NCBI GenBank assembly: GCA_018715365.1
Contig: DVLU01000104.1
Span: forward strand, 1-64,000
Length of the DNA stretch: 64,000 bases
Direction of reading: 5' to 3'
DNA from: Candidatus Ornithomonoglobus intestinigallinarum
Lineage (GTDB): Bacteria > Bacillota > Clostridia > UBA1381
Shown here piece after piece: positions 1 through 64,000 of the stretch. The notes under the pieces were generated by a model. That model made no database searches, was not told where the DNA came from, and saw nothing but the letters and a program-made list of their open reading frames with translations. Every line of letters begins with the position of its first letter. The first letter of the stretch is position 1. The translations under genes were made by a program, and so were the position numbers.

Positions 1-207
1 TACAGGGCTGCTCGGTTTCAGATGCAGAACGGATAAAACGCACCCGACGGCGTATTGGCACCGCGCAAGATGGCGCGGACGACCGAAGGTCGGCTTTCGG
101 CTTTTGCCGAAAGTGCTGAAAAGTGTACTCCAAGCGGTGCGTTTTGTTCGTAGGCAAGCAGCTTCAGCTGTTTGGCGGTCTGCGCTAAAAGCGACAGGCC
201 CGCTGTG

Positions 208-693
208 TTATTCTATTACTTCAACACTAATTATCTCGCCCGTCGTCTTAACGTATTTTGTTACGATATCGACCGTTCTGCCCACCGACAGCTCTGTTGT
301 GTCGTCAAGGATATATCCGTCCTCCGACTCCCTGCCGTCGGCTTCTATTGTGACGTTACAGGTGTAGCGGTCGGGAAGGTTTGACCATTCTATTTTTCCG
401 TCTGCCGTTGTTGACTGCATCTTTGCGTCGCCGACGGTAACGTCCGTTATTTCGCCAAGCTCGATTTCTGACTTTTTATCGGTTGTTATCCCGCCCTTTT
501 TGAGCGCTTCAACGGTGTATTCCCTTACGGAATTTATTTTGACAACGTATCTGAACCGCGCGTCCGACGTTACGGCCGTTGTTGTGCCCGACATAAAGCG
601 GACGCACAGCCCCGCTATTGCGGCTATGATAAGTATTATAACGCCGAGGTCTATTATGCTCAGCTTTCCGCCTATTCTTCCGTTCTTATCCAT
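208..693 (-). CDS. DUF4330-like membrane-anchored protein
   Basis: ORF 161 aa; N-terminal GKLSIIDLGVIILIIAAIAGL TM anchor plus beta-rich extracellular part; overlaps the next gene start, operon-like. Confidence 0.75.
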   Translation of the reverse strand: MDKNGRIGGKLSIIDLGVIILIIAAIAGLCVRFMSGTTTAVTSDARFRYVVKINSVREYTVEALKKGGITTDKKSEIELGEITDVTVGDAKMQSTTADGKIEWSNLPDRYTCNVTIEADGRESEDGYILDDTTELSVGRTVDIVTKYVKTTGEIISVEVIE

Positions 694-1166
694 TACTGCG
701 CACCTCCTTCGTCATTTATGCCGATGATATATCCGTTTGTTGCGTAGCCCTTGCCGCGCACCGGAATATCCTGGCCGACCTTGATCTCGGTGTCGCCCGT
801 TGTTATTGCAATATCGCTTACGGCGCAGTCGGCTTCTATATCGATATATATATCCTCGCGTTCCTCGTTTACCTCATTTCTGTAAACGCCGTTTATGCTG
901 TCGTATACCATAACGACGGTAGGTTCCGTTCTTACGTCTTTTATAACGCCGCCGTCTTTCTCGGTGAGGCTGAGCGTTACGTTATCGCCCGCCGCCATTG
1001 CCGCGGCAAGACCCTTTTCCCTGTCCTGTATCATAACGGTAAACGTCACCTTTTGATCGGAGGTGCTGCGCATGCTCGGTCCGAACATCACCCATGCCAC
1101 TGCTGCGGCTGCGGCAACCGCTATAATTATAACGGTGTCTATTATTGTCCACTTGCTCTTTTTCAT
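693..1166 (-). CDS. DUF4330-like membrane-anchored protein, second copy
   Basis: ORF 157 aa; KWTIIDTVIIIAVAAAAAVAW TM anchor, same layout as downstream neighbour. Confidence 0.65.
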   Translation of the reverse strand: MKKSKWTIIDTVIIIAVAAAAAVAWVMFGPSMRSTSDQKVTFTVMIQDREKGLAAAMAAGDNVTLSLTEKDGGVIKDVRTEPTVVMVYDSINGVYRNEVNEEREDIYIDIEADCAVSDIAITTGDTEIKVGQDIPVRGKGYATNGYIIGINDEGGAQ

Positions 1167-2269
1167 CTCACTAACTCCTTGTACAGATTTTCGGTTTGCT
1201 CCGTCATTGCCCTTGCGGTGAATTTTTCGTTAAATATTTTCACCGCGCCGTCGGAGAGCTTTTTATATATCCTGTCGTTTGTCAGAAGCTCCTTAAGCTT
1301 CAGATAAAGCGCCCTGCTGTTTTGCTTAGGCACGATAAAGCCGTTTGCGTTGTTTTTTATAACGCCCGGGTTCCCGCCGAAATCCGATACGACGGCCGGG
1401 ATCCCTATGCTCATGCCCTCGAGGAGCGCAAGGCTTGTGGCCTCGGTGCCGTAGGACGCGTTCACCTGAACGTCTGTTATATTCATAAGCTTGTCAACAT
1501 CTTTTATAAAGCCGGTGAAGATTATATCGTTTTCACGGTCCATGCTGCGGACTTTTTCCTTCAGCGTTTCCTCATAGCTTCCCGTGCCGGCGATGTAAAA
1601 CCTTGCGTCAATGCCGTCATTTAAGAGCATATCGGCGGCTTCCGCAAAATATTCGTGACCCTTTATATCCTCAAGCCGCGCAACTATCGAAACGACCTTT
1701 TTGTTTCCCGCTCCGAAGCGTTTTCTTATTTCGGCGCGTTCTTTTTCATCTGCTTTTTTCAGACCCTTGACGCCGTTTAATATTACGCGTATCCGCTTTT
1801 CCGGGATACCGGTTGCCGTCAGATTATCCTTTGCCGCCTCCGCAACGGCTATTATGCCGTCGGCGTAATGGCTGTTCACAAGCCCGTTTATAAGCTTGCC
1901 TATGCCCTTTGATATTCGCGGCGACGGCTCGAACACGCTGTGGCGCGTGAACACAACCTTGGCGCCGGCGCGCCTTGCGGCAATACGCGCCGACATACTG
2001 CCGTGCGTATGGACTATATCGGGCTTTTCGCGCTTAAATACGGCTTCAAGCTCCTTTATCGCCGTTTTGTCGAGCGACTTGTCGGCAATGCCGTTTACCT
2101 CTATAACCTCAATGCCGCGCGCCGTGACCTCGGGCTTCAGCAGGCTGTTTTTCGGCAGCACGGCCTTAACCGAAAACTGCGTGTAATCAAAATTCTCGAG
2201 CAGCGTGAGCACGCATTTTCCCGCGCCGCCTATGTTTGTATCGGAGGAAACCTCAATAACCTTTATCAA
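1163..2269 (-). CDS. Glycosyltransferase family 4
   Basis: 368 aa; N-terminal GGAGKCVLTLLENF, C-terminal EATSLALLEGMSIGIPAVVSDFGGNPGVI GT4 signature; TTG start behind GGAGG. Confidence 0.9.
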   Translation of the reverse strand: MIKVIEVSSDTNIGGAGKCVLTLLENFDYTQFSVKAVLPKNSLLKPEVTARGIEVIEVNGIADKSLDKTAIKELEAVFKREKPDIVHTHGSMSARIAARRAGAKVVFTRHSVFEPSPRISKGIGKLINGLVNSHYADGIIAVAEAAKDNLTATGIPEKRIRVILNGVKGLKKADEKERAEIRKRFGAGNKKVVSIVARLEDIKGHEYFAEAADMLLNDGIDARFYIAGTGSYEETLKEKVRSMDRENDIIFTGFIKDVDKLMNITDVQVNASYGTEATSLALLEGMSIGIPAVVSDFGGNPGVIKNNANGFIVPKQNSRALYLKLKELLTNDRIYKKLSDGAVKIFNEKFTARAMTEQTENLYKELVR

Positions 2270-4143
2270 TTTGCTCCCTCCTTTATATATTTGAGCGACA
2301 TTCCCATTGCCATTACCATAAAGAACAGTGCCATAACTCTGTAATTATAGAATGTATAGTCAAACATGCTCTGCGCCAGAAATGCGATAACGCCGCAGCC
2401 TATCGCGAGCGCGGCCGTCGATGACCAGCTCTTTTCGTAGCCCAGGCGGTATGTTTTAACCATCTTTTTCGCAAACACAAACTGCGTTATGACAAACACG
2501 GCGAGAGCGCCTATTCCCGCCTCGACCGTAAGCTGCAAAAACGTATTGTGAGAATGCGGCGCAATTATCGCGTTATACGAGAAAAACGGATAGACCTGCG
2601 AAAATGCCGCTTCGCCCATGCCGATGCCGCCGAGCCAGTACGTTTTAAGCATCCCGAGCGTCCCGAGCCATATATACACCCTGTACGACGTTGACGAGTC
2701 CTCCATATTGCCTATCGAAAGCACTCTGTCTATGACCGTTTCCGGCAGCACAAACGGCAAAAGCACAAGCACTATCGGCACAAGCCCCCATAGCCTGCCC
2801 TCGTAAAACGTTACAAATATTACGGCGGCGAGCATAAAGCCGAGCCAGCAGCCGCGCGACTGCGTGAGCACAAGGCATACGCCGAGCAGCGCAAACATCG
2901 CAAGATACGCCCATTTTGCAAGCGTGTTCGCCTTAAACTTTATCATAAATACGGCGCATACCGGCAAAACGAGCAGCAGATATTCGCCGAGCACGTTCGG
3001 GTTTGCAAGCGTCGAATAAACGCGCATCGTTTCATCCTCAAACATCGTTTCGTCTATCCACGCGTTTGACGTCGTCCAGCCGAAAACGTACTGCATAAGC
3101 CCGTAAAGAGCAACTATAGCGCCGGAGAAAACGAACACCTTAAGCAGCCCGTAAAGCTGATCCTTTGTTTTTACAGTGTTTATTATAACAAAGTAAAACA
3201 TAACAAACACAAAATACATTGCCCATACCTTAAGGCTTCCGAATACGGCAAACGAAAACGCGGACGACACAAAGAGCACCGCCAGCAGCAGCATAAGCCC
3301 GAGCCCGACGCCGCCCACGCGGATTTTAAAGTTCTCCGTTGTGAGCGCGTATATCAAAAACGATATTCCCGTCCATATGCAGACGCCCGCAAGCGCCATT
3401 GTGGGTGCTATCGGCGCAAGGAATACGGCGGCATACACGCCCGTCACCGGCGCATACAGCACAAGCGCCGCGCCGAATACCGCAAACGGGAACGCAAGCC
3501 CGATAAGCGGCGATACAAACATTGCCGCGCCCGTTACAAGCCCCGCAATAATGCCGAGGACTGTTTTCATTTTGCCGTTTGTTTCTTTTTCATCGTAAAA
3601 TTCAAAGCTCAGATCCTTAAAGCCGGCTGCCGCTTTCACAAAATCGACAACCCTTGAGCCGTTTAAAAACGCCATAAGGTTCCGCTTGAATATAAGCAGC
3701 ACCGCGCCCAAAGCCCCGACCGCGAGCACCGGGGCAGAATACGGCTGAAGCGCCGTCAGCCTGAAAAACGTATACGCCAGGCAGGCGCATAAAAGCAGCG
3801 CGCCCCAGAAGCGCGTGTTCACCGCCATAAATGCGTTTACATAGCAGCGCCCCGCGGCGCAGAGAACGCTTGTATCGATTTTCTGCCTGAGCGCCGCGCC
3901 CGTTTTTTTCTGCAGCGATTCCCAAAACGCAGCGGGAAGCCTGAATATTTTGTAAACGACGCTTTTTCCTGCGTACATAGCTTTATCGGTCGAGCCGATA
4001 AAACGCATAATACAGCTGTTTTTCCAGCCGTTTGAGAAAGCGCCGTATATTGCAAGCAGTATTTTGCATACGCAGCTTTCCTTAAACATCCTGCCGAACG
4101 CTTTGAAAAACGCGGCAAGCGACGTTAAAATAAGACTGTTCAT
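2266..4143 (-). CDS. O-antigen ligase (WaaL/RfaL)-like polytopic protein
   Basis: 625 aa, many TM segments, YSTLANPNVLGEYLLLVLP and PHSHNTFLQLTVEAGIGAL motifs. Confidence 0.85.
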   Translation of the reverse strand: MNSLILTSLAAFFKAFGRMFKESCVCKILLAIYGAFSNGWKNSCIMRFIGSTDKAMYAGKSVVYKIFRLPAAFWESLQKKTGAALRQKIDTSVLCAAGRCYVNAFMAVNTRFWGALLLCACLAYTFFRLTALQPYSAPVLAVGALGAVLLIFKRNLMAFLNGSRVVDFVKAAAGFKDLSFEFYDEKETNGKMKTVLGIIAGLVTGAAMFVSPLIGLAFPFAVFGAALVLYAPVTGVYAAVFLAPIAPTMALAGVCIWTGISFLIYALTTENFKIRVGGVGLGLMLLLAVLFVSSAFSFAVFGSLKVWAMYFVFVMFYFVIINTVKTKDQLYGLLKVFVFSGAIVALYGLMQYVFGWTTSNAWIDETMFEDETMRVYSTLANPNVLGEYLLLVLPVCAVFMIKFKANTLAKWAYLAMFALLGVCLVLTQSRGCWLGFMLAAVIFVTFYEGRLWGLVPIVLVLLPFVLPETVIDRVLSIGNMEDSSTSYRVYIWLGTLGMLKTYWLGGIGMGEAAFSQVYPFFSYNAIIAPHSHNTFLQLTVEAGIGALAVFVITQFVFAKKMVKTYRLGYEKSWSSTAALAIGCGVIAFLAQSMFDYTFYNYRVMALFFMVMAMGMSLKYIKEGAN

Positions 4144-4186
4144 TATATTCTCCCTTCCGTATTTATTACGGCGTCCTGCGCCGTTT

Positions 4187-5722
4187 TTATTTTCTCTTTA
4201 TAAGCGCGCGCACCTCGTCAACCTTCAGGAGAAGCACGCATACGGCGTAAACAATAACGCCCGACACACCGCATACGGCGCACGTTATTATCTGTCCGAG
4301 GCGCCCCGCGTCCGCATCGTATACAAGGCTGTAAACGCCGAACACCGCGGCGGCCATTATTACTGCCGCGATAAGCGCCTTTACAAACACAGCGCCGTCG
4401 GCGCGCTTTATCATTCCCGGGCGGCGGCGGATAATGCACACGCCGTTTAAAAAGGCGTTGAATATGCTTCCGCCCGCGGCCGCCAGCGCAAGCCCGTACG
4501 TTTTAAATATCCCGAAAAGCACGTATGCCAGGATAATATTAAAAACCATGCTGAGTATTGAATTTCTCATGGGCGTTTTGCTGTCGTTTATCGAGAAGAA
4601 GTATTTGGAAAGTATCTCGTTTACGGCAAGCCCGACCATGCCGACGCTGTAGCATGAAAGCGCCCCGGCAATGACGGACGCGCCGCTCGACGTCATTTCG
4701 CCCGACTGGTATATTATTTTTGTTATCGGCGCGGACAAAAGCATTATCCCCGCCGTAAGCGGCAGGATAACGAGCGCCGTTGCGCGCAGCGATACTGTTA
4801 TAAGCGTCTGCGCGTCCTCTCCGCTGTCGGAAACGTTCGCCTTTGCAAGCTTCGGGAATATCAGGTTTGTTACCACAAACGAAAACACTCCCGTTACGAC
4901 TATATACAGTCTGTTTGCGTATTCGAGCGACGAATACGCCCCGTCGATACCCGACGCAAGGCGCAGATTGACGATGCTGTACAGAGGCTGCACCCATGTG
5001 CTTATAAGCATCGGCCCGGCAAGCTTAAGGGCGTTAAGGATATTCTTATCCTTAAGCCTGAAATCGAGCCGGAATTTATATTTGAATTTCAAAAGCGACG
5101 GCACCTGCACGGCAACCTGCAAACTCCACGCGACAACCATCGTCACCGCCAGACCGACAACGCCGAATTTCTTGCCGAACAGCGCAAAATATATTATAAT
5201 CGCCGCGTTTGAAACAAGGCTGATTATCGACGGTATGTTGTATTCACCCATCGACTGCAGAAATCCGACAAACGAAAACGCAAAGCCCGTGAAAATTATC
5301 ATCGGGAACATTATAAACGTGAGCCGCACGGTGAGGTCGAATTTGTCGCCGGTATAGTTCGGCGCAAGGAGGTTTACGAGCGGGTCGGCAAATATCATTC
5401 CGAAGGCCGATATAAGCACCGTCGCGATAAATACCATCGTAACGAACTTATTCATAAATTCCATTGCGTCCTTTTTGCCGCGCCTTGCCAAAACGTCGCT
5501 GAACACCGGTATAAACGTCGCCGATATAACGCCGCCTATTACAATGTCAAAGAGCGTTGTCGGCGCCTTCGACGCGGTCATAAACGCGTCGGCCTCAAGC
5601 CCCGTGCCGAAAAACGCGGCGATCAGCGCATCGCGTATCAGCCCGAGGACCTTTGACAAAAGCGTGGCAAACGCCATAAACACTGCCGTTTTAAGCAAGC
5701 CCTTGCCCGTTTCTCTGCTCAA
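4187..5722 (-). CDS. murJ: Lipid II flippase MurJ (MviN family)
   Basis: 511 aa; KVLGLIRDALIAAFFGTGLEADAFMTASKAP signature. Confidence 0.92.
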   Translation of the reverse strand: MSRETGKGLLKTAVFMAFATLLSKVLGLIRDALIAAFFGTGLEADAFMTASKAPTTLFDIVIGGVISATFIPVFSDVLARRGKKDAMEFMNKFVTMVFIATVLISAFGMIFADPLVNLLAPNYTGDKFDLTVRLTFIMFPMIIFTGFAFSFVGFLQSMGEYNIPSIISLVSNAAIIIYFALFGKKFGVVGLAVTMVVAWSLQVAVQVPSLLKFKYKFRLDFRLKDKNILNALKLAGPMLISTWVQPLYSIVNLRLASGIDGAYSSLEYANRLYIVVTGVFSFVVTNLIFPKLAKANVSDSGEDAQTLITVSLRATALVILPLTAGIMLLSAPITKIIYQSGEMTSSGASVIAGALSCYSVGMVGLAVNEILSKYFFSINDSKTPMRNSILSMVFNIILAYVLFGIFKTYGLALAAAGGSIFNAFLNGVCIIRRRPGMIKRADGAVFVKALIAAVIMAAAVFGVYSLVYDADAGRLGQIITCAVCGVSGVIVYAVCVLLLKVDEVRALIKRK

Positions 5723-7950
5723 ATGTCAACACTTCCTTTTTTGTAAAGCTCGGCCGCCAGCGCGCCGTTTCTGCGCGCCTTTTCCTCAAGCAGCGTATAA
5801 CTGCGCTTTAATCCGTCCTTTATCGTAACGCAGTCGCGTATCGTTTCCTCAAGCATCGTAAACAGCCTTTCCTCCGTGAGCTCGTCCGCGTTTATGCACG
5901 TGGCCTGACCCATGTTTTTCATAAAGCTGTTTATTTTTGGGTCGTATGCTATGCCTATCAGCGGCACGCTGTTTATTGCCGCATACATGAGCATATGAAG
6001 CCGCATACCGATGCAGAAATCCATACTGCCCACAAGCGCAAGCATATCGTTTACCGACTGATGGTTTTCTATAACCGTCGATTTTTCCTTCATTTTGCCC
6101 GCGATGCTTTTTGATATTCCCATATCCTTCGACGCCTGCATCGGCAAAAATACGGGGTAGAGCCCGTATTCCGAAGCGGCCCTGTCGCATACGCGCGCCA
6201 TTATGCTTTCAAAATCACTGCCGAGCGTATTCCACCGTCTGACCGATATTCCGAGCAGCCGCCTGTCGGGGACCTTTGCCTCGAAAAGTATCCTCCTTCC
6301 GGCAGCCTTGTCGGGGACTGTCAGCGTGAGCGCAGGGTCTGCCGTAAGCAGCATTTTCGGCTTTGACACGCCTATGCGCTTAAGCGTTTCAAGCGATTCC
6401 TTATCCCTGAGCGTTATGAGATCCACCTCATCGAGTATCTTTTTTGTTATCCTTATGTTTTGCTCGCGCTTAAGCGGGCCTATTCCGTTTGAATAAAGCA
6501 TCACCCTGAGGCCCATGCGCTTTGCCGCCTTTATGACGGCAAGATAATACCAGAGCGATTTTGTGCTTGTCCTGTCCTGGATAAGCGTCCCGCCGCCGGA
6601 AATCAGCATTCCGGCCTTTTTCATGTGCCTGTACACCGCAAACGGCGAAAGGCGGTTTATCGATTTTACCCTGTATGCGCGCGCCGTTTCCTTCGGCGAC
6701 GCCGACAGCACAACGATATTCGGGCTTTCGATATGCTTTTTAAGGTCATCCGTTATTGCTTTCAATAGTGCGTCGTCGCCGCTGTTCTTAAAGCCGTAGT
6801 AGCCCGAAATAAGGATCTCGTCCTGCTTTGAAAGCGCCCAGTCGTAGACCCTTATGCTGTCGTCCGTCATGCGCGCAACGCTGTATTTCTTCTTTATAAG
6901 CTCTCTGCCGTACCTGCCGAGCTCCGCCTGCTGCTCCTCCGTCATCGACAGGAATTTCAAGGTGTCGTTCAAAAGCAGGTCGCCCGTGCTCCCGGCACAG
7001 CCGCGGCAGCAGAAGTTTGTGTCTATTCCCGTTTTTAATTTGCTTTCGTCAAAAAGGCCTATATAGCCTTCGTTGCCGGCGATTATAACCGGCTTTTCGG
7101 CCGCCATTGCTTCGAGCGCGGCGCGCGAAACGCCGACGAACAGCTTTGCAAGCGCCGCAAGCTTATTTATATCGGTACGCGGGCCCGTGAGCGTTACCGC
7201 TTCGCGGCCGAGCGCGCCGTTTACCCTTGCGGCCGCGTGCCGGACGTTTTCAAAATCATCGCCGCCGCCGACAACTATAAGACGCGGATTTTTCACATGC
7301 TCCGCGATTTCGGGCATGATGTTTATATACTGCTTGGCAACAAGGCTTCGCGATTCGTCAAGGCGGCTTACGTAAACGATAACGTATTCGTCCGGCTTTA
7401 TGTCAAGCTCCGCCTTAACGTCGGAAACATCGGTATACGGCGAAAAGCGTTCCGTGTCGATGCCGTTTATCGTAACGCATATATCGCCCTCGGGGATCTT
7501 GTAGTTATCCATAAGATATTTTTTTATATCCTCGGAAACGGCTACTGTTTTTTCGCCCCAGTCGGTAATATATTTTAACCCGTATTTTGTTGTGAACACC
7601 CAATGCGCCGTTGTAACAAACGGGAACTTCATCTTTTTATGAAGCTTGCCCAATATAAACGACGGTATGCGCGCATGAGAATGTACTATATCTATGCGCT
7701 CCTTTTTTATTATCGATGCAAGGCGTTTTGACGCGCGAATCATGTTGAAGGGGTTCTTGTTCTGGAGCGGGACGGAATAATGCTTTATGCCCGCCTCCTC
7801 AAGCTCCTTAACGTATACGCCGCCGTTTGACGTAACAATAACGTTAAAGCCCCTGCGCTTAAGCTCCTTTGCAAGCTCCACAACGTGCGTTTCCGCGCCG
7901 CCGATATTGAGCTGCATAAGGGCAAGCAGAATGTTTGCTCCCTGTTTCAC
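5719..7950 (-). CDS. csaB: Fusion of GT4 glycosyltransferase (N-term) and polysaccharide pyruvyl transferase CsaB (C-term)
   Basis: ORF listed 5719..8007; GTG at 7950 is preceded by AAGGAGG, so likely start there. N-half NIGGAETHVVELAKELKRRGF; C-half ILISGYYGFKNSGDDALLKAI...ISGGGTLIQDRTSTKSLWYYL typical of CsaB. Confidence 0.88.
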   Translation of the reverse strand: MKQGANILLALMQLNIGGAETHVVELAKELKRRGFNVIVTSNGGVYVKELEEAGIKHYSVPLQNKNPFNMIRASKRLASIIKKERIDIVHSHARIPSFILGKLHKKMKFPFVTTAHWVFTTKYGLKYITDWGEKTVAVSEDIKKYLMDNYKIPEGDICVTINGIDTERFSPYTDVSDVKAELDIKPDEYVIVYVSRLDESRSLVAKQYINIMPEIAEHVKNPRLIVVGGGDDFENVRHAAARVNGALGREAVTLTGPRTDINKLAALAKLFVGVSRAALEAMAAEKPVIIAGNEGYIGLFDESKLKTGIDTNFCCRGCAGSTGDLLLNDTLKFLSMTEEQQAELGRYGRELIKKKYSVARMTDDSIRVYDWALSKQDEILISGYYGFKNSGDDALLKAITDDLKKHIESPNIVVLSASPKETARAYRVKSINRLSPFAVYRHMKKAGMLISGGGTLIQDRTSTKSLWYYLAVIKAAKRMGLRVMLYSNGIGPLKREQNIRITKKILDEVDLITLRDKESLETLKRIGVSKPKMLLTADPALTLTVPDKAAGRRILFEAKVPDRRLLGISVRRWNTLGSDFESIMARVCDRAASEYGLYPVFLPMQASKDMGISKSIAGKMKEKSTVIENHQSVNDMLALVGSMDFCIGMRLHMLMYAAINSVPLIGIAYDPKINSFMKNMGQATCINADELTEERLFTMLEETIRDCVTIKDGLKRSYTLLEEKARRNGALAAELYKKGSVDI

Positions 7951-8187
7951 GGTAATCCTCCTTATCCGTATAAGCGCGGACAGCCCCGCGCACACATAGC
8001 TGTACATATTACATTATAATCCATGCGGCTGAAAAAGTATATAGTTATGAGCAAAATGACTTATAATTGTAACAATGATGAAACCGAGAAGAATTTTCGC
8101 GCATATTTAAAAATCCAAAAAAACAAGGACCCGGCTCATTAAGAACGAACAGGGGCTGCGCTTTCATCGCAGCCCCTTGCCGGCAGC

Positions 8188-9189
8188 TTACGCCGCATCA
8201 TCGGCGGCGCTGCTAAAATATGCGTCCGTGCGCGCCGATACGTTTTGCTGAAGGTTTTTATAGAAGAACTGATAATCGTAAAGGTGGTAAACGCCGTCTT
8301 CAAACAGGTCGAGCGACGGCGGGTAGTCGGCGGGATCGATATCCGTGACCTTGAGCGTGCCGCGGTCGGGATCGATATACGCGCCCGTGAGCTGCGGTAT
8401 TTCGCTGTCTATGCCGCCCTCATAGTTTGTAAAGCACGCGCCGAGATTAAGGCTCTTGTCGGCGGGCGTCAAATCTGTTTTCCAATTGAGCGGATTTATC
8501 GCAAGCGTCGTTTCGCCCTCGGGGACGGTCAGCGAGCCGGTGACGCCCGGGTCCTCGGTGTTAAACGTTATAATAACGCCGGTGTCGTCCTCTCCCCCGG
8601 CGGGCTTAAGCTGCGGATATGCGCTCACCTCCTCTTCTGTCAGCTGCCAGCCTATCGCATAGCACGCAATAAGGCGGTCCGCAAGCGCTTCGTTGCCGAA
8701 AAAGTCTTTAACAAGACGGAGGCACATATCCGCGCCCTGTGAAAATCCCGCAAGAATTATGGGGTTATCGCCGCCGTATTCGTCAAGATACGTTTGGAAT
8801 GACGCCTTTACGTCCTCATAGGCAAGCGCGAGATATTCCTCACGCTCCGCTTCGGGCTGCGAATACACCCACAGTCCCGCCTGACGGTAATACGGCGCAA
8901 AAAACCGCGCGTCCGCGTCGTAAATGCCTTTTTCCATGTTTGTTGCGCCAACAAACGACGCGCGCGTTTCGTCGTCGTCCATCGCCATATTGGGCGACGC
9001 TTCGTCACCGCCGTAGACTGTCGGGCAGACGAAAAATACGTCCGCATCGGCGGGTTTTGTCTGTTCGAGATAAGCCCAGTTTTCCGCGTCTGTATAGTCC
9101 GGCGCGTCCCCGCCGCAGCCGGACAGGCAAATCAGGGCAAGCGCCGAAAGCAGGGCGATCGGTAAAACCGTTTTTTTGAAATGCAGCAT
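8188..9189 (-). CDS. DUF3089-like secreted lipoprotein (alpha/beta hydrolase-like)
   Basis: Lipobox LSGCGG; DVFFVCPTVYGG and LAGFSQGADM; start moved to 9189 because AAAGGA precedes that ATG. Confidence 0.8.
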   Translation of the reverse strand: MLHFKKTVLPIALLSALALICLSGCGGDAPDYTDAENWAYLEQTKPADADVFFVCPTVYGGDEASPNMAMDDDETRASFVGATNMEKGIYDADARFFAPYYRQAGLWVYSQPEAEREEYLALAYEDVKASFQTYLDEYGGDNPIILAGFSQGADMCLRLVKDFFGNEALADRLIACYAIGWQLTEEEVSAYPQLKPAGGEDDTGVIITFNTEDPGVTGSLTVPEGETTLAINPLNWKTDLTPADKSLNLGACFTNYEGGIDSEIPQLTGAYIDPDRGTLKVTDIDPADYPPSLDLFEDGVYHLYDYQFFYKNLQQNVSARTDAYFSSAADDAA

Positions 9190-9269
9190 ATGTATCGTTC
9201 CTTTCATAATCGGATGTATTATATTGTATCATAAACCGCGCGCATTTGCAAGCCCGCAACCGCCGCCCT

Positions 9270-9305
9270 CGGGGGTTCCAAAGGGGGCGGAGCCCCCTTT
9301 GAGGG
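9270..9305 (-). repeat. Dispersed intergenic hairpin repeat, copy 1
   Basis: minus strand: CAAAGGGGGCTCCGCCCCCTTTGGAACCCCCGAGGGCGG. Confidence 0.65.
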
Positions 9306-9344
9306 AAATAAAAAAATAAAGCAAAAAATAATTCAAAAAAGCCC

Positions 9345-9372
9345 TTGACAAACGCAAAATATGTGGTATAAT
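9345..9372 (+). promoter_or_regulatory. Sigma-70/A promoter of tRNA-Pro
   Basis: TTGACA (9345-9350), 16-nt spacer, TATAAT (9367-9372). Confidence 0.85.
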
Positions 9373-9384
9373 ATTATAGTGTTT

Positions 9385-9461
9385 CGGGGTGTGGCTCAGT
9401 TTGGTAGAGTACTTGAATGGGGTTCAAGGGGCCGCTGGTTCGAATCCAGTCACTCCGACCA
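9385..9461 (+). tRNA. tRNA-Pro (anticodon GGG), CCA encoded
   Basis: Cloverleaf: CGGGGTG/CACTCCG acceptor, CTTGA-ATGGGGT-TCAAG anticodon arm, GCTGG-TTCGAAT-CCAGT T arm, A-CCA 3' end. Confidence 0.95.
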
Positions 9462-9498
9462 AAAACGGCTTAAACGCAGTGTTTAAGCCGTTTTTTTG
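9461..9498 (+). terminator. Rho-independent terminator after tRNA-Pro
   Basis: AAAACGGCTTAAAC-GCAGT-GTTTAAGCCGTTTTTTT hairpin plus T-run. Confidence 0.9.
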
Positions 9499-9591
9499 TG
9501 TTTTGAAATGCTCTTAAACGTTTTTGCACGGATTTTTTATGAACTGTTTCCAAAACGGAAACTGTTGCATATGTCCTGCAATTGTTTTATG

Positions 9592-10275
9592 TTATTGTTT
9601 ATGTCTGTAACAATAATAACTGTTGTATGCTTGTCCGCTGTTACAATCCGGCATTGCGCATTTATGATTTATACAATAAAGACACAAATCATTCGCGCGC
9701 TTCTCATGGCAGCTTACTTCCAAACATTCATGACGGAAACAGTAATGGCTGTTTCGCTGCGGGCTATTATTGCAATCCGGGACGGCGCATACATCTTCAT
9801 TTTCGGCAGATGCGGAATATATATTTAAGCTTGTACCGCCGTTGCTCGCAGGCGCCGATGCCGCACTATTCCGTTCGGAATTGCTTTTTGCTATATCGGC
9901 AAGCAGTGTTTCGTAATTATCTATCTCTGTCTTGTATGAACTGATTGTACTTTCCTGTTCGGCGATGGTTTTTTCATGCTCCGCGATTGTAGTTTTATAA
10001 CTTTCAATATTTTGTTCACTTGCAGACAATTTTTGCTCCGTATCCTTAAGTTCCTGTATTTTTGCCTGATAATTGCTTATTGTTCGAGAATTGTCTATGC
10101 TTAGATAAATAAAATATGCGTTTGACAATATAAGCACAATAATGGAGATTAGAGCAATAATTATATAAGGCTTACCAATGATAACTCCATTGCGGTCATT
10201 TTCAGCTGCCGATTCTTCATCAACAACCTCTGCCTCAACTGCTATTGCTTGAATTTCATCATCTGCCATAATCAT
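9592..10275 (-). CDS. Membrane protein: single TM, coiled coil, three tandem CxxxxC...CxxH modules
   Basis: 227 aa; CAVPDCNNSPQRNSHYCFRH, CLEVSCHEKRANDLCLYCINH, CAMPDCNSGQAYNSYYCYRH at the C-terminus. Confidence 0.8.
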   Translation of the reverse strand: MIMADDEIQAIAVEAEVVDEESAAENDRNGVIIGKPYIIIALISIIVLILSNAYFIYLSIDNSRTISNYQAKIQELKDTEQKLSASEQNIESYKTTIAEHEKTIAEQESTISSYKTEIDNYETLLADIAKSNSERNSAASAPASNGGTSLNIYSASAENEDVCAVPDCNNSPQRNSHYCFRHECLEVSCHEKRANDLCLYCINHKCAMPDCNSGQAYNSYYCYRHKQ

Positions 10276-10299
10276 TACCTCCGTTTATACATTATGATT

Positions 10300-11271
10300 T
10301 TATTTCTTGTTTATCAGCCTGTCCGGATTACAATGTGAACAGGGCTCATAGCCTTTTTTGCGGGCTGTTTCTATAGTCCTTGCGAGTATCTTGCTCTTGT
10401 TTATGTATTTGCAGTCATACAGATGATATTTCCCGCCGGTCGATGACACATAAACCGTATGACTGTGATTTATTATTATACTGTTCTGCCCTGCAAAATA
10501 GCCGCCCGCAAAAGCTCCCGCGATAAGCAAAACAGCGATAACAGAAACTATACAGAGTATTTTGTTGCGGGCTATAAAAGCCTTAATATTGCTTTTGTTT
10601 TGCCGGCGTCCATGCGTCTGCTCGTATGCATGTAATGGTTCAAAGTCAAAATGATTATTATTGTATTTTTCTCTGCTGCCGTTTCGAACAACATTTTTTG
10701 TGCGGCAATAGGGGCAAACAAACGACACCGTGCATGAACCACCGGTTTGAGCGGCGTAGCTGATTTTCGCCGTTTTACCGCAGCTACCGCATATACATGT
10801 AATCGTTTGTACCTGCTGCGGGCTCGCTTGTTCGTTATTTATGTGCTCAATATGCAGCGGCTTTTTCCCCAACAAATATTTACGTTTTTCAAAATAAATC
10901 AAAATAAATATTGAGAACAACGCAATCGTCAACAAGATGCATTGTAATGCAATTACTTCCATTGTAATTCCAAATGTAAAGCAATATGCGCATATTGGCA
11001 CAACCATCAGACCACATAACGATATTGCCAAAATCAAACATATTTTATTTAAAATATATCCAAAGTATCTCCTTTGAAACAATCCTGCCCATATACAGAC
11101 ATTGATTATTATTTTAATAGTTTGGGATATTATGGTCGGATAGTGCTCTAAATAAATATGTCCAATTGCTACTATAATATCAATAATAACTATTGCAGGG
11201 AGTATTCCATATAGATATACATAATAAAATTTCATTGGTACATTTAAATTTGTGCTTGAGTATTTTTTCAT
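10300..11271 (-). CDS. Polytopic membrane protein with CxxC zinc-ribbon-like motif and Ada-like Cys tail
   Basis: 323 aa; CICGSCGKTA...FVCPYCRTKN and C-terminal YHLYDCKYINKSKILARTIETARKKGYEPCSHCNPD. Confidence 0.75.
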   Translation of the reverse strand: MKKYSSTNLNVPMKFYYVYLYGILPAIVIIDIIVAIGHIYLEHYPTIISQTIKIIINVCIWAGLFQRRYFGYILNKICLILAISLCGLMVVPICAYCFTFGITMEVIALQCILLTIALFSIFILIYFEKRKYLLGKKPLHIEHINNEQASPQQVQTITCICGSCGKTAKISYAAQTGGSCTVSFVCPYCRTKNVVRNGSREKYNNNHFDFEPLHAYEQTHGRRQNKSNIKAFIARNKILCIVSVIAVLLIAGAFAGGYFAGQNSIIINHSHTVYVSSTGGKYHLYDCKYINKSKILARTIETARKKGYEPCSHCNPDRLINKK

Positions 11272-11354
11272 TTTTAATCTCCCTCACATTTCGCTTTTTT
11301 GTTTGATTTTTGTGTTTTTTCTATAGACTCTTTAGAGTTGATCCTATTTACTGT

Positions 11355-11855
11355 TTAGTATTTTTTCCCGAATTCGTGCATATACGGGAATCCTTTGATA
11401 TAATGTGGATCACTAACATTCAAATCCAACTCCACGCCATAATACCTGGCCATAAAAAATTCTATAAAGTTTGCGTCATGTGCATTGCCTATAGTTTCCA
11501 GTTTATTGTATTTTTTGAAAACACGTATTGCTCTTGCGTGGTAGTGCAAGCTTGCTAAATTTTCTTTTAAGTCGAGCTCCGCATTTTCCATCGGGCCGTC
11601 GAGAAAACCAAAGATGTTTTTCGAGAAGTTATAGTAGAAACCAATAATAGATAATATGCCTAATATATATGCAAATACACTTTTGCTATCTTTTACAATT
11701 AAAGCAGCGCAAACAAGCGGCGCAAACATTAAGCAAAAACCGTCAATAAACAAAAGTGACAATTTTATACAATTCCACGCGATATATAATATTGCCAGAT
11801 ACTTGTTTTTTTGCAAAGGCGCAATATTTATGGTTTTCTGTTTCCAAAAAAGCAT
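11355..11855 (-). CDS. Small membrane protein of unknown function
   Basis: 166 aa, several hydrophobic segments, adjacent to two other membrane proteins on the same strand. Confidence 0.6.
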   Translation of the reverse strand: MLFWKQKTINIAPLQKNKYLAILYIAWNCIKLSLLFIDGFCLMFAPLVCAALIVKDSKSVFAYILGILSIIGFYYNFSKNIFGFLDGPMENAELDLKENLASLHYHARAIRVFKKYNKLETIGNAHDANFIEFFMARYYGVELDLNVSDPHYIKGFPYMHEFGKKY

Positions 11856-11874
11856 TATCCATCTTCCTTTTATT

Positions 11875-12133
11875 TTAAAACTTTCCTCTTAATTCAACCA
11901 CCTTGCCCAATATACGCACCGGGAGCGTTTCTATATCCTCGTTCGAGTATACAGTGGTCGAATGCGGGATTTAACGGCATAAGCGCTATGGCGTTTTCCG
12001 GCTTCTTTATTTTTTTGACGGCTGCGCCGTCGCCGCTGACAATCACAACCGCAATCTCTTCGCTTTCCGCGTCGGGCTGTGACCGCACAATAATAACATC
12101 GCCGTCAACCATTCGCGGCAGCTTTTTCTATTG
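11875..12133 (-). pseudogene. Remnant of S24/LexA-like repressor (C-terminal peptidase half), 5'-truncated and frameshifted
   Basis: MVDGDVIIVRSQPDAESEEIAVVIVSGDGAAVKKIKK...LMPLNPAFD continues in another frame as TVYSNEDIETLPVRILGKVVELRGKF* (stop at 11875); no N-terminal HTH. Confidence 0.8.
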
Positions 12134-12369
12134 ATTCAATTAACTGTACTTATATTATACGTCATGCTTGTATTTTTGTAAAGAGAAAAATAGCAAAAAT
12201 GAAAAAATAAAGAGATTTTATAAAAAGGTATGTTTGCCATCATCGCATCCACTCAAAAAGCGTGTTTTTTAATGCCATAATCGGCGGGGGCGGATTTATC
12301 GGCGCGTACCGTTTTCACACGTAATATATTAACTGCGCATTTCACTTAGTTTACAAATTGTTAATATCG

Positions 12370-12399
12370 TTGACATAATTATTTGTATTGTGATATAAT
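12370..12399 (+). promoter_or_regulatory. Promoter of the DUF5684-like gene
   Basis: TTGACA (12370-12375), 18 nt, TATAAT (12394-12399). Confidence 0.75.
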
Positions 12400-12402
12400 A
12401 TA

Positions 12403-12422
12403 TTTGCGGAATATTCCGCAAA
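12403..12422. promoter_or_regulatory. Perfect 20-bp palindrome at the predicted transcription start, candidate operator
   Basis: TTTGCGGAATATTCCGCAAA, starting 4 nt after the -10 box. Confidence 0.6.
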
Positions 12423-12458
12423 ATATATAATTACATAATAATATAACGAGGTGATTTT

Positions 12459-12938
12459 ATGCTTATGAATCCTGCGGCTTTAAACGGTACGGCGGCAAGC
12501 GGCGATGTTGCCGCTTTGATAATGTCCATGCTTGTCGGTCTTGTGATAGGCGGCATACTTGCGTATGTGCTTACAGTAATTCCGATGTGGAGGATTTTCA
12601 CAAAAGCGGGTGAACGCGGCTGGAAGGCCATTATTCCCGTATACAACACATACATCCTTTACAAAATATCATGGAAGCCGTCGATGTTTTGGATCGTATT
12701 GATTATCGCGTTTGTCGGTTCGCTTATCATGACGCTTTGCGGAGACAGCATGCTGCTTCTCCTGCTCGGCTGGCTTATATACGTCGCCGCGCTTGTAATG
12801 AGCATCATACTTTATTACAAGCTGTCAAAAGCGTTCGGCCACGGCGCCGGATACACGGTAGGGCTGATATTCCTGTGGCTGATATTCCTTTATATTATAG
12901 CCTTCGGCAGCTCGGAGTATCAAGGGGCTCAAGGATAA
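12459..12938 (+). CDS. DUF5684-like small polytopic membrane protein
   Basis: 159 aa; WRIFTKAGERGWKAIIPVYNTYILYKISWKPSMFW motif. Confidence 0.8.
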   Translation: MLMNPAALNGTAASGDVAALIMSMLVGLVIGGILAYVLTVIPMWRIFTKAGERGWKAIIPVYNTYILYKISWKPSMFWIVLIIAFVGSLIMTLCGDSMLLLLLGWLIYVAALVMSIILYYKLSKAFGHGAGYTVGLIFLWLIFLYIIAFGSSEYQGAQG

Positions 12939-12949
12939 TATATTTGATT

Positions 12950-12996
12950 TTCTTCAAAGGGGGCGATGCCCCCTTTGGAACCCCCGGAGGGCGGTT
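12950..12996 (+). repeat. Dispersed intergenic hairpin repeat, copy 2
   Basis: TTCTTCAAAGGGGGCGATGCCCCCTTTGGAACCCCCGGAGGGCGGTTT. Confidence 0.7.
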
Positions 12997-13019
12997 TGCT
13001 GCCTAAAGGGGGTTTTTAT

Positions 13020-13076
13020 TCTTCTTTTCTCAAAGGGGCTCCGCCCCTTTGGAACCCCAGGGGGCGGTTTTTTTTG
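13020..13076 (+). repeat. Dispersed intergenic hairpin repeat, copy 3
   Basis: TTCTCAAAGGGGCTCCGCCCCTTTGGAACCCCAGGGGGCGGTTTTTTTT. Confidence 0.7.
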
Positions 13077-13151
13077 CGCCCGTCACTGTCTGCTCCGGGC
13101 TGGTAACGCACGATGCGCGTTAAGGCCCTTCCGCAGACAGATGACGTGCGC
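13076..13151. repeat. 76-nt imperfect palindrome / structured element
   Basis: GCGC-CGTCA-TGTCTGC-GGGC-TAACGC pairs in order with GCGTTA-GCCC-GCAGACA-TGACG-GCGC, separated by small internal loops; apical loop ACGATGC. Confidence 0.65.
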
Positions 13152-13197
13152 TACCCTATTAGCCGTCCTTTAGAACCCCGGGGCAGGCAAAATTCCC

Positions 13198-13227
13198 TTG
13201 ACTTTTTTCAACATAATATGATATAAT
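13198..13227 (+). promoter_or_regulatory. Promoter of the putative toxin mRNA
   Basis: TTGACT (13198-13203), 18 nt, TATAAT (13222-13227). Confidence 0.75.
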
Positions 13228-13288
13228 AAACTCACGACAAGAGGGTACGCGGTTATCCTGACACCTTTTAAGAATGGAGGTGTCGCTT

Positions 13289-13387
13289 ATGAATGAAATC
13301 TTGCTTGATGTTATAAGGCTGCTTATTACGCTTGATATAATAAGGGCTCTTATCATATACGAGATAGTAAAACATATAAAAAAGTAA
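13289..13387 (+). CDS. 32-aa hydrophobic peptide, putative Fst/holin-like type I toxin
   Basis: MNEILLDVIRLLITLDIIRALIIYEIVKHIKK*; GGAGG 8 nt upstream of ATG; SD sits in a GACACCT/AGGTGTC hairpin; below the ORF-track size cutoff. Confidence 0.75.
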   Translation: MNEILLDVIRLLITLDIIRALIIYEIVKHIKK

Positions 13388-13421
13388 AACCGCCTACCCT
13401 GCCTTAAGTAGACGGTTTTTT
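13386..13421. terminator. Bidirectional terminator shared by toxin mRNA and antisense RNA
   Basis: AAAACCGCCTAC-CCTGCCTTAA-GTAGACGGTTTTTT. Confidence 0.85.
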
Positions 13422-13469
13422 AACCTTTTATAACTTATCGCAGGATAACCGCCTGTGGTTATCCTCTTG
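13386..13469 (-). ncRNA. Putative antisense antitoxin RNA
   Basis: Minus-strand promoter TTGACA-17 nt-TAGAAT, 5' stem-loop AGGATAACC-ACAGGC-GGTTATCCT, ends at the shared terminator. Confidence 0.7.
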
Positions 13470-13474
13470 TCTAC

Positions 13475-13503
13475 ATTCTATCACGAATTATGGGTAATGT
13501 CAA
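13475..13503 (-). promoter_or_regulatory. Promoter of the antisense RNA
   Basis: minus strand TTGACA (13498-13503), 17 nt, TAGAAT (13475-13480). Confidence 0.8.
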
Positions 13504-13523
13504 GCTGTTTGACATTATTTTTT

Positions 13524-13567
13524 ATTTTCTTCAAAGGGGCTCCGCCCCTTTGGAACCCCGACGGGGA
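13524..13567 (+). repeat. Dispersed intergenic hairpin repeat, copy 4
   Basis: TTTTCTTCAAAGGGGCTCCGCCCCTTTGGAACCCCGACGGGG. Confidence 0.7.
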
Positions 13568-13569
13568 CG

Positions 13570-14268
13570 TCAAATGCCGAAGCCGCCGTCGCAGCCTATG
13601 ACCTGCCCCGTTATAAACGACGCCTTATCCGACGCCAGAAACACCGCAAGCTCCGCAACATCGCCTGCCGTTCCCAACCGGCAAAGCGGCGTTTCGCAGG
13701 CAAGCGCGTTCAGCGTTTCACGCCCGAGCGGCGCGTTCATATCTGTGTCTATAACTCCCGGGGCAATGCAGTTTACCGTCACGCCGGACGGCCCGGCCTC
13801 TTTTGCAAGCGCCTTTGTAAAGCCTATCACTGCCGCCTTCGACGCGCTGTAATGCACCTCGCAGCTTGCGCCCGACACGCCCCATACGGACGATATATTT
13901 ATTATCCTCCCGTATTTTTCATGTATAAAATCATCGTAAAACGCTTTTGCCGCAAGGAACATATCGCGCACGTTCGTATCAAACATCTCATCCCAGTCGC
14001 ACTCGGTTATATCCTGAAACAGCTTTTGCCCCGCAATGCCGGCGTTATTGACAAGCACGCCGAGCCTGCCGTATTTACCGACCGTTTCTTTCAAAAGCCC
14101 GATATCGCCGGCCTTTACGGCAATCGCTCCCGTTTTTTCCGAAACCTCCTCCGCCGCTGCGGAGTTGCTTTTATACGTAAAAAACACGCGTTCCCCCTCG
14201 GCCGCAAAGCGTTCGACGCACGCCCTGCCTATGCCGCGGCTGCCGCCCGTTATCAAAACATTTCTCAT
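13570..14268 (-). CDS. SDR family oxidoreductase, YmfI-like (EF-P 5-aminopentanone reductase candidate)
   Basis: 232 aa; TGGSRGIG, VNNAG, SSVWGVSGASCEVHYSASKAAVIGFTKALAKE. Confidence 0.85.
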   Translation of the reverse strand: MRNVLITGGSRGIGRACVERFAAEGERVFFTYKSNSAAAEEVSEKTGAIAVKAGDIGLLKETVGKYGRLGVLVNNAGIAGQKLFQDITECDWDEMFDTNVRDMFLAAKAFYDDFIHEKYGRIINISSVWGVSGASCEVHYSASKAAVIGFTKALAKEAGPSGVTVNCIAPGVIDTDMNAPLGRETLNALACETPLCRLGTAGDVAELAVFLASDKASFITGQVIGCDGGFGI

Positions 14269-15296
14269 TTCGAACCCTCTATATCCTTCAGCTTTCTTAT
14301 TATTGCACGCGTCCTCACGCCGACGGCGCTGTCAAGCTCGCTTTCGGCGCGGTGCAGGCCCCTGCTGACGTTTTCAAGCGTCTTTTCGAACTTTTCAAAT
14401 TCCGTGCGGACGTCGGCAAGCGTTTCCCAAACCTGCGCCGAACGCTTTTCGACGGCAAGCGTGCGAAAGCCCATTTGAAGCGCGTTCAGCATCGCCGCAA
14501 GCGTCGTCGGCCCGGCGGCCGTCACCTTGTATTCGCGCATTATTTCCTCCGCCGCGCCGCTCTCTATACTTTCAAGATACAGTCCCTCGACCGGCAGGAA
14601 CATAATCGCAAAATCGGTTGTATCGGGCGGCGAAATATACTTTTCGCTTACGTCCTTTGCAAATCTCTTAAGGCGCGCCTTCAAAATCTTTTCCGCTTCG
14701 GCCGCTTCGCCGCCGCTGCCGGTATCGCGCGCCGCACAAAGGCTGTAATACGCATCAAGCGGAAACTTTGAATCTATCGGCAGATACACCGCGCCGCCGC
14801 CTTTACCCGGCAGCTTTACCGCAAACTCGACAACGTTGCTGCTTCCCTTGACGACCGATACGTTTTCCCCGTACTGCTCCGGCGCAAGGATCTCGTCAAG
14901 AATCGCGCCGAGGCGTATTTCTCCCACAATACCGCGCGTTTTAACGTTTGTGAGCACGCGCTTCAGATCATCTATTCCGCCCGCAAGGGAATGTATCTCT
15001 CCCATGCTTTTCGCAAGCGAATCGAGCCGCGTATCCATTGTATCGTACATATCCTTTAGCACAATATCCATCTCGCGGAATTTTGCCGTCTGCATCCGGC
15101 CTATGCTTTGCTGGTTCCCCGAAACGGTATCCCTGAAAAGCTCCGCCGAAGCGCGGAACGAATCGTCTATGCGTTTTTCTATCCGCTCAGCCGCACCGCG
15201 CCCGCCGCGGCGCAAAATCAAAATACCGAATACCGTTACAAGCGCGATAAGCACCGCAAGCAGTATTATTAAAATTATTTCCGTCGTTTCCGTAAC
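14265..15296 (-). CDS. rmuC: DNA recombination protein RmuC
   Basis: N-terminal TM, coiled coil, LTNVKTRGIVGEIRLGAILDEIL and PIDSKFPLDAYYSL motifs; exact start uncertain (ORF open to 15335). Confidence 0.85.
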   Translation of the reverse strand, partial: VTETTEIILIILLAVLIALVTVFGILILRRGGRGAAERIEKRIDDSFRASAELFRDTVSGNQQSIGRMQTAKFREMDIVLKDMYDTMDTRLDSLAKSMGEIHSLAGGIDDLKRVLTNVKTRGIVGEIRLGAILDEILAPEQYGENVSVVKGSSNVVEFAVKLPGKGGGAVYLPIDSKFPLDAYYSLCAARDTGSGGEAAEAEKILKARLKRFAKDVSEKYISPPDTTDFAIMFLPVEGLYLESIESGAAEEIMREYKVTAAGPTTLAAMLNALQMGFRTLAVEKRSAQVWETLADVRTEFEKFEKTLENVSRGLHRAESELDSAVGVRTRAIIRKLKDIEGSK

Positions 15297-15312
15297 CGCC
15301 GCCTCCTTAAAA

Positions 15313-17505
15313 TCATATGCCGGCTTTCGGCACAAGCTTTCCGTTTACCGCCTCGTAAAATTCATTTTCCGGGCTGACCGTTACCTCAAGCTTTTTGTTT
15401 ATTGCCGCTATCGTTTTTTCGGCTATATGCGTAACCGACGCCGGTATATACACTCCCGTGTACGTTTCGCCGCCCGATGCGGATTCTATATAGAACGCCC
15501 CCTGTCGGATCGTTTCAACGCCCTCGGGAATTATTACCGTGCCCGTCTTTTTTGTCGGGACGTACCACAGTTCCTTCATATCCTTTGAATAAAGCACGCC
15601 GTCAGCGCTTGTGTAATTTTCGTTTGTATCACTCACATAAACGTTTTCTATCGAATTATAATGATAAAATGATACTGCAAGATTGTTTGCCATATCGTTT
15701 ATCACGTTTTGCGGCACCTCCTCGCTCACAGCATAGCTGTCCGGAAGATAAACGTCCTTTATTTTCGAATAGCCGAACGCCATTTCGTCCGTCTGCTCCA
15801 CGCCCTCAGGAATACGGTATTCGGCGTCCGCCTTTGCCGGGGGATAAGCGACAATGCGCTTCATATCGGCGCTGCAGAGCACGCCGTCATACGACTTGAA
15901 ATTATCGCCGCCGGCAACAAATTCCGTCACCTTTTTAAAGCTGTCGTAAAAAACGTGACAGCCGTAACCCGTATTTTCCGAAACATTGTAGTCGCCGCCT
16001 ATCGTTTCAAGCGACGAGGGCAGCTGCAGCGACGTATTTGCAAATCCGGCACAGTGATTAAACGCAAAATCGCCTATATGCTCAAGCCCCTCCGGAAGGA
16101 TAAGCTCGTTTTTTATCCTCGACTGATACTGAAACGCCGCAAAGCCGATGCGTTTAAGCGTTGACGGCAGCGAAAGCGACGTGAAACCGCCGTTTCCCGG
16201 CGGCGCGCCGTTTAAACCGAACGCAAAATCACCTATTTCCGCAACGCCCTCGGGAATAACAAGCGCTCCGCAAAGCCCCCTGCAATCGGCAAACGCAAAA
16301 TCGCCTATATACGCAACGCTCGCCGGAAGCGTCAGCTCACCCGTAATTTTGCTTTGATACTGAAACGCCGCGTCACCAATGCTTTCAAGCTCCGGCGGCA
16401 GCAAAAGCGACGTGAAGCCGCCGTTTCCCGGCGGCGTATCGGTCAATCCGAACGCCAAAACGCCTATCTCCTTTACCCTTTCCGGAATAACAAGCGCTCC
16501 GTTAAGCCCTGAGCAGCCGTAAAACATATAATCGGGCACAACGCCGACATTCGCAAGCGTCAGAGTGCCGTCAAGCGACGCGCAGCCCAAAAACGTATAC
16601 AGCCCGCCGAGCGCCTTGACGCCCGAGAGGTCAACGCTCCCCGTCATTTTTTCGCAGCCGTAAAACGCGGCGTTGCCCAAAAGCGTCGTTTCGGACGAAA
16701 CCGGCACGGGCGACGAAATGTTTTTGCAGCCCGCGAACGCGAAATGGTATATTTCCGTTATGCCCTCGGAAAGCGTGACCGACGTTATATCCGTCCTGCC
16801 GCCGAAAATATTGTATTTGTAAAAATCGGCGATGTTTAACTCGCTCGGCATATTGCTTACGGCAGGCGCGTTGTAAACCGCCGTTATCCTCTTTCCCCTG
16901 TAGCTGTTCGGTATAACAACGTCGGTGCCGCTGCCGAGATAGCTGTACAGCGTATGCCCGTCCTCCGACACCTCCCACTCGCCTTCAGCGCCTTCGACTA
17001 TGGTGTAGTCTGTCTTTGTTGTGACGCTTTCGCAGAGAGCGTTCATATCACCGTCCCACAAAAACGCCTTCGCATACGCGCCTTCGACTTCAAGTTTATT
17101 TTCAAGCTCATTTTCAGCCCGGACATCGCTTACGATTTTCGCCTTTAAAAGCGCGCCGCCTTCATCGTAATCGCCCATGACAAGCACGGCGTCCGGCGGA
17201 GCGTTATACACCTCGGCCGTAAAAGTACCGTTAAGATACGAGAAATCGAGCGACGGCTCCGCCCTTTCGGCAAACGCGAAAAGCTCCGCAGCCGTTTCGG
17301 ACCTGTCCATGTCCGTCAGCAAAAGCTCATCGCTGCTTATATACGTTTCCATACCGCTTTCCGGCGGCGTCATACACTCCGTCACGGCGTCATAGGCGCT
17401 TATTGCCGTCGGCAAAAGCGCTATAAGCATCGCCGATAAAACCGCCGCCAGGGCTATATGCTCAGCCGCCGTATTTCTTGCGCATGATCTCCTCGATTTT
17501 ATCAT
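15313..17505 (-). CDS. Secreted BspA-type leucine-rich repeat protein (LRR_5)
   Basis: ORF to 17643, likely start MIKSRRSCARN at 17505; repeats such as LILPEGLEHIGDFAFNHC. Confidence 0.85.
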   Translation of the reverse strand: MIKSRRSCARNTAAEHIALAAVLSAMLIALLPTAISAYDAVTECMTPPESGMETYISSDELLLTDMDRSETAAELFAFAERAEPSLDFSYLNGTFTAEVYNAPPDAVLVMGDYDEGGALLKAKIVSDVRAENELENKLEVEGAYAKAFLWDGDMNALCESVTTKTDYTIVEGAEGEWEVSEDGHTLYSYLGSGTDVVIPNSYRGKRITAVYNAPAVSNMPSELNIADFYKYNIFGGRTDITSVTLSEGITEIYHFAFAGCKNISSPVPVSSETTLLGNAAFYGCEKMTGSVDLSGVKALGGLYTFLGCASLDGTLTLANVGVVPDYMFYGCSGLNGALVIPERVKEIGVLAFGLTDTPPGNGGFTSLLLPPELESIGDAAFQYQSKITGELTLPASVAYIGDFAFADCRGLCGALVIPEGVAEIGDFAFGLNGAPPGNGGFTSLSLPSTLKRIGFAAFQYQSRIKNELILPEGLEHIGDFAFNHCAGFANTSLQLPSSLETIGGDYNVSENTGYGCHVFYDSFKKVTEFVAGGDNFKSYDGVLCSADMKRIVAYPPAKADAEYRIPEGVEQTDEMAFGYSKIKDVYLPDSYAVSEEVPQNVINDMANNLAVSFYHYNSIENVYVSDTNENYTSADGVLYSKDMKELWYVPTKKTGTVIIPEGVETIRQGAFYIESASGGETYTGVYIPASVTHIAEKTIAAINKKLEVTVSPENEFYEAVNGKLVPKAGI

Positions 17506-18481
17506 AATTAAGCCCCTTTTCCCCCCTGCGGGTTTCGCTTTCCTCCGTTTCTTCGCCGGAATACGTTCCCGCCTTATGCGCCGCATGCTCCTTTTCGGCA
17601 TCGGGCACAGTGAAAATATCCTTTTTGAACCAATTTTCCACAATGGAATTCATATACGGGAACGACAGCTTCCCCGTATTTATAATACAATATTCATACG
17701 CAAGCGCTATCATATCCCCGCTCATGCCGTAGCTGTCGCGCCACGTTTTAAGATACGTTTCCTCCGTTTTCGAAAACGGTCTGTCTATGCCGAAAAGGCG
17801 GCGCATATTGCCCGAAAAGCTGTTCTTTTCCTGCATTTCGTTCATATATTTTTCGGCGGCGTCTATGGTTGTTACGCCGTTTTCGTGCCAGCCTATCGCA
17901 ACCTTTTCGATATATTTCATGCTGCGCTTGTCCTTTGACACGCAGTATTCGAGTATCATAAGTATAACCTCGGGCGAAAAGCCGAGCCCGTCGTAAAACC
18001 AGTAAAGCGTTTCTATATCGCTGTCGCTCAGCGTTCTGCCGAGCGTCTGCTGCGCAAGCTGGCACAGCTCCGCAAGCGTCCTGTTCCCCTCTATAATGCT
18101 CTTTATGCTTTCCGCGCTCTTTTTTTCGCGCTCTCCGCCGGCCGCTTCTTCCTCCGCATCGGCGGCCGCGCTCTCCTCTGCCCGCTCCGTCAAATCCGGC
18201 ATATCCGCCGGCGCGGCGCCGAATATAACAAAGCCGTCGGTCCGCCTTAAGCAGCCGCGCTCCTCCAAAGCGTCAAACGCCTTGACAACGTCGCTTTCAA
18301 GCAGATCGAGCGCTTCGGCAATTTCAAGATCGCTCATGTTTTTCCCTCTCGACGCAAGATTAAGCGCAAAAAGATATACCTTAACAAACGTCCCGTTAAG
18401 CTTCGGCATAACACGCTCTATAAAATCGGACGGAACGCCGACGGTGTTAAAGCCGCAAATATATTCTGCCATTTTTATCAC
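17462..18481 (-). CDS. DnaD domain replication/primosome-like protein
   Basis: 339 aa; two DnaD-type C-terminal modules (WFYDGLGFSPEVILMILEYCV; WRDSYGMSGDMIALAYEYCI). Confidence 0.88.
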   Translation of the reverse strand: MIKMAEYICGFNTVGVPSDFIERVMPKLNGTFVKVYLFALNLASRGKNMSDLEIAEALDLLESDVVKAFDALEERGCLRRTDGFVIFGAAPADMPDLTERAEESAAADAEEEAAGGEREKKSAESIKSIIEGNRTLAELCQLAQQTLGRTLSDSDIETLYWFYDGLGFSPEVILMILEYCVSKDKRSMKYIEKVAIGWHENGVTTIDAAEKYMNEMQEKNSFSGNMRRLFGIDRPFSKTEETYLKTWRDSYGMSGDMIALAYEYCIINTGKLSFPYMNSIVENWFKKDIFTVPDAEKEHAAHKAGTYSGEETEESETRRGEKGLNYDKIEEIMRKKYGG

Positions 18482-18490
18482 TCCCTGCCG

Positions 18491-19318
18491 CTATTTAGCA
18501 ACCGGTATCGTGCAGTCAAGCTCATGATACCTGTAGCCTTCAAGCGTAAAATCGTTCCTGTCAAACTCATAAAAATCGTTTCTCGGCGTTATTTTAAGCT
18601 CCGGCGCCGGATACGGTTCGTTCTGTATTATTTTTTCGACAATCGGTATGTGCCTGTCGTATATATGCGCGTCGGCAATGACGTGCACAAGCTCACCCGC
18701 TTCAAAGCCGCTGACCGCCGCAAACATATGGAGCAGCGCCGCATACTGGCATACGTTCCAGTTGTTTGCCGTTAGCATATCCTGCGAGCGCTGGTTAAGC
18801 ACCGCGTTTAATTTATTTCCCGTAACGTTAAACGTCATGCTGTATGCGCACGGATAGAGATTCATCTCATGCAGGTCGGCATGTACGTATATGTTCGACA
18901 TTATGCGCCTTGATGCGCTGTTGTGCTTTAAATCATACAGTATCCTGTCCACCTGGTCAAATTCGCCCTCGGGATACTTATGCTTAACTCCGAGCTGATA
19001 GCCGTAGGCCTTGCCTATTGAGCCGTTTTCATCAGCCCACTGATCCCATATATGGCTGTGGAGGTCGCGGACGTTGTTGGATTTTTTCTGCCAGATCCAA
19101 AGTATCTCGTCTATTGCCGACTTGAGATACGTGCGGCGTATCGTCAGAATCGGAAATTCCTTTGACAGGTCATAGCGGTTTACTATTCCGAATTTTTTCA
19201 CCGTATGCGCCGGGGCGCCGTCCTCCCACCTCGGGCGCACGTCAAGCGCTTCGTCGGAAAAACCGTTTTCTATAATATCCCTGCAGTTTTGAATAAATAT
19301 TTTATCGGCGATGCTCAT
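18491..19318 (-). CDS. thyA: Thymidylate synthase
   Basis: 275 aa; RRIMSNIYVHADLHEMNLYPCAYSMTFNV, QRSQDMLTANNWNVCQYAALL. Confidence 0.95.
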   Translation of the reverse strand: MSIADKIFIQNCRDIIENGFSDEALDVRPRWEDGAPAHTVKKFGIVNRYDLSKEFPILTIRRTYLKSAIDEILWIWQKKSNNVRDLHSHIWDQWADENGSIGKAYGYQLGVKHKYPEGEFDQVDRILYDLKHNSASRRIMSNIYVHADLHEMNLYPCAYSMTFNVTGNKLNAVLNQRSQDMLTANNWNVCQYAALLHMFAAVSGFEAGELVHVIADAHIYDRHIPIVEKIIQNEPYPAPELKITPRNDFYEFDRNDFTLEGYRYHELDCTIPVAK

Positions 19319-19324
19319 ACCGTA

Positions 19325-20938
19325 TCAGACCTTTCCTTCCTTTTTCATTTCGAGATACTCGTCATACGTGCACATCCTGTCTATAACGCGCCCGTCCTCT
19401 TTTATATCGAGTATCCTGTTTGCGATGGTGTTCATAAACTCATGGTCGTGCGACGCAAAGATGACGTTTCCCTTAAACGCCTTAAGCCCGTCGTTTACCG
19501 CCGTTATGCTCTCGAGGTCGAGATGGTTCGTGGGCTGGTCGAGAATCAGCACGTTCGAGCCGAAAAGCATCATGCGCGCAAGCATACAGCGCACCTTTTC
19601 GCCGCCCGACAAAACCCTGACCTCCTTAAACACATCATCGCCCGAAAAAAGCATCCTGCCCAAAAAGCCGCGTATATAAGTATCGTTCTGCGTTTCAAAC
19701 CCCGGCGCGGAAAACTGCCTGAGCCAATCCATCAGGTTCAGCGTGCAGCCGTCGAAATATTTCGAATTATCCTTCGGAAAATAGCTGCGCGACGTTGAAA
19801 CGCCCCACTTAAGCGTTCCCTCGTCCGGCTCCGTTTCCTCGGCAAGCAGCTTCATAAATTCCGTTACCGCTATTTCGCTGTCGCCTATCACCGCGATTTT
19901 ATCGCCGTGATTCATCGTAAACGTGAGGTTGTCTATCACCTTTTCGCCGTTTAAGCTTTTTGACATGCCGTCTATCATAAGCAGGTCGCGCCCCGCCTCC
20001 CTGTCCATATCGAAGCCGACAAACGGATAACGCCTCGATGACGCCGGCATTTCCTCAACCGTAAGCTTATCGAGCATCTTTTTGCGGCTCGTTGCCTGCT
20101 TCGACTTCGACTTGTTTGCGCTGAAGCGCTGTATAAACGTCTGCAGCTCCTTTATTTTTTCCTCTGTTTTCTTGTTCTGCTGCTTTATCATGCGTTCTAT
20201 AAGACGGCTCGATTCGTACCAGAACTCATAGTTTCCCACATACATCTTTATCTTTGTGTAATCTATATCCACTATATGCGTGCAGACAACGTTCAGAAAA
20301 TATCTGTCGTGCGAAACAACAATAACCGTCCCCTCGTAATCGAGCAGGAAATCCTCGAGCCAGTCTATCGCGTCAATATCGAGATGGTTTGTCGGCTCGT
20401 CGAGAAGGATTATGTCGGGATTGCCGAAAAGCGCCTGCGCAAGCAGTATTTTCACCTTTTCGCCCGCGCCTATTTCCGACATCGTCATATATAAAATGCT
20501 CTCGTCAAGCCCGAGCCCCTGGATGAGCTTCGAAGCGTCCGATTCCGCCTCCCAGCCGTCAAGCTCCGCAAATTCGGCTTCAAGCTCCGCCGCCTTCATG
20601 CCGTCCTCGTCGGAAAAATCCTCTTTCTCGTAAAGCGCGTCCTTTTCCTTCATTATGTCGTAAAGCTTTTTGTTGCCCATGATTATGGTATCGAGCACGC
20701 TGTACCGGTCATACGCAAAATGATCCTGCTTTAATACCGACATCCGGCAGCCGGGATCGATCGAAACGTCGCCCGTCGTCGTTTCAAGCTCGCCCGACAG
20801 CAGCTTTAAAAACGTCGATTTTCCCGCGCCGTTTGCGCCTATAACGCCGTAGCAGTTGCCGGGCGTAAATTTTAAATTAACGTCGGAAAACAGCTTCTGT
20901 CCTCCGAAATTCAGACTTACGTTTGTTACGGTTATCAT
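19325..20938 (-). CDS. ABC-F family ATPase
   Basis: Two Walker A/ABC signatures, no TM; start set to MITVTNVSLNFGG at 20938 behind AAAGGA. Confidence 0.92.
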   Translation of the reverse strand: MITVTNVSLNFGGQKLFSDVNLKFTPGNCYGVIGANGAGKSTFLKLLSGELETTTGDVSIDPGCRMSVLKQDHFAYDRYSVLDTIIMGNKKLYDIMKEKDALYEKEDFSDEDGMKAAELEAEFAELDGWEAESDASKLIQGLGLDESILYMTMSEIGAGEKVKILLAQALFGNPDIILLDEPTNHLDIDAIDWLEDFLLDYEGTVIVVSHDRYFLNVVCTHIVDIDYTKIKMYVGNYEFWYESSRLIERMIKQQNKKTEEKIKELQTFIQRFSANKSKSKQATSRKKMLDKLTVEEMPASSRRYPFVGFDMDREAGRDLLMIDGMSKSLNGEKVIDNLTFTMNHGDKIAVIGDSEIAVTEFMKLLAEETEPDEGTLKWGVSTSRSYFPKDNSKYFDGCTLNLMDWLRQFSAPGFETQNDTYIRGFLGRMLFSGDDVFKEVRVLSGGEKVRCMLARMMLFGSNVLILDQPTNHLDLESITAVNDGLKAFKGNVIFASHDHEFMNTIANRILDIKEDGRVIDRMCTYDEYLEMKKEGKV

Positions 20939-21128
20939 ATCGAATAAATTCCTTTCGCATAAACGCGCTTTTTGCGCGCCGTTATTGACTTTTAAATTCA
21001 TATGCTGTATAATAACAGCATAGCGGCGGCTGTGCCGTATACGCCGCCATTTTAATTATACTATAACAGCCCGCGAAAATCAAGCAGTTTTTAATATTTG
21101 CCGCGGCTTTAAATTAAGGAGGTACATC

Positions 21129-21959
21129 ATGAATATAGGCTCGCATCTTTCGGCATCGAAGGGCTATCTGCACATGGCAAAGGAGGCCGTTTCGATAGGC
21201 GCGAACACGTTTCAGTTTTTTACGCGCAACCCGCGCGGCGGCAGCGCAAAAAAAATAGACGAAAACGATATACAAAAATTTCTCGAATATACATCGGAGC
21301 ACGGCTTTGCGCCGATACTCGCCCACGCGCCGTATACGCTGAACGCCTGCTCGGCCGATGAAAAAGTACGCGATTTTGCGTTTACGGCAATGTCCGACGA
21401 TCTTCTCCGCATGGAATACACGCCCAATCAAATGTACAATTTCCATCCGGGCAGCCATGTCGGCCAGGGCGCCGAAAAAGGCATCGAGCTTATAGCCGGC
21501 CTTTTAAACCGCGTGTTGACGCCGCAGATGACAACGACCGTCCTGCTCGAAACAATGGCGGGGAAAGGCTCGGAAATAGGGCGTTCGTTTGAGGAGCTTC
21601 GCGAAATCATAGACAAAACGGAGCTTTCCGACAAGCTCGGCGTATGCCTCGATACGTGCCACGTATACGACGCGGGCTACGATATAGTAAACGACCTCGA
21701 CGGCGTGCTCGAAAAATTCGACAAGGTTTTGGGGCTTGGCCGCCTTAAGGCAATACATTTAAACGATACAAAAAACCCGTTTGAATCGCATAAGGACAGG
21801 CACGAAAAAATAGGCGAGGGCCATCTCGGGCTCGACGCCGTAACGCGCATAATAAACCACCCGGCGCTTAAGGACCTGCCGTTCTTCCTCGAAACGCCAA
21901 ACGACGTTGACGGCTACGCAAGGGAAATAGCGCTTTTAAAAAGCCTGCGCGAAAAATAA
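21129..21959 (+). CDS. nfo: Deoxyribonuclease IV (AP endonuclease IV)
   Basis: 276 aa; [44 protein letters not shown]. Confidence 0.93.
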
Positions 21960-21981
21960 TGAAAAAAATTTAAAAAAACTA

Positions 21982-22010
21982 TTGACAAACACGGGCGCAT
22001 CGTGTATTAT
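21982..22010 (+). promoter_or_regulatory. Promoter of trpB2 leader transcript
   Basis: TTGACA (21982-21987), 17 nt, TATTAT (22005-22010), with an overlapping TATAAT. Confidence 0.7.
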
Positions 22011-22012
22011 AA

Positions 22013-22078
22013 TAGTCAGATGAGAACAGTTGAGCGCCCAAGGGGCATAATAGTTGAGCAGAGATAAGATGAGAATAG
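22013..22078 (+). promoter_or_regulatory. Candidate TRAP-binding site: NAG-triplet array
   Basis: NAG triplets at 22017, 22022, 22027, 22032 and 22051, 22056, 22061, 22066, 22071, 22076 (5-nt period in each block), plus TAG at 22013. Confidence 0.7.
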
Positions 22079-22106
22079 TTTAATATGATTTTATTTATGA
22101 TTATTC

Positions 22107-22147
22107 CGCTCTGCCGATGTATATTTTTGGCAGAGCGTTTTTATTTC
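22107..22147 (+). terminator. Leader terminator (attenuator) upstream of trpB2
   Basis: CGCTCTGCC-GATGTATATTTTT-GGCAGAGCG-TTTTTATTT; GCAGAG at 22058-22063 can pair with CTCTGC of the 5' stem. Confidence 0.85.
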
Positions 22148-22200
22148 TCTTTTGCGTTTCTCATCGGGCAAAAAATTTCATGAAAGGACAGTGACCCGAA

Positions 22201-23571
22201 ATGGCAAAAATCCCCTACAAAATTTACCTGAGCGAAAGTGAGATGCCAACGCAATGGCACAACGTGAGAGCGGTCATGAAGGAGCTTCCCGACCCGTTCA
22301 TAAACCCCGCAACGGGCAAGCCGTGCACGTTTGACGACCTTCGGCCCGTATTCTGCGACGATTTAATCGAGCAGGAGCTGAACACAAAAGATTTATACAT
22401 AGACATCCCGGGCGAAATAATGGATTTCTATAAAATGTACCGCCCGTCGCCGCTTGTAAGAGCGTACAACCTCGAAAAGGCGCTCGATACCCCGGCAAAG
22501 ATATACTACAAATTCGAAGGAAACAACACCTCCGGCTCGCACAAATTAAATTCTGCCGCCGCACAGGTATACTACGCAAAAAAGCAGGGGCTTACGCACC
22601 TGACAACCGAAACGGGAGCCGGGCAGTGGGGCACGGCTTTGTCGATGGCATGCGCGTTCTACGGCATCGACCTTAAGGTATACATGGTAAAGGTATCGGC
22701 GGAGCAGAAGCCGCACCGCAAAAACGTTATAAGGACCTACGGCGGTGAGGTTATCCCGTCGCCGTCGGATACAACGGAGGTCGGCAGAAAAATACTTGCC
22801 GAAAATCCCGGAACGGGCGGCTCGCTCGGCTGCGCAATATCCGAAGCAATGGAAACGGCAATAAAAACGGACAACTGCCGCTACGTTCTGGGAAGCGTGT
22901 TAAACCACGTGCTTGTGCACCAGACAATAATCGGCCAGGAAACGTATGCCGCATGCAAAAAATACGATATCCGGCCCGATATAATAATCGGCTGCGCCGG
23001 AGGCGGCTCAAATCTCGGCGGACTTATATCGCCGTTTATGGAGGACAGGATCCTCGGCAAAACAAACACGCAGTTTGTTGCGGTTGAGCCTGCGTCATGC
23101 CCGTCGCTGACGCGCGGACGCTACGCGTTCGACTTCGGCGACACCGGCAAAACAACGCCTCTGATGAGGATGTATACGCTCGGCAGCGGCTTTATGCCGT
23201 CGCCAAACCACGCCGGCGGCCTGAGATACCACGGAATGTCGCCGATACTTTCAAAGCTGTATCACGACGGCTACATGAGCGCTGTTTCCTACGAGCAGAC
23301 AAAGGTGTTCGACGCGGCCGTGCAGTTTGCAAAGGTTGAGGGAACGCTCCCCGCGCCCGAATCATCGCACGCCATAAGAGCGGCAATAGACGAAGCGCTT
23401 CGCTGCAGGGAAACGGGCGAGGAAAAGACGATACTGTTCGGGCTTACCGGCACGGGATATTTTGATATGACGGCATACGCCGCGTATCTTGACGGCAATA
23501 TGACCGATTATATCCCAACGGACGAGGACCTTGAAAAAGGCTTCGCCACACTGCCAAAAATTGATTTTTAA
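22201..23571 (+). CDS. trpB: TrpB-like PLP-dependent enzyme (TrpB2 type)
   Basis: 456 aa; YYKFEGNNTSGSHKLNSAAAQ, TETGAGQWGTALSMACAF, GCAGGGSNLGG. Confidence 0.92.
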   Translation: MAKIPYKIYLSESEMPTQWHNVRAVMKELPDPFINPATGKPCTFDDLRPVFCDDLIEQELNTKDLYIDIPGEIMDFYKMYRPSPLVRAYNLEKALDTPAKIYYKFEGNNTSGSHKLNSAAAQVYYAKKQGLTHLTTETGAGQWGTALSMACAFYGIDLKVYMVKVSAEQKPHRKNVIRTYGGEVIPSPSDTTEVGRKILAENPGTGGSLGCAISEAMETAIKTDNCRYVLGSVLNHVLVHQTIIGQETYAACKKYDIRPDIIIGCAGGGSNLGGLISPFMEDRILGKTNTQFVAVEPASCPSLTRGRYAFDFGDTGKTTPLMRMYTLGSGFMPSPNHAGGLRYHGMSPILSKLYHDGYMSAVSYEQTKVFDAAVQFAKVEGTLPAPESSHAIRAAIDEALRCRETGEEKTILFGLTGTGYFDMTAYAAYLDGNMTDYIPTDEDLEKGFATLPKIDF

Positions 23572-23575
23572 TATT

Positions 23576-23606
23576 TTAAAAGGGGGCTTGCGCCCCCTTT
23601 TAAATC
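23576..23606. terminator. Bidirectional terminator after trpB2
   Basis: TTTAAAAGGGGGCTTGCGCCCCCTTTTAAA. Confidence 0.75.
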
Positions 23607-23610
23607 TCCG

Positions 23611-23787
23611 TTATTCGTCAAACTTCAATATATCGATGAAGTCTATCTTTACGGTGTTTTCTGCCGTAAGGCCTTTATCCGTCAGCGATGCGATTATGCC
23701 GCTACCGGTTACAACGCTTTCGCTGCCGAACGGTCTTATGCTTATCCGCGGCAGCTCGTATGCTTTTAAATTATTTTTATTTTTCAT
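23611..23787 (-). CDS. Small (58 aa) uncharacterised peptide
   Basis: MKNKNNLKAYELPRISIRPFGSESVVTGSGIIASLTDKGLTAENTVKIDFIDILKFDE*, AGGAGG RBS; below the ORF-track cutoff. Confidence 0.75.
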   Translation of the reverse strand: MKNKNNLKAYELPRISIRPFGSESVVTGSGIIASLTDKGLTAENTVKIDFIDILKFDE

Positions 23788-23806
23788 AGCTTTTCCTCCT
23801 GCGCAT

Positions 23807-24382
23807 TTACTTTATCGTTACCGTCATATTTTCCACGCCTTGTACCGGCACGTTATCTATCTGAACGCCTATTTTTCCGTCAACATTCGGCAGCTCGCCG
23901 CCGTGGGTGTACGAATATTGTTTACCGTCGTATGTAAAGCTCACGTGTATTTTTTCGCCCGAAATGCTGCCCGTATAATAATAGCCGCGGCTTTCCACTT
24001 CGACCGCTTCGCCGTTTATTTCGGTCGTTCCCGTTGCTACAGCATCAACTTCTGTCATTGTTATTTCGGACGGCGTCTGTGCGCCGACGGCAAACGTTTC
24101 GTCCTTAACCGTTCCGTCCATAAACTTAAGCCTGAGCGTATAGTTTCCGTTCGCAAGCCCCGCGCTCATTGCCGCTTCAAAGCCCGCGCCCAGGCCGCCG
24201 CTTGACGTGTTCATATAATAGACTTTATTATCGCCGCCTATAACGGCCATTGTCTGATAGCTTGCCGTTATATCCGACGGCGAAACGCTTTTGTTCGCTT
24301 CGTTATATTCCGCCGCAAACGATGTGCAGCCGAACATAACGGCCGCCGCGGCAAACGCCGCAAGCCTGTATAATGCTTTCAT
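23807..24382 (-). CDS. Secreted protein of unknown function
   Basis: 191 aa with signal peptide; head of the PUL-like region. Confidence 0.7.
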   Translation of the reverse strand: MKALYRLAAFAAAAVMFGCTSFAAEYNEANKSVSPSDITASYQTMAVIGGDNKVYYMNTSSGGLGAGFEAAMSAGLANGNYTLRLKFMDGTVKDETFAVGAQTPSEITMTEVDAVATGTTEINGEAVEVESRGYYYTGSISGEKIHVSFTYDGKQYSYTHGGELPNVDGKIGVQIDNVPVQGVENMTVTIK

Positions 24383-24424
24383 ATTCTGCTCCGCTCTCCT
24401 TTCGCAAAAACCTTTTACCGTGCG

Positions 24425-25303
24425 TCAGCCCTTTACCGCGCCGAGCATAACGCCCTTTATAAAATACTTCTGAACAAACGGATAGAATGCAAGTATGGGC
24501 AGTATCGAAACTATAATGGTCGCCGATTTCACCGTTTCGGTTGTATACTGCATTGCGTCGGGGTTTACGATACCCTGGCTTATAAGCTCCGAATTATTCT
24601 CCTGGATAATTCTCTGCAGCAGACACTGAACCGTTATTTTTGCGTTATCCGTCATATACATCATCGCGTCATACCATGCGTTCCAATGGAACACGGCCAT
24701 CCACAGCGCAAGCGTCATAATTATCGGCATCGACAGCGGAATTATTATTTTGAAGAATATCGTAAATTCTCCCGCGCCGTCTATGCTTGCCGACTCATGG
24801 AGCTCCGCCGGAAGCGACTGGAAAAACGACCTTGCCACAATAACGTTATACGCGCTTATAAGATTCGGCAGCACGTATACCCATATGTTATCGAGCAGCC
24901 CGAGCGATTTAAGCACGAGATACGTCGGTATTTTTCCGCCGTTGAAAAGCATTGTGAACAGTATGACTGCCGTATAAAATTTCCTGTTCGGCATTTCCTT
25001 TCTCGAAAGCGCATATGCAAAAAGCGTTGTGACAAGCAGTCCCATTACGGTTCCGACTATCGTTCTGAAAAGCGTATTCCCGTAAGAAACAACTATATCC
25101 TTGTTTTTGAACACCATCTGATACGCCATTACCGACACCTCTTTCGGGTACAGATGAAGCCCGACCTCCGTTGCCGCGCGCGTTGTGCTCAGCGACATCG
25201 AAAGCGTGTATATAAACGGATACAGCGTTGTGAACGCCAGCAGCGCGAGAAAGGTGTAATTGAATACGTTAAATACCTTTCTTGATTTTGAAACCTTTAT
25301 CAT
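24425..25303 (-). CDS. Carbohydrate ABC transporter permease, LplC-like
   Basis: 292 aa; LHESASIDGAGEFTIFFKIIIPLSMPIIMTLALW (EAA motif), C-term KYFIKGVMLGAVKG. Confidence 0.92.
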   Translation of the reverse strand: MIKVSKSRKVFNVFNYTFLALLAFTTLYPFIYTLSMSLSTTRAATEVGLHLYPKEVSVMAYQMVFKNKDIVVSYGNTLFRTIVGTVMGLLVTTLFAYALSRKEMPNRKFYTAVILFTMLFNGGKIPTYLVLKSLGLLDNIWVYVLPNLISAYNVIVARSFFQSLPAELHESASIDGAGEFTIFFKIIIPLSMPIIMTLALWMAVFHWNAWYDAMMYMTDNAKITVQCLLQRIIQENNSELISQGIVNPDAMQYTTETVKSATIIVSILPILAFYPFVQKYFIKGVMLGAVKG

Positions 25304-25317
25304 TGCAATTCCTCAAT

Positions 25318-26871
25318 TCACTTTAATGTTGCTTCCGCTGTCAGCAGATTAAGCTCGGCAAGCGAATCAAACACGGCCGCCTTTGCGCTTGCGGGCTTAT
25401 CCGAAACGCTGAGCGAAAGCTCCTCCGTTTCGCCCTTCTTTATCACAGCCGTATCGATACCGATAAGCCTGTCGCTGCCGTCATACGCCGCTATAAACGC
25501 AAACGCATTGTCTTTTTCCTGCTGATAAACTCTTGCCGTAAGCTCCGTGCCGAGGCCGCTTGTAAACGATACTCCCGATCCCGAAACCTGCACAGGCTCC
25601 GTTTCGACGGTGTTATACGCATGATCGCCGTCATAGCCCGTAACAACGGCCTTTATATATTTGCCCGCGTCGGCAGCCGACGGCGTATATTCAATGCTTT
25701 GCACATTTTCGCCGTCAGCAACGGTTATGTAATTTTTTCCGTCCGATGAGGTCATGATTCTGTATTTGTAATTTAAGCCCCCATCGCCCGATACGGTTAC
25801 GTCGAGCTTATCTCCGACCTGCGCTTTGCCTATGACTGCGGAGCTTATCTGCGGCACAGCCTCCTCAAGCCTTATATTGTCTATGGCGTACGAGCCTTTG
25901 AAATTTCTTGGAGCGCTTGCAAAAATATAACTCTCTTTGTCTTCCGTCGCCGTATACTCCGACTCAAATGTTTTCCATTCGCCAACGCTCATTTGTTCAT
26001 TCTCTTTGTTATAGAAATACGTTCCCGTAAGACCGTCCATGCCCCACATACATTTAACCTTTGCATCATCCGAAATTCCGAAAGCGTCAAAAGTAAAATC
26101 ATATGTTTTTCCGGTTTCAAACTTAATGTTATGCTTGCTCTTTATTCTCGGAGCCACCTTTGCGGATTCGCCTATACTCGTTACTTTCGCATAGTTATTT
26201 CCGCTGTTATCTTCCGAAACCTTAACAGTCGCATTGAGATCATATGCCGTCATACTGCTCGTTCCCTCGAAATCCTCCTCAAAGAGCACATTTGAGTAGC
26301 CCTTGACAGGCTCGACCGTAACATCGTCAAGCAGATACGCGGAGTTGTCTTTGCCTTCGCCCTCTCTTGTTATTCTCAGCTCTATCGTTCCTTCGCCGTC
26401 CGTATGGTTCTCATCGCCGCTCACCTTGTCCGGCGTATATTGTGTGCTGTAGTAATACCAGCCGCCTATCGGTGCTTCCGTACTGACAACGTCAAGGAAT
26501 TTATATTTTTCATTCGCGTCATAAACAAGCGGCTGCGCCTTCGTTATGCTTCCGCCGTCAAGCGGCTTATAATAAAACGAAATATTATAAGCCGTGCCCT
26601 TATTCAGCGTTACGGGCAGCTTCACCGAGCCGTTTTTATATCCGCCCGGCGATCCTGTTCCGTCATCGAGCGTAACCTTCAGAGCCGTCCCGCCGCCGAA
26701 GCCGGCGTCCGCCGACGCTTTTGCCCCGCCGGCAGTTTCATATCCGCTTACGTTTTTATCCTCAAACGAATACAGCGTATACTCGTCTATGCCCGCATCC
26801 GTAACCGCGGCAAACGCGGCCGCGGGGGCGAGCATGACCGCCGCCGTAACCGCCGCAAAAATCCTTTTCAT
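25318..26871 (-). CDS. Secreted CBM4_9-like/Ig-like protein
   Basis: 517 aa, signal peptide, two carbohydrate-binding-like modules, A2-type Ig module, C-terminal beta module. Confidence 0.7.
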   Translation of the reverse strand: MKRIFAAVTAAVMLAPAAAFAAVTDAGIDEYTLYSFEDKNVSGYETAGGAKASADAGFGGGTALKVTLDDGTGSPGGYKNGSVKLPVTLNKGTAYNISFYYKPLDGGSITKAQPLVYDANEKYKFLDVVSTEAPIGGWYYYSTQYTPDKVSGDENHTDGEGTIELRITREGEGKDNSAYLLDDVTVEPVKGYSNVLFEEDFEGTSSMTAYDLNATVKVSEDNSGNNYAKVTSIGESAKVAPRIKSKHNIKFETGKTYDFTFDAFGISDDAKVKCMWGMDGLTGTYFYNKENEQMSVGEWKTFESEYTATEDKESYIFASAPRNFKGSYAIDNIRLEEAVPQISSAVIGKAQVGDKLDVTVSGDGGLNYKYRIMTSSDGKNYITVADGENVQSIEYTPSAADAGKYIKAVVTGYDGDHAYNTVETEPVQVSGSGVSFTSGLGTELTARVYQQEKDNAFAFIAAYDGSDRLIGIDTAVIKKGETEELSLSVSDKPASAKAAVFDSLAELNLLTAEATLK

Positions 26872-26883
26872 GCCTTTCCTCCT

Positions 26884-27861
26884 TTACAGTATTCCCATTT
26901 CGTCTCCGCTGAGCTTCTTTGTCAGCCAGTTTCCGCCGAGCACAAACATCAGCCCGACCACAGACTTAAACAAATCGGCTGCCGTACCTATACCGTAGTC
27001 CATTTCCTGCAGACGTCTTAAAACGTACGTGTCTATAATATCCGCAACCTCATATACCGTCGGGTTATACATATTGTATATCTGGTCAAAGCCGGCGTTC
27101 AATACCGAACCGAGGTTCAGGATAAACACCGTCGCTATCGTCGGCAGTATGCACGGCACGCTCACATAAAGCGCCTGCTTCCAGCGTCCCGCGCCGTCTA
27201 TAACGGCAGCCTCGTAGAGCGATTCATCAACGCCCGAAAGCGCCGCCATATAAATTATCGTGCCCCAGCCGACGCTCTGCCAAACGGCCGTGCCGACAAC
27301 AAGCCCCACAAACAGCCCGCTGTCGCCGAAGAACGAAAGCGGCTGTCCGCCCAATGCCTGTATAATGCTGTTTACCGGGCCCGATGTTGAGAATATCATC
27401 GTTATGATACCGGAAAGCACAACCCATGAGAAGAAATGCGGCATATACGTAAACGTCTGTATAAGCTTCTTATACGCCGTATGCTTGACCTCGTTCAGCA
27501 AAAGGGCAAGGATTATCGGCGCGGGCAGGCCGCACGCAAGCTTCAGCAGGCTTATTACAATCGTGTTTCTCAAAACCCTCAAAAAATCCGTCCCGGAAAA
27601 CAGCTCGGCAAAATTTTCAAAGCCTATCCAGTCGCTTCCGGTGATGCCTTCAAGGAGCTTAAAGTCCTTGAAGGCTATCGTTACACCGTATATGGGGAGG
27701 TAATTAAAGAGTATCAGCGCAATAAGCCCCGGCACTATCATAAGCACAAGCGGGTAATGCTTTTTATACTGCAGCGCCGTATGCTTTATTCTCGTGCCCA
27801 AAGTCCCTTTTTCCTCCGCCGCTGCCGCGGCGGTGTTTTTTATTTTTGCGTTTGATTTCAT
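26884..27861 (-). CDS. Carbohydrate ABC transporter permease, LplB-like
   Basis: 325 aa; LYEAAVIDGAGRWKQALYVSVPCILPTIATVFILNLG. Confidence 0.92.
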   Translation of the reverse strand: MKSNAKIKNTAAAAAEEKGTLGTRIKHTALQYKKHYPLVLMIVPGLIALILFNYLPIYGVTIAFKDFKLLEGITGSDWIGFENFAELFSGTDFLRVLRNTIVISLLKLACGLPAPIILALLLNEVKHTAYKKLIQTFTYMPHFFSWVVLSGIITMIFSTSGPVNSIIQALGGQPLSFFGDSGLFVGLVVGTAVWQSVGWGTIIYMAALSGVDESLYEAAVIDGAGRWKQALYVSVPCILPTIATVFILNLGSVLNAGFDQIYNMYNPTVYEVADIIDTYVLRRLQEMDYGIGTAADLFKSVVGLMFVLGGNWLTKKLSGDEMGIL

Positions 27862-29516
27862 TATTCAGCAGCTCCCGTTTCGGAAATTCCCGCTTCCGCA
27901 TATATTTGGTCAATGAGAGTTCCCATTTCCTTTGCCTCGGCTTCAAGCGTTTCGCCGCCGCCCTGGCTCCAAATCTGCGCGAACTCCGTTTTGTAATCGT
28001 CAACAGTCTTTTCGCCCGTTATAACCTCAACCATAAGGTTTATCTGCTTTGTTCTCAGGTCCTCAAAATATTCCGACGCCGAGGGCAGAGTATCCGGCTT
28101 CATAAACGCGTCGTTTAAGCCGAGGTCTATCGGGCAGTAGGTTTCAAGTACCTCTTTCTTTGCCGATTCCGTAAACTTCATCGCTTCATCGTAGCTTACC
28201 GATACGGGCACAAAGAACGAGGGCGAACCGAATTCGGCAACAAGGCACTCGTTTTTCTGCTGCGAAGCGTCGTCATACGGCGAAATAAATTCCGTTCCGC
28301 CGCCGAAGCCCTCCGCGTCGTTCTTGAACTTCCAGTGCTTGCCCTGCTCGCCGAGCTTTAAGCTCTTAACAAGCTCCTCGTCCGTAACCATAGCTTCAAA
28401 CATCGTAAGCAGCCTTACAAGCTTCTCCGGCTGCTCCGCAAGCTGTGCGCCGAAAGATACCACATGGCTCGGCGCGCCCCACGCAAACGTTCCCGACTGT
28501 CCGTCCGGGCCCTTGACGGGAAGGCTGTTTGCTATTTCCGATTCGGGGTCTATCTGCTTCATAACGTTCACAAGCGAATTTGAATCGTCGGGATCCCAAT
28601 AACCGCCGTTCTGGTTCATGAAGCCCACAATGCCGTTCTGGAACTTGTCTTTACCGGTTGAGAATATATTATCCGTTATAAAGTCGGGGTCTATTATACC
28701 CTCTCCGTACCAGGTGCGGAGCGTTTCGAGCGCATCGTACGTTCCCTGCTTGAAGCCGCCGTACTCAACGTCCTCGCCTTCGCCCATCCAGTCAAACGGA
28801 AGCACGCCGTAAGCGCCGAAAATATCGGTAAACATCGTGTGCCAGTTTGTTATATCGCTCGACATTCCGTAGGTATCCTGCTTGCCGTTGCCGTCGGGGT
28901 CGTTATGCCTGAACTTATAGAGCGCATCGTGCATTTCGTCTATCGTTTCCGGTATCTTTTCTATGCCTACGTTTTTTAGCCAGTCAACTCTCCAAACACC
29001 GCTTCTGCATCTTGCGTTTGCGTAGTTAAGGTTCGGTATGCCGTAGTTTTTGTCGCCCACTCTCGAATAGAGCCATGCCTCGGGCGCTTCCTCGCATATA
29101 ATCTTATAAACCGTCGGCGCGTATTTTTCTATAGTTTCATACGGTATTTCAAGCAAAAGCCCCTGTTCCGCGTCCTGCTTAACGTTTGCGGGGTCAAGCT
29201 CGTATATTAGATCGACCTCCTCGCCGCCGGCTATCATCATCGTCTTTTTGTCGTTATAATTCGTCTGGTCGAGGAACATCGGCTTTATATCCACATTAAA
29301 CCTCTCCTCGAGCACCGTTTCGGGATACGTCCCCTCCTGTGCCGACGGATTATACGGCAGGCCCATCCATGATATTTCAAGGCTTGCGTTCATATCGTTT
29401 GCGTCTATGTCTATATTTGCCGCGCTGTTATCGTTTCCGCCGCAGCCGCTCAATGCTCCCGCGGCAATAACAAGCGCCGCCGAAAAAGCGATAAGCTTTT
29501 TAATATTCTTTTTCAC
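27861..29516 (-). CDS. Extracellular solute-binding lipoprotein, LipO-like
   Basis: 551 aa; lipobox LSGCGG; typical LplA/LipO-type SBP next to LplB/LplC. Confidence 0.9.
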   Translation of the reverse strand: MKKNIKKLIAFSAALVIAAGALSGCGGNDNSAANIDIDANDMNASLEISWMGLPYNPSAQEGTYPETVLEERFNVDIKPMFLDQTNYNDKKTMMIAGGEEVDLIYELDPANVKQDAEQGLLLEIPYETIEKYAPTVYKIICEEAPEAWLYSRVGDKNYGIPNLNYANARCRSGVWRVDWLKNVGIEKIPETIDEMHDALYKFRHNDPDGNGKQDTYGMSSDITNWHTMFTDIFGAYGVLPFDWMGEGEDVEYGGFKQGTYDALETLRTWYGEGIIDPDFITDNIFSTGKDKFQNGIVGFMNQNGGYWDPDDSNSLVNVMKQIDPESEIANSLPVKGPDGQSGTFAWGAPSHVVSFGAQLAEQPEKLVRLLTMFEAMVTDEELVKSLKLGEQGKHWKFKNDAEGFGGGTEFISPYDDASQQKNECLVAEFGSPSFFVPVSVSYDEAMKFTESAKKEVLETYCPIDLGLNDAFMKPDTLPSASEYFEDLRTKQINLMVEVITGEKTVDDYKTEFAQIWSQGGGETLEAEAKEMGTLIDQIYAEAGISETGAAE

Positions 29517-29599
29517 GTTAAATCCTCCGTTTCCGCCGCATTACGCGGCATGCTGTTTTTTTGCGGCGGACGGCATTGCCGCCCGCCCCGCATGTTTTC

Positions 29600-32500
29600 T
29601 TACTTCGCTATTACCGCCGCCGGGCAATACGGCTTCATGTCCGCATCCCAAACCATAATTTTTGCCTCGGACGCCCCTCTCGGCACCGTAACGCCGAGCT
29701 CTATCGTTTCGGTCGTGTTTTCCTCAAGCGTCTTGTTTTCTATCTCAACGCTCTCCATTTCGCCGTCGCTGCCGTATACGGCAAGCGCATACATAAAGCT
29801 TGCGCCGCCTTCGCCCGCCGTAAGCGTCACGGTGCCCTCAAGCCTTGTAGTCCAGCTTTCGGTTTCAAACGCCGCCTCCGCGGACGTTTCGTATACTACG
29901 GGGCTTTCCGCAACAACGCCGGCGTCGGCGTAAACAATATTTGAATATTCTCCGTTGTTCGCAACGGCCCTTACCTCAAAGCGCAGCTTTTTGCCGACGT
30001 CGGACGCGTCGGGCGTGTACGTAAAGCTCGGCTCCGCCGTTTCCTCGTATGCCTTTTCTATATAGCCCGTTTCATCGTCCCCGACGCTCGCTCTCCAGAT
30101 ATACGCCGCGCAGTCCGATGAGCAGCTGTAATCAACGCTTGCCGTAACGGGCATATCCTTTACCGCCTCGCCGTCAACGCGCGCGTTTGAAAGCGCCGGT
30201 ATCGGCGATGAGCCTGTCGAAACCTTTTCTATTTTTACGCCGTCAAGGCTGTAGGTCGCCGTTTCACCGCCCGTGCCGAGCCTGAAGCTCATATAGCCGT
30301 TTCTGTGCTTTGCGCCGCTCTGCTGAACGGGAACGGTAAACTCGCACTCATAATGCTGCCACTCGTCCGAAAGCATCCAGCGCTGTATGTCCGTTTCGCC
30401 CGTGCTGCTGCACGGCAGATACTGGTACTGGCTTGTGTACGTTTCATTGAGGTCGCCCCTTGCCTTATTCAGTATCGCCGTAATATAAAGCCCGCTGTCC
30501 TTCAGCGCCGAGGCGGCCTGCGTTTCCCAATTATCAAGCTTTGCATAGAGCGAAAGCCTGTACGTTTCGCCCTCCTCAAGGTCAACGTATGTCTGAAGAT
30601 CGTTCATACCGGACTGCCTGTAGCGGATATACGAATTTGTGCCGTCGGCGTCTGCGTCCTGTATCCATTCAAGACCCGTTGTGTTTCCGTTCTGTGCCCA
30701 CGGGTATTGATACTTTGACGTTGCGCTTATCTTCTGCGATGTGGGATCAACGGCAAAGTTGCCGTCGTATACGATATCGAGCTCATCCATTCTTATTTCG
30801 TCAATATAGAACTCGGGATGATCTCCGCTGTATACAGCCCCGCCGCCTTCGCTGCTGTAGAGCCTGATATACATACTCGGATAAATGCAGATATCGTTTG
30901 TTACGCCGTCCTTTTTATATATAAACTCTACCTTCTGCCACTCGTTTGTGAGCGCGGGGAGGTTTTTGTAGGCTGCGCACATATCGTAATTCGGGTAATA
31001 ATAGTTGCCGTCTTTATCCTTATCCGTCTGCTTGCCTTTATACTCGACTATCATCTGCGGATACGCGCCCAGCGCCGCGTCATTTGCGGCCTTTACCCAG
31101 TACGATACCTTATACGCTCTGTTTGCCCTTACGGGAATGCTCTTCTGCTTTATGCCGACGCTGTTTTGGCCCTCTGCCGTGCCCTTCACAAGAGCCGCGC
31201 CCGAGGTGCCGTTTGCGCCGCCCTCGGCGTACTCAACCGACGCATTTCCGTCGTTTGTCCACGAATCCATCATATCGGCGTTTTCAAAGCTGCCGTTTTC
31301 TATTATATTTCCGGGATCCGTTTCTTCAACGGGGTCGATGCTTTCCGGTTCCACCTTGAAATCGTCTATATAGAGTATCGCGGGAACGTCCTCCGAGCCT
31401 GTGGCCGATGCGGCGTTTCCGCTTCCCACGCGTATTTCAACTCTCGAAATATCGCTCGCGGCAACGCGGTCCGTCACGCCGACCTGCCTGCCCTTGCCGT
31501 CGCATACATACTGCGCCGTAAGCTTTACCCATTCGCCGCTTGTGATGCCCGATTCCATAACAACGCACTCCGTGTAGCATTCGCTCCTGCCCCACGAGCC
31601 GTCCTCGTTCAGCACCTTGGGCTGGAACACAAATCTTACTTTATCGCTGTTTTCGCCTATCGTCCACTCGTCTATGTTCGCTGCCTTTACCCATGCCGAA
31701 ACGTTATACGTTGTGCCGTTTACGGTTTCGCATCTCCAGCTCGGGCCGGCGGCGTTTTTGCCGTTTAACGTCACCTTCATCGCGCCGTTTGAGCCGAGCG
31801 CCGTTTCGTCCGTTGACCACTCATAGCTCATATCTCCCGAAGGAACAAGCCTTGAAAAATCGCAGTCCTCAAAGTTTTCGTTTATCCATCTGTAGGGCGA
31901 AGGGTTCTGCTCCGCAACAAACCAGTCGAACGCAACGGGCGTTACGGTGCCGTCCGCTATATTTTCGTTCTTTGTGCCGAGCACCGTTATTTTAACTCTG
32001 TGCTCGCCGGCGCCCAAAGCAAAATTCTGATAGCCCAAAACGCCCTGCGACGTTGTTTTTGAATAATATGTGTCTATCGTGCCGACGTCCCTGCCGTCGA
32101 TATTCAGCATGTACTGACCGCACTCCTTGCCTATCCTGTGCTGGATACCGAGCACGGGGCCGCTGAACGTAAATTCAAGCGTATCGCCTGGCGTTGACGA
32201 CGTGAGCCCGCAGCCGTAGCTTGCGTTTTCGTTTTCTGACCACGTTCCCGTTGCCTTCGCTCCATTTGCCGCCGTCCACTTTGTGCTCAGGGGCGATGCG
32301 TTTATATCAAGCTTTGCCGTTTTCTGCTGCGGCCTTGCGTAGCAATCGCCCGTTTCGAGAGCCGCCTGTATTGTTTTTGTGTATGTATCGTAGCCGTCGG
32401 CCGTCGGGTGCGTAAGGTCAACAAGCCATTTTTTAACGTTGTCCTCGTCCTCCATCGTGCCTGTGCTGAGGATCGATTCCTCAAGCGCCGGCTTCATGTC

Positions 32501-33028
32501 TATTTCCGGTATTCCGTAATATTCGGCAACGGCATGATGCGCTTCGGAATTGTTCTGAAGGCGCTTGTTTGCCGAATCGTATTTTGCCGTATAAACAAAC
32601 GTCACATACGGAACCTCGTCAAGCTCGCAAAGGCTTCTTACGATGCTTTCCATATGCCTTGCGGCCGCCGTTTTTCCTATATCGTTTACCGCAAACTCAA
32701 TAAACACGTAATCGGGATTGCGGCTTAAAACATCTCTTTCAAGACGCATGATTCCCATATCCGAGCCCGTGCCGCCTATGCCCTCGTTATAATTATTGAT
32801 GGTTTTATCCGGGTATTTCTCCTTGAAATACTCCCCTATCCTGCTGGCCCAGCACTGCGACTTGTCGCTTACGCCGGCGCCCTGCGTTATCGAGCCGCCG
32901 AGATAAACTATATTTACCTCGTCCTTTCCCGCAAACGGGTCGGTATTCTCCTCCGCAAGCGATGCGGGAGCCGCGCCCGTTATAAGCATCGCAGCCGTAG
33001 TGAGCGCCGCCAGAATTTGTTTTTTCAT
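29600..33028 (-). CDS. Secreted SGNH/GDSL hydrolase with multiple CBM-like and Ig modules
   Basis: Start MKKQILAALTT with AAGGAGG; VNIVYLGGSITQGAGVSDKSQCWASR, FIEFAVNDIG, DLTHPTADGY. Confidence 0.85.
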   Translation of the reverse strand: MKKQILAALTTAAMLITGAAPASLAEENTDPFAGKDEVNIVYLGGSITQGAGVSDKSQCWASRIGEYFKEKYPDKTINNYNEGIGGTGSDMGIMRLERDVLSRNPDYVFIEFAVNDIGKTAAARHMESIVRSLCELDEVPYVTFVYTAKYDSANKRLQNNSEAHHAVAEYYGIPEIDMKPALEESILSTGTMEDEDNVKKWLVDLTHPTADGYDTYTKTIQAALETGDCYARPQQKTAKLDINASPLSTKWTAANGAKATGTWSENENASYGCGLTSSTPGDTLEFTFSGPVLGIQHRIGKECGQYMLNIDGRDVGTIDTYYSKTTSQGVLGYQNFALGAGEHRVKITVLGTKNENIADGTVTPVAFDWFVAEQNPSPYRWINENFEDCDFSRLVPSGDMSYEWSTDETALGSNGAMKVTLNGKNAAGPSWRCETVNGTTYNVSAWVKAANIDEWTIGENSDKVRFVFQPKVLNEDGSWGRSECYTECVVMESGITSGEWVKLTAQYVCDGKGRQVGVTDRVAASDISRVEIRVGSGNAASATGSEDVPAILYIDDFKVEPESIDPVEETDPGNIIENGSFENADMMDSWTNDGNASVEYAEGGANGTSGAALVKGTAEGQNSVGIKQKSIPVRANRAYKVSYWVKAANDAALGAYPQMIVEYKGKQTDKDKDGNYYYPNYDMCAAYKNLPALTNEWQKVEFIYKKDGVTNDICIYPSMYIRLYSSEGGGAVYSGDHPEFYIDEIRMDELDIVYDGNFAVDPTSQKISATSKYQYPWAQNGNTTGLEWIQDADADGTNSYIRYRQSGMNDLQTYVDLEEGETYRLSLYAKLDNWETQAASALKDSGLYITAILNKARGDLNETYTSQYQYLPCSSTGETDIQRWMLSDEWQHYECEFTVPVQQSGAKHRNGYMSFRLGTGGETATYSLDGVKIEKVSTGSSPIPALSNARVDGEAVKDMPVTASVDYSCSSDCAAYIWRASVGDDETGYIEKAYEETAEPSFTYTPDASDVGKKLRFEVRAVANNGEYSNIVYADAGVVAESPVVYETSAEAAFETESWTTRLEGTVTLTAGEGGASFMYALAVYGSDGEMESVEIENKTLEENTTETIELGVTVPRGASEAKIMVWDADMKPYCPAAVIAK

Positions 33029-33119
33029 GACTGTAAACCCCTCCTTGTATTTTAAATCTTTTTTTGTTCCCCGGACGGCGGACACGCCTCCCTAACGTGC
33101 GCCGCCGCCCGTACTTTGC

Positions 33120-35366
33120 TTATTTTGTTATGCTTATATTTCCGATAAGCGAAGCCATTGTTGTGCCGGCCGCCGAAGCGCCCTCCCAAACGAACACTCT
33201 TGCCGTTTGAGCCCCGTCCTCCGGAAGCTCAAGCGTTACGGTATCCTCCGCGCCGTATACCGAATGTATCGGCTGCTCCGTCATCCGCACCATCGTGTTT
33301 GTTTCGTCAAAGAGAGCAAGCACTGCCGTCATAGCTCTGTCGCCCTCGTTGTTTGTAACTCTTACGCTTGCCTTAACCGTGCCGCTGCCGAAGCCCGAAA
33401 CAAATTCCGGGGCAATATCGAGCGCTTTTGTAACGGCCGCCGTTTCCGCCGATTTCACCGTAAGCGGCTCCTCGTCGCCGTTTATGGGCATTGCGATAAA
33501 TTTTACCGTTCCGCCCGCGTCGGCCGCCGTGGGAGTGTACGATACGGGCGTTCCGTCAAGAAACGCGCTCCCGAGGCTTATATACCGGCCTTCAAACGAC
33601 CTCATTATTTTTACGAGCCCGCCCGGAATATCACCGCTTATTTCGTACGTAAGCTCAACCGGGAAGCCTTCTATGGGCTGTCCCGAAATATTAAGGCCGC
33701 GCACCTCCGGAGCTGTTTCCGGCTCGTCCGGTATATCCGGCTCATCGGGCTCCGTCATATCCGTTATCTCAATGTTTGCTATGTGATAAACGGCATGCTG
33801 CTCGCCGTCGCCTATCTGGAAATAGAATATCGGCACTCTGTAGCTGTCCGTTTCTATATTGCAGTCATACTCAAATTCATACGTCTGCCATTCCTTTGTG
33901 AGCATCGCCGGCGTACCGTCCGGAAGCGTCAGCGTTTCGTACATCGCTTCATAGCTGTCCGTTGAATTTGACGCAAACCTGTCCATAAGCGGATATATTT
34001 CTATTTCGTCGGAGCCGGAATCCCAGCTCTCGCCCTTTGCCGAAAACGTTATTTTGTATTTTCCGCCCTGCTTTGCGGCTATGCCCTGCTTTAAGCCGCC
34101 GTAATCGGCGGTTTCCGTTATTTTAACGCTCTGCGAAGCGCCCTCGGGGGCGTCCGAAACAACCTCCGCCGCGGCGCCGTCTTCGTTCCAGCCGTCAAGA
34201 CCGTTTTCAAAGCTGCCGTTATATACCATTTGGGGCAGCTCCTCTATTTCAAGCTCGTCTATGCAGTAGCACTCAAGACCCGTTCCCGAGCCCACTCTCG
34301 GGTACACATACGGCTTTGTCTGCTCAAACGTCGCAAGGCTGTTTTTGTAAATCATCTCTATCTTCTGCCACTCGTCCGTAAGCACAAGCTTCTCGGGCGA
34401 GCTTGTTATTGCCGTCTGCGGCAGGAATTCATAATTTGTTGTTATCGAATCGTCGGTTTTTCCGTCCTTGCGGTCAACTATGAGCTTAAATTCCTTGCCG
34501 ACCGTCGCCGCGTCTCCCGCCTTTGCATACAGTGATATTCTGTACGCCTTGTTGAATTCCATCGGCGCGCGCTGCTTTATGCAGCCGTAATTTCCGGTTG
34601 ACGTTATCATAACGCCGTTTTTTGTGCCGTTTGCGCCCTCAACAAGCTCGGTTGTGCAGCTTGATTTTGACCATGCGGTGTCGTCGTAGCCCGTTTCAAA
34701 ATTGCCGTTTTTGAAGCCTATCGACGTATCGACAACGGCGTCGCCGCCCTCCTCCGTTACCGGCTCCACGATAAGATCGTCCAAAAGGAAATCTATCGGG
34801 TTTCCGTTTGTTGACACAAGCTGGCCGTTTCCGACTCTCATTTCGACCGTCGCGTCGCCGTCGCACGTTTCAACCGTCTGGCTGTTCAGCCGTCCCGTGC
34901 CCTCGTAAGTAAACGTTGTTGTGATATAAACGTACTCGTCTTGGCTGTACGGGATATTGCTTACCGAAATATCGTTAAAGCAGCTCGCATTTTCGGCGGG
35001 GCTGCCGTCGGCAAGCTTCTGATGCGTGTATATTATAAAATGGAAGCTGCTGTTTGACGGAATATCGCCGACCATTTTCACCCATGCCGACAGCCTGTAG
35101 GTTGTGCCCTTTTTTATCCGGAACGGAAATTTTGCCGTGCCGAAATCGCGCGTTGCCGTTATCCTCGCTGCGCCCTGCGTTCCGCCGACGCCGCCGGCTG
35201 CACGCGCTATGGAGGCGTTCGACGCCGTGGCGTTTATCGGCTCATCCTTTTCAAAGTCCTCGTATACCCACGGATATTCCGCATACGGCTTCGCCGATAC
35301 GGGCAGCGCCGAAAACACCGGCAGCGCCATTGCGATCGTCAGTGCCGCGCAAAAAATTCTTTTCAT
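33120..35366 (-). CDS. Secreted multi-CBM-like/Ig protein, no recognised catalytic domain
   Basis: 748 aa, three CBM4_9-like modules, A2-type Ig, C-terminal beta module. Confidence 0.75.
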   Translation of the reverse strand: MKRIFCAALTIAMALPVFSALPVSAKPYAEYPWVYEDFEKDEPINATASNASIARAAGGVGGTQGAARITATRDFGTAKFPFRIKKGTTYRLSAWVKMVGDIPSNSSFHFIIYTHQKLADGSPAENASCFNDISVSNIPYSQDEYVYITTTFTYEGTGRLNSQTVETCDGDATVEMRVGNGQLVSTNGNPIDFLLDDLIVEPVTEEGGDAVVDTSIGFKNGNFETGYDDTAWSKSSCTTELVEGANGTKNGVMITSTGNYGCIKQRAPMEFNKAYRISLYAKAGDAATVGKEFKLIVDRKDGKTDDSITTNYEFLPQTAITSSPEKLVLTDEWQKIEMIYKNSLATFEQTKPYVYPRVGSGTGLECYCIDELEIEELPQMVYNGSFENGLDGWNEDGAAAEVVSDAPEGASQSVKITETADYGGLKQGIAAKQGGKYKITFSAKGESWDSGSDEIEIYPLMDRFASNSTDSYEAMYETLTLPDGTPAMLTKEWQTYEFEYDCNIETDSYRVPIFYFQIGDGEQHAVYHIANIEITDMTEPDEPDIPDEPETAPEVRGLNISGQPIEGFPVELTYEISGDIPGGLVKIMRSFEGRYISLGSAFLDGTPVSYTPTAADAGGTVKFIAMPINGDEEPLTVKSAETAAVTKALDIAPEFVSGFGSGTVKASVRVTNNEGDRAMTAVLALFDETNTMVRMTEQPIHSVYGAEDTVTLELPEDGAQTARVFVWEGASAAGTTMASLIGNISITK

Positions 35367-35389
35367 GCTTCATCTTCCTTCCGTGATGC

Positions 35390-38300
35390 TTATTTGACGT
35401 TTACCGTCATTGCAAAGCTTCTTAATATTCCCTTTTCGGCGACGGCAAAGCAAAGCTCCGCCGTGCCGCTTCCGACCGCTTTTATATTAAAATCGTCCGT
35501 AACCTCGATAATATCGGGATCGGCGTTCTTTATATAAATATCGGAATATTCATAATCATACAGCTCGCCCTTGCCGGTCAGCGCCGTTATAACAAGCGGC
35601 GCCGTTTCGCCTGCGGAGAGCGTGTATTCCGTCATTGCTTCAATGTCCTTAAGCCCCGAATTATGCTTCTTTGCCGTTTCGTCGCTTATGCCCGACTCAT
35701 CTATAATATCCCGCGCCTCGGGCGGCCACGACGATGCGTCGCATACGGCGGGCTCTTGGACCTCGTTGTTTATTCCGTCGTTTCTGCTGTTTGACGTTGT
35801 TGAATAATTATTTAAAAATCTGTTGTTCTTTATCGAATCCGTCCACAGATGCAGCCACTTTGTGGGCGTGCCGCTGCCGCCGCCGGCGCCGTAAAGCAGC
35901 GGATATGCGCTGAGATCCATGACGTTTGAGCTGAACTCCCAATACTGCGAGCCCTCGTCGGGATAAAGCGCCCCGTAGAAATTCCTGACGTCCTTAATAT
36001 AATTTCCGCGCACGTAATTATACCCGTTTCCGCTTGTGTTGCCTATGGTGTATATCGCGCCGCCGTCGTAGACCTTATCGTTTAACACGTTATGTATAAA
36101 GTTTTTCTCAACAACAAGGTTTTCCGTTGCCGTGCCGCTGTCCTCATACGTTGCCCAGCCGTGACCGAGCGACATCCCGCTGTAGGGGCTGTCGAATATC
36201 TCGTTGTTTGCTATGACCGTATCCTTCGGGAACGCCGCCGAAAGCGCCGCCGCCGATTTGTAGTCAACGCCCGTTGTGTGTATGTAATTATCGGTTACAG
36301 CGTTGTTTCTTACAACGTATTTTTCGTCCTTCGGATTTATATAAATATCATAATCGCCGGACGGCACTCCGAGAGATACCGCGGAACCCGAAATATCGTA
36401 AAATTCGTTTCCGTCTATAACGCAGTTTTTAACGCCCTCAGTAAGCTTCATTGCCGTTATGCCTATTTTTGAAAATTCGCAGCCGTAAAACGCAATGCCG
36501 TTTACGTTTGAAAGCTCCACGGCGGCATCGGGCAGCGAGCCCGCAACGCCGTTTTGATAATTGTTCTGCGTATCGGCAAGATAGCCCTGCTCAGTGGGCC
36601 TGAGCCACGTCGAATACTTAAAATCAATATCCCTGAACTCTATGTTTTTGACGTTTCTGTCCGCCGTGCCGCGTATTGTCAGAAGCTTTTCGGCAGCCGG
36701 AATTTCAACGTCGGCCGTTTCCATATCCTCAAAAAATCTCGGTATGTAATAGAGATACCCCTCGTGCCTGTCAAGATACCATTCGCCTTCTTCATCAAGC
36801 AGCTCGTAGGCGTTTTCGTAATACGCCGGCAGATAATCCTCCGTTACCGACGACTGTCCCTTATTCTGTATCTTGTTCCAGCCCGTCGGATTCATTTTTA
36901 TCACCGTTTCGCCGCCGCTTTCGCTTACCGATTCAACGGCGCACCGCGGATTTGACCACTTGACGTAGTAAACCATCTCGAGCTCCTCGGGATGTGCAAA
37001 CTCGGCAAGCTCCGGATTATCGCACACATAGCCCGCGGCCGTGTGTACGGCGTCTGTAAGCCCCGCTTCGCTTCTTGCCCTTGTGCCGCGTATGCCGTTT
37101 ACGTACAGCTGCCTGAAGTCAATCCCGGTACCCACATACGAGCGGTAAATATTTTTTTCGCTGTCGAAGAGCTCCCAGCCCTCGGCCTTTACTCCGCCCG
37201 ATATTTCGGCACGGCCTTCATATGAGGTGAAAACTATTTTGTGATCGCCCGCGTTATCGGAGGGCGTAAAAGCCGCCGGCTCCGTTATCCTGTGCGTTCC
37301 GCCCTTGAGGAAAACATAAACATCTCCCTCCGGGGCAAGCGCTGCCGCTTTTTCCTTGGCCGCGCCTATCGTCATAAGCGGCTCATCATACGTTCCCGCG
37401 CCGCCGTCGTTTCCCGCATCGGGATCAACGTATACAAGCTGCGCGCCCGAGAGCTTTTCGATCCTCTGCGGCTCTGCAAGCGGCTCCATCGTATGCCTGT
37501 CAAACACAAGCACCGCCGCCGAAGCGCCGTCCGCTTCCGCTTCAAGGCGGTATTCCGCCTTTTCGCCGCTTTGTATATCTATATTTTTCAGCTTAACTCC
37601 GGCAAGAGCGCCGTCGCCGTTGTACACGGCAAGCGCCGCAAACGCTTCCGTCGGCTCCGCGCCCGCCTCGGCCTTTACGGAAGCCGAAAGCGTTTTGTCG
37701 TTTTCCGTCCATACCGCGTTTTCAAACAGCGTGACAACGCTTGCCTCCCCTGCCGTCCTTCCGGTCTGCGCCGATGCAAACGATACGGGCGCTCCGTCAG
37801 CCGTTACGGCGTATGCCGAAAATTCAAGATAGCTGTTTTTGTCATTTTCCGTTACCGTATATTCAAAATACGGCTCGGAGGTTTCCTCCGTGTAAACTAT
37901 CGCCGATTCCGTTCCCGATTTGCGTCTTACCGCGGCGGCGTAGCATACAATATCTTCATCGCCCGAATAATCCATATCGGCGCGTATCGTTTCGCCCGCC
38001 GCTGCCGTGCCGGCAAGCGTGAGCGTCATATGCTGCGCCGCGCCGGCGCCGTTTTCGGTTATTTTAATATCGTCTATGCAATATTCGACCTTTTCCGGCT
38101 CCCCACTGCCTATCCTTATATACATCGTCGGATAGCCTTCGCCGCTGCCGTCATAATTATATCTGTAATTTATTTTATATTCGCTCCATTGCGAGCCTAT
38201 CGTCATGTTGTTTTCATCGCGGAGATACTCATAGCTTTTTATCGTATCATCCGTTTTTGAACCGTGCCTGTCAAAGATAAGCTGCACCTGTGAATTGAGC

Positions 38301-39145
38301 GTCTGCTCGTCGTCCGTTTTCAGGCGGAACGAAACGGTGTAATCGGTATTGAATTCAACCGGCACCTGCTGCGACAAATTCGACATATTCCAGCTGCCGC
38401 CGACTTTTGCGTAGCTTCCGTCCGCATCGTTTTCAACGCTTACCTTTGCGGAGGAGGATATTTTCCATGAAGTGAGCGCGCCGGCGCTTTCAAAATCGCC
38501 GTCCGAAACGATGTTGCCGTCGTCGGCTCTCATAACCGGCATTACAACGAGATCGTCAAGATAATAATCGACGGTGCTGCCGTTTGGCGATGTTGATGCG
38601 ATATTGCCGTCGCCTATTCTTATATCGAGCGTACCGTCCTCCGTGACGGGCACTCTGTTTGTCACGCCGACAAGCTTGCCCATACCATCGCATACGTACC
38701 TCGCCGAAACGCGCGTCCACCGGCCGGCTTTTAAGCCCGCGTCGTTTACGCTCACCGTGGTGTATGCCTTCTTTTCCGGATTATCGGCCGAGGGCGCCTG
38801 GAACACAAACTGCACTCTGTCGATAAGCGGCGTTTCCTTCATCATTATCATACATGATATTTCATACGTAACGCCTTTTTTCTGCGTCATTTCAAACGAC
38901 GGCGCGCCCGCGTTTTTTGTTACTGAAACGCCGAGCGCTCCTGCCGAACCGCCGTATGTCCGCATGGCGCTTCTCGATAGTGTTGAATTTACGGCCGTTA
39001 TATGGCTTATATCGCTCGATTCAAAGCTTTCGCGTATCCATTTATCGGGGAGCGCCCCGTCCGCGGCGGCCGGCAGCGCGGCAAAAAGCTGCGCCGCCAA
39101 AACCGCCGTCATAAGCAGGCTTATAAGCTTAAATGTTTTTTTCAT
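35390..39145 (-). CDS. Secreted CBM-like/Ig/right-handed beta-helix protein (candidate GH141-like or related)
   Basis: 1251 aa; DPDAGNDGGAGTYDEPLMTIGAAKEKA, DFRQLYVNGIRGTRARS, GGAIYTIGNTSGNGYNYVRGNYI. Confidence 0.8.
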   Translation of the reverse strand: MKKTFKLISLLMTAVLAAQLFAALPAAADGALPDKWIRESFESSDISHITAVNSTLSRSAMRTYGGSAGALGVSVTKNAGAPSFEMTQKKGVTYEISCMIMMKETPLIDRVQFVFQAPSADNPEKKAYTTVSVNDAGLKAGRWTRVSARYVCDGMGKLVGVTNRVPVTEDGTLDIRIGDGNIASTSPNGSTVDYYLDDLVVMPVMRADDGNIVSDGDFESAGALTSWKISSSAKVSVENDADGSYAKVGGSWNMSNLSQQVPVEFNTDYTVSFRLKTDDEQTLNSQVQLIFDRHGSKTDDTIKSYEYLRDENNMTIGSQWSEYKINYRYNYDGSGEGYPTMYIRIGSGEPEKVEYCIDDIKITENGAGAAQHMTLTLAGTAAAGETIRADMDYSGDEDIVCYAAAVRRKSGTESAIVYTEETSEPYFEYTVTENDKNSYLEFSAYAVTADGAPVSFASAQTGRTAGEASVVTLFENAVWTENDKTLSASVKAEAGAEPTEAFAALAVYNGDGALAGVKLKNIDIQSGEKAEYRLEAEADGASAAVLVFDRHTMEPLAEPQRIEKLSGAQLVYVDPDAGNDGGAGTYDEPLMTIGAAKEKAAALAPEGDVYVFLKGGTHRITEPAAFTPSDNAGDHKIVFTSYEGRAEISGGVKAEGWELFDSEKNIYRSYVGTGIDFRQLYVNGIRGTRARSEAGLTDAVHTAAGYVCDNPELAEFAHPEELEMVYYVKWSNPRCAVESVSESGGETVIKMNPTGWNKIQNKGQSSVTEDYLPAYYENAYELLDEEGEWYLDRHEGYLYYIPRFFEDMETADVEIPAAEKLLTIRGTADRNVKNIEFRDIDFKYSTWLRPTEQGYLADTQNNYQNGVAGSLPDAAVELSNVNGIAFYGCEFSKIGITAMKLTEGVKNCVIDGNEFYDISGSAVSLGVPSGDYDIYINPKDEKYVVRNNAVTDNYIHTTGVDYKSAAALSAAFPKDTVIANNEIFDSPYSGMSLGHGWATYEDSGTATENLVVEKNFIHNVLNDKVYDGGAIYTIGNTSGNGYNYVRGNYIKDVRNFYGALYPDEGSQYWEFSSNVMDLSAYPLLYGAGGGSGTPTKWLHLWTDSIKNNRFLNNYSTTSNSRNDGINNEVQEPAVCDASSWPPEARDIIDESGISDETAKKHNSGLKDIEAMTEYTLSAGETAPLVITALTGKGELYDYEYSDIYIKNADPDIIEVTDDFNIKAVGSGTAELCFAVAEKGILRSFAMTVNVK

Positions 39146-39187
39146 TGTTCTCTCCGTTCCGCCTCAAAGAAGGCCTTAAGAGTTGAT

Positions 39188-39317
39188 AAAGTGACAAGAT
39201 GCGCCGCTTAGCATTTTATTACTCGCCGCGCGATAAGCAAGCAGATTGTTGCTTGAAAGAGCGCCGACGTATGTTTATACTTCAAGCTCTTGAAAGTGAC
39301 AAGATGCGCCGCTTAGC
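39188..39317. repeat. 25-bp exact direct repeat pair (39188-39212 and 39293-39317)
   Basis: AAAGTGACAAGATGCGCCGCTTAGC at both positions, 105 bp apart. Confidence 0.85.
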
Positions 39318-42300
39318 GCGTCGGCGAAGTGAGTTCCATATTGCCGGATCTGCAGTATACCTGGAAATACCCCTGTTCCGTAAGCGCGTCTTCGCCGGTA
39401 TCGAGATAATCTATCACTTTTACGTCGTTTATGTATGCTACGATTCTCACGCCGCCGTTTTCGTTGCGCGCGCCGCATTTTACGGTATATTTTTTGCCGT
39501 ATTCGAAATTGCACTCAACTCTGTCGCCGGCAAGCGATTCATAGCCGGACTGGTTGCCGTATATTACTGTTCTTGCGCCGTCGTTAAATCTTTGCAGCTC
39601 GAGGTAGCCCTGGCCGAAGGTCAGCATGTACTGGCTTGAACTCGAATACGGGCTTGTTGTGTCGCTTGCCCTGAAGCATACGGAGGGCCAGCCGCTTTCG
39701 GCGTTTATTTTAATATCGAAATTAAAGAACTCGTCTTTAAATTCGCTTGCCGCGTAGGCTATAAACGACGACGGCGTTGCAATGCTCATGCCGTTTGTGA
39801 TTTTTGCCTTTACGACGTTGTTGTCCATTGTCCAATCCTCGGGGTGCGCAAGCTCCTCGGTGAAGTCGTAGCCGAAGTCCTCCATTGTTTCGCCCATTGC
39901 GTATATTGTGACGGGGACTTCCGTTTCAAGAGTTACGCCGTCGTAGGTGACTGTAACCTTAAGTGTCGTTTCGCCGGCGCTTTCGCCCTTAACGACCATG
40001 CCGTCGTTTGAAAGCACGCTTGTGTCGGCTATATCGAGAGTTACGTTTTCGGGCGTAAGCTCACGTCCGAATTTCGATTCGGCCGTAACTTTTATTTCGT
40101 AATCGGAGCCCTCCTGCATACGCACGTTTCTTGTGTTGAGCCTTACCTCCGTCAAAATATCGTCAACGGTGACGCTTATTTCATGCGTTTTTATAAGATC
40201 GCCTATTAAAATATCGCATATTATCTGCGTCTGTCCCTGCGAAACGGCGGTCACGGTACCGTCTGCGGCAACCGATGCGACCTCGGGATTGCGGCTTCTG
40301 AAATAGACATGGCTCATATCGACCTCGGCGGACTGCTTCTTTCTGCCGATGCCCGACAGGCCTATTTTAAACGTTTCGCCGCTTCTTACGTCGTATTCGT
40401 CTTGGTCTATTGTTACCTCCTGGCACGTATCGTTATAGCGCGCGAGGTATTCCGGCTCAAGGCCGGCCTCGTCCATTATGCTCTGCGCCTCCTCGGGCCA
40501 GTTTGCATCGGGGTAAACGTTTGCCTCCTCGAAAACCGAGTTTGTGCCGTTGTACGTCCTGTTTGCCGTTGTCGAATAATTATCGACATACTGCATATTT
40601 CTTATTGTAGACGCCCAGCAGTGCAGCCATTTCGATTCGCCCCTGTTGTTGCCGTTTCCGTACCAGTACGGAGTATCGGTAAGGTCTATGACGTTTTTCG
40701 TAAGCTTCCAATACTGCGTGCCCTCGTCGGGATACAATGCCCCGTAATAGTTTCTTATGCTCTCAAAATAATTTTCCCGGACAAGATTGGGATTTTCCAT
40801 CGTTCCCGCCGTTGCGCCCATAAGGTAAATCCCGCCGCCGTCGTATATCCTGTCGCTCATAACGGCATGGATATAATTTTTCTCAACAACAAAATTTTCA
40901 AGCGCCGTCGTTTCCTTCGTATCCCATCCGTAGCCTATATGCATGCCGCTGTAGGGGGCGTCAAAAATTTCGTTGTGGGCGATAAGCGTATCCTTGGGGA
41001 AGCCCGCCGATATTGCCGCCGCCGATTTATAATCAACGGCTATTGAATGGATATAGTTGTTTGTTATCTTATTGTTCCTTATAACGTACTTTTCCTCCTG
41101 CGGGTTCCATACGTTCGAATCTCCCGTATCGGCTTCGCCGAGCGATATTGCGCTGCCAGAAATATCCCAGAACTCATTGCCCGTTATATCGCAGTCCTTA
41201 ACGGAGCCGAAAAGCGAAATCGCCGTTATTCCGAGCTTTGTGAAATTGCAGTCGTAAAACTTTATGTATCTTCCGTTTTCAACCCTCAGTGCGCTCTCCG
41301 GCATTATCGGCACTCCCGACTGGCGTATATGGTTATTCTGCGCGTCGGAATGGCCGTTGTTCGTTGACGGGCGAAGCCACGTTGTATATGCAAATTCAAG
41401 GTTGTCAAAATACAGATTGTGGACGTTGTCGTCAACCGTGCCCGCTATCGTTATCATTCTCTCCGTTACGGGAGCCACAATATCCGCCGCCGCCATATCC
41501 TCAAACGAACGCGGTATGTAATAGAGATAGCCCTCGTGGGTATCGAGATACCATTCGCCCGGCTCATCGAGAAGCTCTATGGCATTTTCGTAATACACGG
41601 GCGCCGTCACCGACGTGCCGCCCTTGTTCCTCACCGCGTTCCAACCGGGCTGGTCCATAACGAGCGTTATTGTGCCGTCGTCGTTCTGCGTTATTGACGC
41701 AACGCCGCAGCGCGGATTTGTCCACTGCTCGTAATAAACCATTTCGAGATCCTCAACGTGCTTGTAGCCGGCAAGGAACGTATCCGTTGTGGTATGTCCG
41801 ACCTCGCCGTTATCCGTTGTGCAGTTTGAAAGCCCCGAGGTGCTTCTTGCCCTTGTCGCTCTTATGCCGTTTACAAACAGCTGGCGCGTATCGAGGCTCT
41901 TGTCAACCTTTGCGCGGTATATGTTCATATCGGCGTCGTAAAGCGAGAAGCCGTCTATATGAACTCCGCCCGAAAGCACGGGCTTTTCATCGCCCCACGA
42001 CGTATAGATTATATTATAGCCGTTTGTGCCCGAATCGTCGGGGCCGAATTCAAGCGCGGAATCTATATAATATTCTCCGCCCTTTATAAACACAAACATG
42101 TTTGCGCTCATATTTTTGCTGTATTTTGAAGCCATCGACTTGGCGGCCTGTACCGTTGCAAGCGGTTCGCCCTGGCTGCCGCTGCCGGAATCGCTGCCGT
42201 TTTCGCCGTCAACAAATATGGCAATGCGGCTTATTCCGTTTGCAAGGTTAAGATACATAACGGCTCCCTGCGCTCTTGTAAGCGTTTCCTTCGGCTTAAA

Positions 42301-43383
42301 GCTTCCGTCCTCGAAGCCGTTTATAAAGCCCGCCGCCGAAGCTGCTGCAACGCTGTCCGCGGCATAAAGAGAAATGTCCGACGCGTCGGAATACGTCTTT
42401 TTGTCATCGCCGCCGTCGCCGCCTACGTTTTTAAGCTTTGCGGCATAATTCAAAATAACGGCCGCGTCCTCGCGCGTTATCGGCTCGTTCGGCCTGAACC
42501 TGCCGCCCACGGTGAGCGGCGCGGCTATAAGGCCTATATCCTTTGCCGTCTGTATATCCTCGGCATACCATTCGCTGCCGTCTATATCTGCGTATGCGCC
42601 TTTGTATTTGCTCGGGTCAAGCCTGAACATTTCTATAACAAGCTTAACAAATTCCGCCCTTGTCATTTCTGCGTCGGGCTTAAATTCGCCGTTTCCGACG
42701 CCGTTTATCATGCCGTTTGACGCAAGCGCCTTGACCGAATATTCGGCCCAGTGGCCGTTCATATCGGAAAACGATATTTCCTCCGCGCCGTTATCGGCAA
42801 GCGGCGTGGGCGCGGGCGTCGGAACGGGAGTTGCCGTCGGCTCAAGCTCGTCCCACGAATCCTCCGACGGACGCTCAACAACGCTTACGTCGTCAAGATA
42901 ATGCGTAAGCGACGTTTGCCCGTCTCCTATTCTGAACTCAAGCGTTCCGTCTCCGTCAACCTCGCCGCCCTTTGAGTTGTAGCCGGTGCAGTTATACGTT
43001 ATCAATACCTTCTTCCAATTTTCATCTATCGGCTCGTTTGACAAAAGGTAATTCCAGCCGCCCGCTCCCGTTGCGAAATTCTGAATAACGGTGACGGTGC
43101 TCGAACCCTCCTCAAGCCTTATATAAAAGCTTATATCGTATGTTTTGCCCGCTTTGAAATTCACGGTCTGCGCTATTGCGCTGAAGCCGCCCTTAAGCTC
43201 GACCTTTGCGCAGCCGCCGGAATAACCGTTTTCATCCCAGCTTACGCCGGCTCCGTAGCGCGCCGTCCAGCCCGAAACATCCGACGTAAACGACGGGTTC
43301 TCTATCATGTTTTCCGCCGCAAAGACATTTGCTCCGCAAAACAGCATTAAAAGCACAAGCATAAACATCGTCTTTATTTTCAT
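39313..43383 (-). CDS. SLH-domain right-handed beta-helix protein with CBM-like and Big_2-like modules
   Basis: 1356 aa; CBM, PTPVPTPAPTP linker, SLH repeats (FSDMNGHWAEYSVKALASNGMINGVGNGEFKPDAEMTRAEFVKLV), beta-helix paralogous to 35390..39145. Confidence 0.85.
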   Translation of the reverse strand: MKIKTMFMLVLLMLFCGANVFAAENMIENPSFTSDVSGWTARYGAGVSWDENGYSGGCAKVELKGGFSAIAQTVNFKAGKTYDISFYIRLEEGSSTVTVIQNFATGAGGWNYLLSNEPIDENWKKVLITYNCTGYNSKGGEVDGDGTLEFRIGDGQTSLTHYLDDVSVVERPSEDSWDELEPTATPVPTPAPTPLADNGAEEISFSDMNGHWAEYSVKALASNGMINGVGNGEFKPDAEMTRAEFVKLVIEMFRLDPSKYKGAYADIDGSEWYAEDIQTAKDIGLIAAPLTVGGRFRPNEPITREDAAVILNYAAKLKNVGGDGGDDKKTYSDASDISLYAADSVAAASAAGFINGFEDGSFKPKETLTRAQGAVMYLNLANGISRIAIFVDGENGSDSGSGSQGEPLATVQAAKSMASKYSKNMSANMFVFIKGGEYYIDSALEFGPDDSGTNGYNIIYTSWGDEKPVLSGGVHIDGFSLYDADMNIYRAKVDKSLDTRQLFVNGIRATRARSTSGLSNCTTDNGEVGHTTTDTFLAGYKHVEDLEMVYYEQWTNPRCGVASITQNDDGTITLVMDQPGWNAVRNKGGTSVTAPVYYENAIELLDEPGEWYLDTHEGYLYYIPRSFEDMAAADIVAPVTERMITIAGTVDDNVHNLYFDNLEFAYTTWLRPSTNNGHSDAQNNHIRQSGVPIMPESALRVENGRYIKFYDCNFTKLGITAISLFGSVKDCDITGNEFWDISGSAISLGEADTGDSNVWNPQEEKYVIRNNKITNNYIHSIAVDYKSAAAISAGFPKDTLIAHNEIFDAPYSGMHIGYGWDTKETTALENFVVEKNYIHAVMSDRIYDGGGIYLMGATAGTMENPNLVRENYFESIRNYYGALYPDEGTQYWKLTKNVIDLTDTPYWYGNGNNRGESKWLHCWASTIRNMQYVDNYSTTANRTYNGTNSVFEEANVYPDANWPEEAQSIMDEAGLEPEYLARYNDTCQEVTIDQDEYDVRSGETFKIGLSGIGRKKQSAEVDMSHVYFRSRNPEVASVAADGTVTAVSQGQTQIICDILIGDLIKTHEISVTVDDILTEVRLNTRNVRMQEGSDYEIKVTAESKFGRELTPENVTLDIADTSVLSNDGMVVKGESAGETTLKVTVTYDGVTLETEVPVTIYAMGETMEDFGYDFTEELAHPEDWTMDNNVVKAKITNGMSIATPSSFIAYAASEFKDEFFNFDIKINAESGWPSVCFRASDTTSPYSSSSQYMLTFGQGYLELQRFNDGARTVIYGNQSGYESLAGDRVECNFEYGKKYTVKCGARNENGGVRIVAYINDVKVIDYLDTGEDALTEQGYFQVYCRSGNMELTSPTR

Positions 43384-43403
43384 CTGCTGCCGCTCCTTTC
43401 GCC

Positions 43404-45083
43404 TCAGCCCTCTGTTATTTTCAAAAGCTCGTAAACGGCCTTTGCGCTCTGCGCTCTCGTAACGCTGTCGCCGGGCGCAAACCGTCCGTCGTCCATTCCG
43501 TTAAGCACTCCGAGGCCGCTCAGCGCCCTAACCGCTTCCCTTGCGTAATCGGCTATGCTTTCCTCGTCGGCAAACGATGCGCCGCCGTTATCAGCGCTTA
43601 TGCCCGTCATATCGAGTATGCGCTTAAGCATAACCGCCATATCCTGGCGCGTTATATTGTTTCCCGCGCCGAACTGCGTGTCGCTTATTCCCGTCACAAC
43701 GCCGCTTTCCCTTGCCGACGAAACGTAGGTGTAAAACCATGCGTCTCCGGGAACGTCGTCAAACGACGACACCGCATCCGGATTATACAAATCAAACGCC
43801 GTTACGGCTATTTTCGCAAATTCCTCACGCGTTATAAAATTCTGCGGGTTGAATTTTCCGCTTCCGTCGCCGTTTACAACTCCGCGGCGGCTAAGCTCCT
43901 CAACGGCTTCTTCCGCCCATTCAAAGCCTGCCATATCGGTAAACGCAGCTCCGTCCGTTTCGGGCTCCGGCGAAGGCGTCGGCGTTACCGTATCCGGTAC
44001 GGGCGGCGTTTGGATAACGCTTCCGCCGCCACCGCCGCCTGTGCTTCCTCCTCCGCCGCCACCGCCGGTGGTTGTGTTCTGCTTTTTATACGACGCGGCG
44101 ATTTCCTCAAACGCATCGGCAAGCTTTGTGTAATCCGTTATGCCCTTCTTCTTCAAGTCCTTAAATACGTTTGCCTTGTTCGTTTCGCCCAGGGCGTTGA
44201 AGTCCGACATATCGGGGTCTATAAGGCCGCTTTTTGCGCACTTCTCAAATTCCTCTCTTGCGCTGCCGTGGTCAAGCCGGTTTATGACGCAGACAAGCAC
44301 CGCCCCGTCAAACTCGTCCTTTAATTCATCGTCCGTAATATCGGGCGAAAGGTCTCTTGAAATCAAAGCCTCCGCCACGGCCGTCTTATCGTCAAGCTTC
44401 GAATAAGCGCCCTCCTTGTCAAGGCCGAGCTTTTCGGAATTTTCTATTGCCTCCGCAACCGCGGCCTTGTCGTCAGAGCCTGCGATAACCGCCTTTTCGG
44501 CCGCAGTCGTGTAGCTCTCGAGAAACGCTTCGTATTTTTCGTTTACCTGCTCCTCCGTGCCGTCGTTTGACAGGTCTATTCCCGCAAGCGCATCGCTTAT
44601 AACGTCCTTCCACACATCCGGCAGAGCTTCAACCGCCGAGGTATCTATCCCGAGCTTTCCGCTGTTTTCAATAACGGCCGCCGTTTTGTCCTCCGCTTCG
44701 TTTACGGCGTTTAATGCGTCGCTTTTATCGATTATATTTACAAACGCTATTGTCGTTTCCTTCGTTTCAACGCCGTCGCCGCCTATTCTCAAAATATAAT
44801 TTCCCGTTTCGAGCGTCTTCGGCAGGCCGAACGTTTCAAACGAAAACGTGTATGTATAATCGCTGTTTGTTTGGCTTGTGCCCTCGCCCATATATATAAC
44901 CTCTGTTTTGTCCCCGTTAAGGAGCTGTATTGTGGGACGCTCCGTGTTTACGTCGCTTACAAGCGACGCGGATACCGAAAACGAATCCGTCCGCACTTCT
45001 ATCTCATACGCAAGCGCCGCGTTTGACGCAAGCACCGACGCCGCGGCAAGCAATGACGCCGCAATAATTATTTTTCTTTTCAT
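43404..45083 (-). CDS. SLH-domain surface protein with helical repeats and Gly-rich linker
   Basis: 559 aa; TTGGGGGGGSTGGGGGGS, C-terminal SLH repeats (FNPQNFITREEFAKIAVTAF; FAPGDSVTRAQSAKAVYELL). Confidence 0.88.
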   Translation of the reverse strand: MKRKIIIAASLLAAASVLASNAALAYEIEVRTDSFSVSASLVSDVNTERPTIQLLNGDKTEVIYMGEGTSQTNSDYTYTFSFETFGLPKTLETGNYILRIGGDGVETKETTIAFVNIIDKSDALNAVNEAEDKTAAVIENSGKLGIDTSAVEALPDVWKDVISDALAGIDLSNDGTEEQVNEKYEAFLESYTTAAEKAVIAGSDDKAAVAEAIENSEKLGLDKEGAYSKLDDKTAVAEALISRDLSPDITDDELKDEFDGAVLVCVINRLDHGSAREEFEKCAKSGLIDPDMSDFNALGETNKANVFKDLKKKGITDYTKLADAFEEIAASYKKQNTTTGGGGGGGSTGGGGGGSVIQTPPVPDTVTPTPSPEPETDGAAFTDMAGFEWAEEAVEELSRRGVVNGDGSGKFNPQNFITREEFAKIAVTAFDLYNPDAVSSFDDVPGDAWFYTYVSSARESGVVTGISDTQFGAGNNITRQDMAVMLKRILDMTGISADNGGASFADEESIADYAREAVRALSGLGVLNGMDDGRFAPGDSVTRAQSAKAVYELLKITEG

Positions 45084-45111
45084 GGCTGTCCTTTCCGAAT
45101 GAGCTCTCGGT

Positions 45112-47718
45112 TTATCTCAGGATTATTATTTCCCTTGCCGATGCAAGCCTCATTCTTATTATAACGGTGTCGCCCTCTATAATATCGTTTATCGAGCAAG
45201 GCGTTGGAACGCTGTATGCGTCGGCGCCGTTAAACTTAACCACCGTCGCTTCCGAAATCTGGCAAAGCGCCGTATCACCGTAAAATTCATCGCCGCTCTT
45301 TTTCTGCATCTCGAATTTCATGTATGCGTGGTTTTTATCAAGCACCGTGCCTATCGCAACTCTGAATTCCGAATCGAAGCTTGCCGTGTTTTCGCACACG
45401 CCGTCGTTCGGAGCAAGAAGCGAACCGAACGACGCGCTGCCGTCGGCATTGTAAATCTTCTGTATGCTTTTTACAGTATTTGTGGAATCGAGCCCGACGC
45501 GTATAATGTCGCCGCGGGCAAGGCCGTTTTCCTCTATAAGCGTATCCTCCGTGCAGTAATACTCAACGGTGTTCCCGGCGGCCGCGCCTTCTATTATCGT
45601 GCACACCTCTCCGTCCGTCGTTACACCGCTGCCGAGCCCCGTAACAAGCACCATATTTGTGTTGTTGCCTATGGAGCCCTTCGTCATGTCCTCTATTACC
45701 ATAACGTCGGCGTCGTTTACCGCGTTTTCGCCTATTGCATACGCTTTATAATTTTTCGAATACGACGAGCCGCCCGAGAACGAGCCGGTCGTCAGCGTTC
45801 CGAACAGCGTTTTGTCGCTCCAGTTTTCCGTTTTGGGGATACTGAATATTACCGTTTCGTCGTCTATTATAAGCTTGCCGTCAAGCATGCCGTTTCTGTA
45901 TTTAAACGACGAGCCCTCATAAAGCGTTCTGAAATCATCGCTGTCGGCGGGCGACTTGTTTCCGCCCGCATCCTCAACCATGGCAAGCGGCGTTTCGATT
46001 ACTCCCATGCCGCTGCCGTCATCGCTCAGCTTATACCTTATAACGCTGCCGGCCTTCAGCTTTTCGGCAAATTCATCGGCGTCCTCATAGGGCGACGCCG
46101 AATGCCCGTTAAAGACTATCTTGCCGTTTATCGTATACTGCGTAAATTTCTCATCGTGCGTAAACAGCGTAAGATAATGTATGCTCTCGTTTTCATCGTA
46201 GACCGAGCTGTATACGACGGCGTAATTGTACGACGTATCGACCGACGTGCCGTAAGCCGCAATCTTGCCCGTTATATCAAGATAAAACACACCCTGCATT
46301 CCCGCCGTTATTTCGCGCGTCATATCGGGCGCCTTTTTATACTGCGTTCCGCCTATTGTGTATCCGTCGTCGCTTGCGCTTTCAACCGTCCCCTCGGCAG
46401 CGGCTTCGCTCACATACGCCCTTATGAGCCTGCCTCCTTCGCCGCGGCTTTTCGCAACGCTCAGCACAGCGCCCGTTTTAAGCGTCGAAAACGTTGTCCG
46501 CGCTCCGTCGGCGCCGTATATTTCAATCGTGTCCTCGCTGTTTCCGAGCGATATATTGCGCGATTCGCCGTAGTCGTAAACAATCCTGTTCGACTTATCG
46601 AGCGCGCTTATGTAATAATTCTCGTAATCGGTTACGTCTATAACTTCCGCGGCGCCGTCGTTGTCGTTATCTATAAGGCGGACGGTGCCGTTTTTCGGCA
46701 TTACGTCCTCGAGCGTCCCGTAGCCCGTATACGCCTTGCCGTTCCACAGTATGTCAGCGTCATCGTCAAGCTTCGCCGTCCTCAGGCGCTGTTCACCCTC
46801 CGGCATATACTCAACGCCGCTCGGCGACACGCTCTCGATATTGCCTGAATCTATTTCCGTTATTTTGTTGTTTCTTTCGTATATGCTTACAATCTCGCCG
46901 TTATCGTCGTTTTTGTATGATATGTAATACACGGCGTTAAGGCCGATCATATCGTTTGCGTCCGCTGCCGCCGTGTATTCCGTATCGTCTATCGCTATCC
47001 TGCCGTCCCCCGCGCCCTCGGGCGATGTGAGCGACGTGTATTCGTTTGCGGTAACAAGGCCCTCGTCCTTTACCGCCTTAAAATATACCCACAGCACGGT
47101 GTTTTCATCGGACGTTACGTACGCCGTGTTCCCCGCGCTTCCCTCTACGGTAACGACGGGGACTTCAAGACAGTCGAAAAGCATTTTATAAATGTTCCCG
47201 CGCGTCATATTGACCTCGAAATTTTCAAAGCTCTCCGTAAGCATACCGCGGCTTACGGCAACGCTCGTAAAGCCCGTGGGCCAGCCGCCGTTCATCATTG
47301 CTTCGTATTTGTAGCCGAGCGCCGTAACGACAACCGTCGCCGCCTCACGCACCGTTATTGCCCTGTCGGGATAAAAATGCCTGTTTTCGTCGCCCGATAT
47401 ATAGTCCATATCGTAAAGCGTTCTTATTTCGTCAAAATACTCGTGCGACGGTTCAACGTCTATAAACGGCGTCGTCTGCGAGCCGCTCACCGGCATTATA
47501 CCGAAATATTTCGTTATGATGCCGCAGAACTCTCCGCGCGTCACCTCTGCGCCGAGATCCGTTTCCGCCGTATATTCCGCGCCGCCAAGCTCCGAAAGGC
47601 ACTGTGCCGCGGCTTCGTACACGTCCGCGCCGCCGTCTGCCGACGCCCGAATATTGGGAACAGCCGCCGTAAACAGCATCACCGCGGCAAAAAACATTCC
47701 AAAAAGTTTCTTTTTCAT
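45112..47718 (-). CDS. SLH-domain surface protein with long beta-rich C-terminus
   Basis: 868 aa; N-terminal SLH repeats (FYPDRAITVREAATVVVTALGY). Confidence 0.8.
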   Translation of the reverse strand: MKKKLFGMFFAAVMLFTAAVPNIRASADGGADVYEAAAQCLSELGGAEYTAETDLGAEVTRGEFCGIITKYFGIMPVSGSQTTPFIDVEPSHEYFDEIRTLYDMDYISGDENRHFYPDRAITVREAATVVVTALGYKYEAMMNGGWPTGFTSVAVSRGMLTESFENFEVNMTRGNIYKMLFDCLEVPVVTVEGSAGNTAYVTSDENTVLWVYFKAVKDEGLVTANEYTSLTSPEGAGDGRIAIDDTEYTAAADANDMIGLNAVYYISYKNDDNGEIVSIYERNNKITEIDSGNIESVSPSGVEYMPEGEQRLRTAKLDDDADILWNGKAYTGYGTLEDVMPKNGTVRLIDNDNDGAAEVIDVTDYENYYISALDKSNRIVYDYGESRNISLGNSEDTIEIYGADGARTTFSTLKTGAVLSVAKSRGEGGRLIRAYVSEAAAEGTVESASDDGYTIGGTQYKKAPDMTREITAGMQGVFYLDITGKIAAYGTSVDTSYNYAVVYSSVYDENESIHYLTLFTHDEKFTQYTINGKIVFNGHSASPYEDADEFAEKLKAGSVIRYKLSDDGSGMGVIETPLAMVEDAGGNKSPADSDDFRTLYEGSSFKYRNGMLDGKLIIDDETVIFSIPKTENWSDKTLFGTLTTGSFSGGSSYSKNYKAYAIGENAVNDADVMVIEDMTKGSIGNNTNMVLVTGLGSGVTTDGEVCTIIEGAAAGNTVEYYCTEDTLIEENGLARGDIIRVGLDSTNTVKSIQKIYNADGSASFGSLLAPNDGVCENTASFDSEFRVAIGTVLDKNHAYMKFEMQKKSGDEFYGDTALCQISEATVVKFNGADAYSVPTPCSINDIIEGDTVIIRMRLASAREIIILR

Positions 47719-47720
47719 TT

Positions 47721-49466
47721 TTAATTATCATTCCTTTCCGCGTATTCCGTGCCGTCCGCACTCATAAACTCGTCAAATCCGCGTATTTTATCAACCGGCA
47801 TACATGCGCAGAACGCTTTGTCGCCCGCATCGTACAGCCTGTACCTCCCGTCCGGCGTTTTTTCCGTCTCAAGCTCCGGCAGGTCCTCGTTTACGCTCAT
47901 CGCAAAAGCCAAAACACACGTCTTTAACGCATTTAAATCAAGCACCGTTTCGCCGCCCTCGTAAACGATAAATTCTATCCTTCTTCCGGAAAGCCTTGTT
48001 TTTCCGGCGTTTTCCCCCACCGTCCATTCCTTAACGGCAAGGTGTATTTCCATCCCGCCGCCGCGGACGGCGTATCCGCCGTTTTCCTTTGTTATAACGG
48101 TGTTTTCCGAACCGCCCGTCAGCTCAAACACAAACGCAAGATAATTTGTTTTTATGCGCCCGTCCTTTTGCTTATCGAGTATGTAATGGCGGTCGCCGTG
48201 ATCGTTTACAAACCCGGCGCAGCCGATTATAACTCCGTTTTTCTGCGCCGCCGCGGCAACGCCGGAGCAGCAGTCGTGGCCGCCGCTTATACATCTGAGC
48301 CTGAAGCTGCCGTGAGCGCCTCCGCTGTTCCAGACAACGGAGCAGTTGCGCCGCTGCGCCCAGAGGTCGCTTTTGTCAAACGAGCCCGCGGCGAAATTAT
48401 CCGTTATATACGTCCTCGCCCAAAGGTCGGGGCTTTTCAGGCTTCTTATTATGACCGTATCCTCATCGGGGGTGCGTATATTGTTTTGCCTGTAGTATCT
48501 TTTGTTTATAAACAGGCTGCCGCGCCGCTCAAAATTTTTTATAAATTTTTCGGGGCACTTTATCGGCAGCATCAGAAACGCCGCGCTCATTTCGCGCGCC
48601 CGCTCCGCCGAGCCGAACCGCCCGCCCGTTGCAAGATATATAAACGATGCAAGCTCGCCGTTGTCAAGGTCGCGGTAACACCGCTTCTGCGGCGGCGCAA
48701 GCTCGCCTATCGTGTCCGAATAATAAACGGACAGGTTCTCCCACGCGATATCGTGCAGCTCCTCCGCCATGCGGAGCAGCTCCTTATCCTTGAAAAACAT
48801 CAGCATCCTTGTTATTTCGGCAACGGCCAGCGGCGTGTACGCCGATGAATTGTATTCCGAAAACGCGCCGCTTGCTTTATTGTATTCATACGCCTTTTTA
48901 AGTCTCTCCGCGCCGCGCTTGGCAAGCTCACCGTCGTTTAAAAGCTCTCCCGCCGCCGTTATCGTCATACAGCTCATCATGCTTATGTTTGTGTAATCGG
49001 GCGACACGTTTCTTTTTACGCTGCACAGCGCCGCGTTCCTTACGGCGTTTTCCATGATCTTTGCCGTTTCATCGTCAAACGCATCGCGGTGATTTGAAAG
49101 CGCATATATAAAATGCTTGCCTATAAAATCCGCAAAGTTGTAATCGGGGGCCTCCATTTTGCCCAGGTCCTCCTCGGCAAAATACGCCCAGAGCCCGAAC
49201 GTTTCGCTGTCCCTGTCCGTATCCTGAAGCTCGGCAAGCCTTAAAAACACGTCCGCCGCTCTTTTGTAATACCGCGTCTGCCCGGCGTAAAGTATCGCCG
49301 CGGCGTATTCCGCCGATTTGTTTGTTCCGTGAACACGCCCCGTTATTTTCGAATGATACGCCGCAAGCGGGTTTTCGCGCTCCTCGCCTATTAAGCGCTC
49401 GTCTTTGTCGTATTCCCCGTGCAGCTCGTCAAGCCTTTCGTTTAAAAGCTCCTCACGCGTTTTCAT
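47721..49466 (-). CDS. Cytoplasmic protein of unknown function, helical N-half and beta-rich C-half (candidate alpha/alpha-toroid lyase/hydrolase)
   Basis: Likely start MKTREELLNER at 49466, overlapping the upstream GH105 stop; no signal peptide. Confidence 0.65.
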   Translation of the reverse strand: MKTREELLNERLDELHGEYDKDERLIGEERENPLAAYHSKITGRVHGTNKSAEYAAAILYAGQTRYYKRAADVFLRLAELQDTDRDSETFGLWAYFAEEDLGKMEAPDYNFADFIGKHFIYALSNHRDAFDDETAKIMENAVRNAALCSVKRNVSPDYTNISMMSCMTITAAGELLNDGELAKRGAERLKKAYEYNKASGAFSEYNSSAYTPLAVAEITRMLMFFKDKELLRMAEELHDIAWENLSVYYSDTIGELAPPQKRCYRDLDNGELASFIYLATGGRFGSAERAREMSAAFLMLPIKCPEKFIKNFERRGSLFINKRYYRQNNIRTPDEDTVIIRSLKSPDLWARTYITDNFAAGSFDKSDLWAQRRNCSVVWNSGGAHGSFRLRCISGGHDCCSGVAAAAQKNGVIIGCAGFVNDHGDRHYILDKQKDGRIKTNYLAFVFELTGGSENTVITKENGGYAVRGGGMEIHLAVKEWTVGENAGKTRLSGRRIEFIVYEGGETVLDLNALKTCVLAFAMSVNEDLPELETEKTPDGRYRLYDAGDKAFCACMPVDKIRGFDEFMSADGTEYAERNDN

Positions 49467-50514
49467 CGTTATAAAGTCCCTCCATAAGCGCAAGCACCGC
49501 AAGCGCCTGCCCGTACGTCATCGGGCAGAGCGGTATGTTTCTGTAATGGTCAAGATCGCGTCCCATGCCGGTGCCGTAGGAAACGTTTTCGACAGTGCCG
49601 TCGCCGCTTATATTGTCAATAACGCACTTAAGCGCCTTAAGCCCCGTTTCCCTATATTTTTCATCTATGCAGCCCATCCTTACCGCCTTAAGCAGCCCGC
49701 AGCAAAAACCGGCCGCCGCCGAAACCTCGATATAGCTCGTTTTGTCGTTAAGCAGCGTATGCCAGCCGCCGCCTTCGTCCTGCGCTTTATAAAGCGCCTC
49801 CGCCTGGGACGCAAGCGTATCCGTTATATAATCGTAAAACGCGCCGTCTTTTATGCCGAGTATTTCAAGTATCTCGCACGCGCCTATCGTATACCAGCAG
49901 TTTCCGCGCGCCCAAAGCGCTTCGGCAAAATTATGCCTTCCCTCAAAGCTCCAGCCGTGGAACCAGAAGCCCGTTTTTTTATCGTAAAGATATTTTATAT
50001 GTATCAGAAACTGCTTTTTCGCATCCTCCTTGTACTCATCAACGCCGAGCAGCACGCCCGCCCTTGCAAGAAAGAGCGCCGTCATAAAGAGCGTATCTAT
50101 CCAAAGCTGGCCGCTGTTTTCCTCGCCGCTTACGGCGTGCTGTATGCCGCCCTCCTCGGTCCTTGTCATATCCTCATGCACCCAGCGCGCCCAATCGGTT
50201 ATAAGCTCAAGATAATCCCCGCGCTTCGTTTCTTCATAAATATATGTAAGCGCAAGCATCGGCGCCGTTGTGTTCACGTTCCTCGGCGGCAGACCCTTTT
50301 TTATGTTCCCGTCGTACCAGTCCTCAAGATAGGCAAGATATTTCTTTTCGCCGGTCGCCTTGTACAGTTTAAAAAGCCCGTACATTCCCACGCCCTGCGG
50401 CCACTCCCAGTTTGATATGTCTATTATCCCGATTGGACAGCTCTCGTCCATGCCGTCGTTTTTTATTGCGGTCATTCTGTCCGCGGTTTTGATAAGCGTC
50501 TGCCGTATCGTCAT
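49453..50514 (-). CDS. GH88/GH105-type unsaturated (rhamno)galacturonyl hydrolase, YteR-like
   Basis: 353 aa; LALTYIYEETKRGDYLELITDWARWVHEDMTRTEEGGIQH, HGWSFEGRHNFAEALWARGNCWYTIG. Confidence 0.9.
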   Translation of the reverse strand: MTIRQTLIKTADRMTAIKNDGMDESCPIGIIDISNWEWPQGVGMYGLFKLYKATGEKKYLAYLEDWYDGNIKKGLPPRNVNTTAPMLALTYIYEETKRGDYLELITDWARWVHEDMTRTEEGGIQHAVSGEENSGQLWIDTLFMTALFLARAGVLLGVDEYKEDAKKQFLIHIKYLYDKKTGFWFHGWSFEGRHNFAEALWARGNCWYTIGACEILEILGIKDGAFYDYITDTLASQAEALYKAQDEGGGWHTLLNDKTSYIEVSAAAGFCCGLLKAVRMGCIDEKYRETGLKALKCVIDNISGDGTVENVSYGTGMGRDLDHYRNIPLCPMTYGQALAVLALMEGLYNDENA

Positions 50515-50576
50515 AATGTATCCCTTTCCGATATGTTCCGTTGTATATTTTTTATAATTATATTATACCCCCGGCG

Positions 50577-50589
50577 TACTAATTTAGTA
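50577..50589. promoter_or_regulatory. Palindrome in the GH105 promoter spacer, candidate operator
   Basis: TACTAATTTAGTA between a minus-strand TATAAT (50562-50567) and TTTACT (50586-50591). Confidence 0.45.
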
Positions 50590-50649
50590 AATCCCAATAG
50601 TTTTACTTCTTTGTATGCAAACTTGTAAAAAGAACATACCTTTTTTAAC

Positions 50650-50678
50650 TTGATAAACAACGGCGTTTGCTGTAAAAT
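50650..50678 (+). promoter_or_regulatory. Promoter of lipoprotein-yesN-yesM-GH28 gene set
   Basis: TTGATA (50650-50655), 17 nt, TAAAAT (50673-50678). Confidence 0.6.
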
Positions 50679-50729
50679 ATATATGTAATGATTTTTCTTC
50701 TGCGGCCGAGAGAGAGGTGAAGTTTTTTT

Positions 50730-52151
50730 ATGAAGCGCGTTTTGAAACTTTTATGTCTGCCCCTGCTTGCCGCAGCGCTCCTGACGGGCTGCGGCGGCGA
50801 AAAACCGGGCTCCGCCGCAAACAGCCGCCCGCTCGAAACGCTTGTATGGTATCTTCCCACGGCAGGCTCCTACAAGGCCTCGGCAGAGGTATCGGCCGCC
50901 GTAAACGACAGGCTGCAGCTCACATATCCCGATATAGCCATAGACTTCAAATTTATCAGCATATACGAATACGCCGAAAAGCTCTCGGTTTATCTTGCCG
51001 CCGGCGAACAGGCGGATATCGTTTGGGCAAGCGACAGCGTCCTGCCGTTTTTGAATTATCCGTCCGAAAACGTTTACAAATTCCTTGACGCGCCCATACG
51101 CACCGGCGCGCCGAATATAAACGAACGCCTTTCGCTCGACGACCGGTCGCTTTACAAAATATACGACAGGATGTATTTTATACCGGCGGCAGACCACAGC
51201 GGCGGGCTTATCCCGTTCCTTAAAATACCGCGCGAGCTGCTGCCGCTTATCGATACCGACGCGCTGCTTGACGTTGTAAATTCGGGCACGCAGGCAAGCG
51301 CGGAGCTTTTTGATATTATAAACACATACCTTTCAAAGGCCGCTTCGGCGGGCGAGCTGCGCGACGGAATAGAGCTTGCGGCCGTATCGGGCATTTTCCC
51401 GATGATAGGCTATGAGCCGTTTATTTCAACCGACGGGCTGATAGGCTGCAGCCTCTCTGACGATACGGGAGATGCCGTTGATATGCTGTCCGCGCCGTCA
51501 ACGCGGCTTTGCTACGATACATACTCAAAATGGATGCAAAAGGGCTATATAAAGGAAAACACGCCGATAACGTACCGCTCCGGCTTCGACACCGAATACA
51601 GCTATATATTAAGCGGCGCATGGGGCTGCGAAACGGAAAACGGCTATTCCATGATAATGGACAAAACGGGCGACGGCTTTGCATATATCGCCCTCGACTG
51701 CCGCTATCACCCCACGCAGCTCTTTACGCAAAGCGCCGCCATACTGCCCGCCGACGGCGAACACACCGAAAGCGCGCTTAAAGTCCTCGACCTGTTTTAT
51801 TCGGATTCCGAATTTTACAACCTCCTCACCTTCGGGCTTGAGGGCACGCATTATACGCGCGGCGAAAACGGCACGGCCGTAAGGATCTCCGGGGAATACA
51901 GAGCGTTTGAGGGGCTTGTCCCGCACGGCGGGAGCGCGCTTTCCTCCGTCGGCGCAGACAGTGTTTACCCCGCAAAAATGCGCGCGCCGCAAAGCTTTGC
52001 CGGAATGAAAATACCGTCGAGCACGAAGGAATTCAGGCGCATGCTGTTCGACTATACAGACGCCTGCGGCGTTGCGCCGTATTCCGTTTCTCTGCCCGAT
52101 AATTCCGGCTCCGATATAGGCGAGCTTACAGACATTTATAATGCTTCATAA
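50730..52151 (+). CDS. Extracellular solute-binding-like lipoprotein
   Basis: 473 aa; lipobox LLTGCGG; ABC SBP-like fold text; no permease gene adjacent. Confidence 0.8.
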   Translation: MKRVLKLLCLPLLAAALLTGCGGEKPGSAANSRPLETLVWYLPTAGSYKASAEVSAAVNDRLQLTYPDIAIDFKFISIYEYAEKLSVYLAAGEQADIVWASDSVLPFLNYPSENVYKFLDAPIRTGAPNINERLSLDDRSLYKIYDRMYFIPAADHSGGLIPFLKIPRELLPLIDTDALLDVVNSGTQASAELFDIINTYLSKAASAGELRDGIELAAVSGIFPMIGYEPFISTDGLIGCSLSDDTGDAVDMLSAPSTRLCYDTYSKWMQKGYIKENTPITYRSGFDTEYSYILSGAWGCETENGYSMIMDKTGDGFAYIALDCRYHPTQLFTQSAAILPADGEHTESALKVLDLFYSDSEFYNLLTFGLEGTHYTRGENGTAVRISGEYRAFEGLVPHGGSALSSVGADSVYPAKMRAPQSFAGMKIPSSTKEFRRMLFDYTDACGVAPYSVSLPDNSGSDIGELTDIYNAS

Positions 52152-52188
52152 AAATAATCAATCAAATCGGAAAGGACCGCATAATACC

Positions 52189-53709
52189 ATGTACACTGTT
52201 TTGATTGCCGACGACGAGGACATAATCCGCCGCGGCTTTGTCGAATTCATCCCCTGGGAGGAGCTCGGCTTTAAGGTTGTCTGCACCTGCGAAAACGGAA
52301 ATCAGGTTATAGATTACATTCGCCGCAGCCATGTGGATTTTATTCTGACAGACATCGTAATGGTCGGCGCATCGGGGCTTGACATCGCAAAATACATACA
52401 CGACAATTCAATACCGACCATAGTCTGTCTGATAAGCGGGCACAAAAACTTCGAATATGCAAGAAGCGCCATGAAATACGGCGTAAAATACTATATAACA
52501 AAGCCCACTGATTTTAATGACGTTACGGAGCTTTTAAAGGAAATAAAAACACAGCTTGACGCCGCACGCTCCCCCGAAACGCTCGAAGCGCGCCGCACGC
52601 AGTTTTTCTACGACCTTTTTATGGGCAGCCTTCCCGACGGCGAAAGCATAGACTCCGCCGCGGCGGAGCTGGGGTTTAATTCGGACGATATTTTCATATG
52701 CCCGTTTTGGATAACGGTAAGCAATTTTGACAACTACGTTGAAGAAAAGTGGAATTACGGCAAGGAGCTGCTTTTTACGGCGCTTTTTAATTTCCTGCGC
52801 GACAATTTAAAGCAGTTCGGGATATACAGCATACTTATAAACGGCTACGAATGTCTTTATCTTGCCGTGTGCGGCCGCAGCTCGGACGATCTTGAGGACA
52901 CGTTAAAGGCGGAGCTTGACGCATTGAAGGAAAGCATACAGTTGCTTATGGAGCTTGATATAACGTATCAGACGGGTCACACCTACAGAAGCCTGAGCAA
53001 CTTTTACAAATGCTTCTCAAGCGGCGTGACCGGGACGGACAAAAGCGCCGGCGGCGAAGGCAAAAACCGCCTGCTGCTTATGGAGCAATACAAGAACGTT
53101 ATATTTTCGCTTATACTGGGCAGCCCGGAGCGCATAAATGCCGTTTTTGACAACATTGCGCGCACGTTTTCGCATATGGACGAAAAAACGCTTTCGTCCG
53201 CGCTTTCGGAGCTTGCCGATATAGTATGCGACAAGCTCAAAAGCTCCCTTTCAAAGGATTTTTCGTCCGTGTATTCAAAATACGCGGACAAGCTTAAAAA
53301 CTCAAAAAGCAGGAACGAAACATTGGAAAACTCAAAAGATTTTTTAACAGCCGTTTCCGAGAACATAAACGCCAAAAGCTCTCCCTCGGAAATGATAATC
53401 GAAAAAGCAAAGGATTATATTGACGAGCATTTTGCCGACAACATATCACTTTACGACGTTGCAAATTACGTATTCCTGAACGCCTCGTACCTTTCGCGTC
53501 TGTTTAAGCAGTATACGGGCGAAAACTTCAGGGATTACCTTATCTCGATACGCATAGCCCGCGCAATAGAGCTCATGAAGCAAAACCGCTACAAGATATA
53601 CGAAATAAGCGAGCTCTGCGGCTATAAAAACCCGAAATACTTTGCCCAGCAGTTTAAGCAGGTGACGGGGCTTGCGCCCACGGAATACCTGAGCCGCATG
53701 GGCGGATAA
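52189..53709 (+). CDS. YesN-type response regulator with AraC-type HTH
   Basis: Start MYTVLIADDEDIIRRGFVEF; C-terminal NISLYDVANYVFLNASYLSRLFKQYTGENFRDYLISIRI. Confidence 0.93.
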   Translation: MYTVLIADDEDIIRRGFVEFIPWEELGFKVVCTCENGNQVIDYIRRSHVDFILTDIVMVGASGLDIAKYIHDNSIPTIVCLISGHKNFEYARSAMKYGVKYYITKPTDFNDVTELLKEIKTQLDAARSPETLEARRTQFFYDLFMGSLPDGESIDSAAAELGFNSDDIFICPFWITVSNFDNYVEEKWNYGKELLFTALFNFLRDNLKQFGIYSILINGYECLYLAVCGRSSDDLEDTLKAELDALKESIQLLMELDITYQTGHTYRSLSNFYKCFSSGVTGTDKSAGGEGKNRLLLMEQYKNVIFSLILGSPERINAVFDNIARTFSHMDEKTLSSALSELADIVCDKLKSSLSKDFSSVYSKYADKLKNSKSRNETLENSKDFLTAVSENINAKSSPSEMIIEKAKDYIDEHFADNISLYDVANYVFLNASYLSRLFKQYTGENFRDYLISIRIARAIELMKQNRYKIYEISELCGYKNPKYFAQQFKQVTGLAPTEYLSRMGG

Positions 53710-53733
53710 AAATCAAAAACGGATGAATGCAGC

Positions 53734-55467
53734 ATGAAAGAAAACAGCGTTTTCAAATACATTACAAACTACAGAACAAACAGCATAATATTCAAGCATT
53801 TCCTTGCCATACTGCTCATAATAATACTGCCGCTTTCGCTGCTTTTCGCAAACCTCTACAAGAGCTACAGAAACGATGCCGAAAGCCGCATATCGGATAT
53901 GTATGAGCATCACCTGTCAAACATCGCAACATCGTTTGACAGCATTTACGCGGAAACAACGCTGCTTGCCCATTCCGTTGCGCGGAGCGAAAGCGTTACG
54001 GAATTTATGAGCGAGCCGGAGGGCGAGGAATTATACAAAAACGCCGATTACCGCAGGATACTCGGCTCGTCGTATTTTGCATACAGCTATATAGACTCCA
54101 TATATCTTTACTCCGACGTAAACAGATACGTGCTCTCCGGCGGCGTATGCGACACAATAGAAAATTTCAGCGACAAATCATGGCTTTCGGATTTCGCGTC
54201 GCTCCAGCGGAACGAATTGTCCGCAGAGCCGCGCCGCGTAAACGACAGCTATCCGTATTGCCTTTCGTTTACGCTTGCCGTATATAACGAGCTTAACGAA
54301 AAAATCGGCGCCGTTGTAGTAAACCTGAATATAGAAACGCTTTTGAACGCGCTTTCGGCAGGCGCGGCGGACAGCGAGATTTACGTGCTTGACGCATACA
54401 AAAAGCTGCTTGTTTCAAGCGACACCGACAGGCTTTTCAACGAGTTCAACCAGTATGCCTACGTCCTTGACAGGCGCGCGCTTGCCGAGGAAAACGGCGG
54501 CGAATCGTTTTCCGTCACATCGCAGAAAAGCGGGCTCGAATACGTGTCGATACCGGCTGCCGAGGAATACCCTTCGGCGCTTATCTCGGCGCTTATATTC
54601 CTTGCGCTTTTGCTGCTCGGCCTTGCCGCGGCGCTCGGCCTTTCGGTGTATCTTGCAATACGCACCTTTAAGCCGATACAGAGCATAATAGAAGCGATAG
54701 GCAGCGACTTTTCGGGCGAAAAGGAGCTCGGCATAGACAACGAAATATCGTTTATCATAAACAACATAAATTCAACGATACAGGACAAGCGCCTTGCCGA
54801 GGTGGAGCTTGAGCAGCGCGTTGCGCTTATAAACAACGCCTACACCGCGGCGCTCCAGGCGCAGATAAACCCGCACTTTTTATACAACACGCTCGAAACG
54901 ATAAACTTCATGGCGTACAGGCATTTTAAAGCCAAAAACGATATTTCCGACATAACCGTAAGCCTTTCCAAAATGCTGCGGATAGGTCTTGACAGCGAAA
55001 CAAAAATAGTCCCGCTCTCAACCGAAAAGGAACATCTTGAGCTTTACATAAAAATAATGGAGCTTCGCTATCCCGGCAAATGCGGCTTTGTGTTTGACAT
55101 TCCCGAGGAGCTTTGCGGGTGCATGGTTGTAAAGCTCATGCTTCAGCCCATAGTGGAAAACGCGTTCCAGCACGGCATCCGCCCGTCCGGCAGAAAGGGC
55201 ACGATAAAAATAAGCGCCCGCGCGGAGGGGCAAAGGCTTATATTCAAAATATCGGACGACGGCGCCGGCATGGACGGCGAAACGTTAAAATCGGTCCGCA
55301 AAATACTGTCCTCCGACGTTTATCTGTCGTCAAAACATATAGGCATAAACAACGTAAACAGGCGAATAAAGCTGCTTTTGGGCACGGAATACGGACTGTC
55401 GGTGGAAAGCGAACGCGGCGCCGGCACAACGGTTACAATAACGCTGCCGCTTTCGTATTCGCAGTAA
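53734..55467 (+). CDS. YesM-type sensor histidine kinase
   Basis: 577 aa; two TM, HAMP-like, LQAQINPHFLYNTLETINFMAYRH, ISDDGAGMDG. Confidence 0.93.
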   Translation: MKENSVFKYITNYRTNSIIFKHFLAILLIIILPLSLLFANLYKSYRNDAESRISDMYEHHLSNIATSFDSIYAETTLLAHSVARSESVTEFMSEPEGEELYKNADYRRILGSSYFAYSYIDSIYLYSDVNRYVLSGGVCDTIENFSDKSWLSDFASLQRNELSAEPRRVNDSYPYCLSFTLAVYNELNEKIGAVVVNLNIETLLNALSAGAADSEIYVLDAYKKLLVSSDTDRLFNEFNQYAYVLDRRALAEENGGESFSVTSQKSGLEYVSIPAAEEYPSALISALIFLALLLLGLAAALGLSVYLAIRTFKPIQSIIEAIGSDFSGEKELGIDNEISFIINNINSTIQDKRLAEVELEQRVALINNAYTAALQAQINPHFLYNTLETINFMAYRHFKAKNDISDITVSLSKMLRIGLDSETKIVPLSTEKEHLELYIKIMELRYPGKCGFVFDIPEELCGCMVVKLMLQPIVENAFQHGIRPSGRKGTIKISARAEGQRLIFKISDDGAGMDGETLKSVRKILSSDVYLSSKHIGINNVNRRIKLLLGTEYGLSVESERGAGTTVTITLPLSYSQ

Positions 55468-55506
55468 AAGCACAAAACAAATCCAACCGGAAAGGAATTC
55501 AGTCAT

Positions 55507-56781
55507 ATGATAACAATAAAACAATCGGACACGCACATTTTCAAAAACGCCTCCGCCCTTATCCAGAGCGCAATCGACAAGGCCGCGTCATGCGGCGAGG
55601 AGCTCACGATAGAGCGCGGCGTTTATATCTGCGGCACGCTGTTTTTGCGCAGCAACTTAAAAATGCGCCTTGAGCCGGGAGCCGTTATATTGGGCAGCGG
55701 CCGCTTCGAGGATTATTCCGCGGACGTCAACCTGTTTGTTGACGCCGTTGACCACGAGCGCGGCAGAAGCCTTATATACGCCGACGGCGTTGAAAACGTA
55801 ACAATCAGCGGCGGCGGTATCATAGACGGCCGCGGCGCGCTTTTTCCCGAATCGCATCCGCACCACGGCGAACGCCCGTTCCTTGTCAGGATAATGAATT
55901 CAAAAAAAATCAGCTTTGAAAACATAACGCTCAAAAACCCCGCGGCATGGACGCTACATCTTTTCAACTGCGAGGACGTAAGCGTAAAATCGCTTTTTGT
56001 GCTGAGCCGCGCAAACGCAAACAACGACGGCATCGACATAGACTGCTGCCGCCGCTGCGTTATAGATTCCTGCACGATAGACAGCGGCGACGACGCCGTC
56101 TGCATAAAATCGACCGACGATATTCCGTGCTCCGGCATAACGGCAAAAAACTGCGTTATAACAACAAATTGGGCGGGCTTTAAAATAGGCACCGAATCCG
56201 TCGGCGACATTTCGGACATCGTGTTCGAGGATTCGTTTATTTACGACTGCATGGGCTGCGCAATAAAAATATGCCCGACGGACGGCGCATCGGTAAAAAA
56301 CGTAACGATAAAAAACATACGCCTCAAAAACGCAACGGGACCCGTTTTTATCGCAAACGGCGAACGTATGCGCCGGTATCAAAACGGCAGGCAAAAAGCC
56401 GCCCCGTCATCGATAGAAAACGTGCTTATAAAAAATCTCCGCGGCTCCTGCTCGGACGCCGCCGGAACGGTATACAAGGGCGCGCCGTGGGGCAACGCAA
56501 AAGCGGCCGTGTGCATTTCCGGCACGGAAAAAACGCACATCAAAAATGTGCGCCTTGAAAGCCTTGAGCTTCTTATGCCCGGCGGCACGGAAAATTACGT
56601 GCCGCACACAATACCGCAGCTCGGCGGCGAATATCCCGAATTCCATCTTTTCGGCACGCTTCCCGCCTGGGGCGTTTACGCGCGGTTTATCGACGGCTTT
56701 TCGGCGGAGGATATGCGCCTTTCGCCCACCGCTCACGACTGCCGCGATGTTATTGTCACAGAAAACGTAACAAAGCTTTAA
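55507..56781 (+). CDS. Intracellular GH28 polygalacturonase-like glycosidase
   Basis: 424 aa; NNDGIDIDCCRRCVIDSCTIDSGDDAVCIKS, no signal peptide. Confidence 0.92.
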   Translation: MITIKQSDTHIFKNASALIQSAIDKAASCGEELTIERGVYICGTLFLRSNLKMRLEPGAVILGSGRFEDYSADVNLFVDAVDHERGRSLIYADGVENVTISGGGIIDGRGALFPESHPHHGERPFLVRIMNSKKISFENITLKNPAAWTLHLFNCEDVSVKSLFVLSRANANNDGIDIDCCRRCVIDSCTIDSGDDAVCIKSTDDIPCSGITAKNCVITTNWAGFKIGTESVGDISDIVFEDSFIYDCMGCAIKICPTDGASVKNVTIKNIRLKNATGPVFIANGERMRRYQNGRQKAAPSSIENVLIKNLRGSCSDAAGTVYKGAPWGNAKAAVCISGTEKTHIKNVRLESLELLMPGGTENYVPHTIPQLGGEYPEFHLFGTLPAWGVYARFIDGFSAEDMRLSPTAHDCRDVIVTENVTKL

Positions 56782-57677
56782 TAGCGGCTTATAATATCCT
56801 CAAAAAATTCTGCCGCCCCGGGTCCCGCGGGGCGGTTGTATCTTTTCATAAGCTCCAGGCAGCGCCTGTCGCGCGTTACCGTATTTATTCCCTCCTCGCA
56901 CGAAAACGTCATTTTAAAGCCGAGCTCGCGCAGGATCTCAACGCTTTCCTCCGAATACAGCCCGTAAGGGTACGCGTACACCACGGGATAAAAGCCGCAG
57001 CTTCTTTTGCACGCCTCCTGCATACGGCGCGTATCCTCCTCAAAAACTTTTCTGTAGACGGCGTCGCTCTCGCCCGGTTTTCTCAGCGCACCGCGCCTGC
57101 CGCCCGCGCTTTTGTGAAAGTCATACGAATGGTTCGCAACCTCGCAGTTTTCGCTCACATAAAGCTCGTAAACATCCTCCCAGCGCATATAGCCGTAATT
57201 CGGGTTAGTGTCCCCCGATGCGGTGTATTCGTCAGTATACGCGCCCACGACGGCAAATATCCCTCTTGCGTTATTATCCTTTAAAATAGGGACGGCATAA
57301 AAAAGATTATTTGTGCAGCCGTCGTCAAACGTCAGCATAACGGGCTTATCGGGAAGCGGCGTACCGTTTTCGGCAAAGTCTATTACCTGCGCCGCCGAAA
57401 CGGTTGTGCAGCCTTTTTCGTGAAGGTATTTTATATCTTTGTCGAGCGTGTCGGGCGTTATAACGTATTTCCCCGAACGCGCCCTGTCTTTTAAAATACT
57501 GTGATACATTATAACCGGCAGCCGTACGCTGCCGTCGGGCAGCTCCGCGCTTTTCATCACAGAAACGCTCCCCGCCGCGCCGCGGAACACAACGGCGGCG
57601 ACGGCCGCGTAAAAAGCGATTACCGCAAGCACCGCCGTGATTTTCTTTGCCATATAAAAAGCACCCCTTTTCATCAT
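56778..57677 (-). CDS. Polysaccharide deacetylase (CE4), membrane-anchored
   Basis: 299 aa; LPVIMYHSIL, PVMLTFDDGCTNN, NHSYDFHKS. Confidence 0.92.
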   Translation of the reverse strand: MMKRGAFYMAKKITAVLAVIAFYAAVAAVVFRGAAGSVSVMKSAELPDGSVRLPVIMYHSILKDRARSGKYVITPDTLDKDIKYLHEKGCTTVSAAQVIDFAENGTPLPDKPVMLTFDDGCTNNLFYAVPILKDNNARGIFAVVGAYTDEYTASGDTNPNYGYMRWEDVYELYVSENCEVANHSYDFHKSAGGRRGALRKPGESDAVYRKVFEEDTRRMQEACKRSCGFYPVVYAYPYGLYSEESVEILRELGFKMTFSCEEGINTVTRDRRCLELMKRYNRPAGPGAAEFFEDIISRY

Positions 57678-57720
57678 ATGAAAAAAGATGCTTTATTATA
57701 CTGTTTATTTCTCGTATTTC

Positions 57721-58206
57721 TTATTCGTAATCCTTGACAAGCTCTGCTCTCAGATAACCGCGCGAGCTGTCCGTTGAATTTATATAAAAGCCGCGACCGT
57801 AATAAAAGCGTATAAGCGGCGTCACCTTTGAGCCGGTGTGCAGTGAAATGCGTTTTACGCCCTTTTTGCGCATTATGCGGTCAACAAGATTCATTATCGA
57901 CTTGCCTATACCGTTATTCTGGTTATCGATCTTAACGCCGAAGCGTGTAAGATACGCCGTTTTATCCGGCTTTATTTCAATCCTTACGCTGCCGACGTGC
58001 TCTCCGTCCGACAGCGCCACAAGCACAAGCTTCGTATCGATGTCGCGGCGTATGTCAGCTTCCGTTTCGGACAGCGCGTCAAGATGCTCCGAGCCGCACA
58101 TATCCTTGTATTTTGTGAACGCCTCGCGCGTTATGGCCGAGATATACGGCACATCGCCGTAATTTGCAAGCCGCACCTCAAAAAACGACTGGTAGTCGGC
58201 AAACAT
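57721..58206 (-). CDS. GNAT family N-acetyltransferase
   Basis: 161 aa; LTRFGVKIDNQNNGIGKSIMNLVDRIMRKKGVKRISLHT. Confidence 0.85.
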   Translation of the reverse strand: MFADYQSFFEVRLANYGDVPYISAITREAFTKYKDMCGSEHLDALSETEADIRRDIDTKLVLVALSDGEHVGSVRIEIKPDKTAYLTRFGVKIDNQNNGIGKSIMNLVDRIMRKKGVKRISLHTGSKVTPLIRFYYGRGFYINSTDSSRGYLRAELVKDYE

Positions 58207-58267
58207 CGGTATACCTCCCTGCTTATTTTCCCGAAGGAAACACTTTTTTCGGCTTCCGCAAAAAAGC

Positions 58268-59185
58268 TCAGCCCATAAGCGCTGCCATCACGGCCTTCTG
58301 GGCGTGCAGCCTGTTTTCGGCTTCGTCAAATATAACGCTGCGCGGGCCGTCTATAACGCTCTCCGTCACCTCAAAGCCCCTGTACGCCGGCAGACAGTGC
58401 ATAAAGAGTGCATCGTGCTTTGCCGCGCCGAACAGCTCATCGTTTACCTGATAGCCGCCGAATACCTTTATTTTTTCTTCCTTTTCCGATTCCTGACCCA
58501 TCGACACCCACGTATCGGTGTACACAATATCCGCGTCCTTAACGGCTTCAAACGGGTCCTCCGTAAGCGTAAGCGTCCTGCCCGCCGCCGCAAAATCCGC
58601 CTCCGCGTTTTTAACAACCTCCGCGTCGCACCTATACTTCGCGGGCGTTGCAACGGCGCAGTCAAGCCCCGCTTTCGCGCAGCCGTACATCAGCGAATGA
58701 GCCATATTGTTGCCGTCGCCGACATACGCAAGCTTTAAGCCCTCAAGACCGCCCTTGTGCTCATACGCCGTCATAAGGTCGGCAAGCACCTGGCACGGAT
58801 GCAGAAGATCCGTCAGCGCGTTTATTACCGGTATGTCGGCCTCCTCCGCAAGCTCCACAACGTCCGAATGAGCAAACGTCCTTATCATTATACCGTCAAG
58901 ATACCGCTCAAGCACCTTTGCCGTATCGTGTATCGATTCGCCGCGGCCGAGCTGTATGTCGTTTGACGACAAAAACAGCGGATAGCCGCCGAGCTGCGTC
59001 ATTCCCACCTCAAACGAAACGCGCGTCCGCGTTGACGATTTCGTGAAAATCATACCGAGCGTTTTGCCCTTTAAAATATGATGCTCTATACCCTTTTTGT
59101 TTTCGTCTTTTAATTTCAGCCCGAGTTCGAGAAGCGATTTTACCTCCTCGGCGCTCAAATCATGCAGGCTTATCAAATCCTTCAT
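58268..59185 (-). CDS. argF: Ornithine carbamoyltransferase
   Basis: 305 aa; FTKSSTRTRVSFEVGMTQLGG, HPCQVLADLMT, FMHCLPAYRG. Confidence 0.95.
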   Translation of the reverse strand: MKDLISLHDLSAEEVKSLLELGLKLKDENKKGIEHHILKGKTLGMIFTKSSTRTRVSFEVGMTQLGGYPLFLSSNDIQLGRGESIHDTAKVLERYLDGIMIRTFAHSDVVELAEEADIPVINALTDLLHPCQVLADLMTAYEHKGGLEGLKLAYVGDGNNMAHSLMYGCAKAGLDCAVATPAKYRCDAEVVKNAEADFAAAGRTLTLTEDPFEAVKDADIVYTDTWVSMGQESEKEEKIKVFGGYQVNDELFGAAKHDALFMHCLPAYRGFEVTESVIDGPRSVIFDEAENRLHAQKAVMAALMG

Positions 59186-59207
59186 TTTTTATTGCATCTC
59201 CTTTCGC

Positions 59208-60401
59208 TCACACGCTTTTAAGAGCCGTTGCAAGCTCCGCGGCGAACATATTTATATCGTTTTTGCTTATTATAAGAGGCGGCGCGATGCGTATCGTTGT
59301 CCCGCCGCAAAGGCTAACAAGCAGGCCGTCCTCAAACATTTTTGCCGATACGCGCTTTGCTGTCTCCGGCGCAAGCTCTATGCCTATCAAAAGCCCCGCT
59401 CCGCGTATCTCCTTAACCTTATCCGGGAACTTCTCCCGCACCGCTTCGAGCCGCTCCATAAAGAACTCTCCCATTTTGCGCGCGTTTTCAACAAGCCCCT
59501 CGCGCTCAAAAATATCAAATACGGCAAGACCGGCCGCCGCCGCAAACGGATTGCCGCCGAACGTTGTGCCGTGGTCGCCCGGCTCAAACGCCGCCGCAAC
59601 CTCCTCGGCCGCACAGACCGCGCCTATCGGGACGCCGCCGCCGAGCGCCTTTGCGCTTGTGAAAATATCGGGATATACGCCGAAATAGTCGCTTGAAAAC
59701 AGCTTTCCCGTCCTGCCCATGCCCGTTTGGACCTCGTCAAAAATGAGCAGTATGCCGTTTTCCGTACAGAAATTCCTCAGCTCCCTCAGGTATTCGGCGC
59801 TCATCGGATGGACGCCGCTCTCGCCCTGTATCGTTTCTATCATAACGGCCGCCGTTTTATCGCCCGCGGCAGCCTTTACGGCGTTTATATCGTTTGGCTC
59901 AACCTGCTTAACTCCCGGCAAAAGCGGCTTGTAGGGAGCCTGGTACTTCGGCTGCCCCGTTGCTGCAACAGTCGCAAGCGTCCTGCCGTGAAACGAGCTT
60001 TTGAGCGTTATTATCTCATACCGCTCCGAGCCGCGCTTGTAAAAATAAATTTTCGCAAGCTTCATTGCGCCCTCGTTCGCCTCCGCGCCGCTGTTGCAGA
60101 ACATGACCTTATCGGCGCATGAATTTTCAACAAGCTTCTGCGCAAGCTTTGCCTGGTTTTCTATGTAGTAAAGGCTTGAGGTGTGTATCACCTTGTCAAG
60201 CTGGTTTTTCAGAGCCGCAATAAACGCCGGATGACCGTGCCCGAGCGCGTTTACGGCAATGCCGCCCAAAAAATCATAGTATTCCCTGCCGTTGTCGGCA
60301 AAAAGACGCATCCCGCTCCCGTGCGTGAAGCATACGGGAAGCCTGTCGCCGAATATATTCATATAGTATTTTTTGTCAAGCTCAATAACCTCGTTAAGCA
60401 T
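59208..60401 (-). CDS. argD: Acetylornithine aminotransferase
   Basis: 397 aa; class III PLP aminotransferase, FDEVQTGMGRTGKLFSSDYFGVYPDIFTSAKALGGG. Confidence 0.93.
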   Translation of the reverse strand: MLNEVIELDKKYYMNIFGDRLPVCFTHGSGMRLFADNGREYYDFLGGIAVNALGHGHPAFIAALKNQLDKVIHTSSLYYIENQAKLAQKLVENSCADKVMFCNSGAEANEGAMKLAKIYFYKRGSERYEIITLKSSFHGRTLATVAATGQPKYQAPYKPLLPGVKQVEPNDINAVKAAAGDKTAAVMIETIQGESGVHPMSAEYLRELRNFCTENGILLIFDEVQTGMGRTGKLFSSDYFGVYPDIFTSAKALGGGVPIGAVCAAEEVAAAFEPGDHGTTFGGNPFAAAAGLAVFDIFEREGLVENARKMGEFFMERLEAVREKFPDKVKEIRGAGLLIGIELAPETAKRVSAKMFEDGLLVSLCGGTTIRIAPPLIISKNDINMFAAELATALKSV

Positions 60402-60455
60402 AAGACCTTCTCCTTCTTGCGTAAACGTTTGCGGGCGCCGCCCGTTATAGAGATA

Positions 60456-60484
60456 ATTATACTATAGCTTGAATAAAAATGCAA
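60456..60484 (-). promoter_or_regulatory. argD promoter
   Basis: minus strand TTGCAT (60479-60484), 17 nt, TATAAT (60456-60461). Confidence 0.7.
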
Positions 60485-60485
60485 T
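60468..60485. promoter_or_regulatory. Candidate ArgR/AhrC ARG box overlapping the argD promoter
   Basis: CTTGAATAAAAATGCAAT versus the recalled Bacillus consensus CATGAATAAAAATKCAAK: 17 of 18 match. Confidence 0.7.
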
Positions 60486-60611
60486 ATGTTTTTGATAAAA
60501 AAGTAAACAAATAAGCAACGGATTATGATATGATTTGTACGATAGTATGTATAAATATGTATATTTATTGTATAATATGCACTATATAAGGGCGCAAAAA
60601 CCGCTTTAAAC

Positions 60612-60633
60612 AAAAATCCCCGCCGAAGCGGGG
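60612..60633 (-). terminator. Terminator downstream of ilvD
   Basis: minus strand CCCCGCTTCGGCGGGG-ATTTTTG; a second hairpin GCGGGGGCTGACGCCCCCGC precedes it. Confidence 0.8.
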
Positions 60634-60666
60634 CGCGGGGGCGTCAGCCCCCGCAAAAAGCCGGTA

Positions 60667-62331
60667 TCAGTCGTCAAGCATAACCGCGCCCTGCATTGCC
60701 GATGAAACGAGCTTTGAATATCTCTTAAGATAGCCCGTCTTTACCTTCGGCTCGTGCGGCGTCCGGTTTTCGCGCCGCTTTGCCATTTCCTCATCGGAAA
60801 CCCTGACGTTAAGCGTGCATTTGTCTATATCTATTTCTATAATATCTCCGTCCTTAACGAAAGCTATCGGACCGCCCTCCATTGCTTCCGGCGAAACATG
60901 GCCTATGGCCGCGCCGCGCGTAGCTCCGGAAAAACGTCCGTCGGTTATAAGCGCAACGTCCTTGTCAAGACCCATGCCGCATATGGCCGACGTGGGCGAA
61001 AGCATTTCGCGCATACCGGGGCCGCCCTTGGGGCCTTCGTAGCGGATAACGACAACATCGCCCTTTACTATTTTGCCCTTGTAAATAGCGTCTATCGCTT
61101 CGTCCTCGCTGTCGAACACCTTTGCCGGGCCTTCATGCTTAAGCATCTCCGGCGCAACGGCGCTCCTCTTTACAACGGAGCCGTCAAGCGCAAGATTGCC
61201 CTTTAATACGGCAATGCCGCCCGTCTGCGAATACGGGTTGTCTATCGGTCTTATAACCGTATAATCCTTTACGGGGCAGTCCTTTATATTTTCGCCGAGA
61301 GTTTTGCCCGTTACCGTTATCGTATCGAGCTTCAGGAGCTCCTTCTTTGAAAGCTCGTTCATAACGGCCTGCACTCCGCCTGCCGCGTACAGGTCCTGAA
61401 CGTGGTGCTCACCCGCCGGGGCAAGATGGCAGATATTTGGCGTTTCCTTTGATATTTCGTTTGCGTAATCGAGCGTTATCGGCGCTTTTGCCTCATGCGC
61501 TATTGCCGGCAGATGAAGCATCGAGTTTGTTGAGCAGCCGAGCGCCATATCAACGCGCAGAGCGTTGTATATCGAATCGGGAGTTATAATATCGCGCGGG
61601 CGGATATTCTTCTCCAAAAGCTCCATTATCTTCATGCCCGTATGCTTTGCAAGGCGTATCCTTTCGGAATAAACGGCAGGGATGGTTCCGTTGCCGGGAA
61701 GCGCCATGCCGAGCACCTCGGAAAGGCAGTTCATCGAATTTGCCGTAAACATTCCTGAGCATGAGCCGCACGAAGGACAAGCGGCCTCCTCAAGCGCGCA
61801 AAGCTCCTTTTCGTCTATCGTTCCGGCCTTAAACGCGCCGACCGCCTCAAACGTTGTGTTCAGGTCGCGGAATTTACCGCCGTAATTTACCGAAAGCATC
61901 GGCCCGCCCGAAACTACTATCGCGGGGATATTGAGCCTTGCGGCCGCAATCAGCATACCGGGCACTATCTTATCGCAGTTGGGGATAAGCACAAGCGCGT
62001 CGAAGCCGTGCGCTATTGTCATCGCCTCTATCGAATCGGCTATAAGCTCGCGCGTTGCAAGCGAATATTTCATGCCTGTATGTCCCATTGCGATACCGTC
62101 GCATACGCCTATCGCCGGGAATTCTATCGGCGTGCCGCCGGCAAGCCTTACGCCCGCCTTTACGGCCTCCGCTATTTTATCAAGATGAATATGACCGGGT
62201 ATAACCTCGTTTTTTGCCGAAACGACGCCTATAAGCGGCCTTTCAAGCTCCTCGTCCGTAAATCCCGCCGCCTTGAAAAGCGAACGGTGCGGAGTTTTTT
62301 CAACTCCCTTTTTTACCACATCACTGTGCAC
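60667..62331 (-). CDS. ilvD: Dihydroxy-acid dehydratase
   Basis: 554 aa; [49 protein letters not shown] start. Confidence 0.95.
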
Positions 62332-62363
62332 AGCAATCAGTCCTCTCTGTATTTTATTATCCT

Positions 62364-63020
62364 CTACAGCCCCATAAAAAGGCTCATGAGGATATTGTTG
62401 TTGAACATATATTTAACGATGCGCGAGCCGTTCATATACTCGTACACCGCGGGATCCGCAAAAAGCGACACGAGCGCCAATGCAAGATAGACGCCGAGCA
62501 GTACGTTTACGCCGGAGAAAACCGCACCCAAAAGCGCGTTTGCGCCGCTTACGACAGGCAGCTTTGACGCGCCGTTTACGGCGATAAACACAAGCGCAAG
62601 CGCAAGGCGTATCAATATAAAAAGCCCCACCGCGGCGATTATTTTGACAAGCACGTCCGTTACGGTGCGCGCCGTTGCCTCGGCCGCGGTTTCAGCCGCG
62701 TCCGACGCGGCGTTTTTGATATTTGCGAATTCCTCGTCCGCGCCCGAAACGATCCATTCGGGCAGCGACGTTATTTCCGAAAGCGACCGTCCGTCCCGCA
62801 ACGACGTTTCCGGAGCGGCGGCGCTGTAAACGGAATCGTATATTTTCGACGCAAGCTGCGTCCCGTGCAGAAAGTTCGCCGCCGGCGTCATTGCCGCGTA
62901 AACGGCAATAAACGTTATAACCCACGCGCCTATACGCCAGACGGATTTAACAAGTCCCTGCCTTGCGCCGGCTATGACGGCAAAAACCATAAGCGCCGCA
63001 AAAATTATATCGAGCACCAT
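62364..63020 (-). CDS. CvpA family membrane protein
   Basis: 218 aa; [29 protein letters not shown]. Confidence 0.82.
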
Positions 63021-63021
63021 T

Positions 63022-63558
63022 TTAATACTGCATGATCTCCCCGAGCTTCTCCGCCGTTTCGCCGCCCTTTAACACCGACAAAAGCTCAAAGCCGAATTCC
63101 GCCGCCGCGCCGGGGCCCTTGCCCGTTATAAAACGGCCATCCTTTACGGCTTTATCGGAGCATATGTTTGCCCCGTAGAGATATTTTTCAAAGCCCGGAT
63201 AGCAAACGGCATTTTTGCCGCTCAAAAGCATTTTTTTGCCGAGTATTGACGGCGCGGCGCAAATTGCGGCGATATATATGCCGCGCTCGTGCGCGTAATT
63301 TATCATTGCGTGAACGTCGTTTGACGCGTCAAGCAGCTCGTGCCCGCCGCCGCCGGGAAGTATCAGCATTTCCATATCGCTTATATCATCAAGCTCCGAT
63401 ATTGTTTTATCTGCCTCGACCGCTATGCCGTGAGCTCCCGCGACGAGCTTGTCCTTTATCGATACCGTCGTCACTTCAACGCCGCCGCGGCGCAGTATGT
63501 CAACGGGCGTAACGGCTTCGATTTCCTCAAAGCCGTCCGCAAGAAGAAGGTACACCAT
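63022..63558 (-). CDS. DJ-1/PfpI family protein
   Basis: 178 aa; LLADGFEEIEAVTPVDILRRGGVEVTTVS, AICAAPSIL. Confidence 0.93.
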   Translation of the reverse strand: MVYLLLADGFEEIEAVTPVDILRRGGVEVTTVSIKDKLVAGAHGIAVEADKTISELDDISDMEMLILPGGGGHELLDASNDVHAMINYAHERGIYIAAICAAPSILGKKMLLSGKNAVCYPGFEKYLYGANICSDKAVKDGRFITGKGPGAAAEFGFELLSVLKGGETAEKLGEIMQY

Positions 63559-63622
63559 ATTTTTTATCTCCTTTCGATTTCCCCTCGGGGGTGCGGGGGA
63601 CGTGCCCCCGCAAAAGAAAACA

Positions 63623-64000
63623 TTACTTTAAAAATTCGCTTATTCTCATAACCTCGATGCCGGCAAGCATAACAATACCCGTGCCGTGCGTGTCGTTGAG
63701 GTTCCAGCCCAGCTCATACTTATAGTAATCGGCAATGAACGAGAACTCCGAGCCGCGGCAAACGCCGTAAACGTTTCCGTCCGCATCGACGCTCGTTTTT
63801 GAAATCCCCTCCCATGCCTTGAATATCGCTTTGACGTATTTTTCGGGATTCTTCAGCCAGCCGAAGCGCACGCCTCTCGAGAACGCGTATATAAACATGC
63901 TTGTGCACGACGTTTCGGGATACGATTCGGGATCGTCAAGCACCTGGTGCCACATTCCGTCCTCCGTTTGGAGCTTTAAATAGCCCTCGCAGAGAACATT
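63623..64000 (-). CDS. GH88/GH105-type hydrolase, C-terminal part (runs off the window)
   Basis: Frame open to 64000 (NVLCEGYLKLQTEDGMWHQVLDDPESYPETSCTSMFIYAFSRGV...). Confidence 0.88.
   Translation of the reverse strand, partial: NVLCEGYLKLQTEDGMWHQVLDDPESYPETSCTSMFIYAFSRGVRFGWLKNPEKYVKAIFKAWEGISKTSVDADGNVYGVCRGSEFSFIADYYKYELGWNLNDTHGTGIVMLAGIEVMRISEFLK

Follow-up and report, generated by a model that had tools for sequence, protein, structure and literature searches.

Whether the leader of a single trpB2 gene in Candidatus Ornithomonoglobus intestinigallinarum senses tryptophan, and by what means, is the question raised by this locus, which lies in a 64,000-nt stretch of DNA (the whole stretch analysed, hereafter the window). 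An earlier note on the locus had read the leader as a transcription attenuator controlled by TRAP, the MtrB protein, a textbook regulator, known chiefly from Bacillus. This reading was supported by the presence of mtrB in the genome, by conserved arrays in mtrB-positive relatives, by the association between array and mtrB and by a predicted competing helix, and we consider it highly probable that TRAP operates the trpB2 leader as a tryptophan-sensing transcription attenuator. The features on which the argument draws are as follows (window positions):

21982–22010, + strand: sigma-70-type promoter, TTGACA-17-TATTAT (11 of 12 matches)
22017–22034, + strand: TRAP triplet block 1, CAG GAG CAG GAG in 5-nt steps (sequence, shuffle test)
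22036–22046, + strand: GC hairpin GCCC-AAG-GGGC within the array (sequence; kept in the sister species and a second leader)
22051–22078, + strand: TRAP triplet block 2, TAG GAG GAG AAG GAG TAG in strict 5-nt steps (sequence, shuffle test, genome pattern search)
22058–22063, + strand: GCAGAG, 5' half of the predicted antiterminator helix, within block 2 (pairing, nascent folding)
22073–22106, + strand: inner antiterminator stem GAATAG.../...TTATTC, extending the pairing (folding)
22107–22146, + strand: intrinsic terminator CGCTCTGCC / GGCAGAGCG + TTTTTATTT, with CTCTGC at 22109–22114 common to terminator and antiterminator (folding)
22201–23571, + strand: trpB2, 456 aa, TrpB-like PLP enzyme, a single gene with its own promoter (profile matches)

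The promoter claimed ahead of the array was confirmed, with TTGACA at 21982–21987 and TATTAT at 22005–22010 separated by a 17 bp gap. NAG triplets at 5-nt spacing were found in two blocks exactly where the earlier note had placed them and beyond chance in shuffles, block 1 starting at CAG 22017, GAG 22022, CAG 22027 and GAG 22032 and block 2 at TAG 22051, GAG 22056, GAG 22061, AAG 22066, GAG 22071 and TAG 22076; counted from a further TAG at 22013, the steps between successive triplets were 4, 5, 5, 5, 19, 5, 5, 5, 5 and 5. The note had arrived at 10–11 triplets by including TAG 22013. Because the -10 box occupies 22005–22010, the transcript likely starts near 22017, so that TAG 22013 probably lies outside it and the array comprises 10 transcribed triplets (4 in block 1 and 6 in block 2; 11 if TAG 22013 is counted), a number within the 9–11 of TRAP attenuators. 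Spacers of 2–3 nt throughout, a further mark of such attenuators, were not found: all were 2 nt but one, a stretch of 16 nt in which a 4-bp GC hairpin lies. The array sits ~120 nt 5' of the trpB2 start codon, with the terminator between.

A search of the genome for mtrB was the decisive test of the TRAP reading, and the gene was present (G000:C90:22400–22603; PF02081, E = 9.4e-38, 130 bits), flanked by what we take, from reading the translations, to be dnaE and a pfkA-like gene. Its product scored over the cut-off of the NCBIfam equivalog NF009724 'MtrB' and matched solved TRAP structures at E = 2e-25 for native-length chains and 9e-47 for a tandem-repeat TRAP chain. It was identical to the B. 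subtilis protein at T25, T30, F32, E36, K37, D39, Q47, T49, S53 and K56, which we take to be RNA- or Trp-contact residues, and carried K in place of R58, presumably an RNA-contact residue. Across 28 MtrB proteins of the lineage, T25, T30, F32, E36, K37, D39, Q47, T49 and K56 were invariant and the R58 position was K, N or R, being K or N in 24 of the 28 (L001, L033–L061, L183). Triplets in this lineage are often CAG or AAG, alongside the change of R58 to K or N. The search for anti-TRAP, which the earlier note had also proposed, gave no convincing homologue in the genome; it returned weak matches in frames of ~380 aa, and these are likely DnaJ zinc fingers.

Downstream of the array, the proposed intrinsic terminator was recovered by folding at -18.7 kcal/mol, with arms CGCTCTGCC (22107–22115) and GGCAGAGCG (22129–22137) followed by TTTTTATTT and with its stem ending 63 nt before trpB2. 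GCAGAG (22058–22063) is complementary to CTCTGC (22109–22114) of the terminator 5' arm, and the competition of this pairing with the terminator, as claimed earlier, was reproduced in predicted nascent folding; the GAATA/TATTC pairing suggested as an extension appeared as the inner stem GAATAG/TTATTC. When growing window transcripts were folded, the antiterminator had a probability of 0.99–1.00 for RNA 3' ends at 22116–22130 and yielded once the terminator 3' arm emerged, and holding the triplets single-stranded as a stand-in for TRAP caused the terminator to form earlier. The predicted antiterminator overlaps the array and excludes the terminator, the arrangement of a TRAP attenuator. At equilibrium without TRAP the terminator was favoured (-35.4 kcal/mol vs -31.5 kcal/mol for the antiterminator); therefore antitermination must be kinetic, or the polymerase itself may be a further target of TRAP, as in B. 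subtilis (PMC3913778).

We infer TRAP binding, tryptophan dependence and an extruded hairpin in the following scheme. At low tryptophan TRAP would be inactive, and in the emerging RNA GCAGAG from the array would pair with CTCTGC in the 5' arm of the terminator, forming the antiterminator and allowing RNA polymerase to read into trpB2. At high tryptophan, Trp-loaded TRAP would bind all ten triplets around its ring and leave the GC hairpin, which separates the fourth triplet from the fifth, extruded; the bound array could no longer pair, so that the terminator would form and transcription would stop before trpB2.

There is an appreciable, if minor, chance that TRAP binds the leader but mainly pushes or destabilises paused RNA polymerase, or affects translation, rather than freeing the terminator. 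Pairing between array and terminator bears directly on this alternative and was assessed by nascent-chain partition folding of 17 leaders, in which the terminator 5' arm was paired with the array at 0.66 vs 0.46 for shuffled arms (Wilcoxon p = 0.001, combined p = 3e-6). The pairing was maintained by differing sequences (GCAGAG:CTCTGC, GTTCAG:CTGAAC and TAGCAGAG:CTCTGCTA), and a longest-helix test on the terminator arm alone gave a moderate result (combined p = 1e-4). The predicted antiterminator was thus specific in the window and in most relatives, which argues for attenuation, as does a terminator of -18.7 kcal/mol here, compared with -12.6 kcal/mol in B. subtilis (PMC3913778). Pairing was not above chance, however, in 4 of the 17 leaders (L010, L026, L101 and L103; p over 0.3), was not individually significant in L004, L005, L006 and L128, and the L104 array extends into the start codon; moreover, B. 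subtilis TRAP causes termination even with the attenuator deleted (PMC3913778). The energy of the whole duplex between array and downstream RNA was tried as a test and rejected: it scored scarcely better than shuffles, since any U-rich RNA can pair with a purine-rich array.

The TRAP-attenuator reading was set against the leaders of relatives, in which both TRAP arrays and T-boxes occur. Sampling of the lineage covered 101 genomes, 58 of them with mtrB, and leaders were read for 43 trpB2 genes, 32 in mtrB-positive and 11 in mtrB-negative genomes; 17 carried a TRAP array, 24 a T-box and 2 neither. The 5-nt triplet periodicity that the earlier note had expected 5' of trpB2 in relatives was kept, and only where mtrB is present: arrays preceded trpB2 in 17 of 32 cases in mtrB-positive genomes vs 0 of 11 in mtrB-negative ones (Fisher p = 0.0014, with rows related by descent), and all 11 leaders of the latter had a T-box, which also replaces the TRAP leader in some mtrB-positive genomes. 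The TrpB2 tree requires six or more changes of leader state, and a phylogenetic pair test of array against mtrB yielded 3 supported independent pairs only, too few; the association is not fully independent, because the leaders are related by descent. Among the mtrB-positive relatives, Candidatus Avimonoglobus intestinipullorum has a TRAP-type trpB2 leader, and Ructibacterium gallinarum DSM 107454, a cultured species, has one of 8 triplets. The two trpB2 genes with neither array nor T-box, L015 and L095, are both in mtrB-positive genomes.

That the window leader is itself a T-box, or another tRNA- or metabolite-sensing RNA, is very improbable: despite the 24 of 43 trpB2 genes under T-boxes and the occurrence of T-boxes elsewhere in the window's genome, no Rfam family scored over its cut-off at the leader (the T-box covariance model included), the GGTGG[C/T]ACC / GGTGGNACC motif was absent from it, and it measures only ~130 nt from start to terminator. 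Just as improbable is ribosome-stalling attenuation through a leader peptide, for which an ATG near the start site opens a 15-codon frame (MRTVERPRGIIVEQR; ATG 22020 to TAA 22067); this frame contains no Trp codon (no TGG), has no ribosome-binding site and begins within ~3 nt of the likely transcript start, and relatives keep the NAG register, not a frame.

The idea that the NAG periodicity is chance or low complexity in what is simply a constitutive, terminator-bearing leader can be set aside almost entirely, because even though AAAAG-type repeats yield similar matches elsewhere in relatives, none of 5000 dinucleotide shuffles reached the best triplet chain score of 6.85 (shuffle mean 2.4, maximum 6.5) and the register was kept, with varied spacer bases, in 17 relatives' leaders, all with mtrB. 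The trpB2-leader chain was also far ahead of the next independent triplet site in the 64-kb window, which scored 3.3–3.7. Six triplets at a strict 5-nt step occurred once in the 2.3-Mb genome and not at all in a reversed control, and five triplets at this step gave 2 genome matches, the trpB2 leader and a second TRAP-type leader.

This second leader (L194; G000:C51, minus strand, triplet match 245–266) has a promoter, triplets, an in-array hairpin CGCCC-GAAG-GGGCG and a terminator. Beyond it, on the 3' side, lie a short frame containing two Trp codons (MTADYLTLFSAICLGKSEMTMRWRFWKS*) and then the contig end. A hairpin between the triplet blocks of the window leader had been noted before as GCCC-AA-GGGGC; a hairpin is indeed present, but its stem is of 4 bp, with GCCC at 22036–22039, the loop AAG and GGGC at 22043–22046. 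The triplets on either side, at 22032 and 22051, are separated by a 19-nt step, which is identical in the window leader, the trpB2 leader of the sister species (L164) and L194, in which stem and loop read GCCC|AAG|GGGC, GCCC|AAAG|GGGC and GCCC|GAAG|GGGC, respectively, with loop and flanking bases varying. Base changes between the terminator stems of these three are paired (GCC/GGC, GTC/GAC and GTTA/TAAC). The three hairpin leaders look homologous, and the hairpin is therefore a kept genus feature rather than three inventions; the hairpin-split array was absent from all other fetched loci, and none was found in the reversed-sequence control.

Our own reading is that the hairpin would be extruded so that both blocks sit in register on the TRAP ring, direct contact of the hairpin with TRAP, as supposed for the 5' stem-loop of B. 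subtilis, being the alternative. We tentatively suggest, with confidence a little short of even, that TRAP of this genus reads a bipartite site of two triplet blocks and an obligatory GC hairpin, extruded or contacting the ring, and that the 19-nt step serves as a structural recognition module common to at least two leaders of one genome. The TRAP sites described in the open-access work consulted have 2–3 nt spacers throughout (PMC3913778), and the hairpin-split site poses a new, testable question of how the TRAP ring accepts RNA. No open-access paper was found on TRAP control of trpB2 or on a hairpin-split TRAP site; an earlier description in subscription papers (e.g. Gutierrez-Preciado 2005) is possible.

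Like the B. subtilis trp operon attenuator (trpL/trpE), the window leader has (G/U)AG-rich triplets with 2-nt spacers, mtrB in the genome and an array overlapping an antiterminator that excludes the terminator. It differs in that its target is a lone trpB2 and not trpEDCFBA, in having 10 triplets of which three are CAG or AAG, in an array that begins at the 5' end without a preceding 5' stem-loop, in the GC hairpin within the array, in its stronger terminator and in that anti-TRAP was not found in the search. Bacillus TRAP sites that act on translation, those of trpG and trpP/yhaG among them, share the NAG array and the tryptophan theme, whereas here the array stands ~120 nt 5' of the start codon with a terminator behind it; in relatives, arrays placed at the start of trpD and of trpB1 look like these Bacillus sites. 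Trp T-box leaders of trpB-like genes, one of which has been reported for Dehalococcoides (PMC2494555), share gene, nutrient and outcome with the TRAP leader but sense uncharged tRNA through RNA alone.

In the pattern search of 101 genomes, which also returned low-complexity (AAAAG-type repeats) and coding background, TRAP arrays were found in mtrB-positive relatives before trpE, trpD, trpB1 and genes for TrpX-type transporters and TrpP as well as trpB2; thus, a tryptophan regulon appears to be under TRAP control in this lineage, with TRAP leaders and T-boxes substituting for one another on trpB2. The transporter arrays were L078 and L108 (TrpX-type) and L111 (TrpP). Arrays at L082–L087 and L092 (trpD) and at L075 and L107 (trpB1) extend into the ribosome-binding site, and their placement suggests a translational block of these single genes by TRAP. 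The sister genome G001 has a T-box (G001:C148:2755–2985) just 5' of trpE and a TRAP leader on trpB2 (G001:C22, L004/L164), so that it apparently uses two unrelated tryptophan sensors, provided that the trpE T-box is tryptophan-specific.

The window gene itself exceeded the cut-offs of the trpB2-group, TrpB-like profiles NF009057 (6.8e-202) and TIGR01415 (9.4e-173) and scored far below that of canonical trpB (TIGR00263), an assignment that would place the target of the leader in tryptophan metabolism, as for TRAP attenuators; plausible next genes follow on the opposite strand. Less is settled about the function of trpB2 than about that of trpB1. trpE, trpA and canonical trpB were not found in the window's genome, of which the assembly is 84.8% complete, so that their absence is not proved, and all three are present in G001; a role of trpB2 in making tryptophan from indole and serine is therefore likely. 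Two unrelated sensors place trpB2 under tryptophan control, which is good evidence for a function in supplying tryptophan, probably from indole, to gut-type Clostridia. The sole Rfam match in the window was a tRNA gene at 9385–9458 (+ strand).
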